A DNA stretch of 64,000 nucleotides, from NCBI RefSeq assembly GCF_040729435.1, contig NZ_CP160398.1, positions 1,798,001-1,862,000 of the forward strand, read 5' to 3'. Origin of the DNA: Pseudomonas sp. HOU2 (GTDB taxonomy: Bacteria; Pseudomonadota; Gammaproteobacteria; Pseudomonadales; Pseudomonadaceae). The notes beneath the pieces are model-generated. The model did not search any database. It was not told where the DNA came from and saw only the letters and a list, made by a program, of their open reading frames with translations. A program made the translations under genes and the position numbers. Positions 1-64,000 of the stretch are shown here, piece after piece (the stretch's first letter is position 1; every line of letters begins with the position of its first letter).

Positions 1-44
1 TTTCCCCCTCGCCACTCTGGGGAGAGGGCTGGGGTGAGGGGTGG
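1..44. repeat. Intergenic G-rich repeat, copy 1 (partial)
   Basis: The first 44 bases contain the string GGAGAGGGCTGGGGTGAGGG, which recurs almost identically at 6961-6980 in another intergenic gap. The remainder up to base 138 is the leader of the following regulator gene, with no clear Shine-Dalgarno sequence. This is a dispersed non-coding repeat of unknown role. Confidence 0.55.
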
Positions 45-138
45 ATTTCAAGCACGACGCCGATCTCAAGATTTCACCCCAGTCCCCCATCAAGGCATAC
101 TTGCCCCCCTCCGCACTGCAGAACACTGAACCGCCCCC

Positions 139-1647
139 ATGCGTATCCACGTCAGCTTCATCGACCGCGTCGGCATCACCCAGGAAGTCCTGGCGATCCT
201 CGGTGGGCGTAATCTCAATCTGGATGCGGTGGAGATGATTCCGCCCAACGTCTACATCGACGCGCCGACCTTGAGCCCGCAAGTGCTCGAAGAGCTCAAA
301 GATGCGTTGTTCCGGGTGCGCGGCGTGGAGGCCGTGGTGGTGGTCGACATCCTCCCCGGCCAGCGTCGGCACTTGCAGCTCGATGCGTTGCTCGCGGCGA
401 TGACCGATCCGGTACTTGCCCTCGATAGCGCTGGCAAAGTCCTGCTGGCCAACCCGGCACTGATCGCCCTGTACGGACGTGAACCGGCCGGTGAAAGTGT
501 CTCGGAACTGTTCAACGATCCCGGCCTGCTGGAAACCCTGCTCGAACAGGGCTTCCGCCTGCCGCTGCGCGAGATCACCGTCAACGGCCAGACCCTGTTG
601 CTCGACGCCACACCGATCACCGACGCTGGTGCGCTGCTGACCCTGTATCAGCCAAACCGCATCGGCGAACAGCTCTCGGCGCTGCACCACGACCACGCCG
701 AGGGTTTCGATGCGCTGCTCGGCGAATCTCCGGCGATTCGCACCCTGAAGGCTCGCGCGCAACGGGTCGCAGCCCTCGATGCGCCGCTGCTGATTCAAGG
801 CGAAACCGGCACCGGCAAAGAACTGGTGGCCCGCGCCTGTCACGCGATCAGTGCGCGACACAGTGCGCCGTTTCTCGCGCTGAACTGCGCGGCGCTGCCG
901 GAAAACCTCGCCGAGAGCGAGCTGTTCGGTTACGCCCCCGGCGCCTTCACCGGCGCCGCTCGCGGGGGCAAACCGGGGCTGATGGAACTGGCGAACCAAG
1001 GCACGGTTTTTCTCGACGAGATTGGCGAGATGTCGCCGTACTTGCAGGCCAAACTGCTGCGCTTTCTGAATGACGGCAGCTTCCGCCGGGTGGGCGGTGA
1101 TCGCGAGGTGAAGGTCAACGTGCGGATCCTCAGCGCGACCCACCGCGATCTGGAAAAAATGGTCAGCGAGGGACTGTTTCGCGAAGACCTGTTCTACCGC
1201 CTCAACGTGCTCAACGTCGAAGTGCCGCCGCTGCGTGAGCGAGGTCAGGACATTCTGTTGCTGGCGCGCTATTTCATGCAGCAGGCCTGCGCGCAGATTC
1301 AGCGCCCGGTCTGCCGCCTCGCCCCCGGCACCTATCCGGCGCTGCTCGGCAATCGCTGGCCGGGCAACGTGCGCCAATTGCAGAACGTGATCTTTCGCGC
1401 GGCGGCGATCTGCGAAAGCAGTCTGGTCGACATTGGTGACCTCGACATCGCCGGCACCTCAGTGGCGCGGCAGACCGACAGCGACGTCGACAGCCTGGAA
1501 CAGGCCGTCGAATCCTTCGAGAAAGCGCTGCTGGAAAAGCTCTACGTCAGCTACCCCTCGACCCGCCAACTGGCCAGCCGCCTGCAGACCTCGCACACGG
1601 CAATCGCCCATCGCCTGCGCAAGTACGGCATTCCGGGCAAGTCTTAA
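139..1647 (+). CDS. gcsR: Sigma-54 enhancer-binding regulator of glycine cleavage, GcsR/TyrR type
   Basis: This 502-residue activator has the TyrR-type layout: an N-terminal ACT-like domain (about 1-75), a PAS-like domain (about 80-185), an AAA+ domain (about 190-430) and a C-terminal helix-turn-helix (about 468-498). The Walker A motif GETGTGKE is at 221-228, the sigma-54 contact loop GAFTGA at 268-273 and the Walker B motif VFLDEI at 290-295. An intact GAFTGA indicates genuine sigma-54 activation, unlike E. coli TyrR. It lies directly upstream of gcvH-gcvP-sdaA-gcvT, as does GcsR in P. aeruginosa, which responds to glycine. Three operator-like 18-mers and a -24/-12 promoter lie between it and gcvH. 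PhhR (phenylalanine) is the main alternative, made less likely by the context. Confidence 0.9.
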   Translation: MRIHVSFIDRVGITQEVLAILGGRNLNLDAVEMIPPNVYIDAPTLSPQVLEELKDALFRVRGVEAVVVVDILPGQRRHLQLDALLAAMTDPVLALDSAGKVLLANPALIALYGREPAGESVSELFNDPGLLETLLEQGFRLPLREITVNGQTLLLDATPITDAGALLTLYQPNRIGEQLSALHHDHAEGFDALLGESPAIRTLKARAQRVAALDAPLLIQGETGTGKELVARACHAISARHSAPFLALNCAALPENLAESELFGYAPGAFTGAARGGKPGLMELANQGTVFLDEIGEMSPYLQAKLLRFLNDGSFRRVGGDREVKVNVRILSATHRDLEKMVSEGLFREDLFYRLNVLNVEVPPLRERGQDILLLARYFMQQACAQIQRPVCRLAPGTYPALLGNRWPGNVRQLQNVIFRAAAICESSLVDIGDLDIAGTSVARQTDSDVDSLEQAVESFEKALLEKLYVSYPSTRQLASRLQTSHTAIAHRLRKYGIPGKS

Positions 1648-1666
1648 ATTCACCGTAAATTCCCCC

Positions 1667-1756
1667 TGTGGGAGCTGGCTTGCCAGCGATGACGTCGGCA
1701 CTTGCACCATTGATGGTGACTGATCCACCGCTATCGCTGGCAAGCCAGCTCCCACA
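1667..1756. repeat. REP doublet, family A (GGGAGCTGGCTTGCCAGCGATG), copy 1
   Basis: Two inverted copies of the REP element beginning TGTGGGAGCTGGCTTGCCAG (1667 onward, and its complement ending at 1756) flank a short spacer. Each unit contains the hairpin CTGGCTTGCCAG. Further copies are at 5384-5472, 28824-28913 and 42255-42346. The paired arrangement is that of the REPIN/REP doublets of P. fluorescens. It lies just downstream of gcsR. Confidence 0.85.
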
Positions 1757-1801
1757 GGGTGATGTGACGGATTCGAAATCCGTTCAAAAGCGACCTCCAT
1801 C

Positions 1802-1838
1802 TGTACTGAAAGCGCTACAGCGGAACGATATCGCTACA
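1802..1838. promoter_or_regulatory. Two adjacent GcsR-type operator sites
   Basis: Site 1 is TGTACTGAAAGCGCTACA at 1802-1819 and site 2 is CGGAACGATATCGCTACA at 1821-1838. Read on the minus strand, site 2 is TGTAGCG-N4-CGTTCCG, close to the published P. aeruginosa GcsR repeat as I recall it (TGTAACG-N4-CGTTCCG). They lie about 150-185 bp upstream of the -24/-12 promoter, a normal enhancer distance for a sigma-54 activator. GcsR binding is inferred from pattern and position. Confidence 0.7.
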
Positions 1839-1901
1839 CTCTCCTCCAATCACCGCTGTGCAAGGCTTTGATCCGCTTCAGCTTTTCTCCCCGTCCCGAG
1901 C

Positions 1902-1919
1902 TGTAGCGATTTCGCTACA
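1902..1919. promoter_or_regulatory. Third GcsR-type operator, near-perfect palindrome
   Basis: TGTAGCGATTTCGCTACA has 7-bp arms TGTAGCG/CGCTACA around ATTT. It has the same 18-bp size and half-sites as the two sites at 1802-1838, and lies 65 bp upstream of the -24/-12 promoter. Confidence 0.72.
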
Positions 1920-1983
1920 GAGGCCTCATTCCCACCACAATCAGAAACACATAACCATTTGATTTATATAGATAAATACAATC

Positions 1984-1999
1984 TGGCCGCGTTCTTGCT
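1984..1999 (+). promoter_or_regulatory. Sigma-54 (-24/-12) promoter of the gcv operon
   Basis: TGGCCGCGTTCTTGCT matches the RpoN consensus TGGC-N8-TTGCW, with the GG at 1985-1986 and the GC at 1997-1998 separated by the required spacing. Transcription would start near 2010, leaving a leader of roughly 75 nt before gcvH. The adjacent activator carries an intact GAFTGA loop. Confidence 0.8.
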
Positions 2000-2083
2000 A
2001 AGTAACCGCTCATAAAATCAGGGCTTTCTAGCCAAGCCTTCCATCGCGTCCACCAGACGAGTCTGGCCCCCTTAGGAGTTTCC

Positions 2084-2467
2084 ATGAGCGAGTTGCGTTT
2101 TACTGAAGATCACGAATGGCTGCGCACCGAAGCTGACGGCAGCGTTACTGTCGGCATCACCGCTTTCGCGCAGAACGCCCTGGGCGACGTGGTGTTCGTG
2201 CAACTGCCTGAACTGCAGGCTTACGAAAAAGGCGCTGAAGCCGCCACCGTGGAATCGGTCAAAGCCGCCAGCGGCGTGTACATGCCTCTGGACGGTGCAG
2301 TTCTGGCGGTCAATCCGGCGCTGGAAGATGCTCCGGAACTGGTCAACGAAGATCCGCTGGGCGAAGGCTGGTTCTTCCGTTTCCAGCCAAGTGACGCCGC
2401 CGCTGTCGGCAAACTGCTTGATCAGGACGCCTATGACCGTCTGATCAAAGCCCAAGCCGAAGGCTGA
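2084..2467 (+). CDS. gcvH: Glycine cleavage system H protein
   Basis: This is the lipoyl carrier of the glycine cleavage complex. It shuttles the aminomethyl group from the P protein to the T protein in the cytoplasm. The 127-residue length is typical, and the lipoylation site is Lys60 in the motif ESVKAAS. The start follows a good Shine-Dalgarno sequence (TTAGGAGTTTCC before ATG). It is the first gene of the operon behind the sigma-54 promoter, and gcvP follows after 11 nt. Confidence 0.96.
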
Positions 2468-2478
2468 GGAGTAGCGAC

Positions 2479-5331
2479 ATGACCCAAGTAAACCTCGGCA
2501 CTGCCAACGAATTCATTGCCCGTCACATCGGCCCGCGTGCCGGTGACGAGCAAGCCATGCTCAACAGCCTCGGTTTCGACTCGCTCGAAGCGCTGAGCGC
2601 CAGCGTGATCCCGGAAAGCATCAAGGGCACCAGCGTGCTCGGCATGGACGACGGCCTGAGCGAAGCCGATGCGCTGGCGATGATCAAATCCATCGCCGGC
2701 AAAAACCAGCTGTTCAAGACCTACATCGGCCAGGGCTACTACAACTGCCACACGCCGTCGCCGATCCTGCGCAACCTGCTGGAAAACCCGGCCTGGTACA
2801 CCGCTTACACCCCGTACCAGCCAGAGATTTCCCAGGGCCGTCTCGAAGCGCTGCTGAACTTCCAAACCCTGATCAGCGACCTCACCGGCCTGCCGATCGC
2901 CAACGCTTCCCTGCTCGACGAAGCCACCGCCGCTGCCGAAGCCATGACCTTCTGCAAGCGCCTGAGCAAGAACAAGGGCAGCCACCAGTTCTTCGCCTCG
3001 ATCCACAGCCACCCGCAAACCCTCGACGTGCTGCGCACCCGTGCCGAGCCGCTGGGCATCGACGTGGTGGTCGGCGATGAGCGTGAGCTGAGCGACGTGA
3101 CGCCATTCTTCGGCGCGCTGCTGCAATACCCGGCGAGCAACGGTGATCTGTTCGACTACCGCGAACTGACCGAGCGCTTCCACGCCGCCAACGCGCTGGT
3201 GGCCGTGGCTGCCGATCTGCTGGCTCTGACCCTGCTGACCGCCCCGGGCGAGTTCGGCGCCGACGTCGCCATCGGTTCCGCGCAACGCTTCGGTGTGCCG
3301 CTGGGCTTCGGTGGCCCGCACGCGGCTTACTTCTCCACCAAGGATGCGTTCAAACGCGACATGCCGGGCCGTCTGGTCGGTGTTTCGGTTGACCGTTTCG
3401 GCAAACCGGCCCTGCGTCTGGCGATGCAGACCCGCGAGCAACACATTCGCCGCGAGAAGGCCACCTCGAACATCTGCACCGCGCAAGTGCTGCTGGCCAA
3501 CATCGCCAGCATGTACGCCGTGTACCACGGCCCGAAAGGCTTGACCCAGATCGCCAACCGCGTGCATCACCTGACCGCGATTCTCGCCAAGGGCCTGAGC
3601 GCAATGGGCCAGACCGTCGAGCAGGCGCACTTCTTCGACACCCTGACCGTCGCCACTGGCGCACAGACTGCCGCGCTGCACGACAAGGCGCACGCTGCAC
3701 AGATCAACCTGCGCGTAATCGACACTCAGCGTCTGGGCCTGTCGGTGGACGAAACCACCACCCAGGCTGACATCGAAACCCTGTGGGGCCTGTTCGCCGA
3801 CGGCAAAACCCTGCCGGACTTCGCTGCGCTGGCCGCTTCGGTACAAAGCACCATCCCGGCTGCGCTGGTACGTCAGTCACCGATTCTCAGCCACCCGGTG
3901 TTCAACCGCTATCACTCGGAAACCGAGCTGATGCGCTACCTGCGCAAACTGGCGGACAAAGACCTGGCACTGGATCGCACCATGATCCCGCTGGGCTCGT
4001 GCACCATGAAACTCAACGCCGCCAGCGAAATGATCCCGGTGACCTGGGCCGAATTCGGCGCCCTGCACCCGTTCGCCCCTGCTGCGCAGAGCGCCGGTTA
4101 TCAGCAACTGACCGATGAACTGGAAGCGATGCTCTGCGCCGCCACCGGTTACGACGCGATCTCGCTGCAACCGAACGCCGGTTCCCAAGGCGAATATGCA
4201 GGCCTGCTGGCGATTCGCGCTTACCACCAGAGCCGTGGCGACGAGCGCCGCGACATCTGCCTGATCCCGTCGTCCGCCCACGGCACTAACCCGGCCACCG
4301 CCAACATGGCCGGCATGCGCGTGGTGGTGACCGCGTGCGATGCCCGTGGCAACGTCGATATCGAAGACCTACGCGCCAAAGCCATCGAGCACCGCGAACA
4401 CCTCGCGGCGCTGATGATCACCTACCCGTCGACCCACGGCGTGTTCGAGGAAGGTATCCGCGAAATCTGCGGCATCATTCACGACAACGGCGGCCAGGTG
4501 TACATCGACGGCGCCAACATGAACGCGATGGTCGGCCTCTGTGCACCGGGCAAGTTCGGCGGCGATGTCAGCCACCTGAACCTGCACAAGACTTTCTGCA
4601 TTCCTCACGGCGGTGGCGGCCCGGGCGTCGGCCCGATCGGCGTCAAGTCGCACCTGACCCCGTTCCTGCCGGGTCACAGCCAGATGCAACGCAAGGAAGG
4701 TGCGGTCTGCGCAGCGCCGTTCGGCAGCGCGAGCATTCTGCCGATCACCTGGATGTACATTCGCATGATGGGCGGCGCCGGTCTGAAGCGCGCTTCGCAA
4801 CTGGCAATTCTCAACGCCAACTATATTTCCCGTCGTCTGGAAGAGCACTATCCAGTGCTGTACACCGGCAGCAACGGTCTGGTGGCGCACGAATGCATTC
4901 TCGATCTGCGTCCACTGAAAGACAGCAGCGGCATCAGCGTCGATGACGTCGCCAAGCGCCTGATCGACTTCGGCTTCCACGCCCCGACCATGTCGTTCCC
5001 GGTCGCCGGCACGCTGATGATCGAGCCGACCGAAAGCGAATCCAAGGAAGAACTGGACCGCTTCTGCGACGCCATGATCCGCATCCGCGAGGAAATCCGC
5101 GCGGTGGAAAACGGCACTTTGGACAAGGACGACAACCCGCTGAAGAACGCACCGCACACCGCGGCGGAGCTGGTCGGCGAATGGACCCACCCGTACAGCC
5201 GCGAGCAGGCGGTGTATCCGGTGGCGTCGTTGATCGAAGGCAAATACTGGCCGCCGGTCGGCCGCGTCGACAACGTGTTTGGCGACCGCAACCTGGTCTG
5301 CGCCTGCCCGTCGATCGAAAGCTACGCTTAA
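2479..5331 (+). CDS. gcvP: Glycine dehydrogenase (decarboxylating), P protein
   Basis: The P protein decarboxylates glycine with pyridoxal phosphate and loads the aminomethyl group onto lipoyl-GcvH. At 950 residues it is the fused full-length bacterial form, with both the N-terminal and C-terminal halves present. The PLP lysine is about residue 704 in [17 protein letters not shown]. It carries its own ribosome site (GAGGAGTAGCGAC) and is translated from the gcvH transcript. Confidence 0.97.
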
Positions 5332-5383
5332 CCGAAGGAGGGGCAGGTTTACCTGCCCCTTTCTCCAGAACACCACAAATCCC

Positions 5384-5472
5384 TGTGGGAGCTGGCTTGC
5401 CAGCGATGAGGGTGGTCAGTCTCCATCTCTGTTGCCTGACACATCGCCATCGCTGGCAAGCCAGCTCCCACA
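5384..5472. repeat. REP doublet, family A, copy 2
   Basis: An inverted pair of the TGTGGGAGCTGGCTTGCCAG element lies between gcvP and sdaA, inside what appears to be one operon. If transcribed it would form a long stem-loop that could stabilise or attenuate the message between the two genes. Confidence 0.85.
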
Positions 5473-5532
5473 ATGAACGCATCAAGCCTGATATTGCGCC
5501 AATTCCTATAACAAGAAACCGGAGAACCACTC

Positions 5533-6909
<1,377 letters not shown>

Positions 6910-6945
6910 TTTATGTCCTCTCCCTGTGGTAGAGGACCGCGCTTA

Positions 6946-6982
6946 GCCCCCTCTCCCTCCGGGAGAGGGCTGGGGTGAGGGG
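6946..6982. repeat. Intergenic G-rich repeat, copy 2, with hairpin
   Basis: CCCTCTCCCTCCGGGAGAGG forms a hairpin and is followed by GCTGGGGTGAGGGG, the string also seen at 1-44. It lies between sdaA and gcvT. It belongs to a common Pseudomonas intergenic repeat, distinct from the REP doublets. Its role is unknown. Confidence 0.6.
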
Positions 6983-7044
6983 CTTTTGACCTTGATCTAA
7001 ATCTAGCCCCATGCCCCCAAACTCAAACTTTCAAGGAGCCACGC

Positions 7045-8169
7045 ATGTCCACCGAACAACTGTCGAAAACCCCGCTGCACGCTCTGCATATCGAACTCGG
7101 CGCCCGCATGGTGCCGTTCGCCGGCTACGACATGCCGGTGCAATACCCGCTGGGCGTGATGAAGGAACACCAGCACACCCGTGAGCAGGCCGGGCTGTTC
7201 GACGTCTCGCACATGGGCCAGATTCGCCTGACCGGCGCCAATGCCGCCAAGGCCCTGGAAACTCTCGTGCCGGTGGACATCATCGACCTGCCGGTGGGCA
7301 TGCAGCGCTACGCGATGTTCACCAATGACCAAGGCGGTATCCTCGACGACCTGATGGTCGCCAACCTCGGTAACGACGAGCTGTTTCTGGTGGTCAATGC
7401 CGCGTGCAAGGATCAGGACCTGGCGCATCTGCAAAAGCACATCGGCGATCAGTGCACCATTACGGAGCTGTTCGAAGCCCGCGCACTGCTGGCGTTGCAG
7501 GGTCCGGCTGCGGTCACTGTGCTGGCGCGTCTTGCGCCAGAGGTGGCGAAGATGACATTCATGCAGTTCAACCGCGTGCAACTGCTGGGCGTGGATTGCT
7601 TCGTCAGCCGCTCGGGCTACACCGGTGAAGACGGCTTCGAAATCTCGGTGCCCGCCGCCGACGCAGAAAAACTTGCCCGCGCGCTGCTGGCCGAACCGGA
7701 AGTTCAGGCCATCGGCCTCGGCGCCCGCGACTCGTTGCGCCTGGAAGCCGGCCTGTGCCTGTATGGCCACGACATGAACACCGAGACCACGCCGATCGAA
7801 GCCAGCCTGTTGTGGGCGATCTCCAAGCCACGCCGCGCCGACGGCGCGCGGGCCGGTGGCTTCCCTGGGGCAGAGACAGTTTTCGCTCAGCAGCAGAACG
7901 GCGTCGCGCGCAAACGCGTCGGCCTGCTGCCGCAGGAGCGTACACCGGTGCGTGAGGGCGCTGAAATCGTCAACGAAGCCGGCGAAATCATCGGCAGCGT
8001 GTGCAGCGGTGGCTTTGGTCCGACTCTGGGCGGGCCGTTGGCCATGGGTTACCTCGACAGCGCTTATGTCACCCTGGATACGCCAGTCTGGGCCATCGTT
8101 CGTGGGAAAAAGGTGCAAATGCTTGTAAGCAAAATGCCATTTGTTCCACAACGCTACTATCGTGGCTGA
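7045..8169 (+). CDS. gcvT: Glycine cleavage system T protein (aminomethyltransferase)
   Basis: The T protein transfers the methylene unit from aminomethyl-lipoyl GcvH to tetrahydrofolate and releases ammonia. At 374 residues it has the family length. N-terminal motifs include VPFAGYDMPVQYP, with DVSHMGQI and SRSGYTGEDGFEIS further on; the last holds folate-site residues. The start follows AAGGAGCCACGC. It closes the gcvH-gcvP-sdaA-gcvT group. No intrinsic terminator is evident downstream. Confidence 0.95.
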   Translation: MSTEQLSKTPLHALHIELGARMVPFAGYDMPVQYPLGVMKEHQHTREQAGLFDVSHMGQIRLTGANAAKALETLVPVDIIDLPVGMQRYAMFTNDQGGILDDLMVANLGNDELFLVVNAACKDQDLAHLQKHIGDQCTITELFEARALLALQGPAAVTVLARLAPEVAKMTFMQFNRVQLLGVDCFVSRSGYTGEDGFEISVPAADAEKLARALLAEPEVQAIGLGARDSLRLEAGLCLYGHDMNTETTPIEASLLWAISKPRRADGARAGGFPGAETVFAQQQNGVARKRVGLLPQERTPVREGAEIVNEAGEIIGSVCSGGFGPTLGGPLAMGYLDSAYVTLDTPVWAIVRGKKVQMLVSKMPFVPQRYYRG

Positions 8170-8572
8170 TTGATTGTTTCTATAAGTAACGCGATTGCGT
8201 TATGCGTGCACTAATGTGTAACGTAATCGCCACAAAAAAGTGCATTTTCTAACATCTGATTCGATTATGAACTTTGCTTATAACGTTCGAAAACTTTTGA
8301 ACAAGCTATTCGTCCAAGCCGCACTAGTAGGCTGACTAACTGCCAGCAGGGGCAGGAAAACCGGGGTCTTCGCGGGGCTTGTTTTTTCTCCCGTAGTTGG
8401 CGTAGAGTTTGTCCACTGTGTTTGCATGGGTCAGCTTGGAATCGTGACCTGGGCAGTAGCCTACAAGTTAGCTACATCCCGCTCGACGTCTTCTTACTCT
8501 CCTGCAACCAGCCCCAGTACTCTTTCATGAGAAAGAGACTGTCATCAATTTATGCGTCAAAGGAAATAAGAA
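8170..8572 (+). promoter_or_regulatory. Long leader/promoter region of the cold-shock gene
   Basis: Four hundred bases separate gcvT from the cold-shock gene without a credible gene. An inverted repeat TAACGC-GATT-GCGTTA lies at 8187-8202, and an AAGGAAATAAGAA ribosome site ends the region. Long structured leaders are typical of cspA-like messages, where they act as temperature-sensitive switches. Whether this one does so, and where its transcription starts, cannot be read from the sequence. Confidence 0.45.
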
Positions 8573-8785
8573 ATGTCGACACGTCAGAGCGGTACCGTCA
8601 AGTGGTTTAACGACGAGAAAGGTTTTGGTTTTATCACTCCAGAAAGCGGTCCGGATCTGTTCGTGCATTTCCGCGCTATTCAGGGCAACGGCTTCAAGAG
8701 CCTGAAAGAAGGCCAGAAAGTGACCTTCGTTGCTGTGCAAGGCCAGAAAGGCATGCAGGCTGATGAAGTACAAGCAGAAGGTTAA
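8573..8785 (+). CDS. Cold-shock domain protein (CspA family)
   Basis: A 70-residue single cold-shock domain that binds single-stranded RNA/DNA and melts mRNA secondary structure. It carries RNP1 (KGFGFI, residues 17-22) and RNP2 (LFVHF, about 29-33), and the opening [11 protein letters not shown] is diagnostic. It has a clear ribosome site and is monocistronic, with a strong terminator 12 nt after the stop. The 400-nt leader suggests post-transcriptional control. Confidence 0.95.
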
Positions 8786-8797
8786 TCTTCTGTAACG

Positions 8798-8832
8798 AAA
8801 AAGCCCCTGATATTGATATCAGGGGCTTTTTT
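8798..8832 (+). terminator. Intrinsic terminator of the cold-shock gene
   Basis: A perfect stem GCCCCTGATAT/ATATCAGGGGC around TG is flanked by an A-run upstream and six T downstream. It can act in both directions. Confidence 0.92.
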
Positions 8833-8882
8833 GTGCGCGCGAATCCGTAAAATGGCGCTTCATTTTGCGTCCAGAGGCTGCC

Positions 8883-9371
8883 ATGTCGAAAAACCTGCTC
8901 ACTCCCCAGGGCGACTTTCCTGCTGTTGGCCTCGGCCGGCGCCTGGCCGCGATGTTCTATGATTTCCTGTTGTGCACCGCCCTGCTGATTGTCACCGGAT
9001 TCGTCTACAAGTTGATCCAGGCGGCAATCATCGGTGAAGAACGCCTGCGCGTGCTGACTGACGCCGGAAAAATGGACGGCGATCCGCTGTATTCCACAGT
9101 GTTGCTGCTGGTGCTGTTCGCGTTCTTCGCCAAGTTCTGGACCCACGGCGGGCAGACACTGGGCATGCAGGTGTGGGGTATACGCGTACAGAACGCCGAT
9201 GGCAGCGCGATCAGCCTGTGGCAGGCGCTGCTGCGCTTCATGGTGTCGATCGCTTCATGGCTGTGCGCAGGGCTCGGATTCTTCTGGTCGCTGTTCGACA
9301 AGCAGAAGCGCACTTGGCACGACATCTATTCCGATACCCGCGTGGTGCGAATTCCGAAGAAACAAAAATAG
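8883..9371 (+). CDS. RDD-family inner-membrane protein
   Basis: A 162-residue RDD-domain protein with hydrophobic segments at about residues 19-42, 75-95 and 115-140. The family signature begins with GLGRRLAAMFYDFLL, and the conserved GGQTLGMQVWGIRVQ follows the second helix. I chose the ATG at 8883 (MSKNLL...) rather than 8865 because it follows CAGAGGCTGCC. The function of RDD proteins is poorly known; transport or ion homeostasis has been proposed. It is a single gene between the csp terminator and a REP doublet. Confidence 0.85.
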   Translation: MSKNLLTPQGDFPAVGLGRRLAAMFYDFLLCTALLIVTGFVYKLIQAAIIGEERLRVLTDAGKMDGDPLYSTVLLLVLFAFFAKFWTHGGQTLGMQVWGIRVQNADGSAISLWQALLRFMVSIASWLCAGLGFFWSLFDKQKRTWHDIYSDTRVVRIPKKQK

Positions 9372-9380
9372 CGCGCATAA

Positions 9381-9448
9381 AAAAGATCGCAGCCTGCGGC
9401 AGCTCCTACATTTGATCCCTGTAGGAGCTGCCGCAGGCTGCGATCTTT
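9381..9448. repeat. REP doublet, family B (GATCGCAGCCTGCGGCAGCTCC), copy 1
   Basis: The arm AGATCGCAGCCTGCGGCAGC and its reverse complement enclose a 14-nt spacer. It sits between the convergent RDD gene and nadA. Sister copies are at 49083-49158 and 52723-52800. This family is longer-stemmed and distinct from family A. Confidence 0.85.
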
Positions 9449-9460
9449 TGCCTTTAGCGC

Positions 9461-10519
9461 TTAGGCGTTACCGGCCAGCTTCATCCGCGCCGCCTGAGTG
9501 AAATCCAGCATACGCTTCAACGGGCGGATCGCCTGCGGAATCAACGCCGGATCGACAAAGATCTCGTTCGTCCCTTCCTTCAGACTCTTGAGCGTGCGCT
9601 CAAGGGTGTTCATCGCCATCCACGGGCAATGTGCGCAACTGCGGCACGCGGCGCCGTTACCGGCGGTTGGCGCCTCGATGAAGACCTTGTCCGGGCACAG
9701 CTGCTGCATCTTGTAGAAGATGCCACGGTCGGTGGCGACGATCAGGGTCTTGTTCGGCAGGCTTTGCGCGGCAGCGATCAACTGACTGGTGGAACCTACT
9801 GCGTCTGCCAGTTCGATCACCGAAGTCGGTGACTCCGGGTGCACCAGAATCGCGGCGTCCGGGTACAGCGCTTTCATGTCTTCGAGCTGCTTGGATTTGA
9901 ACTCTTCGTGGACGATGCACGCGCCGTCCCACAGCAGCATGTCAGCGCCGGTCTTACGCTGAATGTAGGTGCCCAAGTGCTTGTCCGGGCCCCAGATGAT
10001 GGTCTCGCCGTTGTCCATCAGGCTTTCGACGATCTCCAGCGCGCAGCTCGACGTCACCACCCAGTCAGCCCGGGCTTTGACCGCAGCCGAGGTGTTGGCG
10101 TACACCACCACCGTGCGCTCCGGGTGCTGATCGCAGAACGCCGAGAACTCGTCCACCGGACAACCCAGGTCCAGCGAGCAGGTCGCGTCCAGGGTCGGCA
10201 TCAGCACGCGTTTTTCCGGGTTGAGGATCTTCGCGGTCTCGCCCATGAACTTCACGCCGGCGACCACCACAGTCTTGGCCGGGTGAGCGTTGCCGAAGCG
10301 CGCCATTTCGAGGGAGTCGGACACACAGCCGCCGGTTTCTTCGGCCAGGGCCTGAATCACCGGATCGCAATAGAAGTGGGCCACCAGCACCGCGTCCTGA
10401 GCCTTGAGCTCGGCGGCGATGGCGGAACGGTAGTAGGCCTCTTCCTCGGCAGTCAGCGGTTTGGGCTGTTTGGCATCGAGGTGGGCTTGAACCAGAAGGC
10501 GTTCGGAAATCTGCGTCAT
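9461..10519 (-). CDS. nadA: Quinolinate synthase A
   Basis: NadA condenses iminoaspartate with dihydroxyacetone phosphate to quinolinate in NAD synthesis, using an oxygen-sensitive [4Fe-4S] cluster. The 352-residue length is typical. Candidate cluster cysteines lie in the C-terminal [14 protein letters not shown] motif and in [13 protein letters not shown] and SSCALE. The ATG at 10519 (MTQISERLL) fits the family; the reading frame upstream to 10618 lacks conservation-like sequence. It is transcribed toward the RDD gene. Confidence 0.95.
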
Positions 10520-10724
10520 GTTCGCAAGACCTGCAGGCGCTTTCGCGCGAAAGTCGAGTATACACCCGGCTCCGGACCGCTTGAGGGTACCGCCGGGAGA
10601 GTGAGTTTTATCAGGCACGGACAGCGTTGAAGCTGCGCAAGGCTACAGAATATCCCGTTGATACAAAAGATGATTCTGACCTGTGTCGGCGCAGGCAACA
10701 ATGAAAGGACAGGCAGCTGAATCA

Positions 10725-10803
10725 CAGGCAAAAAAAATCCGGAAATCTCACGCGCATGGAGACCTCCGGATTTGCCGAACCGCCAGATACAGCAGATCGC
10801 GTA
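10725..10803. repeat. Direct-repeat copy of the tRNA-Lys 3' flank (left border of the island)
   Basis: This segment aligns with 19253-19345, the terminator and 3' end of tRNA-Lys: CAGGCAAAAAAAA, a CCGGAAATC...TCCGGATT stem, then ACCGCCA. Over the next 25 nt, 10 mismatches with the true tRNA end are all transitions, as expected of a decayed copy. Both copies have the same orientation and bracket the biosynthetic operon. The hairpin (about 10738-10774), followed on the minus strand by a T-run, probably also terminates that operon. Confidence 0.6.
10730..10777 (-). terminator. Terminator of the accessory operon
   Basis: On the minus strand AATCCGGAGG...ATTTCCGGATT forms a stem followed by TTTTTTTT (10730-10737 on the plus strand). 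It lies about 60 nt beyond the last small ORF of the operon and is homologous to the tRNA-Lys terminator at 19259-19306. Confidence 0.75.
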
Positions 10804-10837
10804 AATAGCTGCGATCTTGCCTGCCGGATTTGCCGAT

Positions 10838-10918
10838 CTAGCGCAGCGGGTAGATGGAACCGCCACGTTTCTTTTTCTTACGCTTGAACAGACTCAAGAT
10901 TTTTCGAATGATGCCCAT
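10838..10918 (-). CDS. 26-residue basic peptide ORF at the end of the accessory operon
   Basis: ATG at 10918 opens 26 codons ending TAG at 10838. The peptide starts MGIIRKILSLFKR, then a lysine-rich block KKKKR, and ends GGSIYPLR. A good Shine-Dalgarno GGGAG lies 9 nt before the ATG, inside the 3' end of the preceding gene, and the frames overlap by 41 nt, which suggests translational coupling. The short amphipathic N-terminus and defined GG-SIYPLR tail look selected rather than random. The function is unknown: membrane-associated micro-protein, enzyme partner or peptide scaffold. The gvg cluster of P. fluorescens WH6 reportedly needs two ORFs of under 150 nt, a relevant precedent. It is too short for standard gene callers. 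Confidence 0.6.
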   Translation of the reverse strand: MGIIRKILSLFKRKKKKRGGSIYPLR

Positions 10919-12014
10919 GCTGTTGCTCCCGATAGAGGCCTAATTCGGCACTGATGAGTTTTGCCAATTGCTCGTTGCCCAGGTCATTGAAGTGGACGCG
11001 ATCGACAAAAAGGGTTTCGTTGAAGACCGGCGACTGCCTGAGCATGGAATTCATGTCCAGGCAGCGGATGTCACCGGCCTTCGCCTGAATATGCGCGAAA
11101 AACGGCGCGTGCACTTCCTTGCCCAGTACGCCGCTGAATAGCCGGTAGAAGTTGTTCGGACAGCTGTCGATGGCATGGAATACAGCTTCTTCATCCGCCG
11201 TCAGTTGATCCCGGCACCAGTGGGACAGGGGTTGAAGGACGAAGCTCAGGGTAGCGCCACTGCCCGACAGCAGCAGTTGCCATTGCTTCAATGCGTCGGT
11301 GATGGAATCAGCCGCGCGCTCCAGACGTTCGTCCAGCGAGATCCCCTCGTCGGTGATGACTTCATCCGCCGGGTTTTCATAGAACAATGCTTTCTTGCAG
11401 CGCTGCAGCCAGGACTCGCCCCCCTTGGAACCGAACGAGTTCTTTTTGCGTTGCATGTCCTCATTGAATTTATTCATGTAATGCTGAAATTCGAACGAGT
11501 AGTAATAACGCCCATGCTCGCTGGCGAACTCGTCGGGGATACCCTCCAGAGCCAGGGTGTTGATGCCGCTGAACACCACGACATGACCGATATCGCCCAG
11601 ACGCTTCTGATGCATGAGGAACATCAATAATTCCTGGGTAGAGTTGTAGCCCCGGCCGGCAAAATTCAGCCACACCTCGCCAGTCAACTCGCTGAGCCTG
11701 GAAGCCACGGTAAACGCATCGCGCGTAGCGCCCACACCCAGTGCGGTCGAACCGCCCACCAGCAAGTTGATCTTGCCATTGGCCGGAAGCTCAGTGACCG
11801 AAAACCGCTGGCCTTGATATTCGCTGTAACGAAATCCGAATGCGTCGGTATTGATCGTCGGCGAACGAAAGTTCTTTTCATGGAAGTACATGGTATAGGG
11901 CACCCAGCGCGCGCCGATGTGCATGAAGCTATCGTAATCACGGATTTGCGGGGTCCACCTGTAGACCTCCTGCACCGCCTGGTGGTGATTCAGTTCGGGT
12001 TTGTCAGTCAAGGG
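10878..12014 (-). CDS. SGNH/GDSL-hydrolase-like protein of the accessory operon
   Basis: A 378-residue protein with SGNH-fold signatures: GGSTALGVGA (nucleophile Ser block), an Asn-containing FSGINTLAL block, and a C-terminal DRVHFND that matches the DxxH catalytic pair. The start is set at ATG 12014 after GGAGAACGCACT, overlapping the carbamoyltransferase stop. SGNH-like proteins often accompany NodU/CmcH carbamoyltransferases in natural-product loci, acting as esterases or acyl/carbamoyl-handling enzymes; the substrate here is unknown. There is no signal peptide, so it is probably cytoplasmic. Overlapping frames on both sides indicate one transcript. Confidence 0.7.
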   Translation of the reverse strand, partial: PLTDKPELNHHQAVQEVYRWTPQIRDYDSFMHIGARWVPYTMYFHEKNFRSPTINTDAFGFRYSEYQGQRFSVTELPANGKINLLVGGSTALGVGATRDAFTVASRLSELTGEVWLNFAGRGYNSTQELLMFLMHQKRLGDIGHVVVFSGINTLALEGIPDEFASEHGRYYYSFEFQHYMNKFNEDMQRKKNSFGSKGGESWLQRCKKALFYENPADEVITDEGISLDERLERAADSITDALKQWQLLLSGSGATLSFVLQPLSHWCRDQLTADEEAVFHAIDSCPNNFYRLFSGVLGKEVHAPFFAHIQAKAGDIRCLDMNSMLRQSPVFNETLFVDRVHFNDLGNEQLAKLISAELGLYREQQHGHHSKNLESVQA

Positions 12015-13836
12015 CATAGTGCGTTCTCCAGTCGGTCTCTTCATTCCATTGAGGCTGGTCGGACTTGGTCAGCAGAAACTGACCGATCACCAGACAATCC
12101 ATTTCCGTGCGCATGAAGCAGCGGTAGGCGTCTTCCGGACTTTCAACGATCGGCTCCCCCCGAACGTTGAACGAGGTATTGATCAGTACCGGGCAGTCCG
12201 TCCGCTCGGCAAATGAGCTGAGTAACTGTCGAAACCGCGGATTGTGTCTGCCATCCACGGTCTGCACCCGAGCGGAGAAGTCCACGTGAGTCACTGCCGG
12301 TATTTGTGAGCGCTTGAGCTTGAGCTTCTCGATACCGATATAGCCGACGTCATTCACGTTTGGCTCTCGCTTGTCAGGCTGTACCGGCGCGACGATCAAC
12401 ATATAGGGCGACGGGTGATCCAGATCGAACCATTCGTGCGCCTTTTCGGCCAGAACCACTGGGGCAAACGGGCGAAACGACTCACGGTTCTTGATTTTCA
12501 GGTTCATGACGCTCTGCATGTGTTCCGAGCGAGGGTTCCCCAGAATCGATCGCGAGCCGAGAGAGCGTGGGCCAAATTCCATGCGCCCCTGAAACCATCC
12601 GATGACTTTGTCTTCGGCCAACCGCGCGGCCGTCGCCTCGATCAAGGCCAACGGATCGAGCTTTTGATAGTTGGCTTTCAGCTCACACAGGTACTGTTCG
12701 ATCTGGTCATCACTGTAAGCATTGCCAAGATAGGCACCTTGCATGCTGTCCTCGGTGCCGTCCGCCTGACGTTGCATCCCGGTCTTTTCAAAATGGCATT
12801 GCAACGCGGCGCCAAGAGAGCCCCCGGAATCCCCCGAGGCTGGCTGGATGAACAAACTTTTGAATAACCCGGATCTGGCCAGTTTGCCGTTGGCCACACA
12901 GTTCAGGGCCACACCACCGGAAAGGCACAAATGCTCGGCGTTGGTCATTGCCTTGACCTTGCGGGCCAGTCCGAGCATGACCTGTTCGGTGACCACCTGG
13001 ATGGAGGCCGCCAAATCCATTTCCCGTTGAGTGATGAGAGCCTCGGGTTCGCGCGGCGGGCCAGCGAACAAGGTCTCAAAGGCATCGCTGATCATCCGTT
13101 CGCCCACCTCATAATCGAAGTACTGGCGATTCAGCGTGAAAATGCCGTCGTCTTCGATCCGGATAAGATGCTCCAGAATGGTCTCGACATATTTCGGCTC
13201 ACCGTAGGGCGCCAGCCCCATGAGCTTGTATTCCCCGGAGTCAACCTTGAACCCGCAGTAATAGGTGAATGCCGAATACAACAAACCAAGAGAATGAGGG
13301 AAACGAACCTCGAACAGCGGTTCGAGGCGATTACCGGTGCCATGCCAGGCGGTGGTGGTCGACCACTCCCCTACACCGTCGACACACAACACAGCGGCAT
13401 CCTGGAACGGTGACGGATAGAACGCCGAAGCCGCGTGACTCAAATGATGCTGACAGAGATACAACGGGGGCATTGCCACGCCGGGAAATAGCGTCTGCAG
13501 TTCGCGAGCGATGATGCCCTCGACGTCCTTTCGCGCGACGAAGCGGGTGTAGTTTTGCGCGAACGCCAGAGCGCCTCGCGGGAAATTGCTCTTGTAGGTG
13601 TGGCAGATTCGCTCGAACTTGATGCTCGGGTCTTCGTAATAGGCCAGCCAGCTGATATCCGCCAGCGTGATACCTGCCTGATCCAGGCAGGCGAGCAAGG
13701 CTTTGGCCGGGAAGCGCTTGTCCTGTTTGACCCGTGAAAAACGCTCTTCCTGCAATGCGCAGACGATTTTTCCGTCCTTCAGCAGGGCCACCGCGCTGTC
13801 ATGGTAGAACGCCGAGATTCCAAGAATGTAACTCAT
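12004..13836 (-). CDS. O-carbamoyltransferase, NodU/CmcH/TobZ family
   Basis: At 610 residues it is a full-length two-domain carbamoyltransferase: an N-terminal Kae1/TobZ-like domain from MSYILGISAFYHDSA and a C-terminal YrdC-like domain. The metal-binding HxxxH is His130-His134 in QHHLSHAASAF, with Asp153 in CVDGVGEW. Family members use carbamoyl phosphate and ATP to make carbamoyl-AMP and transfer the carbamoyl group to a hydroxyl of a secondary metabolite. Here the acceptor is probably a hydroxyl or N-hydroxyl made by the two putative oxygenases of the operon (inference). It overlaps the exporter gene by 4 nt (ATGA). Confidence 0.9.
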   Translation of the reverse strand: MSYILGISAFYHDSAVALLKDGKIVCALQEERFSRVKQDKRFPAKALLACLDQAGITLADISWLAYYEDPSIKFERICHTYKSNFPRGALAFAQNYTRFVARKDVEGIIARELQTLFPGVAMPPLYLCQHHLSHAASAFYPSPFQDAAVLCVDGVGEWSTTTAWHGTGNRLEPLFEVRFPHSLGLLYSAFTYYCGFKVDSGEYKLMGLAPYGEPKYVETILEHLIRIEDDGIFTLNRQYFDYEVGERMISDAFETLFAGPPREPEALITQREMDLAASIQVVTEQVMLGLARKVKAMTNAEHLCLSGGVALNCVANGKLARSGLFKSLFIQPASGDSGGSLGAALQCHFEKTGMQRQADGTEDSMQGAYLGNAYSDDQIEQYLCELKANYQKLDPLALIEATAARLAEDKVIGWFQGRMEFGPRSLGSRSILGNPRSEHMQSVMNLKIKNRESFRPFAPVVLAEKAHEWFDLDHPSPYMLIVAPVQPDKREPNVNDVGYIGIEKLKLKRSQIPAVTHVDFSARVQTVDGRHNPRFRQLLSSFAERTDCPVLINTSFNVRGEPIVESPEDAYRCFMRTEMDCLVIGQFLLTKSDQPQWNEETDWRTHYALD

Positions 13837-14450
13837 ACCACCCCCTGCACGAAGGCGAAAATCGCAATGGCGAAAAACAGCACGGGCGGCAGATAGTCAA
13901 ACCAGGTGGCGCGCTGGATGGCGCCTCGCAATGAATGCGCGGTCAGCCCGACCGTCATATTCACCAGAATCCCGCCGATATTGAAAATGAGCCCGTAAAG
14001 CAGAAAATGCAGCCACGCAGGACTCGCATCGGACGGCACGAATTGCGGCAGCAGACTGATAAAAAACAGACCGATCTTGGGGTTCGACAGGTTGATCAGC
14101 ATGCCTTTGCTAAACGCATAGCTGGCTGGCGCTGGCGGGATTTCGCTGCCTTCAGCCGTACCGCCAACAGGACGGCGGGGCCAGGAAATATAGGCCAGAT
14201 ACAACAAGTAAAAAGCCCCGGCAATCTGCACTGCGCGATACAGCAGCGGCACTTCCTTGAAAATCAGTACCAGGCCGAATGCTGCCAGCAACACGTAGAA
14301 AAACACTCCAAACTCAACGCCCGCCGCCGCCCGCAAACCGGTCCTTACGCCATGCTTGAGCGATTGGTTCATCACGTACAGCATCGCTGGCCCGGGCGCC
14401 AGGTTGATGACCAGTACCGCCAAAATGAAAGATAGAAATCCGTAGCTCAT
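13833..14450 (-). CDS. LysE/RhtB-family amino-acid exporter (first copy)
   Basis: A 205-residue inner-membrane protein with about six hydrophobic helices and the family signature NLAPGPAMLYVMNQSLKHG near the N-terminus, followed by GxxxG-rich helices. RhtB proteins export amino acids and analogues by proton antiport. It overlaps both neighbours by 4 nt and is therefore co-translated with the di-iron protein and the carbamoyltransferase, which points to product export or self-protection. Confidence 0.88.
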   Translation of the reverse strand: MSYGFLSFILAVLVINLAPGPAMLYVMNQSLKHGVRTGLRAAAGVEFGVFFYVLLAAFGLVLIFKEVPLLYRAVQIAGAFYLLYLAYISWPRRPVGGTAEGSEIPPAPASYAFSKGMLINLSNPKIGLFFISLLPQFVPSDASPAWLHFLLYGLIFNIGGILVNMTVGLTAHSLRGAIQRATWFDYLPPVLFFAIAIFAFVQGVV

Positions 14451-16645
14451 AATGCATCCTGCCGTTGTGTGATTTTGTTGTAACTGCGTCGGGTAAAGTC
14501 ACGCAGCGCGGCCAGCAGTGACGCTTCGGGCGGGCTCAACGCACGGTAGCCGACCCAGACGCGCTGCCAATGGTGAGCGAGTTCCGTTTGCCCACCGTTC
14601 TGCGCCACATCATCCAGATGTAGTTTGATCGCCTCGATGGCCCAGGCTGTGTGGCCACTGACCACGTTGTCGATGGTGTTGTGGAGGTCGGTAAACATCG
14701 AGTTGAAGCCGTAGTGCCGCAAGACGTCAGCCGAACGGCGATACTCGCCTCCCACACCCGACAGTTCCATGGCGAGATTCAAACCCAGGGTTTCCGGTTG
14801 AAAACTTTGCGGAAACAGTGAAATGGCGAGCCAGAACACCGGAACCTGCAGACAGTCATCGTCAAAATGCGTGGATGCAGCAAAGGACCGAGCCGTGAAC
14901 GTCCCGACATCGACCCCCATACTGGTCAACAGCTCCTGGTAGATATTGCCGTGATGGAGCGCTGTATCGCCTTGGCCGAGCTCGTCGATCAGAGTGCGGT
15001 ATAGCAATGCGCCGATCGGACTGGTGACAATCGCCGGCTTGACGATGTTTCGCAGCCAGGCACCATCGATCAGGGTCAAGGGCGCCAGCCGCGTCGCGTC
15101 GGCAATAATCTCCTCGCGACTTTCTTCGGGTACCTGCGTCAATGGTCGGTAGCTTTCAACCTGTCGCTTGTGCTGCGCGGCTAACCACTGATCCAATCGT
15201 TGATGACTGTAAACACTGAACGGCAGTCCTTCACTGCGCACAGCCTGTTGATGGCGTGCCAACCACCGCTCGGCAAAAAGCCTGGCTGCCGGCAGGGCAT
15301 CAGGCGCCTTGTCAATATGAAGGAACAGGGGGTAAAGCTGCTGTAGCGAATAATCGGAATACTTGGCCAGTGCCAGTTGCCGGGCTTGAGCCAGTGCTTG
15401 TTCGCAAAGCGTTGCCGATTGCTCAGGAGATGGAGCGGTCAGCGGCGGCGGAGCAACAACACTCAAACTCTCTCTGTTCAGCGATGCGATCCAGGTATCG
15501 ACGACTTGAATATCTTGCGCAGAAAAAACCCCGAACATCCTGCCTTTCGGGTGACTGATGAGATTCATCAACGCGCTTTTTCCCGGCTGGCCAGCCCTGA
15601 CGTAACGAGAGTTAGCCAGCGCCTGAATCGTCGCCTGCGCATTGAAGGTTTGCGGATCCAGCCAATGGTCGATCGGTTGGTCGGCCAGTTGCCCACGCTT
15701 GTGATAACCGCAGCCATGAGGACCCAGTTTTTCAATCAATGCGAGCATGGCCGCCGCATTACTGAAACGCGCTTCATCCTTGAGTTCGCTGGCCAGGCGT
15801 TTTTCACTTTTCTGAATCAGACTCAGTGCGCAAGCAAAGCCTGTGGCGATCCGGTCATGCGCCTGCGAATCGACCTGCGCCAGGAAATAGTCAATGGCCT
15901 CCGCCGCCGCCGGCCAATACCGGTCGCTGGATGAACAGCCAAAGACAGGGTTGCCCGCTTGCGCACACAGGATGTTGAGCTGATCGAGATAACCGCACAT
16001 TGCAAGATTGACGCCCAGGGTTTCGGCGAACCGTGTCGCTGGAAAACTTGCCAGGCCTAGCAAGAACACCGGTAGCTCGTAAGCGGCGCCCTCTATGTTC
16101 GGGTCATGACTGAAACTGTTCGCGAATACTTCATTCAAGTGTACCCCTGCCTGCCGTGCGGCCTGCTCGAACAAATAGCTCTGGCTCAAGGACGGATACC
16201 CTCCCCCGACCAGCCGCGCATGTGTCTGAAGCAGCAAACCACCATCCTTGCGCCACGCGTAGGCGATCGAAGTCACGCCGCAAAGCCAGCCACCGAGGGT
16301 TTTAAACAGCGGCGCATATTGATAGTAAAAATGACGTCGCTGCGGCGCATCGTGAAGAGTGTCTGGCATGTCCTGACGAATTTGCGCCCCGAGTGCCTGG
16401 ATATCGCGCTGTCCCGCAACAATAAACGCAGCAAGATCTGCAGCCTCGCCCACCGCGCGATGAGGATTCAGATATTGATCGATATTGTTCCAGACCAACT
16501 CCATCAGCCCATGACTCTGTTCCTGGTTAATCAGCCTGAAAAACCATTGACGAGGGCTATATCTCAGCGTCGCGAGTTCCGTCGAAGAGATCGCCAGAAA
16601 AATCGGCACTTCGTCATCAGGTAACGCAGAAGTACTACCGGCCAT
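14447..16645 (-). CDS. Duplicated haem-oxygenase-like di-iron oxidase (HDO superfamily)
   Basis: A 732-residue protein with two haem-oxygenase-like repeats. The C-terminal repeat carries the likely metal set: Glu555 (DELGQGD), His564/565 (LHHGNIY), Glu618 (PETLG) and His655/Asp659/His665 (HNTIDNVVSGH). The N-terminal repeat keeps FAETLGVNLAM (about 206-216) but has Leu, Ser and Gln where the first Glu and His should be and lacks the HxxxD motif, so it looks inactive. Family relatives (UndA, SznF, BesC, MgoB-type) carry out oxidative cleavage or N-oxidation in natural-product pathways. I chose ATG 16645 after AAGGATCGAATA; upstream ATG 16669 and TTG 16699 remain possible. The substrate is unknown. 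Confidence 0.75.
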   Translation of the reverse strand: MAGSTSALPDDEVPIFLAISSTELATLRYSPRQWFFRLINQEQSHGLMELVWNNIDQYLNPHRAVGEAADLAAFIVAGQRDIQALGAQIRQDMPDTLHDAPQRRHFYYQYAPLFKTLGGWLCGVTSIAYAWRKDGGLLLQTHARLVGGGYPSLSQSYLFEQAARQAGVHLNEVFANSFSHDPNIEGAAYELPVFLLGLASFPATRFAETLGVNLAMCGYLDQLNILCAQAGNPVFGCSSSDRYWPAAAEAIDYFLAQVDSQAHDRIATGFACALSLIQKSEKRLASELKDEARFSNAAAMLALIEKLGPHGCGYHKRGQLADQPIDHWLDPQTFNAQATIQALANSRYVRAGQPGKSALMNLISHPKGRMFGVFSAQDIQVVDTWIASLNRESLSVVAPPPLTAPSPEQSATLCEQALAQARQLALAKYSDYSLQQLYPLFLHIDKAPDALPAARLFAERWLARHQQAVRSEGLPFSVYSHQRLDQWLAAQHKRQVESYRPLTQVPEESREEIIADATRLAPLTLIDGAWLRNIVKPAIVTSPIGALLYRTLIDELGQGDTALHHGNIYQELLTSMGVDVGTFTARSFAASTHFDDDCLQVPVFWLAISLFPQSFQPETLGLNLAMELSGVGGEYRRSADVLRHYGFNSMFTDLHNTIDNVVSGHTAWAIEAIKLHLDDVAQNGGQTELAHHWQRVWVGYRALSPPEASLLAALRDFTRRSYNKITQRQDAL

Positions 16646-16708
16646 TATTCGATCCTTGATTGATGGCATTGAATTGCTTCGGATAACCAGACCGTACAAG
16701 CAGTCAAC

Positions 16709-17335
16709 TCATGACAAATTGAACAGTTCGCGCACGTTATAGATCAGCCCGGACAAGGCAATCAAAAGCAATGCGACACCCGAGCCCTTGGAAATCAAGT
16801 GGCTGCTGGTTTTACTCAGCAGTTTCCTGGTCATGAAAATATATAAACCCAGAATGGCAAAATCGATCACAACCCAGAGTAACGAGAGCAGGATCAGGCT
16901 GTGCTTCGAGGAAGAGGTAATCTGGATGAACTGGGGAAAGAATGAGATAAAGAAAATAATGTCTTTGGGGTTGGAAATACCCACGATGAACCCGTGCCAC
17001 AGACCACCCTGCATCGCTTGTTTATCCGGGGATTGTGCCTCCGCAGATGCCGGATTGTTCTTCAGCGCATCAAGCGCCAGGTAACCGATAAAAAGACAAC
17101 CCAGCAAGCTGAGCATGTTCAACAACACGACATTGACAGCAGCACTGGCAACGATGATGTAAGAGGCCAGTGCAATCAGCATCAAGGAGGCCCAGTTCGT
17201 GCCTATCGCCGTCGAGAACGCCTTTCTCGGCCCGGCAGCGCTGGCAGTCGCGACCACTAGCGCGACGACGGGGCCTGGCGTCGCTATCAAAAGCATGACG
17301 GTCAAAATATAGGTAATGGCTAATGCAGTATTCAC
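16709..17335 (-). CDS. LysE/RhtB-family amino-acid exporter (second copy)
   Basis: A 208-residue exporter with the signature LIATPGPVVALVVATASAAG and an Asn-Pro-Lys motif (GISNPKDIIFFISFFPQF) typical of the family. It is only distantly similar to the first copy and visibly richer in A+T, so the two were probably not produced by a recent duplication. It starts 22 nt after the YcgG-family gene. Two exporters of this class in one small operon suggest import/export partition, product plus intermediate export, or resistance. Confidence 0.88.
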   Translation of the reverse strand: MNTALAITYILTVMLLIATPGPVVALVVATASAAGPRKAFSTAIGTNWASLMLIALASYIIVASAAVNVVLLNMLSLLGCLFIGYLALDALKNNPASAEAQSPDKQAMQGGLWHGFIVGISNPKDIIFFISFFPQFIQITSSSKHSLILLSLLWVVIDFAILGLYIFMTRKLLSKTSSHLISKGSGVALLLIALSGLIYNVRELFNLS

Positions 17336-17357
17336 GCCTTGCTTGCCCCGCTGTCGG

Positions 17358-18116
17358 TTAATCGATATTCATTCGAAAAGGGCATCGCTCATGACTCAGT
17401 GATCCCGGTTCTTCAAGTTGGTATTGTTTGATTTCAAAGTTGCCCGGATCACCAAAAACACCGAGCGTTCTGGAGTACACGCCTCCGTTGTAGGCATCAG
17501 AACGGGAACGAATACGTGCACGAATACGTTGTCCGCTCAGCGAGTTACCGGCAGCCACCTGGTCAAAATTTTCTCGAGGATTGATCACGAATACGATATG
17601 CGTCCCCAGGTTCCTGCTTTTCATCAGGCGATGCCGGGGAAAGTTCATGTTCACGAAAAGAGGTATCCCCATGAAAGAGAATGACCATTTTTCGCTACTC
17701 AGGTCGGCCGAAATCTCTCTTGGCCATGGCCCGGGATCCTGGTTGTGCAGCCTCTGCAAAAGATCCCAGGCATAAAGTTGCTCTTGTTCAAGAGAATCAA
17801 ACCCGTTGTTTTCCAACAGTACGATCAAGGGCTTGCCGACTCTACATTTCAGTGGCCAGGCATTTACCTTTTTCAAATAAGAAGCAAGCCCCGTCATGAA
17901 GTCGGTAACGTCAGATTCTTTACTGACAAACAAAAGTTCGATATTCGAAGACTTCACCGCTTTCATCCCAAACAGACAGGGAAAAGAGGCCTGGCGTACG
18001 ACACTTTCGAACACGTCTAATGCCGATGTTACCCAAGTCGTCTTGAGCGACTCATACACCTGCAGATTCTCAAGCCAATCCAGCTTGTTAAAACAACGTC
18101 CGTGTATAGCTACCAT
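17358..18116 (-). CDS. YqcI/YcgG-family protein, putative haem-dependent N-oxygenase
   Basis: A 252-residue member of the YqcI/YcgG family: FPCLFG near residue 50, LLQRLHNQDPGPWP, FMGIPLFVNMNFPRH, FVINPRENFD and a GDPGNFEIKQY end motif. Named members include GntA of guanitoxin synthesis, a haem-dependent guanidine N-hydroxylase; DcsA and AglA act similarly on arginine. It is thus a candidate to N-hydroxylate an amino acid at the start of this pathway. I chose ATG 18116 because GGAG lies 5 nt upstream; the frame extends to 18155 but that ATG falls inside the promoter palindrome. It is the first gene of the operon, AT-rich relative to the flanks. Confidence 0.75.
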   Translation of the reverse strand: MVAIHGRCFNKLDWLENLQVYESLKTTWVTSALDVFESVVRQASFPCLFGMKAVKSSNIELLFVSKESDVTDFMTGLASYLKKVNAWPLKCRVGKPLIVLLENNGFDSLEQEQLYAWDLLQRLHNQDPGPWPREISADLSSEKWSFSFMGIPLFVNMNFPRHRLMKSRNLGTHIVFVINPRENFDQVAAGNSLSGQRIRARIRSRSDAYNGGVYSRTLGVFGDPGNFEIKQYQLEEPGSLSHERCPFRMNID

Positions 18117-18138
18117 TGCATCTCCATGATGATGCTCA

Positions 18139-18166
18139 AAAAAAGTTATATGCATATACCTTTTTT
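18139..18166. promoter_or_regulatory. 28-bp palindrome in the divergent promoter of the accessory operon
   Basis: Two 14-nt arms centred on ATG|CAT (18152/18153) match at 13 of 14 positions: AAAAAAG, one variable base, TATATG, then the complement ending CTTTTTT. It lies 22-50 nt upstream of the first operon gene and about 90-115 nt upstream of the LysR gene, an ideal operator position. Binding by the adjacent LysR protein is inferred. Confidence 0.6.
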
Positions 18167-18254
18167 AGAAGACGCATTCTGGGAGAGGCCGGGATCGTTG
18201 TAAAACGAGTTAGATTATGATCTCTTATTAGTTTTACTCATGGTAGAAACCTGT

Positions 18255-19175
18255 ATGACGGAACGGATTCCCGCACTGTATTCCTTACGCGCATTTGAGG
18301 TCGCAGCGCGCTTTGTCTCATTCAGCAAGGCAGCCAGCGAGCTATCGGTCACTCAAAGTGCGGTGAGTCATCATGTTAAAACCCTCGAAGAACTTTTCGG
18401 TTGCAGCCTTTTCGAACGCCACGGACCAAAAATTAGCCTGACCGAACATGGGCGACTGCTCGCAGACGAGTTGAAGGTCGGCTTCAAGATCATCGAAAGT
18501 GCTTGTGAGCTATTGAAGGTGGATCGTCATCGGCTGCGCCTCAAGGCACCTTCGACGCTGACGATTCGCTGGCTTCTCAGAGCGCTGGATAAATTCAATA
18601 AACACAACAGCCATTGCTCTGTGCAACTCTCCAGTGTCTGGATGGATGTTGACGAGGTCGACTTCTACTCCGAGCCCTATGATTGCGCGATTCTGTTGGG
18701 GGATGGCAATTTCGGCCCGGCCATGGAGAGCTTTAAACTGTTTGATGAATGGCTGATCCCCATTTGCAGTCCTGGGTATCTGGAGCCGGAAGACCTCAAA
18801 CTGTCGTCGCTCAACGATCATGAATTGCTGCATCCCTCCACTGACCGGCGAGACTGGCGACGATGGCTGAAAAGAATGGGCTGCCTTGATACCACCAATA
18901 TAGAGCGCGGCCAGTTGTTCGACACCCTGGATCAGGGAATTGCCGCTGCCGTACAGGGTATGGGAATCTCCGTGGCAGATCTGGTGCTGGTTGTTCAGGA
19001 GATTCAGGCCGGCCAGTTGCGACTTCCATTCAAAAGCGCTGTGGCGACAGGGGATGGCTATTACATGACCTGGCTGAAAGCCAGCCCCAAGTCGCAGCAG
19101 ATGTGCCAACTGCGCGATTACCTGATGACTCAGGTTCATGCCCTCCCGACACAAGGTATCGCCTACCTGCTCTGA
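18255..19175 (+). CDS. LysR-type transcriptional regulator, GcvA-like
   Basis: A 306-residue LysR protein of the GcvA subgroup. The N-terminal winged helix-turn-helix runs from IPALYSLRAFEVAARFVSFS through SVTQSAVSHHVKTLEE (about residues 4-60), and the remainder is the ligand-binding domain. I chose ATG 18255 since GcvA-type proteins start just before the xxLRAFE motif; 18240 is an alternative. It is transcribed divergently from the seven-gene operon across a 138-bp gap holding a large palindrome, the classical arrangement for a LysR regulator and its target. The inducer may be the pathway product or precursor. Confidence 0.9.
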   Translation: MTERIPALYSLRAFEVAARFVSFSKAASELSVTQSAVSHHVKTLEELFGCSLFERHGPKISLTEHGRLLADELKVGFKIIESACELLKVDRHRLRLKAPSTLTIRWLLRALDKFNKHNSHCSVQLSSVWMDVDEVDFYSEPYDCAILLGDGNFGPAMESFKLFDEWLIPICSPGYLEPEDLKLSSLNDHELLHPSTDRRDWRRWLKRMGCLDTTNIERGQLFDTLDQGIAAAVQGMGISVADLVLVVQEIQAGQLRLPFKSAVATGDGYYMTWLKASPKSQQMCQLRDYLMTQVHALPTQGIAYLL

Positions 19176-19252
19176 TGGCCGCAGGCGTCGCGCAATCGAG
19201 ACTTTCGCAGCGGCGCCTGATCCAGCCTCAAGACGCTGGAGCCCGCGAAATC

Positions 19253-19345
19253 GCAGGCAAAAAAAAACCCGGAAATCCTCACTTTCGTGGGCCTTCCGGA
19301 TTTTCTAAACCGCCAAATATGGTGGGTCGTGTGGGATTCGAACCT
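19253..19345. repeat. tRNA-Lys 3' flank, direct-repeat partner (right border of the island)
   Basis: This is the intact partner of the degenerate copy at 10725-10803. It includes the tRNA-Lys terminator and the last 26 nt of the tRNA gene. The two copies are in direct orientation and enclose the LysR-operon island. Confidence 0.6.
19259..19306 (-). terminator. Terminator of tRNA-Lys
   Basis: On the minus strand AATCCGGAAGGCCCAC-GAAA-GTGAGGATTTCCGGGTT forms a stem, followed by nine T. It begins about 14 nt beyond the tRNA 3' end. Confidence 0.85.
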
Positions 19346-19395
19346 ACGACCAATTGGTTAAAAGCCAACTGCTCTACCAACTGAGCTAACGACCC
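19320..19395 (-). tRNA. tRNA-Lys (anticodon TTT)
   Basis: The minus strand gives a 76-nt cloverleaf beginning GGGTCGTTAGCTCAGTTGG, with anticodon loop CTTTTAA (anticodon TTT), T-loop GGTTCGAATCC and an encoded CCA end. The acceptor arms GGGTCGT/ACGACCC pair fully. In P. aeruginosa the equivalent tRNA-Lys beside queC is a known integration site for pathogenicity islands. Confidence 0.97.
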
Positions 19396-19457
19396 GCTGT
19401 GTGGTGGCGCGTATAATACTGATTTTTAAGGACTATTCAACACCTTTTTGAAAAAAA

Positions 19458-20150
19458 TCAAAAATAAGGTGTTGGATCGCCTACACCGGCCGCTGCGAAG
19501 CCTTCTGCACGCAGGCGGCAGCTGTCGCATTTGCCGCACGCACGGCCTTCATCGTCCGCCTGATAGCAGGAAACGGTCAGGCCATAATCGACGCCGAGCT
19601 TCACGCCCGCCTGGACGATCTGCGCCTTGCTCAGGTTCTGCAGCGGTGCCTGGATGCGGAAACCGTTGCCTTCCACGCCCGCCTTGGTCGCCAGGTTGGC
19701 CATGCGCTCGAACGACTCGATGAACTCCGGACGGCAATCCGGGTAACCGGAATAGTCCACCGCATTGACGCCGATAAAGATGTCACGGGCGCCGAGCACT
19801 TCCGCCCAGCCCAATGCCAGCGACAGGAACACCGTGTTGCGCGCCGGCACGTAGGTCACCGGGATGCCCTCGCCCAACTCTTCCGGGATGTCGATGCTGG
19901 TGTCGGTCAGCGCCGAGCCGCCCATGCCGTTGAGGTTCAGGCCGATTACTTTGTGCTCGACCACACCCAGATCGCGGGCGACGCGCGCGGCGGCATGCAG
20001 CTCCGCATGAGAGCGCTGGCCGTAATCGAAACTCATGGTGTAGCAGGCATAACCTTCAGCCCGGGCCATCGCCACCACCGTGGCCGAATCGAGGCCACCC
20101 GACAGCAGGATGACCGCACGTTTTTCGTGAGTGTTCAGTTGTTCAGTCAT
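19458..20150 (-). CDS. queC: 7-cyano-7-deazaguanine synthase
   Basis: QueC uses ATP and ammonia to convert 7-carboxy-7-deazaguanine to preQ0, a precursor of queuosine in tRNA. The PP-loop SGGLDSATV is at about residues 18-26, and the zinc-binding cysteines sit in [21 protein letters not shown] near the C-terminus. The 230-residue form from ATG 20150 ([10 protein letters not shown]) fits the family. queE lies 1 nt upstream in the same operon. Confidence 0.95.
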
Positions 20151-20151
20151 A

Positions 20152-20799
20152 TCAGCGCCCCGGCTCGTCATTCCATAGATATTTATGCAGCTGCAATTGC
20201 AACCGCACTGGCAGGTTGTCTGCCACCACCCAATCCGCCAGATCCCTGGCATTGAGGTCATGATGACTTGGGGAAAACAGCACTTCACCCGCACGGCGAT
20301 CAAGACCGTACTGGATCAGCTTCGAGACCGCCCAGTCATAGTCGTCCCGCGAACAGATGACAAACTTCACCTGATCGTTGGACGTCAACAGTTCGATATT
20401 TTCATAGCGGTTGCGGTGCGCCTCTTTGGAATCGGGCGTCTTCAAGTCGACCACGCGACTGACGCGCGGATCTACTGCCGAGATGTCGAGGGCACCACTG
20501 GTTTCCAGGGAGACCTCATATCCGGCATCACACAACTGCTTGAGCAAAGGGATGGCGTTCGGCTGTGCCAGCGGTTCACCGCCGGTTACACAGACATAGC
20601 GCGGACGATATCCGGCCACTTGCTCGAGGATGTCGTCGAGGGTACGAATCGTACCGCCGCTGAACGCATAGGCACTGTCGCAGTATTGGCAACGCAACGG
20701 GCAACCGGTCAGGCGCACAAAAACCGTGGGCAGCCCGGCTGTCCGAGTTTCCCCCTGCAACGAGTAGAAAACTTCGGTAATTCTCAATGTGTCTTGCAT
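20152..20799 (-). CDS. queE: 7-carboxy-7-deazaguanine synthase
   Basis: A radical-SAM enzyme that contracts 6-carboxy-tetrahydropterin to 7-carboxy-7-deazaguanine. The cluster motif CPLRCQYCD is at about residues 33-41, and YSLQGET near the N-terminus is diagnostic. At 215 residues it is of normal length. ATG 20799 is preferred over the upstream GTG at 20808. It forms a pair with queC. Confidence 0.95.
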
Positions 20800-20917
20800 A
20801 GTCGCCACGGGCGTAACAGCTAAACAGGCTGTCCGCCTCCGTCAGGCACTTCCGGCAACCCCGCCAACGCGTAGATCACCAGAAGCGTGTTTCAGAAAAA
20901 GGGCGTGAATTCTAACG

Positions 20918-20945
20918 AAAAAACCCGCGACAAGCGCGGGTTTCT
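20918..20945 (-). terminator. Terminator after the tol-pal operon
   Basis: The stem ACCCGCG/CGCGGGT with a short loop is followed on the minus strand by TTTTTT. It lies 21 nt beyond the cpoB stop and separates the tol-pal operon from queEC. Confidence 0.85.
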
Positions 20946-20965
20946 TCCAAACGGGTCAAACACAC

Positions 20966-21802
20966 TTACATGCGTTGCAGATCGCGTTGGGCCAACTGAG
21001 CAGCGGAGGTCCCCGGGTATTGGGAAACCACCTGTTGCAGAATGCCTTTGACCTTGTCGGTATGACCCAGGCGGCGCTCTACATCAGCCAGCTTGTACAG
21101 CGAGTCCGGCACTTTGTTGTGCTTGGGATAAAGCTGCGAAACTTTGGCAAAAGCCTGACCTGCGCCCTGCAGATCACCCTTGGCCAGATTGACTTCGCCC
21201 AACCAGTACTGGGCATTGCCCGCGTATTGACTGTTCGGGTATTTGCGCAGGAATGCCGAGAAAGCCTGGCTGGCCTTGTCGAAATCCTTGGCTTTGATCA
21301 GGTCGAAAGCGGCATCGTAATACAGCTTTTCCTTGGCCGGATCACCCGGTTCGCTACTCGCAGCAGGTGCCTGGGCGGCAGCAGCCCCGGCGCCAGCGGC
21401 AGCACCGGCAGCAGCACTTGCGTCGCCACCGGCAGAAGAATTCTCAGGAGTCGCGGCAGGTGCAGCACCGGATCCTATGCGCCGATCAAGATCCTGGTAT
21501 CGCTCCAGGGATTCCTGCTTCATGCGCGCAACCTGATTCTGCAGTTCTTCGATCACACCCTGTTGGCGCGATATCTGATCCTGCATCTGTTGCAGTTGGT
21601 TGAACAGCATGCCCTGTGCCGAGGCAGGGGCCGAAGCCGCTCCCCCGGCATAGGCGCCGTTCGTACCGTAACCCGCAGGCGGATAACTGCTCCCGCTATT
21701 GTTATAACCGGAGTTGTCATCGACCACAGGAACCGCAGCCCACACCGCAAGCGGTGCGAGACTGAGAGCCAGGACAGTTACAGCACGACGGCACGTTCGC
21801 AT
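20966..21802 (-). CDS. cpoB: Cell division coordinator CpoB (YbgF)
   Basis: This 278-residue periplasmic protein links outer-membrane constriction (Tol-Pal) with peptidoglycan synthesis. It has a signal peptide ending near WAAVP (residue 22), a Gly/Ser/Tyr-rich linker, a coiled-coil trimerisation segment (about 65-105), an Ala-rich linker and a C-terminal TPR domain (about 150-278, starting near KEKLYYDAAFDLIK). It lies 6 nt after pal as the last gene of the operon. Confidence 0.93.
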   Translation of the reverse strand: MRTCRRAVTVLALSLAPLAVWAAVPVVDDNSGYNNSGSSYPPAGYGTNGAYAGGAASAPASAQGMLFNQLQQMQDQISRQQGVIEELQNQVARMKQESLERYQDLDRRIGSGAAPAATPENSSAGGDASAAAGAAAGAGAAAAQAPAASSEPGDPAKEKLYYDAAFDLIKAKDFDKASQAFSAFLRKYPNSQYAGNAQYWLGEVNLAKGDLQGAGQAFAKVSQLYPKHNKVPDSLYKLADVERRLGHTDKVKGILQQVVSQYPGTSAAQLAQRDLQRM

Positions 21803-21808
21803 ATCGAA

Positions 21809-22306
21809 TTACTTACGCAGTTCGACGCGACGGTTTTGAGCCCAGGACTGCTCGTCGTTGCCGGTAGCAACTGGACGCTCTTCGCCGTAGGAAACCAGTT
21901 CCAGCTGAGCTGGGGAAACACCTTGCAGTACCAGGTAGCGCTGAACGGCTTTCGCACGACGCTCGCCCAGTGCCATGTTGTACTCACGAGTACCACGTTC
22001 GTCGGTGTTGCCTTCCAGAACAACGCGAGCGCCGTTTGCTTTCAGGTCTTTGGCGTGAACGTCCAGAGCGCGCATGGCTTCTGGCTTCAGGTCCGAGCTG
22101 TCGTATTCGAAGTAGAAGGTGGTGATTGCGCGCAGAGCAGCTTCTTCGCTCAGGGAACCGTCAACGGCACCAGTGTTTGCGCCGTAACCAGCGTTTGGAT
22201 CAACAGCGCCTTCACCGGCGTTGTCGCCGCCTTTGGACGAGCAACCTACAGCTACAGCCATGGCCAGAGCCAGCGCAGCAAATTTACCAAACTTCAGCAT
22301 TTCCAT
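21809..22306 (-). CDS. pal: Peptidoglycan-associated lipoprotein Pal (OprL)
   Basis: A 165-residue outer-membrane lipoprotein with a lipobox-like AVAVGC ending at about Cys22. Its C-terminal OmpA-like domain binds diaminopimelate in peptidoglycan ([19 protein letters not shown]). It interacts with TolB and TolA during division. It is known as OprL in Pseudomonas. The gap of about 50 nt to tolB may hold its own leader; translation starts after TAGGAGTTTCACG. Confidence 0.96.
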
Positions 22307-22358
22307 CGTGAAACTCCTAATGAACCCCAGTGTGTTAAGTAAAACGTAAAGCGCCGCG

Positions 22359-23660
22359 TCAGTTCAGGTAAGGGGACCAGGACGGTTCTCTGACTTCGCC
22401 TTGTGCGGTAGGAAGCGGGAGCCTCACGCGTCCATTAATGGACACGAGCATCAAGACTCCCCGGCCCTGCTGGCGGGTGGCGTAGATTACCATGGTGCCG
22501 TTGGGCGCAACAGTGGGTGACTCGTCCAGAGTGCTATCAGTGAGGATCTTTACACTACCTCGCTGCAAATCCTGGGCCGCCACCTTGAAATTGGTGAAAC
22601 CATCCTGGCGATGGATCATCACCAGCGTCTTTTCATCCGCCGAAAGCTTCGGGTTGGCGTTGTAGTTGCCAATGAAGGTCACACGCTCGGCACCGCCGCC
22701 ATTGGCGCTGGTTTTGTAGATCTGTGGTTTGCCGCCACGGTCCGAGGTGAAGTAGATGGTCGAACCATCCTTGCCCCAGTACGGTTCGGTGTTGATGCCA
22801 GGACCTGCCGTCACGCGAGTGATCTGACGCGAACCCAGGTTCATCACATAGATGTCCGGGTTGCCGTCTTTCGACAGTACGAAAGCCAGGCGATTGCCAT
22901 CCGGCGACCAGGCTGGCGCGCCGTTCAGGCCTTCGAAGTTGGTGATCTGCTCACGGCGACCGGTGTCGATGTTCTGCATGAAGATCCGTGGACGCTTCTG
23001 CTCGAACGACACGTAAGCGATACGCTTGCCATCCGGGGCGAAACGCGGCGACAGGATCGGCTCGCGCGATTGCAGCAGAGTTACCGCACGGGCACCGTCG
23101 TAGTCCGAACGCTGCAGGGTGTAGCGAGTGTTCTTCTCGGAAAAACGCTCGGCTGTCACGTACAGCAGACGGGTCGAAAACGCACCTTTGATACCGGTGA
23201 GTTTTTCGAACGACTGGTCAGAGATGAAGTGCGCCATGTCACGCAGTTGCTCGGTGGTACCGGAAACACTGCCGTCAGCCACTTTCTGCTCGGTGGCCAC
23301 GTTGAACAGTGCCCATTGCACCTGCAGACGACCGCCTGCCGGAGCAATGCTGCCGACCATCATGTATTGAGCACCCACCGCCTTCCAGTCACGGAAGATG
23401 ATTTCGCTCGGCTGGCTTGGCTGGCTGATCATGTTTTGCTTTGGAATCGGCGAGTAGTAGCCCGAGTTCCGCAAATCGTTACCAATGATTTCTGCCATGT
23501 CGTCCGGCAGCACGGCGCCGCCCTGCATGCCGAACGGTACGACGGCAATCGGGGTGGCCCGATCGCTGCCGCTGGTGACCAGAATGTTCTTTTCATCAGC
23601 CATCGCGATCCCTGCCATGCAGCAGATCACGACCAGCATTCCTCGAAGAAGGTTTCTCAC
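22359..23660 (-). CDS. tolB: Tol-Pal system periplasmic beta-propeller TolB
   Basis: A 433-residue periplasmic protein with a signal peptide (cleavage near AMA-DE, about residue 21), an N-terminal domain and a six-bladed propeller with repeats such as [20 protein letters not shown]. TolB shuttles between Pal and TolA. Its ATG overlaps the tolA stop by 4 nt. Confidence 0.96.
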
Positions 23661-24721
23661 AAGGCTAGATCCTCAGGTGTGAATGTCATCTTGAATGAAC
23701 GATACGGAGCGAAATCGCTCGGCTTCATTCCCTGCATTTCCGTCAAACGTCCAATATTCTTCACTGCCGCGACTGCCGAAGCATCGAACGGACCGTCGCC
23801 ACTGGACTTGGCCACGCTGACCGAAGTCACCGTACCGTCCGGCAACATGCCGATTTGCAGCACGACCGTCATGCCTTTGCGTGCCGAAGGAGGACGAGCC
23901 CAACCTTCCGCTGCCCGCGCACGAATCAGGTCATCGAAACTGCCCGCGACTTCGTCACCCTGCTCATCGGCCAAGGCCTGCTGACGCTGTGGCGTGTCGG
24001 AAAGCAAATCTGCCAGGGCCTGAGCCTTTTTCTCTTCGGCGGATTTACGTGCCGCTTCCTGCGATTTCTTCTTCGCAGCATCAGCAGCAGCTTTCTTCTT
24101 CGCTTCGTCGGCGACTTTCTTCTTCGCCTCCTCAGCTTCAGCTTTTTTCTTGGCGTCTTCGGCGGCTTTCTTCTTCGCGTCTTCGACGATCTTCTTCTTG
24201 GCTTCTTCAGCGGCCGCTTTCTTGGCCTCTTCCTTGGCCTCTTCTTCGGCTTTCTTCTTGGCTATATCAGCCAATTGTTTCTCTTCTGCCTTCTTGGCCT
24301 CGGCTTTCTTCGCATCGTCGGCTTTCTTGGCTTCATCAGCCTTTTTCGCCTCGTCCGCTTTCTTCGCCTCGTCGGCCTTCTTGGCTTCCTCGGCCTTTTG
24401 AGCCGCTTCTTCTTTCTTTTGTTCCGCAGCCTTCACCGCTTCCTGCTCGACCTTTTTCTGTTCCATCTGCTCGACTTCGGTCTGGCGCGCGGCGGATTTC
24501 TTCGCCTCACCCGCAATCTTCTGATTGGTCTGGGTGGTTGCCTGACTTTTCGATTTCAACTGGTACAGGGTCGCCTGGACGATCGGCTTGGCCGGCGGCA
24601 ACTCGGGTGTGAAGGCAAAACTGACGAACAGCATGCCGAACACCAGCACGTGCAGGACAATCGCCAGAACACTGGGCCAGAAGTAGCTTTCCGAGGCGGA
24701 CGGCTCTCGCTGTTGCTGCAT
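23657..24721 (-). CDS. tolA: Tol-Pal system membrane-spanning protein TolA
   Basis: A 354-residue protein with one N-terminal transmembrane helix (about residues 14-36), a long Ala/Lys/Glu-rich helical domain (about 65-240) with tandem AKKADE-type repeats, and a C-terminal globular domain binding TolB and colicins or phage. It couples the inner-membrane proton motive force to Pal. The low-complexity repeat invites length variation between strains. Confidence 0.95.
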
Positions 24722-25182
24722 CAGGGGGCCTCGGTAATCAAACCAACATTACCGACCCCGGCTTTCTGCAACCCGCCCATGGCACCCATGACGGCGCCGT
24801 AGTCGACCGACTTGTCGCCACGAATGAAGACCTGGGTACGCTTGCCGCCTTCGGTACCGGCGCGAATGATCTTGGTCACCGCGTCAGTCATCTGCGGCAG
24901 CGTCATTGCCCTGTCCTGCTGCTTTTCAGTATCGACTTCGCTGCCAAGGTTCCAGTAGTAGGTCTTGTCAGCCTTGATCGAAATGGTCAGCACCTGAGTG
25001 TTGTTGTCCTGCGGCAAGGCTTCGCTGGAAACCTTGGGCAGATCCACTTTCACGCCCTGATTGAGCATCGGCGCGGTCACCATGAAGATAACCAGCAGCA
25101 CCAGCATCACGTCGATGTATGGCACCACGTTCATCTCGGCGACCGGCTTGCGCTTGTTTCGGGCTCGAGCGATTAAAGCCAT
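24721..25182 (-). CDS. tolR: Tol-Pal proton-channel subunit TolR
   Basis: A 153-residue ExbD/TolR protein with a single transmembrane helix containing the proton-translocating Asp in VPYIDVMLVLLVIFMV (about residue 24) and a periplasmic domain. It works with TolQ to energise TolA. Its stop shares one base with the tolA start. Confidence 0.96.
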   Translation of the reverse strand: MALIARARNKRKPVAEMNVVPYIDVMLVLLVIFMVTAPMLNQGVKVDLPKVSSEALPQDNNTQVLTISIKADKTYYWNLGSEVDTEKQQDRAMTLPQMTDAVTKIIRAGTEGGKRTQVFIRGDKSVDYGAVMGAMGGLQKAGVGNVGLITEAP

Positions 25183-25196
25183 CGGGAAATACCTGC

Positions 25197-25892
25197 TTAT
25201 TCTTCGCTGGTGTGCACTTTGCGGTGCAGGATCGCCTGGAACTCATCGGCGAAGGTGTAGTAGCGGCTCAGCAAGGTTTCGCTGCGGGCAGAGAAACGGT
25301 TGTAAGCGATAACGGCCGGGATCGCGGCGAACAGGCCGATCGCGGTAGCGATCAGGGCTTCGGCGATACCCGGGGCCACGGTGGCCAGGGTCGCCTGCTG
25401 GGCGCTGGCCAGACCGCGGAAGGAGTTCATGATGCCCCACACGGTACCGAACAGACCGATGTACGGGCTGACCGAACCAACGGTGGCAAGGAACGGCAGG
25501 CTCTGCTCCAGCTTCTCTTCCTCACGGGAGATGGCAACGCGCATGGCACGGGCCACACCTTCCATCACCGCTTCCGGATCAACACCTGGCTGCTGACGCA
25601 GACGGGAGAATTCCTTGAAACCGGCACGGAAGATCTGCTCCACGCCCGAATCCGGATCCGGGTTGCTGCCGGCCTGACGGTACAGCTTGGACAGATCGAT
25701 ACCCGACCAGAAGCGCTCTTCGAAGCTCTCCAGGGCGCGTCGACCGGCACGCAGCAGATTGCTGCGCTGAAAGATCATGATCCATGAGGTCACCGATGCG
25801 GCCACCAGGGTCAACATTACCAACTGCACCACGATGCTGGCATTGCTGACCAGGCTCCACATGGAGGAATGGTCGACGACGTTAGCTTCCAC
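25197..25892 (-). CDS. tolQ: Tol-Pal proton-channel subunit TolQ
   Basis: A 231-residue MotA/TolQ/ExbB-family protein with three transmembrane helices, the last two around [15 protein letters not shown] and [20 protein letters not shown]. It forms the channel with TolR. Its start overlaps the ybgC end by 11 nt. Confidence 0.96.
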
Positions 25893-26349
25893 GCTTTATC
25901 TCCTGCTTTGAGTGTGTACCCGTGCCGCCCGCGTCGGCAAAGGCCGCACGCAAGGATTCGGGCATGGCCCGGGGTTTCAAACTGTCGGTGCGCACACAGG
26001 CCACCAGAAACTGCCCTTCACAGAGCAGCACATTATCCGTGGCCCGCCTGACCTGCTGTTTGAAGCGCAGGCTGGCACGGTTCAATTCGATTACATCAGC
26101 GCTTACCAGCAGTTCGTCGTCCAGTCGCGCCGGCGCGTGGTAGCGCGCTTCGCTGGAATGCACGACAAACAACAGGTCCTCCCCGGCCAGTTCCGACTGG
26201 GCAAAGCCCAGCGTCCGGAGCCGCTCGGTTCGAGCCCGTTCCATAAACTTGAGGTAATTAACGTAATACACGATGCCGCCCGCATCGGTGTCCTCGTAAT
26301 AAACGCGACAACGATGTGCGAACGGCTCAAGCCCGTTTTGCGCGCGCAT
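25882..26349 (-). CDS. ybgC: Acyl-CoA thioesterase YbgC (tol operon)
   Basis: A 155-residue hotdog-fold thioesterase with the catalytic motif [22 protein letters not shown] near residues 17-38, including the conserved Asp. YbgC hydrolyses short or medium acyl-CoAs and is linked to phospholipid metabolism. As in most gammaproteobacteria it heads the tol-pal operon. Confidence 0.93.
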
Positions 26350-26476
26350 ACTCTAGTGCTTACTCCTCGGGTTGCCAATCCGGCCAGGCAACTGTTTTTT
26401 CAGTGTTTAAGGCTTTACCGCAAAAGTACCGTCCTGTGACAGTACAAACGCTGAATAAATCGCGAAAAAATGTGTA

Positions 26477-27538
26477 TCAATCATCCACGGCATCGAGAAA
26501 CTCGTCTGCCACGGGCATCTCGCCCATTCGTGACGGAATGTTCAGACCGAAATGCAGGTACGCATGTCGCGTCACCACCCTGCCCCGTGGTGTACGCATG
26601 ATGTAACCCTGCTGAATCAGGTACGGCTCCAGCACATCTTCGATGGTGTGGCGCTCTTCGCTGATCGCCGCCGCGAGGCTGTCGATGCCCACCGGACCGC
26701 CATCGAACTTCTCGATCATGGTCAGCAGCAAGCGCCGGTCCTGATGATCGAAGCCGTGTTCATCGACATCCAGCAGATTCAACGCCAGATCGGCCACCGA
26801 CTTGGTGATATGACCCTTGGCCCGGACCTCGGCAAAATCGCGCACCCGACGCAGCAGACGGTTGGCGATCCGCGGCGTACCACGGGCACGACGAGCGATT
26901 TCGAAAGAACCCTCCGGATCCAGTGGCAGACCGAGAATCGCCGCCGACCGACTGACAATCGTCGCCAGATCCGCCGTGCTGTAGAACTCGAGACGCTGGA
27001 CGATACCGAAGCGGTCACGCAACGGGTTGGTCAGCATGCCAGCACGGGTGGTGGCGCCGACGAGGGTGAACGGTGGCAGATCAAGCTTGATCGAGCGCGC
27101 CGCCGGCCCTTCGCCGATCATGATGTCGAGCTGGAAGTCTTCCATCGCCGGATACAGCACTTCCTCAACGATGGGCGACAGACGATGGATTTCGTCGATG
27201 AACAATACGTCGTGCGGCTCAAGATTGGTCAGCAGTGCCGCCAGATCCCCCGGACGTTCTAGCACCGGACCGGACGTGCTCTTGATCGACACGCCCATTT
27301 CCTGGGCAATGATATTGGCCAGCGTGGTTTTACCCAGACCCGGCGGGCCGAAGATCAACGTGTGATCCAGCGACTCACTGCGACCACGCGCCGCCTGGAT
27401 GAACAGTTCCATCTGCTCGCGCACGGTCGGCTGGCCAATATAGTCGGCCAGACTGACCGGGCGAATGGCCCGGTCCTGGACTTCTTCGCGCTCGCGCGGG
27501 CTGTGCGCGGCGGCGATCAGACGATCAGCTTCAATCAC
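26477..27538 (-). CDS. ruvB: Holliday junction DNA helicase RuvB
   Basis: A 353-residue AAA+ ring motor that drives branch migration with RuvA. Walker A GPPGLGKT is at about residues 64-71 and Walker B FIDEIHRL about 112-119; GATTRAGML is a family motif. The C-terminal winged helix ends with [17 protein letters not shown]. It directly abuts ruvA. Confidence 0.97.
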
Positions 27539-28147
27539 TTAAATCATTCCCTTCAGGGCGCGGCGGATCAGGTCTTCACTGCTCAAATTCTTGTCCTTGA
27601 TGGCGGTAATCGCCTTGCTCGCTTCCTGCGGCTTGTAGCCCAGGGAAATCAACGCACTGACCGCATCGTTTTCAGCGGTGTTGACCGGCGCCGGGCCGTC
27701 CGGCTGGTTCGGCACCAGAGCGAACATGGCCGGCGAGGTTTCCCAGGCCTTGAAGCGATCCTTCAGTTCAACCAGCAGGCGTTCCGCGGTTTTCTTGCCG
27801 ACACCCGGGACCTTGGTCAGCGCCGAGGTGTCTTGGGATTGTACGCAGCGGATCAGCTCATCGACTTCCAGGCTCGACATCAAGGCCAGGGCCAATTTCG
27901 GCCCGACACCATTGAGACGGATCAACTCGCGAAAAAAGTCTCGCTCACGCTTGCCGGCGAAGCCATAGAGTAATTGCGCGTCTTCGCGTACGACCAAATG
28001 GGTGTGCAGCGTCAGCGGTTCACCGACCGACGGCAGACGATAAAGGGTGGTCATGGGCACTTCCAGCTCATACCCGAGGCCGTTTACATCCAGAATCAGG
28101 TGCGGCGGCTGTTTCTCAGCCAGGGTGCCGCGCAAGCGTCCAATCAC
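27539..28147 (-). CDS. ruvA: Holliday junction-binding protein RuvA
   Basis: A 202-residue tetrameric junction-binding subunit: N-terminal OB fold (MIGRLRGTL...), two helix-hairpin-helix motifs ([13 protein letters not shown] and [16 protein letters not shown]), and a C-terminal domain contacting RuvB. Order ruvC-ruvA-ruvB. Confidence 0.97.
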
Positions 28148-28261
28148 GTTTCAGATCCTTGAGCGTTGACCAGCCGGGGGCTGGCGACAGATGGAAGGCG
28201 GGATTCGGGCCGACAACCCAGGCGCGAAATCCGCATTCCGCAAAAATGATTGCTGATGCTA

Positions 28262-28789
28262 TCAGAGACGCAGGCGCCCGCCACGACTGCGTGCGGTTCC
28301 CAAGCCGTGCGGCAGAAGGCTGGAACGGGTGTGCGCGTGACAAATGGCGATAGCGAGGGCATCCGAGGCATCGATCTGCGGTTTGCTGGTCAGCTTGAGC
28401 ATGTGCATGACCATCATCTGCACCTGTTCTTTATTGGCAGCGCCGGTGCCGACCACGGCTTGCTTGACCTGGGTGGCGGTGTATTCGGCAATTTCCAGAC
28501 ATTCTTCGGCGCCTGCGACAATCGCCGCACCGCGAGCCTGCCCGAGCTTGAGCGCCGAGTCGGCGTTTTTCGCCATGAACACTTTTTCGATGCCCATGGT
28601 CACCGGGCCATAGGTCTGAATGATTTCACGCACGCCGCGATAAACGATTTGCAGCCGCTCATGCAGCTCGCCGGCGCCGGTACGGATGCAGCCCGAGGCC
28701 ACATAGATGCAGCCGCCGCGTCCGGTATCGCGAACAATCCCGTAACCGGTGATGCGCGAGCCGGGGTCGATACCCAGAATTAAAGTCAT
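28262..28789 (-). CDS. ruvC: Holliday junction endodeoxyribonuclease RuvC
   Basis: A 175-residue resolvase with an RNase-H-like fold. The first catalytic Asp is Asp7 in [13 protein letters not shown], and further acidic residues follow in IEKVF and the C-terminal [15 protein letters not shown] 28789 fits the family; the longer frame to 28912 reads through a REP doublet and is not coding. Confidence 0.96.
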
Positions 28790-28823
28790 AACGCCTGCTG
28801 GTTCGAAATAACACAAAAACAAA

Positions 28824-28913
28824 TGTGGGAGCTGGCTTGCCAGCGATGACGGAGTGTCAGGCGCCATCATTGCCTGATGTGCCGACGCCATCGCTGGCAA
28901 GCCAGCTCCCACA
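28824..28913. repeat. REP doublet, family A, copy 3
   Basis: An inverted pair TGTGGGAGCTGGCTTGCCAG ... CTGGCAAGCCAGCTCCCACA fills the gap between yebC and ruvC. Confidence 0.85.
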
Positions 28914-28930
28914 TTGAATCGTAGTCGCTC

Positions 28931-29677
28931 TTAACCGAGCTGAGCGGCCACGTCTTCCGGAATGTCTGCGTTGGAGTAGACGTTCTGCACGTCATCCAGA
29001 TCCTCGAGCATGTCGATCAGCTTGAGCACCTTCTCCGCGCCTTCCAGATCCAGTTCGGCGCTGGTGGTCGGCTGCATGACGATTTCTGCGTCGTCGCCTT
29101 TGAACCCGGCCGCTTCCAGCGCGTTACGCACCGCATAGAAGCTGGTGAACGAGGTGAACACGTCGATCGAGCCGTCTTCATGGCTGACGACGTCGTCGGC
29201 ATCGGCTTCCAGCGCCGCTTCGGTCAGGGCGTCTTCGTCGACGCCCGGGGCGAAGCTGATCTGCCCCTTGCGCTCGAACAGGTACGCGACCGACCCGTCG
29301 GTGCCGAGGTTGCCGCCACACTTGCTGAATGCATGGCGGACGGCTGCAGCGGTACGGTTGCGGTTGTCGGTCATGCATTCGACCATCACCGCCACGCCAC
29401 CCGGGCCGTAACCTTCGTAAGTCAGCTCTTCAACGTTGTCCGCTTCGGTCGCACCGGCGCCACGGGCCACGGCGCGATCGATGATGTCGCGGCTCATGTT
29501 CGCGCCAAGGGCCTTGTCCAGGGCCAGACGCAGACGCGGGTTGGAACCCGGATCACCGCCGCCCTGACGGGCCGCAACGGTCAGTTCACGGATCCACTTG
29601 GTGAAGATCTTGCCTCTCTTGGCATCCTGACGTTCTTTGCGGTGCTTGATGTTCGCCCACTTGGAATGACCTGCCAT
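28931..29677 (-). CDS. yebC: YebC/PmpR-family regulator
   Basis: A 248-residue member of the YebC/PmpR family, starting [20 protein letters not shown] with the usual three-domain fold. The P. aeruginosa orthologue at the same place, between aspS and ruvC, is PmpR, a repressor of the PQS quorum regulator pqsR; related proteins also help ribosomes through polyproline stretches. Which applies here cannot be told from sequence. Confidence 0.93.
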
Positions 29678-29765
29678 AACTCGCTCCGAATTCTCTTGAA
29701 ACGTTGCCCGCCCTGCTCACGCAGCGGCCAGCAAACAAAAAATCTCGACCTGCTCTCTATAGAAA

Positions 29766-29794
29766 GAAAAAAGGCGCATCCGAAGATGCGCCTT
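29766..29794 (-). terminator. Terminator after aspS
   Basis: The stem GGCGCATC-CGAA-GATGCGCC is followed on the minus strand by TTTTTT. It lies 11 nt beyond the aspS stop. Confidence 0.9.
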
Positions 29795-29804
29795 CAGGCC
29801 CGTC

Positions 29805-31580
29805 TTACTCAGCCTTTGGCGTTTCGCGCAAACGAATGTGCAGCTCGCGCAATGCCTTGGCATCCACCACACCCGGCGCTTGGGTCATAACGTCCGCAGC
29901 ACTCTGGGTTTTCGGGAAGGCGATCACTTCACGGATCGACTGGGCGCCGGTCATCAGCATCACCAGACGGTCCAGACCGAAGGCCAGACCACCGTGCGGC
30001 GGTGCACCGTACTTCAGCGCGTCAAGCAGGAAGCCGAACTTCTCTTCCTGTTCCGCTTCATTGATACCCAGCAGACGGAACACCGCTTGCTGCATTTCCT
30101 TGCGATGGATACGGATCGAACCGCCACCCAGCTCGGTACCGTTCAGTACCATGTCGTAGGCGCGGGACAGAGCGCCGGCCGGATTGGCTTCCAGCTCTTC
30201 AGGGGAGCACTTCGGTGCGGTGAACGGGTGGTGCAGCGCCGAGAAGCTGCCGTCGTCGTTCTCTTCGAACATCGGGAAGTCGACGACCCACATTGGCGCC
30301 CACTTGCAGGTCAGCAGGTCGAGGTCGTGGCCGAGTTTGATACGCAGCGCGCCCAGGGCTTCGCTGACGATCTTGGCCTTGTCGGCGCCGAAGAACACGA
30401 TATCGCCGTCAACCGCACCGACGCGATCGAGGATCACGTTCAGGTTGGTTTCAGGGATGTTTTTCACGATCGGCGATTGCAGACCATCAACACCGGCAGC
30501 GCGCTCGTTGACCTTGATGTACGCCAGGCCCTTGGCACCGTAGATGCCGACGAACTTGGTGTAGTCGTCGATCTGCTTGCGCGGCATGCTCGCCCCGCCT
30601 GGAACGCGCAGCGCGGCGATACGGCATTTCGGATCGTTGGCCGGACCGCTGAACACCTTGAATTCGACTTCTTTGAGTTGATCGGCAACGTCGACCAATT
30701 CCAGCGGGTTACGCAGGTCCGGCTTGTCGGAGCCGTAACGGCGCATGGCTTCTTCGAAGGTCATGTGCGGGAACTCGCCGAATTCCAGATCCAGCACCTC
30801 CTTGAACAGGTTGCGGATCATGCCTTCGGTCAGGCCCATGATGTCTTTTTCGTCGAGGAAGCTGGTCTCGATGTCGATCTGAGTGAACTCAGGCTGACGG
30901 TCGGCACGCAGGTCTTCGTCGCGGAAGCATTTGGCGATCTGGTAGTAACGGTCGAAACCGGCCACCATCAGCAGTTGCTTGAACAGCTGAGGCGATTGCG
31001 GCAGCGCGAAGAACGAACCGGCGTGAGTACGGCTCGGCACTAGGTAGTCGCGGGCGCCTTCCGGGGTCGCGCGGGTCAGAATCGGCGTTTCGACGTCGAG
31101 GAAGCCGTTCTCGTCGAGGAAGCGACGGATGCTGGTGGTCATGCGCGAACGCAGACGCAGCTTCTCGGCCATTTCCGGACGACGCAGATCCAGGAAGCGG
31201 TAGCGCAGACGGGTTTCTTCGCCGACGTCGGAGTATTCGTTGAGCGGGAACGGCGGGGTTTCCGACTCGTTCAGCACTTCCAGCTCGTAGCCCAGCACTT
31301 CGATCATGCCCGACGCCATGTTGGCGTTGGTCGCACCGGCCGGACGCAGACGTACCTTGCCGGTGATCTTCACCACGTATTCGCTGCGCACGCGATCGGC
31401 GGCGGCGAAGCTCTCGGCGCGATCCGGATCGAACACCACCTGAGCCAGACCATCACGATCACGGATATCGAGGAAAATCACCCCGCCGTGGTCGCGACGA
31501 CGGTGAACCCATCCGCAAAGGGTAATTTCCTGGCCTTCCAGGCTTTCGTTCAGTTGGCCGCAATAATGGCTGCGCATCAT
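29805..31580 (-). CDS. aspS: Aspartyl-tRNA synthetase
   Basis: A 591-residue class II synthetase, probably the non-discriminating bacterial type of Pseudomonas. It has an N-terminal OB fold ([18 protein letters not shown]), a GAD insertion and motif 3 [11 protein letters not shown] near the C-terminus. ATG 31580 ([13 protein letters not shown]) is the family start. The FmdB-like gene precedes it by 100 nt. Confidence 0.97.
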
Positions 31581-31680
31581 GGTAGTGGTTTCGCTTCTCG
31601 TAATTCGAAATTCGGTGGAGATTCCGTCGCACTCAAGCACTGCGAAATCTCACGCGTGTCGTTCGACCAGGGTTTGAACC

Positions 31681-31902
31681 CTAGTCAGATTTGTCGCCAC
31701 CGGCCAGATTCTTCTTGGCTCCGGTCTTGAAATCGGTTTCGTACCAACCGCTGCCGCTGAGGCGAAAACCCGGCATGGACAGCTGTTTCTTGAGCTCTGG
31801 CGCCTGACAGGCAGGGCAGTCGACCAGCGGTGCCTCGCTGATCTTTTGAATGGCTTCCAACTGATGACCACAGGAAGCACATTGATAATCGTACATCGGC
31901 AT
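31681..31902 (-). CDS. FmdB-family zinc-ribbon protein
   Basis: A 73-residue protein with a zinc ribbon made by CASCGH (residues 8-13) and CPACQAPE (about 29-36), opening MPMYDYQC. FmdB-type proteins are widespread putative regulators of unknown function. It is commonly found just upstream of aspS in Pseudomonas. Confidence 0.88.
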   Translation of the reverse strand: MPMYDYQCASCGHQLEAIQKISEAPLVDCPACQAPELKKQLSMPGFRLSGSGWYETDFKTGAKKNLAGGDKSD

Positions 31903-32035
31903 GGGGGTGTCTCGGCGATCAGATTGCCACCGCGCGCAGGGCTTTGCGGCGAAAGAGCGGGATTATATCCATTAAATGCGGGCTGTGCAGCCGTAAGACT
32001 GCACAGCCCGCCACGTCATTTCAAGTATTGCCCGT

Positions 32036-32371
32036 TCAGGGCATGACGGCCGCCGGGGTATCCCGCAGGCCATTCATCACACACACCACCCGTACCAGAC
32101 CGCTGAAGTTTTTCACCCCGCCGTGACGCAGGTGCACCTGGCGGTCCACATGGGACAGCAGCGTGCTGACCGAGCAGCCATTGTGCCCGGCCATGTCACC
32201 GAGAATGTTCCAGTAAACCTGCTCGAGCCTCAAGCACGTGGCAAACCCGTTCAACCGCACTGATCTCGCCAGCGGCCGGATCAGCTCGAAGTCGAAATCG
32301 CTGACAAACGGATCAACCTTCAGAGCCTGCTGCGAAACGCCATGTTCGCTTTGCCTGTCTGCACCCACCAT
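32036..32371 (-). CDS. Ribbon-helix-helix domain protein (RHH_4 type)
   Basis: A 111-residue protein whose C-terminal half (RLEQVYWNILGDMAGHNGCSVSTLLSHVD) resembles the RHH_4 domain, a small DNA-binding fold. The start follows AAAGGAGTGTCAGCGAT. It may act as a transcriptional repressor. Its target is unknown, and no operator is obvious nearby. Confidence 0.7.
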   Translation of the reverse strand: MVGADRQSEHGVSQQALKVDPFVSDFDFELIRPLARSVRLNGFATCLRLEQVYWNILGDMAGHNGCSVSTLLSHVDRQVHLRHGGVKNFSGLVRVVCVMNGLRDTPAAVMP

Positions 32372-32558
32372 ATCGCTGACACTCCTTTGTCATCGCTGCT
32401 TTTATAAAGACAACATCCTGTGCCTTCATAAAAACGCAGACGCAGAGCCAGCGCCAGATGACTAGTTGCCCAGCAACGTAGGATAAGCCGACATGTTCAG
32501 TAAGATTTGAAACAGCACGCGGACATCCATTACCCCCGGATATCCGCGCACCGGATTA

Positions 32559-33029
32559 TCAGGCCTCGAGCAACGCGCGCAGCATCCACGCGGTCTTCTC
32601 GTGTACTTGCATGCGCTGGGTCAGCAGGTCGGCCGTCGGCTCGTCACTGACTTTGTCCAGCAACGGGAAGATGCCGCGAGCGGTGCGCGTGACCGCTTCC
32701 TGGCCGTCGACCAACTGCTTGATCATGTCCTCGGCACTTGGCACGCCGACTTCTTCTTTAATAGAGGAGAGACGCGCGTAAGTCGCGTAGGCCCCCGGCG
32801 CCGGAAAACCCAGAGCTCGGATGCGCTCGGCGATCAGATCCACCGCCAGCGCCAGCTCGTTGTATTGCTCTTCGAACATCAGATGCAGGGTCCTGAACAT
32901 GGGACCTGTGACGTTCCAGTGGAAGTTATGGGTTTTCAGATACAGCACATAGGTGTCCGACAGCAGCCGCGACAGCCCCTCGACGATGGACTTGCGGTCT
33001 TCTTCACTGATACCGATATCGATTGCCAT
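32559..33029 (-). CDS. dps: Dps/ferritin-like DNA-protection protein
   Basis: A 156-residue Dps-family protein. The ferroxidase ligand motif [25 protein letters not shown] is at about residues 33-57, with conserved His, Asp and Glu. Dps dodecamers store iron and protect DNA under oxidative stress and starvation. The start follows a strong GGGGG ribosome site. The equivalent gene lies here in P. aeruginosa. Confidence 0.9.
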
Positions 33030-33339
33030 GTTTACCCCCTAAGGCGATTGAATTCATCCAACAGGTGCAGCCCCACTCTAGCAAGGCAGCCGCCACCTCG
33101 CAGCCGGCAATCTTCACTCACCGTGCGACAAATCGACCGGGCCGGTGCCGCTGGCCGGGGTAATTTGAGTCGCTGCAGGCTTTGCTGTTAAATAGGCAGT
33201 GTGTCGCTACGCCCCGTTTTTCGGGGGTGTCGCGCATAGGCTGATGCCGGGCACGTGTCCAACGCCTCTTTATTGTTCCGAAGCGAACCGTGCGCCTTCA
33301 GCTCTTCCTTGTGAGCCGTCATAACGTGAGCCAATCAAA
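33030..33339. other. Divergent intergenic region between dps and the membrane cold-shock gene
   Basis: A 310-bp gap between divergent stress genes. No gene or REP is seen. Promoters for both directions must lie here; a possible -10 (TTAAAT, about 33188) can be seen on the plus strand, but no regulator site is convincing. Confidence 0.4.
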
Positions 33340-33942
33340 ATGTTGAAGATCGTCCACCTGCTAATGGGCGCAGCGGCCTTGCTGCTGTCGTTCATACCTA
33401 GCTTGAAATCCGAAGCCGTTCCTTACCTGCAACAACCCGATGCACTTTACCTGGCCTTTTTCGGCCTGCTGAACCTGGTCATCGCTCCAGTGATTCCTTA
33501 CTGGAACAAAGGCCCGCGCCAGCATCTGCAAAATCTGGTCAGCGCTCTTCTCGTGCTGACTGTCGTCCTGCAAACCCTGACCCTGATCGCACCGATGCCA
33601 GTCATCGCCGGTCAACCTGCCGTGTTGTTCAGCCTGGTGATCGCCCTGGTTGCCGTGGTTGTGCATCTGGCTGTGAGCTTCTACAAATCTTCACCGGCTG
33701 CCGCACCTGTCAGCTATGACATGAGCAATCGTGATACCGGTACCGTCAAGTGGTTCAACACCTCCAAGGGCTTCGGCTTTATCTCCCGGGATTCCGGCGA
33801 TGATATTTTCGTGCACTTTCGTGCAATCCGTGGCGAAGGCCACCGCGTACTGGTCGAAGGCCAGCGCGTGGAGTTCTCGGTGATGAACCGGGACAAAGGC
33901 CTGCAAGCCGAGGACGTGATCGCCGCCCTGCCGCGTCGCTGA
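33340..33942 (+). CDS. Membrane-anchored cold-shock domain protein
   Basis: A 200-residue fusion. Residues 1-125 form about four hydrophobic helices ([62 protein letters not shown]). After a short linker comes a complete cold-shock domain (about 132-198) with RNP1 KGFGFI and RNP2 IFVHF. The topology would place the nucleic-acid-binding domain at the membrane, presumably on the cytoplasmic side. The family recurs at this locus in Pseudomonas. The function is unknown; localisation of mRNA to the membrane is one possibility. Confidence 0.85.
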
Positions 33943-33953
33943 TCCAGGGTAAT

Positions 33954-33991
33954 AAAAAACCGCGAGCAGCCAGGCTGATCGCGGTTTTTTT
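33954..33991. terminator. Bidirectional terminator between convergent genes
   Basis: AAAAACCGCGA...TCGCGGTTTTTTT forms an 8-bp stem flanked by A-run and T-run, serving both the cold-shock fusion (plus) and slyX (minus). Confidence 0.85.
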
Positions 33992-34015
33992 ATGCCTGCA
34001 CAAACGTGCCTGGCA

Positions 34016-34222
34016 TCAGTAATGCGGCGGTGGCGCCTCTTCCTCGAAAGAGTCGAACTGCCCGACCATCTCTTCCTGACGCTTGAGCAAGGCGGCCATC
34101 TGCAGCTGCAGGCGCTCGATCACCCGCTGCTGCGCCACCAGTTCGTCGTTCAATGCCTGAATGGTGTCGTCCTGGAAGGCCAGACGACTTTCCAGATCGG
34201 TAACGCGTTCTTCAAGGTTCAT
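34016..34222 (-). CDS. slyX: SlyX protein
   Basis: A 68-residue, almost entirely coiled-coil protein ([23 protein letters not shown]) ending in the Pro-rich PPPHY tail typical of SlyX. The function is unknown. It is 3 nt from the HIT gene and co-transcribed. Confidence 0.9.
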
Positions 34223-34225
34223 GGT

Positions 34226-34696
34226 TCAGCTCTCCAGAAACGTGAAGTGTTCGGTCAACACCAGTCGCAACCGCTCACGAATGGCCGCTACCTGCTCGGC
34301 GCTGTAGGGCTTTGCCGGATGTTTGCCCCAGACTGGCGCCGGCCATGCCGCATCGTCACGCTTGCGCACGATCACATGCATGTGCAGTTGGCTGACGACG
34401 TTGCCCAGCGTTGCGACGTTCATCTTGTCAGCGTCGAACAAGTCCTTGAGCAACTCGGCCAGCGCGGTGGTTTCCTGCCACAACTGCTGCTGGTCGGCGA
34501 CATCCAACTGAAACAACTCGCTGATATCGTCGCGGCGTGGCACCAGGATGAACCACGGGTAATTGGCATCGTTGGACAACAGCAGCCGGCAGAGCGGGAA
34601 GTCGCCGATGGTCAGGGTGTCCTGTTGAAGTCGTGAATCTAAAGCAAACACTGCATGCACTCCCGGCTGATCTACACAATTCAGCTTAGCGGCCAT
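34226..34696 (-). CDS. HIT-domain nucleotide-binding protein
   Basis: A 156-residue histidine-triad protein. The motif reads SQLHMHVIVR, so the first His of the canonical H-x-H-x-H is Gln, while the catalytic central positions are kept. Such proteins are nucleotidyl hydrolases or transferases. ATG 34696 (MAAKLNCVD) is preferred because the upstream part of the frame (to 34771) is Arg-rich and unlike the family. Confidence 0.85.
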   Translation of the reverse strand: MAAKLNCVDQPGVHAVFALDSRLQQDTLTIGDFPLCRLLLSNDANYPWFILVPRRDDISELFQLDVADQQQLWQETTALAELLKDLFDADKMNVATLGNVVSQLHMHVIVRKRDDAAWPAPVWGKHPAKPYSAEQVAAIRERLRLVLTEHFTFLES

Positions 34697-35535
34697 CCCG
34701 ACGGGCGACGCACCAAGCGACAGGCAGGCAGCATACCTGCGAATGCGCCGGGGTTCACGAAGCCAGCCCACTCAGGCCCTTGCAAGAGGCATTCATACGG
34801 ACCGTGCACCATCACAGCGCCAGGTTTGCCCTCGAGCACGAACAAATGCCCGAGACGCCCAGATCAACCCGACAGCAGAGTGACCACACACTGTATGAAT
34901 CCGGTACAGCCCGTAAATTTTTTGCACCAAAAGCGCACAGTGCGTCTACGCTCAGTGCGTCGGGCATCCGCCAAATACTCACTTATGGGGTGAACCGGTA
35001 ACGTTTTTGGTTGTCACGCCACCCTTCGAACGTGACAACACGATGTAAAGGTATGCGTCAAGCCCCTGATACAAAAGGGCTTGAACCCCCGTTTTTATGA
35101 GGTTTTTACGGCTACAGGCGGGTGTTCAGAAAAATAAACGTGGCAACCCTGCACTTTGTGCACGCTTGTTGCATTCAGACACACATGGTCTATAAGCGCA
35201 GCACGTGAAGTGGCAGCTTGAGACCAACCAAATACGGTGGCAGGGTTGCCCCAATGGAGATTCAAGTGTTTTGCCAGGGACTCTTTTTTACCGATGCAAA
35301 AAGGCCCAGAAACAGCGATAAAGTTGTCAGCCCGGCTGCATGGGTAATGTGAATTTGCGACATCGACCAAGCTATTTGCGACCTCGTCGTAAAGAACATG
35401 AAAGGTTGTATGTGCAAGTATCGCCAACAATGTCGGCGTGATATAAGTTTGCGCCGACACAAAAAGAAAGAGCCGCCCAGATAATAAAACAGGTGGGACG
35501 GCAGTACTCTTCTAAAACCAAAGGAGCAAATCACG
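34697..35535. other. Long regulatory/intergenic region upstream of oprD
   Basis: Some 840 bp without a convincing gene. It holds an inverted repeat TTGTCACG/CGTGACAA at 35011-35018 and 35031-35038, and a second perfect 11-bp inverted repeat GGCAACCCTGC (35142-35152)/GCAGGGTTGCC (35240-35250). It ends with the OprD ribosome site AAAGGAGCAAATCACG. Minus-strand frames at 35095-35460 and 35262-35558 lack coding character. Confidence 0.5.
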
Positions 35536-36885
35536 ATGCGCGTGATGAAGTGGAGCACAATCGCACTGGCAGTTGCAGCAGCAGCCAGTACTCAGTTGGC
35601 TACGGCCGCCCCGTTTGTAGATGACCAGGCAGAAGCCAAAGGTTTTGTTGAAGGCGCGAAACTCACCGAGACGTTGAAGAACTACTACTTCAACCGCGAC
35701 AACAAGAACGGTGGCCACGACCAGAAAGACTGGACCCAGGGCTTTCTCGGTAACTTCACTTCCGGTTACACCCAAGGCACCGTAGGCGTCGGTATCGATG
35801 CATTCGGTTACCTCGCGGTCAAGCTGGATGGCGGTGATGGTACTACCGGCACTGGCAACATGAGCCGTAGCGACACCGTCAAGGCCAACGGTTATGCCCA
35901 CGACGTTAACGACAGCCAAGGCAAAGCCGGCGCAGCCGTTAAATTCCGCATCTCCAAAACCGAGCTGAAATTCGGCGACATGCAGCCAAGCACCGCTCCG
36001 GTATTCGCTGTTGGCGGCTCCCGTATCCTTCCGCAAACTGCCACTGGTTTCCAGTTGCAGAGCAGCGAAGTCAAAGATCTGGACCTCGAAGCGGGTCACT
36101 TCTACTCGGCTACCAGCCAGGACAAAAACGCTCGTGAAGGCGGCCTTTACGCCACCTACGCGGGTGTTGAAGCCAAAAACATCGACTACTTCGGTGGCAA
36201 ATACGGCATCACTGACAACCTGACTGCATCGCTGTACGGCGCCAAGCTGGAAGACATCTGGAACCAGTACTACGCCAACGTGAACCTCACTACCCCGTTT
36301 GGTGGTGACACTTCGCTGAACACCGACTTCAACATCTACCGCACCACCGACACCGGCAGCGCCAAAGCGGGCGACATCAGCAACACCGCCTTCTCGCTGG
36401 CAACCGCCCTGTCGTTCCTGAAGGCACACACCTTCACCCTGGCCTTCCAGAAGGTCAACGGCGACACCCCGTTCGACTACATCGGCGTGGGCAAGAACAA
36501 CCGTGGTGGCGACTCGATCTTCCTCGCCAACTCCATCCAGTACTCCGACTTCAACGGTGCAGGCGAGAAATCCCTGCAAGCCCGTTACGACCTGAAAATG
36601 GCCGAGTACGGCGTTCCTGGCCTGAGCTTCATGGTTCGTTACGTTAAAGGTTGGGATATCGACGGTACCCACACTCCCGCGGGTAGCGCTTACGCCGGCC
36701 TGTACGGTGAAGACGGTAAACACCACGAAACCAACTTCGAAGCCAAGTACGTTGTTCAGTCTGGCCCAGCGAAAGATCTGTCCTTCCGCATCCGTCAAGC
36801 CTGGCACGTTGCTAACGCTGACGAAGGCGAAGGCGACGTTAAAGAGTTCCGCCTGATCACCGAATACCCACTGAACATCCTGTAA
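35536..36885 (+). CDS. oprD: OprD-family outer-membrane porin
   Basis: A 449-residue porin: signal peptide ending at ATAA-PF (about residue 25), then an 18-stranded barrel with family landmarks NYYFNRD, DWTQGFLGNFTSGYTQGTVG, GGSRILPQTATGFQLQSSE, FDFNIYR-like strands and a C-terminal EYPLNIL ending in a hydrophobic residue. OprD proteins take up basic amino acids and peptides; in P. aeruginosa OprD also admits carbapenems. The match along the chain and its position beside HIT/slyX support the true OprD subfamily, although pseudomonads carry many paralogues. Confidence 0.88.
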   Translation: MRVMKWSTIALAVAAAASTQLATAAPFVDDQAEAKGFVEGAKLTETLKNYYFNRDNKNGGHDQKDWTQGFLGNFTSGYTQGTVGVGIDAFGYLAVKLDGGDGTTGTGNMSRSDTVKANGYAHDVNDSQGKAGAAVKFRISKTELKFGDMQPSTAPVFAVGGSRILPQTATGFQLQSSEVKDLDLEAGHFYSATSQDKNAREGGLYATYAGVEAKNIDYFGGKYGITDNLTASLYGAKLEDIWNQYYANVNLTTPFGGDTSLNTDFNIYRTTDTGSAKAGDISNTAFSLATALSFLKAHTFTLAFQKVNGDTPFDYIGVGKNNRGGDSIFLANSIQYSDFNGAGEKSLQARYDLKMAEYGVPGLSFMVRYVKGWDIDGTHTPAGSAYAGLYGEDGKHHETNFEAKYVVQSGPAKDLSFRIRQAWHVANADEGEGDVKEFRLITEYPLNIL

Positions 36886-36910
36886 TTGTCAGTGGTTAGT
36901 TTCGAAGCAT

Positions 36911-36942
36911 AAAAAAGGCCCATCTTCGGATGGGCCTTTTTT
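36911..36942 (+). terminator. Terminator of oprD
   Basis: AAAAAAGGCCCATC-TTCG-GATGGGCCTTTTTT: a perfect 10-bp stem with a TTCG tetraloop and T-run, 25 nt after the stop. Confidence 0.93.
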
Positions 36943-36961
36943 ATTGCCTGTCACTTGTAAT

Positions 36962-36989
36962 AAATGCCTGACCAGCAAGTCAGGCATTT
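36962..36989. terminator. Second hairpin, possible terminator for the mscS-type gene
   Basis: A perfect 11-bp inverted repeat AAATGCCTGAC/GTCAGGCATTT with a 6-nt loop lies 13 nt beyond the minus-strand channel gene, with a short T-rich tail on that strand. Confidence 0.6.
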
Positions 36990-37002
36990 AATTAGCAACC
37001 TA

Positions 37003-37845
37003 TCATTGTGTTGCCGATTCCTGAACCACACGAATTACGCGCTGTGGAAACGGAATATCAATACCGGCAGTCTTTAAACGATCACGCGACTGTTCGTTAA
37101 ACATGAACATCACATCCCAATAGTCTGCAGTTTTAACCCAGACTCGCAGGGAAACCGTGATCGAACTGTCACCCAATGTCGAAATGACTGCTTGTGGCGC
37201 AGGGTCCTGCAACACGCGCTCATCCTTGGCCAGATCCAGCAGCACTTGACGGGCCTTCTGCAGATCCGCTTCGTAATCCACACCCACGTCGAACACCACT
37301 TTGCGGGTTGGCTGACGGTTGGTGTTGGTGATGATGCCGTTCGAAAGATTGCCATTCGGGACGATGATGGTCTTGTTGTCACCGGTACGCAGCACGGTGT
37401 GGAAAATCTGGATGCTGTCGACCGTACCCGCCACGCCTTGCGCTTCGATCCAGTCACCGATACGGAATGGACGGAACAGCAAAATCAACACGCCGCCGGC
37501 GAAGTTCGCCAGGCTGCCTTGCAACGCCAGACCGATGGCCAGGCCGGCAGCACCGATCGCAGCCACGAACGAGGTGGTTTCCACGCCGATCATCGAGGCG
37601 ACGCTGACGATCAGCAACACCTTGAGGATGATGTTCGCCAGACTGCTGATGAAGCCTTGCAGCGCCAGGTCGGCATTGCGCAGGGCCAGCAGACCGCCGA
37701 GTTTTTGCGTGACCTTGTTGATCAGCCACCAGCCAATGGCCAGGGTAATCACCGCCAGCAGCACGCGACTGCCGTATTCCATGATCATTGGAATCCACGC
37801 CTGGGACGCCTTGACCAGGTTGTCTACCTCAGCATTCAAATCCAT
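37003..37845 (-). CDS. Small-conductance mechanosensitive channel (MscS)
   Basis: A 280-residue MscS-family channel: three transmembrane helices (about residues 20-40, 62-82 and 90-115), the pore helix being the Ala/Gly-rich AAIGAAGLAIGLALQGSLANFAGG, then the beta domain with FRPFRIGDWIE and a cytoplasmic cage. It releases solutes on osmotic downshift. Its length is close to E. coli MscS (286). Confidence 0.93.
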   Translation of the reverse strand: MDLNAEVDNLVKASQAWIPMIMEYGSRVLLAVITLAIGWWLINKVTQKLGGLLALRNADLALQGFISSLANIILKVLLIVSVASMIGVETTSFVAAIGAAGLAIGLALQGSLANFAGGVLILLFRPFRIGDWIEAQGVAGTVDSIQIFHTVLRTGDNKTIIVPNGNLSNGIITNTNRQPTRKVVFDVGVDYEADLQKARQVLLDLAKDERVLQDPAPQAVISTLGDSSITVSLRVWVKTADYWDVMFMFNEQSRDRLKTAGIDIPFPQRVIRVVQESATQ

Positions 37846-37920
37846 CTTCCATCTCCTGATGTCCGGCTACCCGGGCTGTAAAAATCAGCGGCAGAAACCC
37901 GCCAGGTATACATAAAACAA

Positions 37921-38009
37921 TGTGGGAGCGAGCTTGCTCGCGAAGGCGGTGTGTCAGTCAACTCATGGCTGAATGACATACCGCTTTCGCGAGCAAGCTC
38001 GCTCCCACA
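37921..38009. repeat. REP doublet, family C (GGGAGCGAGCTTGCTCGCGAA), copy 1
   Basis: TGTGGGAGCGAGCTTGCTCG and its inverted partner flank a spacer between mscS and yajQ. The stem is GCGAGC-TT-GCTCGC. A related G-rich variant pair is at 44002-44093. Confidence 0.85.
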
Positions 38010-38025
38010 GATCATCTGACCGGAC

Positions 38026-39569
<1,544 letters not shown>

Positions 39570-39614
39570 GCAGCGGCTACGCTGCCCACTTGTTCCTTTG
39601 CTGCGATAAACCTG

Positions 39615-41651
39615 ATGCCATTGCGCCAGCGCCTTGAAAACCTGCCGGTCGGCCAGAAACTGCTGGCCGCCCTGCTGGTGTTGTTGACCACCGTCCTGCT
39701 GGTCGCCAACCTGACCTTTATCAGCGCCGCCTATTACATCTCCCAGGAAAGCATGGCGCCGCAGGCCCTGCAGACCATCGGCCGACTGATCTCCAACCCG
39801 AGCCTGGTCGCGCAAGCCCTCGAATCGCCACAGAGCGCCGAACGCCTGCTCAAGGAACTCGACAGCTATTCGCCGTTGCGCGCGGCGGCGCTGTATGACG
39901 GCAAGGGTGACCGCATCGCCCAGGTGCAGCGTGGCGACAAGCTCAATCTGCCGGAACGCTATCGGCACGTCGAAGCCTGGCAACTGACCGAGTTTCGCAG
40001 CAACCAGTTGATCACCCTGCCCCGCCCCGGCACCGCGCCGGGGCATCTGCTGCTGGTGGCCAGCAGTGAACTGCCGATGGCGTTCTACACCGGCACCCTG
40101 ACTGCCAGCCTCGGCATCCTGATTTTCAGTGTGCTGCTGTGGCTGGTGATTGCCCGGCAGATCAAACGCCTGATCACCCGCCCGATTCATGAGCTGGAAG
40201 AGCTGTCGCGTCAGGTCACCCGCGAAGAGAACTATGCCCTGCGCGCCTCACGCGGCAACCACGATGAAATCGGCAGCCTCGCCGAGGCGTTCAACACCAT
40301 GCTCTCGCGCATCGAAGCCCGCGAACAGCAGCTCAAGCGCGCCCGCGATGACTCGCAGGCCGCTTACGATCAGGCGCAGGGCCTAGCCGAAGAAACCCGC
40401 CACACCAACCGCAAACTGGAACTGGAAGTCCAGGTTCGGAGCAAGATCGAGAAGAAGCTCACCGGATTCCAGAACTACCTCAACAGCATCATCGACTCCA
40501 TGCCTTCGGCGCTGATCGCCCTCGACGAGCAGCTCTACGTGACCCAGTGGAACCAGGAAGCCAGCGCCCTCTCCGGGACGCGTCTGGATGAAGCGCTGAA
40601 CCAGCCGATCTTCCTCGCCTTCGAACCGCTCAAGCCGTTTCTGCCGCAACTCAAGCAGACCGTGGAAGAGCACACGGTGGCGAAAATCGAGCGAGTGACC
40701 TGGTTCAAGGATGACGAACCCAAGCATTACGCCCTGACCTTTTACCCGCTGATGGGCGGTGCCGGGCGGGGTGTGGTGATCCGCATCGACGACATCACCC
40801 AGCGCCTGTCGCTGGAAGAAATGATGGTGCAGTCGGAGAAAATGCTCTCGGTCGGTGGCCTCGCTGCCGGCATGGCCCATGAGATCAACAACCCGCTCGG
40901 CGCGATCCTGCACAACGTGCAGAACATTCGTCGGCGGCTGTCGGCGGATCTGCCGAAGAACCTCGAAACCGCCGAGCAGCTCGGCATCGAACTGGACACG
41001 GTCAACCGCTACCTGCAAAGCCGTGAAGTGCCGAAACTGCTCGATGGCATCCAGCAGGCCGGCGCGCGCGCGGCAAAAATCGTCACCCACATGCTCAGTT
41101 TCAGCCGCCGCAGCACCAGGCAAATGGCCCCGTGCGATCTGCCGGCGTTGATCGATCAGGCGGTGGAAATTGCCGGCAACGACTTTGATCTGGCGATCGG
41201 ATTCGACTTCAAAGGCCAGGCGATCATCCGCCAGTTCGATCCGGCGCTCGGCCCGGTGCCGGGCACCGCCAACGAACTGGAACAAGTGCTGCTCAACCTG
41301 TTGAAAAACGCCGCGCAAGCCATTCACCAGCGCGAGGACGACAGCGAGCCGGGGCGGATCATCCTGCGCACCAAGCTCAATCCGCCATGGGCCGAGATCC
41401 AGGTCGAGGACAACGGCATCGGCATGAGCGAGAACGTGCGCAAACGTACTTTCGAGCCGTTCTTCACCACCAAGGAAATCGGTCAGGGCACGGGGCTGGG
41501 GCTGTCGGTGTCGTACTTCATCATCACCAACAACCACAAAGGCCAGATGGAAGTGCAGTCGGCGCCCGGTCAGGGCACCTGCTTTACCCTGCGCCTGCCG
41601 CTGGCACAACCGGCAGCCATCGCTGCCGAAACCAATCAACTACCGAGGTAA
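39615..41651 (+). CDS. Membrane sensor histidine kinase with HAMP and PAS domains
   Basis: A 678-residue kinase: transmembrane helix (about residues 16-40), periplasmic domain (about 42-155), second helix (about 160-182), HAMP (about 183-240), coiled coil, PAS (about 285-395), HisKA with H-box GMAHEINNPLGA, and HATPase with N-box LLNLLKNAAQAI, DNGIGM and GQGTGLGLS. It is cytoplasmic-membrane located. No response regulator is adjacent, so its partner is unknown. The P. aeruginosa orthologue by position (PA4398) is reported to influence swarming and biofilm. The cobalamin adenosyltransferase gene starts 3 nt downstream, so the two are probably co-transcribed. Confidence 0.9.
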   Translation: MPLRQRLENLPVGQKLLAALLVLLTTVLLVANLTFISAAYYISQESMAPQALQTIGRLISNPSLVAQALESPQSAERLLKELDSYSPLRAAALYDGKGDRIAQVQRGDKLNLPERYRHVEAWQLTEFRSNQLITLPRPGTAPGHLLLVASSELPMAFYTGTLTASLGILIFSVLLWLVIARQIKRLITRPIHELEELSRQVTREENYALRASRGNHDEIGSLAEAFNTMLSRIEAREQQLKRARDDSQAAYDQAQGLAEETRHTNRKLELEVQVRSKIEKKLTGFQNYLNSIIDSMPSALIALDEQLYVTQWNQEASALSGTRLDEALNQPIFLAFEPLKPFLPQLKQTVEEHTVAKIERVTWFKDDEPKHYALTFYPLMGGAGRGVVIRIDDITQRLSLEEMMVQSEKMLSVGGLAAGMAHEINNPLGAILHNVQNIRRRLSADLPKNLETAEQLGIELDTVNRYLQSREVPKLLDGIQQAGARAAKIVTHMLSFSRRSTRQMAPCDLPALIDQAVEIAGNDFDLAIGFDFKGQAIIRQFDPALGPVPGTANELEQVLLNLLKNAAQAIHQREDDSEPGRIILRTKLNPPWAEIQVEDNGIGMSENVRKRTFEPFFTTKEIGQGTGLGLSVSYFIITNNHKGQMEVQSAPGQGTCFTLRLPLAQPAAIAAETNQLPR

Positions 41652-41654
41652 CCC

Positions 41655-42239
41655 ATGGGCTTTCGCTTGTCGAAGATTTACACCCGCACCGGCGACACCG
41701 GCGAAACCGGCCTGGGCGATGGCCGCCGCGTACCCAAGGATCACCCGCGGATCGAAGCGATTGGCGAAGTCGACACGCTGAACAGTCAGGTCGGTGTGCT
41801 GCTGGCCGGATTGATCGCCGAACGTGAGGCATTCCCGGGTTTGAATGAACTGATCGACGTGCTCGCGCCTTGCCAGCATCGCCTGTTTGACCTCGGCGGT
41901 GAGCTGGCGATGCCGGCGTATCAGGCGCTAAACGCGGCAGAAATCGAACGCCTGGAAGCGGCGATCGATGTGTGGAACGAGGAATTGGGGCCGCTGGAGA
42001 ATTTCATTCTGCCCGGCGGTTCGATGCTGATCGCCCAGGCCCATGTGTGCCGCAGTCTGGCGCGCAGTGCCGAGCGGCGTTGTCAGCATTTGAATGCGAT
42101 CGAGCCATTGGCCGGGGTTGGCCTGGCGTATATCAATCGGCTGTCGGATCTGTTGTTCGTGGCCGCAAGGTTGATTGCGCGGCGGCAGGGGATTGCAGAG
42201 ATTTTGTGGCAACCTGCTGCAAAACCAATAGAAATGTAG
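41655..42239 (+). CDS. Corrinoid adenosyltransferase (PduO type)
   Basis: A 194-residue ATP:cob(I)alamin adenosyltransferase with the PduO-type N-terminal motif KIYTRTGDTGETGLGDGRRV and the later RSAERR motif. It makes adenosylcobalamin from cob(I)alamin and ATP. There are no cobalamin genes nearby. Confidence 0.9.
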   Translation: MGFRLSKIYTRTGDTGETGLGDGRRVPKDHPRIEAIGEVDTLNSQVGVLLAGLIAEREAFPGLNELIDVLAPCQHRLFDLGGELAMPAYQALNAAEIERLEAAIDVWNEELGPLENFILPGGSMLIAQAHVCRSLARSAERRCQHLNAIEPLAGVGLAYINRLSDLLFVAARLIARRQGIAEILWQPAAKPIEM

Positions 42240-42254
42240 TGTTTTATTGGCCGC

Positions 42255-42346
42255 CATCGCTGGCAAGCCAGCTCCCACAAGGTTTTGTATCGTTCTCCGC
42301 ATTTGCGGTGCACCCGACACCTGTGGGAGCTGGCTTGCCAGCGATG
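42255..42346. repeat. REP doublet, family A, copy 4 (outward orientation)
   Basis: Here the two family-A units are in opposite relative order from copies 1-3: CATCGCTGGCAAGCCAGCTC comes first, GAGCTGGCTTGCCAGCGATG last. It separates convergent genes. Confidence 0.85.
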
Positions 42347-42369
42347 AGGCCATCAGCCTCAGCACATAA

Positions 42370-43314
42370 TCAAGCTACTGGCCAGAACGCCCGAATCCCC
42401 GCCACACCCTGAGCCCCGACACCCCAAGCCTTCTCGCGCTCCGCCGGGCCAACCCCGCCGAGCAAGAACACCGGTTTGCTGAAGCCCTCGATCAACGCCG
42501 CAGCCTGCTCCCAGCCCAACGGTTGCGCGTCCGGGTGGGTCAAGGTTGGTTGTACCGGCGACAGGGTGACGAAATCCACGCCCATCTGCTCGGCCAGCGC
42601 CAGTTCTTCGGCGTTGTGGCACGAAGCCGCCAACCAGCGCTCCGCCGGCAACGGTCGCCCCGCTTCGGCGTATTTGCGCAATTGCGCGGCGGTGATGTGC
42701 CAGCCGGCCGACGGGAAATCGCCGAGCCATTCGAACGGCCCCTTGATCATCAACTGCGCCTTGCCGGCACACAGACCGGCTGCATCCACCGCCAGATCGC
42801 GGTATTTGGGGTCGTAGCCGTTGGGCGCACGCAGCTGGATCAGTTTGATCCCGCCGGCAATCGCCTTCTGAATGCCGCGTAGCAAGGCCGGGGCTTCCAG
42901 ATCTTCCGGGGTGATCAAGTATTCAGCGGGCAGGCGTGCGGCGGCGACGATTGGCTGGTTGGCGGCCGGAAACTCGTAGCCGGTCAGTTCTTTCGCGCTG
43001 ACCCAGGCCAGTGGCTGACCTTCGGCACCGTGGGGGTCACCGCTGAAGCTCGAGACTTCCCAGACATCCAGCAACACCTGTTTGTCCGGGTAGTCGTGGC
43101 GAACCTTGATCAGTGGACGAGCGGCGCCCACGACAATGCCCAATTCTTCCTGAAGCTCGCGAGCCAGGGCGCTTTCGACCGATTCGTCGGCCTCGACCTT
43201 GCCGCCGGGAAACTCCCACAAGCCGCCCTGATGCTGGGTGTCGGCACGGCGGGCGATGAGGATTTTGCCGCTGTCGTCACGAATGACGGCAGCCGCGACG
43301 TGTACGCGTTTCAC
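42370..43314 (-). CDS. Nudix hydrolase fused to a ThiE-like domain (MutT family)
   Basis: A 314-residue two-domain protein. The N-terminal Nudix domain has the box GGKVEADESVESALARELQEEL (about residues 38-59), matching GX5EX7REUXEE, as in MutT-type 8-oxo-dGTP pyrophosphatases. The C-terminal half (about 135-314) resembles thiamine-phosphate synthase (ThiE/TenI): LIQLRAPN, WHITAAQL, FVTLSPVQPTLTHPDA and LLGGVGP. The GTG start at 43314 follows GGAGGAGTTGAATCC and overlaps the GST stop (GTGA), showing coupling. Whether the ThiE-like half is catalytic is unknown. Confidence 0.88.
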   Translation of the reverse strand: MKRVHVAAAVIRDDSGKILIARRADTQHQGGLWEFPGGKVEADESVESALARELQEELGIVVGAARPLIKVRHDYPDKQVLLDVWEVSSFSGDPHGAEGQPLAWVSAKELTGYEFPAANQPIVAAARLPAEYLITPEDLEAPALLRGIQKAIAGGIKLIQLRAPNGYDPKYRDLAVDAAGLCAGKAQLMIKGPFEWLGDFPSAGWHITAAQLRKYAEAGRPLPAERWLAASCHNAEELALAEQMGVDFVTLSPVQPTLTHPDAQPLGWEQAAALIEGFSKPVFLLGGVGPAEREKAWGVGAQGVAGIRAFWPVA

Positions 43315-43943
43315 GGATTCAACTCCTCCAGTCCCGCCTTTTGCCACGCCTTGAAGGCGGGCCATTGGTAGACGGTTTCAACATAGGCTTGATCAACCGC
43401 CGGCAACTGCACCTGGTAAGTCCGCAGGCGCACGGCAATCGGGGCGAAGAACGCATCAGCCAGACTCACCCGGCCAAACAGATACGGTCCAGGCTCTGTG
43501 GCGGCAGCGCGGCATTCGGCCCACAGCGCGAGCATGCGTTCGATATCGACCTTCACTTCCGGCGGCACCGGGTTGAGCGGTGCGTCGTGGCTCAGGTTGA
43601 ACGGCATGTGATTGCGCATGGCGAAAAAGCCGCTGTGCATCTGCGCGCACGCAGAACGGGCCTGGGCGCGAGCGTAAACATCGCTCGGCCAGAGCTGATC
43701 GGACGGGAACTGCTCGGCCAGGTATTCGGCGATCGCCAGAGAGTCGGCGATGGTGCCACGAGAGGTTTGCAGCAACGGCACCTTGGCGGTCGGCGAATGC
43801 TTGAGCAGCTTCTCGCGGGTGTCGGGCTTGCCGAGCTTGATCAGTTCTTCGCTGTAGGGTGCGCCGGTCAGCTCGACGGCCAGTGCGGCACGCAGCGACC
43901 AGGAAGAAAGCAGTTTGTCGCCGATGATCAGGTGCAGGGACAT
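43311..43943 (-). CDS. Glutathione S-transferase family protein
   Basis: A 210-residue GST with an N-terminal thioredoxin-like domain (LIIGDKLLSSWSLRAALAVEL, with the Ser-containing active-site region) and a helical C-terminal domain. It is coupled to the downstream Nudix gene. Detoxification of electrophiles is likely; the substrate is unknown. Confidence 0.88.
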   Translation of the reverse strand: MSLHLIIGDKLLSSWSLRAALAVELTGAPYSEELIKLGKPDTREKLLKHSPTAKVPLLQTSRGTIADSLAIAEYLAEQFPSDQLWPSDVYARAQARSACAQMHSGFFAMRNHMPFNLSHDAPLNPVPPEVKVDIERMLALWAECRAAATEPGPYLFGRVSLADAFFAPIAVRLRTYQVQLPAVDQAYVETVYQWPAFKAWQKAGLEELNP

Positions 43944-44001
43944 GGTGTGGCGCCTTTTCGTCAGTGGAAAGCTTCAAGACTTGTAGTGACCGGGCCGACG
44001 C

Positions 44002-44093
44002 TTTCGCGGGCGAGCCCGCTCCCACAGTAGTTTCGGTCGTGCACAAAGGTTGTGTACACCGCAGAACCCTGTGGGAGCGGGCTTGCCCGCGAA
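44002..44093. repeat. REP doublet, family C variant
   Basis: TTCGCGGGCGAGCCCGCTCC and its partner GGAGCGGGCTTGCCCGCGAA flank a short spacer. The arms differ from 37921-38009 by G/C-rich substitutions that conserve the hairpin. Confidence 0.8.
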
Positions 44094-44132
44094 GAGGCCG
44101 GCTCATTCAACATTGATGTTGCCTGACACAAC

Positions 44133-44213
44133 GCCATCGCGAGCAGGCTCACTCCTACAGTAGATGAGTGAACGACACGGATCCCTGTAGGAGTGAGCCT
44201 GCTCGCGATGGCG
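44133..44213. repeat. REP-like inverted pair, family D
   Basis: GCCATCGCGAGCAGGCTCAC and GTGAGCCTGCTCGCGATGGC form a perfectly complementary pair around a spacer of about 40 nt, 40 nt after the preceding doublet. Together the two doublets fill the GST-argJ gap. Confidence 0.8.
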
Positions 44214-44234
44214 GCGACTCGGTCTCAGATTAAA

Positions 44235-45452
44235 TCAGGTCCGGTACTCGGCGTTGATCTTCACGTATTCATGCGACAGGTCGGTGGTCCAGATGGTTTC
44301 GCTGCAATCGCCACGGCCCAGTTCGATGCGGATGGTGATCTCTTCCTGCTGCATCACCGCCGAGCCCTGCGCTTCAGTGTAGGTCGCCGCGCGAGCGCCA
44401 CGGCTGGCGATGCACACGTCGCCAAGGAACACGTCGATCTTGCTCACATCCAGATCCGGCACGCCGGCACGGCCGACAGCGGCCAGAATGCGCCCCCAGT
44501 TCGGGTCGGAGGCAAACAGCGCGGTCTTGATCAGCGGCGAGTGGGCCACGGTGTAACCGACGTCCAGGCATTCCTGATGATTGCCGCCGCCGTTGACTTC
44601 AACGGTGACGAATTTGGTCGCGCCTTCGCCGTCACGCACGATGGCCTGGGCCACGTCCATGCACACTTCGAATACCGCTTGCTTGAGCTTGTCGAACAGC
44701 TCGCCTTCGGCGCGGGTGATTTCCGGCAGCGCAGCCTTGCCGGTGGCGATCAACATGCAGCAGTCGTTGGTCGAGGTGTCGCCGTCGATGGTAATGCGGT
44801 TGAACGACTTGTTCGCACCGTCGAGCATCAGGTTGTGCAGCACGTCGCGGGCGACTTTGGCGTCGGTAGCGATGTAGCCAAGCATGGTCGCCATGTTCGG
44901 GCGAATCATGCCTGCGCCTTTGCTGATGCCGGTGACGGTGATGGTCACGCCGTCATGCTCGAACTGACGGCTGGCCCCCTTGGGCAGGGTGTCGGTGGTC
45001 ATGATGCCGGTGGCGGCGGCTTCCCAGTTGTTTTCCGACAGGTCGTCCAGCGCCGCTTGCAACGCGCCTTCGATCTTCTCGACCGGCAGTGGCTCGCCGA
45101 TCACGCCGGTGGAGTACGGCAGGATCTGGCTGGCATCGACACCGGTCAGTTCGGCCAGTCTGGCGGTGGTGCGCTCTGCAGCCGCCAGGCCTGGCTCACC
45201 GGTACCGGCGTTGGCGTTGCCGGTGTTGGTCAGCAGGTAACGCACGTCGTTCTGCACACGTTTTTTCGCCAGGATCACCGGCGCGGCGCAAAACGCGTTC
45301 AGCGTGAACACGCCGGCCACGGTCGAACCTTCGGCGCAGCGCATCACTACCACATCCTTGCGCCCGGGGCGCTTGATGCCTGCCGAGGCGATACCGAGTT
45401 CAAAACCGGCAACCGGGTGCAACGTTGGCAAAGGACCAAGACCAACAGCCAT
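44235..45452 (-). CDS. argJ: Ornithine acetyltransferase / N-acetylglutamate synthase
   Basis: A 405-residue bifunctional ArgJ that transfers the acetyl group from N-acetylornithine to glutamate in arginine synthesis. The self-cleavage and nucleophile Thr is in ITIDGDTSTNDCC (about residues 187-199), splitting the chain into alpha and beta subunits. It is downstream of secA. Confidence 0.95.
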   Translation of the reverse strand: MAVGLGPLPTLHPVAGFELGIASAGIKRPGRKDVVVMRCAEGSTVAGVFTLNAFCAAPVILAKKRVQNDVRYLLTNTGNANAGTGEPGLAAAERTTARLAELTGVDASQILPYSTGVIGEPLPVEKIEGALQAALDDLSENNWEAAATGIMTTDTLPKGASRQFEHDGVTITVTGISKGAGMIRPNMATMLGYIATDAKVARDVLHNLMLDGANKSFNRITIDGDTSTNDCCMLIATGKAALPEITRAEGELFDKLKQAVFEVCMDVAQAIVRDGEGATKFVTVEVNGGGNHQECLDVGYTVAHSPLIKTALFASDPNWGRILAAVGRAGVPDLDVSKIDVFLGDVCIASRGARAATYTEAQGSAVMQQEEITIRIELGRGDCSETIWTTDLSHEYVKINAEYRT

Positions 45453-45513
45453 GAATGCGCTCCTTACTCAATGATGTCAGCACCGCTCACAGGGATGGCG
45501 GTGGTGTAAATGG

Positions 45514-45546
45514 CAAAACGCCGCGACGGCAGAAGCCGGTCGCGGC
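45514..45546 (-). terminator. Terminator after secA
   Basis: On the minus strand CGCCGCGACCGGC-TTCT-GCCGTCGCGGCG is followed by TTTTG. It is 28 nt beyond the secA stop, ahead of argJ. Confidence 0.75.
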
Positions 45547-45574
45547 GCGGGTATTTCAGCGATTGAAACGGGAG

Positions 45575-48310
<2,736 letters not shown>

Positions 48311-48617
48311 ATCGGCAGGATCTTCCACACTAAAGGGATGGAGGGCGGCCCCGTGAGTCGCCCGTGCAGCCCTCATGGCCGCATGCGAACGAGCATTCTA
48401 CCCGGAAACGGTGGTGAGGAAAGTGGCGATATTCCACGATGCTGGCACTGCGCTTTGACGGGGCTCACTTAAAATAAGGGCGTTTTGCTCAACTTCAACC
48501 CATCAAGGCAAGAAGTTAGTTGTTGATTTAATGGGTAAAGCAGGGACAAAAGCAATGGGCGAGTGGTTCCGTTGCTTTCTGCTACCATGACGCCTCTGTT
48601 ACTTCAGGTGTTCGATC
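48311..48617. other. Divergent gap between secA and dciA
   Basis: A 307-bp gap. I see no secM-like leader peptide, REP or clear operator; only an imperfect inverted repeat AACCCATCAA ... TTGATTTAATGGGT near 48497-48536. Confidence 0.4.
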
Positions 48618-49073
48618 ATGGCATTTCGCCCCCTTACAGCCAGAGCGCCCGCCGTTCTGCTACGCGAAGCCAAGCCGCTCAAAGCCATCCTCGGCCATGC
48701 CCAACGCCTCGCTCATCTGCAACGCCTGCTTGAAAGCCAGCTGCAACCCGCCGCTCGCGCACACTGTCATGTGGCCAAGTGGCGTGAAGGTGAACTGTCG
48801 CTGGTGGTCACTGACGGCCATTGGGCTACACGCCTGCGCTACCAGCAAAAACGCCTGCAACGGCAACTGCAGCTGTTCGAAGAGTTCGCCAACCTGACGC
48901 GAATCAAATTCAGCGTGCGACCACCGATCGTCCAGCCTGGGGCTGCCGGGCACACGATGGACCTGTCGAGCGATGCGGCGGCGACCATTCAGTCCACGGC
49001 CGACGGGATCAGCGATCCTGGCCTGCGCGCGGCGCTTGAGCGTCTGGCGGCGCACGCCAAAGACAAGGCCTGA
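48618..49073 (+). CDS. dciA: DciA (DUF721) replicative helicase loader
   Basis: A 151-residue protein with the DUF721 core (about residues 15-105, including VAKWREGELSLVVTDGHWATRLRYQQ), a KH-like fold, and a flexible C-terminal tail. DciA helps load DnaB in bacteria lacking DnaC. Its position divergent from secA is conserved in Pseudomonas. Confidence 0.88.
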   Translation: MAFRPLTARAPAVLLREAKPLKAILGHAQRLAHLQRLLESQLQPAARAHCHVAKWREGELSLVVTDGHWATRLRYQQKRLQRQLQLFEEFANLTRIKFSVRPPIVQPGAAGHTMDLSSDAAATIQSTADGISDPGLRAALERLAAHAKDKA

Positions 49074-49082
49074 AGCAAAAGC

Positions 49083-49158
49083 AAAAGATCGCAGCCTGCG
49101 GCAGCTCCTACAGTTGAAATACGTTCCCCTGTAGGAGCTGCCGCAGGCTGCGATCTTT
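49083..49158. repeat. REP doublet, family B, copy 2
   Basis: AAAGATCGCAGCCTGCGGCA and its inverse flank a spacer; it lies between the convergent dciA and the HerA-like gene and could act as a bidirectional terminator. Confidence 0.85.
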
Positions 49159-49162
49159 GCTT

Positions 49163-50644
49163 TTAGCGGCGTTTACTGCCGCCAAGTAACGAGCCCATCA
49201 AACCGCGCACCAGTTGCTTGCCCAGATTGTTCGCGGCCTGGCGCATCGCCGATTTCAAGGCCTGCCCCGCCGCCGTGCCCAGAAACTCTCCGGCCCGATC
49301 GGCCAGGCTCGGCTCTTCGGCTGCCGGCTTACCCGCTGGCGCATCCGGTGCCAGATCCTTGCGGCCCATCAGGATTTCATACGCCGACTCACGATCGATC
49401 GGCTTGTCATAACGGCCTTTGAACGGCGACCCGGCAATCAGCATGGTGCGTTCGGTCTCGCTCAGCGGCCCGATCCGCGACTGCGGTGGCGCCACCAGCA
49501 CCCGCTGGACCATCTCCGGCGTGCCTTTTTCCTGCAGCGTCCCGACCAGTGCTTCGCCGATACCCAATTCCGTCAGCACCGACAAGGTGTCGAATGCCGG
49601 ATTCGGCCGGAAGCCATCGGCCACCGCGCGCAGGGACTTCTGCTCCTTGGCGGTGAACGCACGCAAACCGTGCTGGATGCGCAGACCGAGTTGCGCCAGC
49701 ACGTTATCCGGCAAATCCCCCGGTGACTGGGTGACGAAATACACGCCGACACCTTTCGAGCGAATCAGCCGCACCACCTGCTCCAGACGCTCCTGCAGCG
49801 CCTTGGGCGTATCACCGAAGAGCAAATGCGCTTCATCGAAGAACAGCGCCAGCAGCGGTTTGTCGGCGTCGCCGCGCTCCGGCAACTGCTCGAACAGCTC
49901 GGCCAGCAGCCACAGCAGGAACGTCGCGTAGACCTTCGGCGCCTCGTGTACCAGACGGCTGGCATCGAGCAAATGAATGCGTCCACGGCCATCGGCGGAC
50001 GGTTGAAGAATGTCTTCGAGTTGCAGCGCCGGTTCGCCGAACAAGGCTTCAGCGCCCTGCTGTTCCAGGGTCGCCAGCCTGCGCAACAGCGCCTGACTGG
50101 AACCGGTGGTCATCAGCGCAGCATCTTCGCCGAGCAGTTGCGGGTTGTCCTTGAGGTGATTGAGCAGCGCCTTGAGGTCTTTCAGATCCAGCAGCAACAG
50201 GCCTTCGCGATCCGCCACTTTAAAGGCTGCGTACAGCGCCGACTGCTGGCTGTCGGTCAGTTCCAGCAGGCTGCCGATCAGCAACGGGCCCATTTCACTC
50301 AAGGTGGTACGCAACGGATGACCGGATTCACCGTGAATGTCCCACAGCGTCACCGGATAGGCCTGCGGCTTGTGGTCGAGCCAGGGCATCCCGGCGATGC
50401 GCTCGGCAACCTTGCCCTGCGGATTGCCGGCGGCACCGAGGCCACACAGGTCGCCCTTGATGTCGGCGGCGAACACCGCGACCCCGGCGTCACTGAATGC
50501 TTCGGCAAGGCGTTGCAAAGTCACGGTCTTGCCGGTCCCGGTCGCACCGGCGATCAGCCCGTGACGGTTGGCCAGGCGCATGGCCTGAGCAATCGGTTGC
50601 CCCGCCAGATCGGCGCCGATAACGAGTTGCGATGTGTCAGGCAT
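49163..50644 (-). CDS. HerA-like ATPase, DUF853 (YjgR family)
   Basis: A 493-residue P-loop ATPase of the HerA/FtsK superfamily. Walker A GATGTGKT is at residues 33-40 and Walker B LLALFFDEAHLLF at about 268-280. The C-terminal tail is Ala/Gly-rich with basic residues. YjgR/DUF853 proteins have no firmly known function; relatives move or trim DNA. It is convergent with dciA. Confidence 0.85.
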   Translation of the reverse strand: MPDTSQLVIGADLAGQPIAQAMRLANRHGLIAGATGTGKTVTLQRLAEAFSDAGVAVFAADIKGDLCGLGAAGNPQGKVAERIAGMPWLDHKPQAYPVTLWDIHGESGHPLRTTLSEMGPLLIGSLLELTDSQQSALYAAFKVADREGLLLLDLKDLKALLNHLKDNPQLLGEDAALMTTGSSQALLRRLATLEQQGAEALFGEPALQLEDILQPSADGRGRIHLLDASRLVHEAPKVYATFLLWLLAELFEQLPERGDADKPLLALFFDEAHLLFGDTPKALQERLEQVVRLIRSKGVGVYFVTQSPGDLPDNVLAQLGLRIQHGLRAFTAKEQKSLRAVADGFRPNPAFDTLSVLTELGIGEALVGTLQEKGTPEMVQRVLVAPPQSRIGPLSETERTMLIAGSPFKGRYDKPIDRESAYEILMGRKDLAPDAPAGKPAAEEPSLADRAGEFLGTAAGQALKSAMRQAANNLGKQLVRGLMGSLLGGSKRR

Positions 50645-50828
50645 TTTGTCACCTATGGTTAATCTTTAATCCGCTGTGGCCGATAGCTAAGGCGAGAACC
50701 GACTGAAAAGTCGGTCGGACATTTCCCTAAGGAGAGTCGGAAATATCAGTTTGTTTCACCCTTGCCCATATTGCGCGTCTTTATAAAAGCACGCCCAGGA
50801 CATTAAGACCTTAGCGGAACCCCAAGCC

Positions 50829-52718
50829 ATGAACAAAAACCTGCGCTTCAGCCATAAAATTTTGCTTGCCGCCGCCCTCATCGTCATCGCCGCTTTCGCC
50901 TCGTTCACGCTGTACAACGACTGGCTGCAACGCAACGCGATCCGCGATGACCTGAACAACTATCTCAACGAGATGGGCGAAGTCACCGCCGACAACATCC
51001 AGACCTGGCTCAACGGGCGCATTCTGCTGGTCGAGAACGCCGCGCAGAACATCGCCATCAACCCGGAACCGGCCAACGTCGCCAGCCTGCTGGAACAGAA
51101 GTCCCTGACCTCGACGTTCATGGCCACTTACCTGGGCGATGCCACTGGCCACTTCACCATCCGCCCGGACGTGAAGATGCCTGACGGCTTCGATCCACGG
51201 GTGCGCCCTTGGTATAAAGGGGCCGAGAGCAGCAGCGCCTCGACCCTGACCGAACCATACATCGACGCCGCCACCGGGCAGTTGATCATCTCCATCGCCA
51301 CCGCCTCGAAAAAAGCCGGCCAGAGCGTCGGCGTGGTCGGCGGCGACCTGAGCCTGCAAACCCTGGTCGACACCCTCACCGCGCGGGACTTTTCCGGTAT
51401 GGGCTACGCGTTCCTGGTCAGCGCCGACGGCAAGATCCTCGTGCACCCGGACAAGGCACTGGTGATGAAATCACTGAAAGAAGCCTATCCGCAGGACACT
51501 CCGCACATCAGCAGCGACTTCAGTGAAATCACTGTCGATGGCAAGACTCGCATCGTCAGCTTCACCCCGATCAAAGGCCTGCCGTCGGTGAACTGGTACA
51601 TCGGCCTGTCGGTGGACAAGGACAAAGCCTTCTCGATGCTCAGTGAGTTCCGCACCTCGGCGGTGATTGCCACGGTGATTGCGGTGGTGATCATCATTGC
51701 GCTGCTGGGCATGCTGATTCGCCTGCTGATCCAGCCGCTGCACGTCATGACCCGCGCCATGGAAGACATCGCCGATGGCGAAGGCGACCTGACCAAGCGC
51801 CTGACCATCGTCAATAACGATGAGTTCGGCGTGCTGGGTACCGCCTTCAACCGTTTCGTCGAGCGTATTCACGGCTCGATCCGTGAAGTGTCGTCGGCCA
51901 CCGGGCAGGTCAACGAGGTCGCGTTGCGCGTGGTCGCCGCGTCCAACTCGTCGATGTACAACTCCGACCAGCAAGCCTCACGCACCAGCAGCGTCGCCGC
52001 CGCGATCAATCAACTGGGCGCCGCCGCCCAGGAAATCGCCCGCAACGCCGCGCAAGCCTCGAACCAGGCCAGCGACGCCCGTGGTCTGGCCGAAGACGGC
52101 CAGCAAGTGGTGGATCGCAGCATCAAGGCGATGAATCAACTGTCGAGCATGCTCAGCGCCTCCAGCACCAACATCGAGTCGCTGAACAGCAAAACCGTGA
52201 ACATCGGGCAGATCCTCGAAGTGATCACCAGCATCTCCCAGCAGACCAACCTGCTGGCACTCAACGCCGCCATCGAAGCGGCGCGTGCCGGTGAAGCCGG
52301 ACGTGGTTTTGCCGTGGTCGCCGACGAAGTGCGCAACCTGGCGCACCGCACCCAGGAATCGGCGCAGCAGGTGCAGACCATGATCGAGGAGCTGCAAGTC
52401 GGCGCCCGAGAGTCGGTGAGCACCATGAGCGACAGCCAGCGCCACAGCCAGGACAGCGTGGAAATCGCCAACCTCGCCGGCGAACGCCTGAACAGCGTGA
52501 CCCAGCGCATCGGCGAGATCGACGGGATGAACCAGTCGGTGGCAACAGCGACCGAGGAGCAGACCGCGGTGGTGGAGTCCATCAACGTCGACATCACCGA
52601 GATCAATACGCTGAACCAGGAAGGTGTCGAGAACCTGCAGGCGACCCTGCGCGCCTGTTCGGATCTGGAGCAGCAGGCTTCGCGCCTGAAGCAGCTGGTC
52701 GGCAGTTTCCGCATCTAA
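50829..52718 (+). CDS. Methyl-accepting chemotaxis protein with dCache domain (Pct-like amino-acid receptor)
   Basis: A 629-residue receptor: transmembrane helix (about residues 9-30), dCache_1 sensor (about 35-275), second helix (about 278-300), HAMP (about 301-355) and signalling domain with hairpin tip [21 protein letters not shown]. The sensor has the amino-acid-binding pattern [10 protein letters not shown] ... [15 protein letters not shown] ... GVVGGDLS with the conserved Arg, Trp, Tyr and Asp, as in PctA/PctB and P. fluorescens CtaA/CtaB. It likely senses L-amino acids from roots. Confidence 0.9.
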
Positions 52719-52722
52719 GATC

Positions 52723-52800
52723 AAAAGATCGCAGCCTGCGGCAGCTCCTACAGGGTGAACACACATCCTGTGTAGGAGCTGCCGCAGGCTGCGATCTTTT
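52723..52800. repeat. REP doublet, family B, copy 3
   Basis: AAAAGATCGCAGCCTGCGGC and inverse partner ending GCTGCGATCTTTT, right after the chemoreceptor stop, ahead of the glycosyltransferase operon. Confidence 0.85.
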
Positions 52801-52892
52801 TGCCCTGGAGACCCACCGCGTATTCCCGACCGAACATCTATTCTGGATAAAGGTCAACCAAGGGAGTGCAACGCAGCGGAGGGTTGATCACT

Positions 52893-54005
52893 GTGCATAT
52901 CGCCGACATCACCATGTTCTACGCCCCGGCCAGCGGCGGCGTACGCACCTATCTGGACGCCAAGCATCGTCGGCTGGGCGTCAAACCCGGGATTCGCCAC
53001 AGCCTGCTGATCCCCGGCGCGCACTTGAGTGAACACGATGGCGTCTACACGGTGCCTGCTCCCGCCCTGCCCTTCGGCAAGGGTTACCGCTTCCCCGTGC
53101 GTCTCGCCCCCTGGCGCAACGTCCTGCAGGATTTGCAGCCGGAGCTGATCGAAGTCGGCGATCCGTACCTGACGGCCTGGGCGGCGCTGGATGCACGACG
53201 GCAACTGGACGTGCCGGTGATCGGCTTTTATCACTCGGATCTGCCGTTGCTGGTGGGTAACCGCATGGGTCATTGGGTCACGCCGAATGTCGAGGCGTAC
53301 GTCAGCAAACTGTATGGCAACTTCGACCGGGTGCTGGCGCCGAGTCAGGTGATGGCCGACAAGCTCCGGGGCCTGGGAGTACACAACGTCTTCGTGCAGC
53401 CGCTCGGGGTCGATCTGCAGACCTTCCATCCTGACGCCCGCGACAACGGTTTGCGCGCCGAACTGGGGATTGCCGAAGACACCCGCCTGCTGATCTTCGC
53501 CGGGCGCGGATCCAAAGAGAAGAACCTGCCGATACTGCTCAAATGCATGCAACGTCTCGGCCCACGCTATCACCTGCTGCTGGTCGGTTCATCGATGCCC
53601 GCTGTGGTTCCGGACAATGTCAGCGTGATCGACGGGTTCTGTCCCGCCGCCACCGTCGCAAGGTTGATGGCCAGCGCCGACGCCCTGCTGCATGCCGGCG
53701 ATCAGGAAACCTTCGGTCTGGTGATCCTCGAAGCCATGGCCTGCGGGATTCCGGTGGTCGCGGTGGCGGCCGGTGCGTTTGAAGAAATCGTTGCCGAAGA
53801 CTGTGGCTTGCTCTGTGCGCCGAACAACCCGCAAGCCATGGCCAATGCGGTGCGCGAGCTGTTCAGTCGCGGCTGCGTGAAACTCGGCCAACAAGCCCGG
53901 CAACACGTCGAACGGCGTTATTCCTGGGACAGCGTGGTTGACAGCCTGCTCGGCCATTACCACGCGGTGCTCGGTCACTCGCTGCCAAGGGTGGCCAATG
54001 GCTGA
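52893..54005 (+). CDS. Glycosyltransferase, GT4 family
   Basis: A 370-residue GT-B glycosyltransferase. The N-terminal acceptor domain begins HIADITMFYAPASGGVRTYL, and the C-terminal nucleotide-sugar domain has GRGSKEKNLPIL and the E-x7-E signature ETFGLVILEAMACG. The GTG at 52893, after GGAGGGTTGATC, fits the family start. It overlaps the deacetylase gene by 8 nt. The acceptor is unknown, probably an envelope lipid (inference from the operon). Confidence 0.85.
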   Translation: MHIADITMFYAPASGGVRTYLDAKHRRLGVKPGIRHSLLIPGAHLSEHDGVYTVPAPALPFGKGYRFPVRLAPWRNVLQDLQPELIEVGDPYLTAWAALDARRQLDVPVIGFYHSDLPLLVGNRMGHWVTPNVEAYVSKLYGNFDRVLAPSQVMADKLRGLGVHNVFVQPLGVDLQTFHPDARDNGLRAELGIAEDTRLLIFAGRGSKEKNLPILLKCMQRLGPRYHLLLVGSSMPAVVPDNVSVIDGFCPAATVARLMASADALLHAGDQETFGLVILEAMACGIPVVAVAAGAFEEIVAEDCGLLCAPNNPQAMANAVRELFSRGCVKLGQQARQHVERRYSWDSVVDSLLGHYHAVLGHSLPRVANG

Positions 54006-54774
54006 TTCCTTGAATGACCGCGCAGTGCTGCTGGTGCTGCACGACGTGGCGCCGTCGACGTGGGCGGATTATCGGCCGTTTGTCGAGGCGGTCGATGCAA
54101 TGGGTGGCGTGCCGATGACCTGGCTGGTCGTTCCGGATTTCCATGGTCACGACGCACTTGAGGATCATCCCGCGTTTTGCCGAATGCTCGGCGAGCGGCT
54201 GGCCCTTGGCGATGAACTGGCTTTGCACGGCTATTACCATGACGACCGCGAACCGACACCGACCACACCGCGCGACTGGTTCATGCGCCGGATCTACACT
54301 CACGAAGGCGAGTTTTATCGCCTGTCCCGCGAAGCCGCCCTGGCTCGCCTGCACGACGGCATTGAACTGTTCCGGCACAATGAATGGCCGTTGCACGGCT
54401 TCGTCGCCCCGGCATGGCTGATGAGCGAGGGCACGCGCCAGGCGCTTCGTGAAACACCATTGCGCTACAGCAGCGACCCGCAACATCTTTATCAATTGCC
54501 GGATTTCACCCCGATCAACGCCCCCGGTCTGGTCTGGAGCGCGCGCAGTGCCTGGCGCCGGGGTCTGTCAAAACTTGTCAGCGAGCAACGCGAACAGCGG
54601 TGGCGCGACGCACCGGTGATTCGTCTAGGCTTGCACCCGGTAGACATGCGCCACGCCTTCGCACGTGATTACTGGCTACGAACCCTTGAACGGCTGCTGG
54701 CAGAAGGACGCACGCCCATGACCAAAATCGACTGGCTCAGCAAGCAACGCGGGCGAATGGAGCGCGCTGCATGA
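53998..54774 (+). CDS. Polysaccharide deacetylase-like protein (DUF2334)
   Basis: A 258-residue NodB-like deacetylase-fold protein. VLLVLHDVAPSTW near residue 10 carries the first Asp, LALHGYYHDDRE (about 75-86) the metal His pair, and GFVAPAWLMSEG and IRLGLHPVDMRH follow. DUF2334 members are putative sugar deacetylases. ATG 53998 is the likely start; the frame continues upstream without similarity. It overlaps the genes on both sides. Confidence 0.82.
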   Translation: MADSLNDRAVLLVLHDVAPSTWADYRPFVEAVDAMGGVPMTWLVVPDFHGHDALEDHPAFCRMLGERLALGDELALHGYYHDDREPTPTTPRDWFMRRIYTHEGEFYRLSREAALARLHDGIELFRHNEWPLHGFVAPAWLMSEGTRQALRETPLRYSSDPQHLYQLPDFTPINAPGLVWSARSAWRRGLSKLVSEQREQRWRDAPVIRLGLHPVDMRHAFARDYWLRTLERLLAEGRTPMTKIDWLSKQRGRMERAA

Positions 54775-55790
54775 GTCGCGGCATTGTGCTGTTGATCGGC
54801 CTGCTCGCTGCTGTACTGATCCCGGTGTTGCTCGGCGGCGGCGAGATCGGTGCGCGCCTGCAGAACTTTCCGCTGCAATGGCTGCTGATCATGTTCGGCA
54901 TGATTCTGCTCTGCTGGGGCATCAACACTCTGCGCTTGCGCCTGTTGCTGGGCGATCAACGCGAACGGGTAACACCGCTGAAAAGCCTCGGCGTGGTGAT
55001 GGCCGCGGAGTTTGCCTACTGCGCCACGCCCGGCGGCAGTGGCGGGCCGCTGACGATCATGGCGTTGCTGGCGCGCAGCGGTGTGCGCCCGGCCCGTGGC
55101 AGTGCGGTGTTTGCCATGGATCAGTTGAGCGATCTGCTGTTCTTTCTCTGTGCCTTGAGCGGCATCCTGATTTACGCCTTGTTTCAGCACCTCAGTGACC
55201 GCCTCGAATGGTTGCTGATGGTCAGTGCGGTGTCGCTGTTCGGTGGGCTGTTCAGTTGCGTGCTGCTGGCGCGCTACCACCGCCGCCTGATCCTTTTAAG
55301 CGGGCGCCTGCTCGCTCGCCTGAACGTGCGGCCCGCCACTCGCCGGCGCTGGGCACGCAAGCTGCTGCATTTTCTCGCCGCGTTCATCGATACGCTCAAG
55401 TTGCCGTGGCCGACCCTGATCAAAGTCTTCGCCCTGACCTGCGTGCACTGGCTGCTGCGCTACAGCGTGCTGTACCTGGCCTTGCGCGGGCTGGGTGCAG
55501 ACCTGCAATGGGCCTGGAGTTTTCTGGTGCAGATGCTGTCGCTGGGGGCTGGTCAAATGAGCCTGCTGCCCGGTGGCGCTGGGGCGGCAGAACTGACCTC
55601 GGCGGCGCTGCTGGCGCCGATGGTCGGCAAATCCACCGCAGCGGCAGCGATCCTGATCTGGCGGGTGGTGACGTTCTATTTCTATCTGGTGGTGGGCGGG
55701 CCGGTGTTTCTATTGATGCTCGGGCGGCCATTGCTCAAGAAGCTGTTGAAGATCAGGCAGGCTTCTCAGGTTCGTCCGCCTTCTCCTTGA
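54771..55790 (+). CDS. UPF0104/LPG synthase-type flippase-like membrane protein
   Basis: A 339-residue protein with about eight hydrophobic helices, of the AglD/MprF-like TIGR00374 group (EFAYCATPGGSGGPLTIMALL and SLGAGQMSLLPGGAGAAELTSAALL). It shares ATGA with the deacetylase stop. With the glycosyltransferase and deacetylase it probably completes a small glycolipid-building and translocating operon. Confidence 0.8.
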   Translation: MSRGIVLLIGLLAAVLIPVLLGGGEIGARLQNFPLQWLLIMFGMILLCWGINTLRLRLLLGDQRERVTPLKSLGVVMAAEFAYCATPGGSGGPLTIMALLARSGVRPARGSAVFAMDQLSDLLFFLCALSGILIYALFQHLSDRLEWLLMVSAVSLFGGLFSCVLLARYHRRLILLSGRLLARLNVRPATRRRWARKLLHFLAAFIDTLKLPWPTLIKVFALTCVHWLLRYSVLYLALRGLGADLQWAWSFLVQMLSLGAGQMSLLPGGAGAAELTSAALLAPMVGKSTAAAAILIWRVVTFYFYLVVGGPVFLLMLGRPLLKKLLKIRQASQVRPPSP

Positions 55791-55929
55791 GCTGCTCCCA
55801 CAACTCGGCAGCCCCGGGAAACTCGGTGCCATCCTCCGGACTGAGGTCATCCGGGTCGTAGCGGCTCAGACAACCTTCGCCCAATGTGGCAGGTGCTTTC
55901 GAAGTGGCTTTGTCCAGTGGATCGCTCAC
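55753..55929 (-). CDS. Small acidic protein, 58 residues
   Basis: A GTG start at 55929 preceded by GAGGAACCGCCC, then 58 codons: MSDPLDKATSKAP, GEGCLSRYDPDDLSPEDG, ELWEQLKEKADEPEKPA. It is strongly acidic, with a short helix and disordered ends. Its 3' end overlaps the plus-strand flippase gene by 38 nt. The good ribosome site, clean codon use and proteobacterial small-protein look support a real gene. The function is unknown. It lies after purU on the same strand but behind a terminator. Confidence 0.65.
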   Translation of the reverse strand: MSDPLDKATSKAPATLGEGCLSRYDPDDLSPEDGTEFPGAAELWEQLKEKADEPEKPA

Positions 55930-55954
55930 GGGCGGTTCCTCAACGGCTGAAACG

Positions 55955-55988
55955 AAAAAAGGCCTGGGACGATTGAACGCCCAGGCCC
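55955..55988 (-). terminator. Terminator of purU
   Basis: The minus strand reads GGCCTGGG...CCCAGGCC followed by TTTTTT, 29 nt beyond the purU stop. Confidence 0.88.
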
Positions 55989-56016
55989 TTCTTTATTCAA
56001 GTACGCGCAGATTCGA

Positions 56017-56865
56017 TCAGAACACCACGGTCTTGTTGCCGTGCACCAGCACGCGATCTTCGAGGTGATAACGCAGGCCACGGGCCAACACCATCTTCTC
56101 GACGTCACGGCCGAAACGCACCATGTCTTCGATGCTGTCGCTGTGGCTGACACGCACCACATCCTGCTCAATGATCGGACCGGCGTCCAGCTCTTCGGTC
56201 ACGTAGTGGCAGGTTGCGCCGATCAGCTTCACGCCGCGCAGCGACGCCTGATGGTATGGCTTGGCACCAACGAACGACGGCAGGAAGCTGTGGTGAATGT
56301 TGATCACCTTGTGCGCGTATTCGCGGCACAGCGCCGGCGGCAGGATCTGCATGTAGCGCGCCAGTACCACCACTTCGGCATCGTGCTGTTTGACCAGACG
56401 CGAGACTTCGGCGAAGGCCGGCTCCTTGTCCTGCGGGTTGACCGGGACATGGTAATAAGGAATGCCGTGCCACTCGACCATGCTGCGCAGGTCGTTGTGG
56501 TTGGAAATCACGCAGGAAATTTCGCAATCGAGCTCGTCGCTGTGCCAGCGGTGCAGCAAGTCGGCCAGGCAGTGGGATTCGCGGCTGGCCATCAACACCA
56601 CGCGTTTCTTCTGCTCGGTGTCGGTGATGCGCCAGTCCATCGAAAACTCTTCGGCGATCGGCGCAAACTTCTCGCGCAGCACTTCAATACCGAACGGCAG
56701 CGAATCGGCGCGGATCTCGTGACGCATGAAGAACCAGCCATTCTGATTATCCGAATGGTGGCTCGCTTCGGTGATCCAACCGTTGTGGGATGCCAGAAAG
56801 TTACTGACTTTGGCAACGATGCCAACGCGGTCAGGGCAGGAAATCACCAACCGAAAGGTGCGCAT
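56017..56865 (-). CDS. purU: Formyltetrahydrofolate deformylase
   Basis: A 282-residue enzyme: N-terminal ACT domain (about residues 1-80, FRLVISCPDRVGIVAKVSNFLASHNG) and a formyltransferase-like catalytic domain with HHSFLPSFVGAKPYHQA and GATCHYVTEELDAGPIIEQ. It hydrolyses 10-formyl-THF to THF and formate, balancing one-carbon pools. ATG 56865 is the family start. It precedes mvaT on the opposite strand, as in P. aeruginosa. Confidence 0.95.
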   Translation of the reverse strand: MRTFRLVISCPDRVGIVAKVSNFLASHNGWITEASHHSDNQNGWFFMRHEIRADSLPFGIEVLREKFAPIAEEFSMDWRITDTEQKKRVVLMASRESHCLADLLHRWHSDELDCEISCVISNHNDLRSMVEWHGIPYYHVPVNPQDKEPAFAEVSRLVKQHDAEVVVLARYMQILPPALCREYAHKVINIHHSFLPSFVGAKPYHQASLRGVKLIGATCHYVTEELDAGPIIEQDVVRVSHSDSIEDMVRFGRDVEKMVLARGLRYHLEDRVLVHGNKTVVF

Positions 56866-57202
56866 GGGGGGGAAACTCCAGAACTTCGCAAAGGCGGCCA
56901 TTCTAGCGACTGTGCGCGGAAACTGCAGTATTGATGACCACATCCCCGCAGGCAGGCCCGATTCGCGGCGTCTGACGCCACGCGCGGCAAAACTATAGTC
57001 CTGCAGTGAAGCTGTTCGGCCAGATAATTGTGAATACTCGTGATGACTGCATCACATTATTTAAATGACCATTCAATTCAACGGTTATTCCACGTAACTA
57101 ATTCAAATAAAAAAACCGGTTAAATGTTTACTTGATGAAACAGCCTGACTATTATTGCGGCACTGTCCCTGCCATTCAACACATCCGCATAAGGTAGTTA
57201 CC
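56866..57202. promoter_or_regulatory. AT-rich divergent promoter region of mvaT
   Basis: The gap between purU and mvaT is visibly AT-rich in its right half (about 57040-57150, including AATTCAAATAAAAAAACCGG). Such DNA is the preferred target of H-NS-type proteins, consistent with mvaT autoregulation. A ribosome site AAGGTAGTTACC precedes mvaT. Confidence 0.5.
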
Positions 57203-57580
57203 ATGTCCTTGATCAACGAATATCGCGCCACCGAAGAAGCAATCAAAGAGCTGCAAGCGCGTTTGAAGAACCTGTCGCAAGACGACAAATTGCAAGCCGA
57301 GCTGGAATTCGAAGGCAAACTGCGCACCCTGATGGGCGAATACTCCAAGTCCCTGCGCGACATCATCGCCCTGCTGGATCCGGAATCGAAAACCAAGGGC
57401 ACCCGTGGCGCCGCAGTCAAAACTACCGGCACCAAGCGCGCGCGCAAAGTTAAACAATACAAAAACCCGCACAACGGCGAAGTCATCGAAACCAAAGGTG
57501 GCAACCACAAGACTCTGAAAGAGTGGAAAGCCAAGTGGGGCGGTGACGTGGTTGAAGGCTGGGCTACCCTGCTGGGCTAA
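57203..57580 (+). CDS. mvaT: H-NS-family xenogeneic silencer MvaT
   Basis: A 125-residue MvaT: N-terminal coiled-coil oligomerisation domain (SLINEYRATEEAIKELQARL) and C-terminal AT-rich DNA-binding domain (RARKVKQYKNPHNGEVIETK, KTLKEWKAKWG). It silences AT-rich foreign genes, which may include the AT-rich accessory operon in this window (inference). ATG 57203 is the family start. Confidence 0.97.
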   Translation: MSLINEYRATEEAIKELQARLKNLSQDDKLQAELEFEGKLRTLMGEYSKSLRDIIALLDPESKTKGTRGAAVKTTGTKRARKVKQYKNPHNGEVIETKGGNHKTLKEWKAKWGGDVVEGWATLLG

Positions 57581-57618
57581 GCCGCAACGCCTGTCGCAGA
57601 CTGATTCTGCGGCCCATG

Positions 57619-57648
57619 AAAAACGCCAGCATATGCTGGCGTTTTTTT
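57619..57648. terminator. Bidirectional terminator mvaT/sbcB
   Basis: AAAAACGCCAGCATATGCTGGCGTTTTTTT, a perfect palindromic stem with A and T runs. Confidence 0.93.
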
Positions 57649-57683
57649 ATGCCCGGCATTTCACGGGCACACTATGTTCGATT

Positions 57684-59114
57684 TCAAAGATTCAAACGTT
57701 TGCGCAATGCCTGGACATAATTCTGCCACTCATTGAGCACTTGATTCTGTATCGGCGTAGCACTAAGCACCCATTGCTGCGCGGCCTCGGCAAAAGATTG
57801 CAGGGTATTAGGCGCGCCCATTTGCGGCTCGGACAAACGCTGCTGGCAGAATATTCTCCAGCGTTCTTGCTCCTCGGAATTCAACGTATCGGGAAAGTTA
57901 CGTGCGCGATATCGAAAGAGTAATTCCGGCAGACGTTCATCATCGAACGGCCAGTGTTCTTGCGCTAATTGCGCCGGATCAGCCGTCCTCACTTGCTCGC
58001 ATAGACGCCGGTCACGATCACCGATGAATCCATCGTACAACTGCTGTTCCGGATCTTCGCTCGGCGTGAAGTCTTCGCTGGCGTAAATCGCCGCGACTTT
58101 ATCTTTCCAGACTTGTTGTGCGTCACTTAGCCGCAGTGCACGCGCCTGATACAGCGCCATATCCAGACCCAGGCGCTGCTGATCGTCGGCGCGCAACACC
58201 GACAACGGCGCCACCACCGGGCAGCGATTGATGTGAATCAGTTTGAGCGGCACCGGCAGTTCACCCTCGGCGAGATCGTCGCGGCGGGTATACAGGCGCT
58301 GGCGCAGGGCTTCCGCATCCAGATCCAGCAAGCCTTGCGGATCGAGGTGCAGGTCACAGACGATCAGCGCATTGCGATTGCGCGGATGCCAGGCCAAGGG
58401 CAGCACCACACCGACATAGTGCCGCGCCGCCGAAAATCGTCCAGAGATATGCACCAGCGGTTGCAGCAGACGAATCTGATCCATGACCTTCTGCTTGCTG
58501 CGCAGTTGAAACAGCCAGTCATACAACTTCGGCTGTTTCTCGCGGATCAACCGCGCCAGCGCGATGGTGGCGCGCACGTCCGAGAGCGCTTCGTGGGCAT
58601 GCCCATGGTCGATGTTGTTGGCGGCCGTCAGGCGTTCGAGCTTGAGGGTCACCTTGCCTTGGTCATCGGTTGGCCAGACCAGCCCCTCCGGGCGTAGCGC
58701 ATACGCGGCACGCACCACATCGATCAGGTCCCAGCGACTGTTGCCGCCCTGCCATTCACGGGCGTACGGATCGAAGAAATTGCGATAGAGACTGTAGCGG
58801 GTCATCTCGTCGTCGAAACGCAAGGTGTTGTAACCCGCGCCGCAAGTGCCGGGCGCCGCCAGTTGTGCGTGCACGCGGGTCATGAAGTCGGCTTCGCTCA
58901 GACCCTGTTCGGCGAGACGACTTGGGGTGATGCCGGTGATCGCGCACGCCGCCGGGTGCGGCAGGATGTCTTCGCTGGGCTGGCAGTAGAGGTTGACCGG
59001 TTCGTCGATTTCATTGAGGTCGTGGTCGGTGCGAATCCCGGCGACCTGCAGCGGACGGTCGTTGCGCGGATTGATGCCGGTGGTCTCGTAGTCGTACCAG
59101 AAGATTGAAGTCAC
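57684..59114 (-). CDS. sbcB: Exodeoxyribonuclease I
   Basis: A 476-residue 3'-5' single-strand exonuclease of the DnaQ superfamily. ExoI motif FWYDYETTGINPRNDRPLQ is at residues 5-23 (catalytic Asp and Glu); the later HEALSDVRATIALA supplies His and Asp. SH3-like and helical domains follow. It acts in recombination and mismatch repair. It is convergent with mvaT. Confidence 0.96.
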   Translation of the reverse strand: MTSIFWYDYETTGINPRNDRPLQVAGIRTDHDLNEIDEPVNLYCQPSEDILPHPAACAITGITPSRLAEQGLSEADFMTRVHAQLAAPGTCGAGYNTLRFDDEMTRYSLYRNFFDPYAREWQGGNSRWDLIDVVRAAYALRPEGLVWPTDDQGKVTLKLERLTAANNIDHGHAHEALSDVRATIALARLIREKQPKLYDWLFQLRSKQKVMDQIRLLQPLVHISGRFSAARHYVGVVLPLAWHPRNRNALIVCDLHLDPQGLLDLDAEALRQRLYTRRDDLAEGELPVPLKLIHINRCPVVAPLSVLRADDQQRLGLDMALYQARALRLSDAQQVWKDKVAAIYASEDFTPSEDPEQQLYDGFIGDRDRRLCEQVRTADPAQLAQEHWPFDDERLPELLFRYRARNFPDTLNSEEQERWRIFCQQRLSEPQMGAPNTLQSFAEAAQQWVLSATPIQNQVLNEWQNYVQALRKRLNL

Positions 59115-59295
59115 GGGCGGTTCCTGAACTGAAGATCGGCAAAGTCTAGGCGTTGAACGGCCGTCGCGGCCAGCGCTGTGTCATTCAACCACCGCGCATC
59201 ACACGATGTGCAATACATAGTTATGTCGTTTTCCCCCAAGAGGCTGCTAGCATCGGACGGACTTCGCATCCCGATCCGGCCCCATCAGGTAGCCC

Positions 59296-60021
59296 ATGCT
59301 CGAGAACACAGCACTGCCACGGAAAGCACCGCTGAACCCGCCACTCGATACCCGCTATCAAGTGGAAACGCCGGAGGGCATCGACCTGCCGTTGCGCCCG
59401 GCCGGTCTGATGGTGCGCAGCCTCGCCTTCGGCATCGACCTGGGCATTCGCGGGGCCATCCTCGGCGTGCTGTTTCTGCTGCTGGCGTTTCTCGGCAAGC
59501 TCGGCATCGGTCTCGGTTCGTTGCTGCTGTTTGCCGTCAGCTGGTGGTACATGGTGCTGTTCGAAGTGCTGCGTCAGGGCCGTTCGCCGGGCAAGCAATG
59601 GATGGGCCTGCGGGTGATCCACGATGACGGCACACCGATCGGCTGGTCGGCCTCGCTGCTGCGCAACCTGCTGCGTTTTGTCGATCTCTTGCCGTTCGGT
59701 TATGCCTTCGGCGCCATCAGTTGCCTGCAACATCCCACCTTCAAACGCCTCGGCGACATCGCCGCCGGCACCCTGGTGGTCTACAGCGAACGCGCCCTGC
59801 TCCGCCCGCAATTACCTGACGCCCAGCCACGCCGTTCACCGGTGCCGCTCAACCTCGGCGAACAACGCGCCCTGCTCGCCTTCGCCGAACGCCAGGCTGA
59901 ACTGTCGCCGGCGCGGGTCAACGAGCTGGCCGCGCTGCTCGCCCAACCGCTGCACATCACGGCGCCCAAAGCGGTCAGCGAACTCAATGGCATCGCCCGC
60001 GGCTTGTTGGGTCCGACATGA
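59296..60021 (+). CDS. RDD-family membrane protein, first gene of the MoxR-type operon
   Basis: A 241-residue protein with an RDD domain (about residues 35-170: LMVRSLAFGIDLGIRGAIL, GRSPGKQWMGLRVI, RNLLRFVDLLP) and a soluble C-terminal tail. The stop overlaps the next gene (ATGA). This module (RDD, SpoIIM-like, DUF4129, DUF4350, MoxR) is common in bacteria, and its role is largely unknown. Confidence 0.85.
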   Translation: MLENTALPRKAPLNPPLDTRYQVETPEGIDLPLRPAGLMVRSLAFGIDLGIRGAILGVLFLLLAFLGKLGIGLGSLLLFAVSWWYMVLFEVLRQGRSPGKQWMGLRVIHDDGTPIGWSASLLRNLLRFVDLLPFGYAFGAISCLQHPTFKRLGDIAAGTLVVYSERALLRPQLPDAQPRRSPVPLNLGEQRALLAFAERQAELSPARVNELAALLAQPLHITAPKAVSELNGIARGLLGPT

Positions 60022-60995
60022 AGCAGAGTCTTTTCGAAACTCGCCACAAGGCCGAATGGGAGCGCTTCACCCTGGCCCTCGAACGCCTCGAACACGGCAA
60101 GGACACCTCGCAGGTGGCCGCTTTCCCCAAGGCTTATCGACGCCTCTGCCAGCATCTGGCGCTGGCACAGGAGCGTGGTTACAGCAGTTTTCTGATCGAC
60201 TCGCTGCAACAGTTGGTGTTGCGCGGTCACCAGCAGCTGTATCGGCACCGCAGTCGTTTCGGCGCCAACCTGCTGGGTTTCATCCTCGCTGACTTCCCTC
60301 GACTGGTGCGTGCCGAATGGCCGTTCGTGCTGGCCGCCGGTCTGGTGTTTTTCGGCAGCCTGATCGGCTTTGCCTTGCTGGTGTATGCCTTTCCCGAATT
60401 GGTCTACAACCTGATCCCCGCCGAACAGGTGCGCGACATGCAGAGCATGTACGACCCGGTGGCCGGGCACCTCGGGCGCTCGGCCGAACGAGCGGCCAGC
60501 GAAGACTGGGTGATGTTCGGTTATTACGTGATGCACAACATCGGCATCGCCTTTCAGACCTTCGCCAGCGGTTTGCTGCTGGGCGTGGGCAGCGCGCTCT
60601 TCCTGTTCTACAACGGATTGATCATCGGCGCGGTGGCCGGGCACCTGACCGAGATCGGTTTTGGCCAGACGTTCTGGTCATTCGTGATCGGCCACGGCGC
60701 CTTCGAACTGAGCGCCATTGCCCTGGCGGGTGCAGCGGGGCTGAAACTCGGCTGGGCAGTGATTGCGCCGGGGCGGCTGATGCGCGGCGAGGCGCTGGTG
60801 CAGGCGGCGCGCAAAAGCGTGCAGTTGGTGTGCGGCGTCATGCTGTTCCTGCTGATCGCGGCGTTCATCGAAGCGTATTGGTCGTCGAAGACCGGGGTCA
60901 CACCGCCGATCAAATATGCGGTCGGTGCCTCGTTGTGGATCGCAGTGGCGGTCTATCTGCTGTTCGCCGGAAGGACACGCCATGCGCCTGAGTGA
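60018..60995 (+). CDS. Stage II sporulation protein M-like membrane protein
   Basis: A 325-residue SpoIIM-family membrane protein with about five to six helices (FVLAAGLVFFGSLIGFALLV, ASGLLLGVGSALFLFYNGLIIGA, GAFELSAIALAGAAGLKLG, LIAAFIEAYW). In sporulating bacteria SpoIIM drives peptidoglycan remodelling with SpoIID/P; here it is part of a MoxR operon in a non-sporulator. The motif HGAFELSAI is diagnostic. Confidence 0.87.
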   Translation: MKQSLFETRHKAEWERFTLALERLEHGKDTSQVAAFPKAYRRLCQHLALAQERGYSSFLIDSLQQLVLRGHQQLYRHRSRFGANLLGFILADFPRLVRAEWPFVLAAGLVFFGSLIGFALLVYAFPELVYNLIPAEQVRDMQSMYDPVAGHLGRSAERAASEDWVMFGYYVMHNIGIAFQTFASGLLLGVGSALFLFYNGLIIGAVAGHLTEIGFGQTFWSFVIGHGAFELSAIALAGAAGLKLGWAVIAPGRLMRGEALVQAARKSVQLVCGVMLFLLIAAFIEAYWSSKTGVTPPIKYAVGASLWIAVAVYLLFAGRTRHAPE

Positions 60996-62529
60996 CGCCA
61001 CGGTGGCGATCCGCCCGCGCACCAGCTGGGAAGCCATGGACCTCGGCGTGCTCATGAGCCAGCAGCATCGACGCTTGCTGATGACCAGTTGGGCCATCGT
61101 CACCCTGCCGCTGTTCGCCGTACTGACCTTGTTGCTGTGGGATTCGCCGTCGCTGGCGGTGTTGATTTTCTGGTGGCTGAAACCGGTCTACGAACGCCTG
61201 CCGCTGTACATCCTGTCCAAGGCACTGTTCGGCGAGACACCGACACTGAAACAAGCCCTGCGTGAGTTCCCGCGGCTGCTCAAACCACAATGGCTGGCCA
61301 GTCTGACCTGGCGCCGCCTGAGCCTGAGTCGCAGTTTCCTGCTGCCGGTGCTGCAACTCGAAGGCCTCGACGGTACCGCCCGTCAGCAACGCCTGCAGGT
61401 GTTGCTGCAACGCAATGCCGGCGCCGCGCAATGGCTGACGATCATCGGCATGCATCTGGAAACCGCACTGTGGATCGGCCTGATGGTGCTGTTCTACATG
61501 TTGCTGCCACAGCAGATTGAAACCGACTGGGACTGGCAATCGCTGATCCTCGACACCGATCACCACTGGCGTTGGCTGGAACACCTGACCAACGCTTTCT
61601 ACGCGCTGGTACTGGTGGTCTGGGAACCGATTTATGTCGCCTGCGGTTTCAGCCTGTATTTGAACCGGCGCACCGCACTGGAAGCGTGGGACATCGAGCT
61701 GGTATTCCGCCGTTTGCGCCAGCGCCTGAACAGCAGCGCGGTGGGTTTGTTGTTGGCGGTCTGTCTGTTGCTGCCGGCGGTGCCACCCGTATGGGCTGCG
61801 GCCGATCCCGCCAGCGCACCGGAGGCACCCCGCCTGCTGCACCAACCGCTGACCAGTCAGGCTGCGCACGACAGCATCAAGGCGCTGCTCGAACAACCGC
61901 CGTTCAAGAACAAGGAAAGCGTGACCCGCTATCGCTTTGGCGACGACCCGGCAGCCCCGGCCCAGGGTAAACCCGGTGAGGCGCCGCAATGGCTGAAAAC
62001 CCTGCTCGGCTGGCTGGACAGTCAACGCTTCAATGCGCTGGCGGGCCTGATTGAAGTGCTGTTGTGGGGGGCGTTGATCGCCGCTGTCGGCTGGTTGATC
62101 TGGCGCTATCGCGAGTTCCTGCACACCTTCGTCAGTCGCCGGTCAAAGCTGCCCGCCCGCGTCAGGCCACCTGCACCGCAGCAGGCATTCGGCCTCGATC
62201 TGAGCCCGCAAACCCTGCCCGACGACATCGCCGCCAGTGCCGAACAACTCTGGCAGACCCAGCCGCGCGCCGCGCTGGGCCTGCTCTATCGCGGATTACT
62301 CAGCCGTCTGCTGCACGACTTTGCCCTGACCTTGAAACCCGCTGACACCGAGCATCAAGTGCTGCTGCGGGTCGAGCAACTGCAGCGCCCTGAACTGCTG
62401 GCGTTCAGTCGCAGCCTGACGCAGCACTGGCAGAACATGGCCTACGGGCACCGCGTACCGGCGGCGCATCTGCAACAGGAATTGTGTGACGGCTGGCGCG
62501 CCTTGTTCGACCATGGAGCGCGCACTTGA
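60982..62529 (+). CDS. DUF4129-domain membrane protein of the MoxR operon
   Basis: A 515-residue protein with hydrophobic segments near residues 33-60, 185-215, 250-275 and 360-385, and a C-terminal DUF4129 domain (about 420-500, APRALG-like LGLLYRGLLSRLLHDF). ATG 60982 overlaps the preceding gene by 14 nt. DUF4129 proteins often resemble transglutaminase-associated membrane proteins; the function is unknown. Confidence 0.8.
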   Translation: MRLSDATVAIRPRTSWEAMDLGVLMSQQHRRLLMTSWAIVTLPLFAVLTLLLWDSPSLAVLIFWWLKPVYERLPLYILSKALFGETPTLKQALREFPRLLKPQWLASLTWRRLSLSRSFLLPVLQLEGLDGTARQQRLQVLLQRNAGAAQWLTIIGMHLETALWIGLMVLFYMLLPQQIETDWDWQSLILDTDHHWRWLEHLTNAFYALVLVVWEPIYVACGFSLYLNRRTALEAWDIELVFRRLRQRLNSSAVGLLLAVCLLLPAVPPVWAAADPASAPEAPRLLHQPLTSQAAHDSIKALLEQPPFKNKESVTRYRFGDDPAAPAQGKPGEAPQWLKTLLGWLDSQRFNALAGLIEVLLWGALIAAVGWLIWRYREFLHTFVSRRSKLPARVRPPAPQQAFGLDLSPQTLPDDIAASAEQLWQTQPRAALGLLYRGLLSRLLHDFALTLKPADTEHQVLLRVEQLQRPELLAFSRSLTQHWQNMAYGHRVPAAHLQQELCDGWRALFDHGART

Positions 62530-63689
62530 ACCGGCGCAGCGCGTGGCTGCTCGGCGGGCTGATCGTCGCCCTGCTCGCGGCGTTGAGCATTTATCTGTAC
62601 CTCAAGGCCCGGCCCTATCAGGAAGTGATCGATCACGGCCCTTCGCCCCAGGCACAGGCCAATCCTTATCTGGCGGCAGAGATGTTTTTGCGTGAACGCG
62701 GGCTCAACGTCGGCCATGCCGAAACGCTGGCGGTGCTGCCGGATATCGATCCGCGTCGGCACACTCTGCTGTTGTTCGGCGAACGTTCGCGCATGACCCC
62801 GCGTCAGGTCGATCAAGTGTTGAACTGGGCCCGCGCCGGTGGGCGCCTGGTGTTCGTGGCCGAAGCGTTGTGGGACAAGCAGGCCAGACAAAGCGCTGAC
62901 CTGTTGCTGGATCGGGTGCAGTTGCACCAGTCCCTGAGCAAGGATCTCAAGGAGCCGCCGGCGGAGCTGGCCGATGATCCGTACCCGAACCTGACCAAGC
63001 TCTACCTGGAAGACGAGGACGCGCCGGCCTACGCCGGTTTCGACACCGCGTTCCATCTGGAGGATCCGAACAATCTCGCCCAGGCCTGGGCCAACAGCGC
63101 CAAGGCCACGCACATGATGCAACTGCCGTACGGCCTCGGCTCGATCACCGTGGTCACCGATGCCGAACTGTGGAAGACCCCGGCCATCAACAAGCACGAC
63201 AACGCCTGGCTGCTCTGGTACCTGAGCGCCGACACTGACGTCACGCTGATTTTCAACACGGTGCATGATGGTCTGCTGACCTTGCTCTGGCGTTACTTCC
63301 CGCAAGCCATCGTCGCCCTGCTGGCGCTGATCGGCCTCGGCCTGTGGCACGTTGCTGTGCGCCACGGGCCATTGCAGGCGCCCGCCGCGAGTGGCCGCCG
63401 GCAGTTGCAGGAGCACCTGCGCGCCAGTGCCGATTTCATCCTGCGCCACAACGGTCAGCACACGCTGTTGCAAGCTTTGCAGCAGGACGTGCTGCGTCGT
63501 GCCCGCCGCCGTCATCCCGGCTTCGACCAATTGAACGTGGCCGAGCAATGGCTGGTGCTGTCGCGCCTGACCCGCCAGCCAACCCGCGCCATCAGTCAGG
63601 CCCTGAGCCCGGTGCCGAAACAGCGCATGAGCAGCGCTGATTTCAGTCGCCAGGTGGCCCACCTGCAAACCTTGAGGAACACGCTATGA
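62526..63689 (+). CDS. DUF4350-domain membrane protein of the MoxR operon
   Basis: A 387-residue protein with an N-terminal helix (about residues 8-26), a DUF4350 domain, and a second helix near 255-278 (FPQAIVALLALIGLGLWHVAV). The start is TTG, sharing TTGA with the preceding stop, so it is translated by coupling. The function is unknown. Confidence 0.78.
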   Translation: MNRRSAWLLGGLIVALLAALSIYLYLKARPYQEVIDHGPSPQAQANPYLAAEMFLRERGLNVGHAETLAVLPDIDPRRHTLLLFGERSRMTPRQVDQVLNWARAGGRLVFVAEALWDKQARQSADLLLDRVQLHQSLSKDLKEPPAELADDPYPNLTKLYLEDEDAPAYAGFDTAFHLEDPNNLAQAWANSAKATHMMQLPYGLGSITVVTDAELWKTPAINKHDNAWLLWYLSADTDVTLIFNTVHDGLLTLLWRYFPQAIVALLALIGLGLWHVAVRHGPLQAPAASGRRQLQEHLRASADFILRHNGQHTLLQALQQDVLRRARRRHPGFDQLNVAEQWLVLSRLTRQPTRAISQALSPVPKQRMSSADFSRQVAHLQTLRNTL

Positions 63690-64000
63690 GTGAACAGATC
63701 GAGCCCGGCAGCGCCAGCCACGCCGCCCAGCAACGCCAGCGTGCCAGTCAGTTGGCGCAAGCGCTGCGCGGCGAATTGCAGAAGGCCCTGATCGGCCAGA
63801 ACAGCGTGATCGACGATGTGCTGACCGCGCTGATCGCCGGCGGTCACGTGCTGCTTGAGGGCGTTCCGGGGCTGGGCAAAACGCTGCTGGTACGGGCGCT
63901 GGCGCGCTGCTTCGGCGGCGAGTTCGCGCGCATCCAGTTCACCCCGGACCTGATGCCCAGCGACGTCACCGGCCACGCGGTGTACGACCTGCACACCGAG
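63686..64000 (+). CDS. MoxR-type AAA+ ATPase (N-terminal part; runs off the window)
   Basis: The first 105 codons of a MoxR ATPase are visible; the ATG at 63686 overlaps the previous stop (ATGA). Walker A GVPGLGKTLLVRALAR is at about residues 59-74, followed by FTPDLMPSDVTGHAVYD, which is characteristic of MoxR. These ATPases act as chaperones for maturation of partner proteins, usually with VWA/DUF58 proteins encoded next. The gene continues beyond base 64000. Confidence 0.9.
   Translation, partial: MSEQIEPGSASHAAQQRQRASQLAQALRGELQKALIGQNSVIDDVLTALIAGGHVLLEGVPGLGKTLLVRALARCFGGEFARIQFTPDLMPSDVTGHAVYDLHTE

Follow-up and report, generated by a model that had tools for sequence, protein, structure and literature searches.

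A gvg-like operon of Pseudomonas with a conserved Ile-Tyr-Pro micro-ORF and an adjoining YqcI/YcgG gene

The herbicidal amino acid 4-formylaminooxyvinylglycine (FVG), which also acts as a natural antibiotic, is connected with the gvg cluster of Pseudomonas fluorescens WH6, and a paper of 2021 describes its biosynthesis as unknown (PMC8067088). In Table 1 of that paper, GvgA is a lipase/esterase, GvgB a Lys-rich small ORF, GvgC a haem-oxygenase 2 protein, GvgF a NodU-family carbamoyltransferase and GvgE, GvgJ and GvgK are LysE proteins; the same table records that knockouts of gvgA, gvgB, gvgC and gvgF each lose the FVG phenotype. GvgA and GvgC are, moreover, read there as at least partly regulatory, given that their knockouts lower gvg transcription to ~1% (PMC8067088); hence, loss of FVG need not mean loss of a biosynthetic step. 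According to PMC8064604, gvgA, gvgB, gvgC and gvgF form a gvg-like core that occurs in at least eight variants, one of them inside the aldgamycin cluster (almUII/UIII/DIV/UIV), and the gvgB-type gene has been dropped from NCBI annotations.

Two further systems are of relevance here. In the crocagin pathway, CgnD (triad Ser79, Asp325, His328) releases the crocagin core from the 21-aa precursor CgnA, which has six basic leader residues, Gly at position 17 and an Asn preceding the core Ile-Tyr-Trp (PMC10070186). The turnover of CgnD in vitro is slow (PMC10070186), so that some doubt remains about the assignment of CgnD itself. Relatives of YqcI, in turn, hydroxylate arginine-type guanidines (PMC12866846, PMC8976061); in one of them, AglA, C44 is the haem ligand, while F152, R179 and F182 position the guanidine (PMC12866846).

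Here, we analyse an operon within a stretch of 64,000 nucleotides (the window) of the Pseudomonas sp. HOU2 genome, a single contig of 6.05 Mb. The operon is an uncommon variant of the gvg-like cluster family, and we consider it likely that a ribosomally made peptide is required for its pathway, which has been joined in this strain to a YqcI module.

Gene content and relation to the gvg cluster

The operon (10838-19175) consists of one divergent LysR gene on the plus strand and seven genes on the minus strand, which are transcribed in the order YqcI/YcgG, LysE-2, tandem haem-oxygenase-like protein (HDO), LysE-1, carbamoyltransferase, SGNH hydrolase and micro-ORF (Table 1). All of these genes, proposed in a first-pass annotation together with their families, were found by the ORF and Pfam analyses (Carbam_trans_N/C, E 1e-89 and 8e-74; two LysE, 3e-29 and 3e-14; Haem_oxygenas_2, 1e-16; YqcI_YcgG, 8e-51; LysR HTH and substrate domains), the SGNH assignment being borne out by a match to CgnD in the PDB. 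The 4-nt overlaps noted earlier lie between the carbamoyltransferase and LysE-1 genes and between those of LysE-1 and HDO. The SGNH and carbamoyltransferase genes overlap by 41 nt from the listed SGNH start or, if the more likely ATG further downstream is used, by 14 nt. The micro-ORF (26 codons and a stop) shares 41 nt with the 3' end of the SGNH gene. Another candidate for the micro-ORF, 18215-18352 on the minus strand, was rejected: it overlaps the start of the LysR gene on the opposite strand, and coordinate 10838 points to the ORF listed in the table. Promoter and terminator scans returned fewer sites than in shuffled sequence.

Table 1. Genes of the operon, with positions in the window and the evidence for each assignment
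Feature	Position	Strand	Evidence
Micro-ORF, 26 aa, GvgB-like	10838..10918	-	Basic leader and C-terminal GGSIYPLR; motif in 93/101 cluster loci
SGNH hydrolase, GvgA/CgnD family	10878..12044 (likelier start 12017)	-	PDB match CgnD 8a2n; candidate triad Ser99, Asp348, His351
NodU/TobZ-type carbamoyltransferase, GvgF relative	12004..13836	-	Pfam and PDB matches
LysE-1 exporter	13833..14450	-	Pfam; position conserved in related clusters
Tandem haem-oxygenase-like protein (HDO), GvgC relative	14447..16699 (likelier start 16645)	-	Pfam; halves compared
LysE-2 exporter, YqcI partner	16709..17335	-	Pfam; neighbourhoods elsewhere
YqcI/YcgG thiolate-haem N-hydroxylase-like protein	17358..18155	-	Pfam; Cys60 aligns with AglA haem ligand Cys44
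GcvA-type LysR regulator, divergent	18240..19175	+	Adjoins YqcI in other genomes and plasmids

The cluster is bounded by nadA and by tRNA-Lys/queC. Since the nadA-queC distance is 8.8 kb in the window and 0.26-0.36 kb in three relatives (G002, G005, G008), the cluster looks like an insertion. The gap amounts to 1.6 kb in G001 and to 15-47 kb in G003, G006 and G007; in G004 there is no queC close by. Thus, the junction is variable. The GC content is 50-57% within the cluster and 56-64% outside it, except for 50% at 8-9 kb. The related cluster of a further genome of the genus, G384, is flanked by genes other than nadA and queC.

Four of the seven operon genes, and the LysE type in addition, are of the gvg kind, as their families match those in Table 1 of PMC8067088. 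The window thus carries homologues of gvgA, gvgB, gvgC and gvgF together, by which PMC8064604 defines a gvg-like cluster. The SGNH protein is 34% identical over 342 aa to GvgA of the gvg-type locus L047, and the HDO and carbamoyltransferase show 33% and 54% to their counterparts there; across nine gvg-type loci (L047, L052, L053, L055, L056, L058-L061) the values are 30-33% for the HDO and 54-56% for the carbamoyltransferase. For the latter, the range is 53-56% when related Pseudomonas loci are taken together with the gvg-type ones. The ORFs of L047 were named GvgR, A, C, D, E, F, H and I by eye and position rather than by family search, as were, by eye, the ATP-grasp and SDR genes of other loci. 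The aminotransferase GvgH, the formyltransferase GvgI and the MocR regulator GvgR, which mark the FVG-type cluster, are absent: tblastn with GvgR, GvgD, GvgH and GvgI of L047 against the window found none of them in the cluster, and GvgI gave a weak 71-aa match 37 kb from it. The operon also differs from that of WH6 in its extra YqcI gene, in having a LysR in place of the MocR regulator and in its peptide, which ends in LR and is encoded at the far end of the operon. The earlier view that the operon recalls but does not match gvg stated the link too weakly, since all four core gene kinds are present. The terms 'YcgG' and 'SGNH' are absent from the main text of PMC8064604, and, as had been anticipated, no characterised cluster of exactly this content was found in the part of the literature searched.

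The duplication of the HDO is confirmed by a match between its N- and C-terminal halves (99.7% probability, E 1.6e-25). The N-terminal copy lacks the candidate metal ligands of the C-terminal copy (E555, H565, E627, H655, D659 and H665), which are invariant in 14 proteins. The protein has the fold of haem-oxygenase-like dimetal oxidases; it matched no PDB sequence up to E 1, and its model gave no Foldseek match under E 0.001. With a second structural aligner the rows cover chiefly residues 17-298; hence, the assignment of the C-terminal half rests on Pfam and on the half-versus-half match. The carbamoyltransferase has both the N and the C domain of the NodU/TobZ type, with PDB matches to the novobiocin carbamoyltransferase, GdmN and TobZ, and the position of LysE-1 between it and the HDO is kept in window-type clusters as well as in L091 and L092. 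The prediction of an operon for biosynthesis and export, in which LysE exporters are combined with a carbamoyltransferase and two oxidative enzymes, is supported.

The micro-ORF peptide and its co-inheritance

What is new here is the micro-ORF with its conserved Ile-Tyr-Pro tail, which has previously been overlooked. It is preceded by GGGAG 7 nt upstream of the ATG and encodes MGIIRKILSLFKRKKKKRGGSIYPLR, i.e., a basic leader ending in GGS followed by the tail IYPLR. The comparison covered 101 loci: besides the window, these were 20 stretches from Pseudomonas and the top 80 of 119 HDO relatives; some genomes are included twice and much ancestry is shared, the set holding 92 distinct HDO sequences. 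Because the loci were chosen through their HDO, the result is that the peptide goes with the HDO, and not how common the family is. A Lys/Arg-rich leader with a tail [S/T/E]-I-Y-P-[M/L]-x was found in 93 of the 101 loci (I-Y-P being fixed by the search pattern), from Pseudomonas to Streptomyces, Nostoc and Planctomycetes. These 93 peptides have a mean length of 29 aa, with 40% Lys/Arg and 5% Asp/Glu in the leader; the penultimate residue is M in 77 and L in 16, and the last is F (67), R (14), H (9), Y (2) or N (1). A looser pattern, [ILV]YPxx, matched in 73 of the 80 broad loci, with the same core throughout except for one extra chance match (L104), as compared with 3 matches in 240 shuffled loci (mononucleotide shuffles only), while the strict pattern had no match in 51 control loci that together span 368 kb (7 weakly HDO-like and 44 YqcI loci). 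Between the window micro-ORF and the G384 copy (L042) there are 8 synonymous nucleotide differences and 2 in residue-changing codons. The peptide matched no PDB sequence up to E 10.

Seven of the 80 broad loci are without the peptide (L091, L095, L097, L101, L109, L142, L156). L091 and L097 lie on short contigs and have no SGNH match, and L142 and L156 have neither an SGNH nor a carbamoyltransferase match; both enzymes are present in L095, yet no peptide was found there. In P. fluorescens FW300-N2E3 (L111), a strain named as a gvg strain in PMC8064604, the ORF between gvgA and gvgC encodes 27 residues, 8 of them Lys, and ends in SSIYPMF; a small ORF product with ~30% Lys is described for the gvg cluster in PMC8067088.

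The full set of SGNH, HDO, carbamoyltransferase and peptide is present in 89 of the 101 loci, the remaining 12 including short contigs and loci with an HDO alone. Hence, the operon is not a chance set of ORFs, and the co-conservation suggested as a check by the first-pass annotation does extend to other genomes. Gene order and tail vary together: all 14 LR-type loci (11 distinct HDOs) have the order HDO-carbamoyltransferase-SGNH-peptide, and 72 of the 77 M-type loci have SGNH-peptide-HDO-carbamoyltransferase. On the HDO tree (92 rows, built by a quick method with midpoint root, long branches flagged), the peptide endings require 9 changes compared with 28.9 for shuffled labels, and one starred branch holds 73 rows, of which 70 end in MF, MH or MY, one ends in MN and two are without a peptide. 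The last two residues of the peptide thus track both enzyme phylogeny and gene order.

The YqcI module

An alignment of 218 residues gives 29% identity between the window YqcI protein and AglA. C44, F152, R166, R179, F182 and R200 of AglA correspond to C60, F167, R181, R194, F197 and R216 of the window protein, all six of which are invariant in 9 homologues. With its PF08892 domain and putative Cys haem ligand, the protein is predicted to belong, like AglA, DcsA and GntA, to the YqcI/YcgG haem N-hydroxylases, and it keeps the guanidine-placing residues; it differs from GntA in scoring 47 bits against a cut-off of 145 for the GntA model.

In several settings this gene is independent of the remaining cluster. 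LysR, YqcI and LysE form a unit of their own on Thioclava, Pantoea and Klebsiella plasmids and in Lonsdalea iberica, and occur without the remaining cluster genes also in Pseudomonas, where an SGNH gene follows in 9 of 12 further YqcI stretches (L009-L011, L170-L174 and L177; not L175, L176 or L178). The SGNH gene thus also accompanies YqcI and LysE in operons in which no IYP-type peptide was found. A precursor search in 9 such stand-alone YqcI-LysE-SGNH operons, comparing 253 small ORFs, gave no candidate, since the ORFs shared by most operons lay on the complement of YqcI and the next were other frames of large genes; a contig scan with YqcI alone returned 13 pattern matches with no relative among them. 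Conversely, a five-gene form (HDO-LysE-carbamoyltransferase-SGNH-peptide) with no YqcI alongside is found in L043-L045 and in Dyella flava, and a search for other gvg-type genes found none alongside the latter locus.

Taking an HDO at 60% or more as window-type (G000, G384, G148, G211, G367), YqcI is present in five of five such genomes and in 63 of the 398 genomes of the genus sample, those five included; the naive probability of 9e-5 ignores kinship, the HDOs of G148 and G211 being close copies. In G148, G211 and G367 the YqcI gene lies at a separate locus with its own SGNH gene. In G384, YqcI and cluster form one compact operon, as in the window, although no LysE-2-type gene lies between YqcI and HDO, and this YqcI is the nearest found to that of the window (62%). 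Beyond these, a PF08892 protein occurs in two of six further genomes with related clusters (L162, Lonsdalea; L091, Rhizobiaceae) and in none of L092 (Dyella), L099 (Paraburkholderia), L098 (Nostoc) and G109. Thus, YqcI is an accessory of the window sub-group and not obligatory. By the same counts (five genomes with LR-type peptides, and L091), a rule that an Arg tail always goes with YqcI is rejected.

Such a distribution could mean that two modules merely adjoin in the window: LysR, YqcI and LysE-2 would form a unit for amino-acid oxidation or detoxification, and the pathway proper would consist of HDO, LysE-1, carbamoyltransferase, SGNH and peptide. The stand-alone units, the five-gene form and the four genomes that carry related clusters and no YqcI all speak for it. 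However, the compact operons of the window and G384, the presence of YqcI in all five window-type genomes and the closeness of the G384 protein argue against it, and we regard mere adjacency as somewhat unlikely.

Possible roles of the peptide and the hydrolase

CgnD is the sole PDB sequence match of the SGNH protein (E 2e-48 as a single sequence and 4e-80 as a 13-protein profile), which matched nothing in Pfam or NCBIfam at E 0.001. Its candidate triad residues stand in GGS and DRxH motifs, in columns invariant in 13 proteins, and the published CgnD triad fits these motifs. The SGNH protein is therefore a relative of a leader-cutting hydrolase family, its cleavage of the window peptide being putative. 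The likeness to crocagin extends to a carbamoyltransferase (CgnI there) and to the layout of the peptide, in which, as in CgnA, a basic leader is followed by Gly, a small polar residue and then I-Y. The two systems differ in the tail (IYPLR and IYW, respectively) and in the oxygenase, an HDO in the window operon and a CgnC-type dioxygenase in the crocagin cluster; the genes and Pfam families of the window operon include no additional candidate for a peptide binder of the CgnB/CgnE type or for a CgnC-type dioxygenase.

The conservation of the micro-ORF tail and its co-occurrence with a relative of a leader-cutting enzyme suggest that the pathways of gvg-like clusters probably depend on a ribosomally made peptide, and that of the window is, by its sequence, most likely a precursor or scaffold. 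At the sequence level it has what defines the precursor of a ribosomally synthesised product (RiPP), a gene-encoded leader and a conserved core. The "ribosome-independent" pathway proposed earlier is thus probably wrong. No description of gvgB as a precursor was found in the part of the literature searched.

The near-constancy of the tail over phyla, together with a variable leader that is basic and, by eye, amphipathic, would fit docking: the peptide might lie on the membrane with its basic part and hold SGNH, HDO and carbamoyltransferase beside LysE by its IYPLR tail, the substrate being a free amino acid. FVG is an amino acid, and the LysE family exports amino acids. We consider such an assembly role unlikely, given the kinship of the SGNH protein to a leader-cutting hydrolase whose own substrate has the same layout, a basic leader and then IY. 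A pathway with no peptide at all, in which YqcI would N-hydroxylate a free amino acid such as arginine and the HDO would oxidise it before O-carbamoylation and export, accords with the guanidine substrates of YqcI relatives (PMC12866846, PMC8976061), the retained active-site residues, the LysE exporters and the stand-alone YqcI-LysE pairs, but it is very unlikely, as it gives no account of the micro-ORF, although the motif recurs in 93 of the 101 loci and a gvgB knockout loses the FVG phenotype (PMC8067088). Carbamoylation of a free amino acid, taken by itself, may still occur.

Under the precursor or scaffold reading, we infer the following scheme, from expression to export, with the peptide as substrate. 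The leader would dock the peptide on the enzymes, for which the first HDO domain, without the candidate ligands, is a possible site; the second HDO domain would then oxidise, and the carbamoyltransferase carbamoylate, either the tail itself or a substrate built upon the tail. YqcI might hydroxylate a guanidine nitrogen, either of free arginine or of the terminal Arg of the tail. The CgnD-like hydrolase would cut at GGS|IYPLR, freeing a product for export by the LysE proteins, with control by the divergent LysR. In carrier-peptide systems, an amino acid is altered while held on a handle. For gvg and FVG a tail that serves as handle or cofactor rather than product is likelier, because clusters that differ in their additional genes have almost the same tail and because FVG is just one small amino acid. 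FVG bears no evident relation to IYPMF, and no carrier-loading ligase was seen in the operon; both observations run against the scheme.

In a broader reading, which we consider slightly more likely than not, the GvgB-type peptides, found here in four phyla, would be a new class of ribosomal precursors or carriers that HDO and carbamoyltransferase use as starting material or support in making small metabolites, FVG included, and a CgnD-type hydrolase would set these free; the operon of the window would represent an Arg-tailed sub-class that has recruited a guanidine N-hydroxylase. PMC8067088 leaves open the roles of GvgA, GvgC and the required small ORFs, and these become testable if GvgB is taken to be a precursor or scaffold on which GvgA acts as hydrolase. 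If it holds, amino-acid-like metabolites would be linked with RiPP logic, and gvg-like clusters could be recognised by a basic mini-ORF with S-I-Y-P in its tail (73 of the best 80 of 119 HDO relatives, with T and E counted as S). Possibly, the tail is not a handle everywhere, as the five-gene form of L043-L045 and Dyella flava may leave room for a tail-derived product.

YqcI-LysE operons with and without SGNH

An operon of YqcI, LysE and SGNH genes with LysR was observed in the Pseudomonas stretches L009-L011, L170-L174 and L177, none of which carries the HDO (haem-oxygenase-like protein), carbamoyltransferase or SIYP peptide genes. The SGNH proteins of these operons belong to the family of CgnD, the leader-cutting hydrolase of the crocagin cluster, and the triad is intact in all three that were aligned. 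A compact LysR-YqcI-LysE unit (L005, L006, L008, L184) stands alone, lacking the other cluster genes, on plasmids of Thioclava, Pantoea vagans and Klebsiella pneumoniae, as well as in Lonsdalea iberica; perhaps an N-hydroxylated amino acid is exported by this unit.

Peptides and small ORFs at other loci

In P. entomophila COR5 (L043 and L093), the tail KRKKKRGGSIYPLR is encoded again immediately 3' of the putative precursor ORF. In the planctomycete HDO relatives L094 and L096, peptides ending in PEIYPLF lie immediately behind HDO, and no match to SGNH or carbamoyltransferase was found on these short stretches. The hydrophobic ORF of L046, flanked by carbamoyltransferase on one side and SGNH on the other, is similar to the published description of GvgG of the gvg cluster, a signal-peptide-like small ORF. 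The corresponding junction in the window is too tight for such an ORF.

Neighbouring features

The ORF behind the LR-type cluster (peptide tail ending LR) of Dyella flava, which we take to be arginase/ureohydrolase-like from its GVPTDIGAGH start motif, may be a chance neighbour. An Rfam match to the cspA thermoregulator in the window is marginal (78.9 bits against a threshold of 78).

Coordinates of the individual features
Locus	Positions	Feature
Window	8426-8832	cspA thermoregulator
L043	5358-5668	region with the repeated tail
L046	7078-7266	small ORF
L092 (D. flava)	13730-14776	downstream ORF
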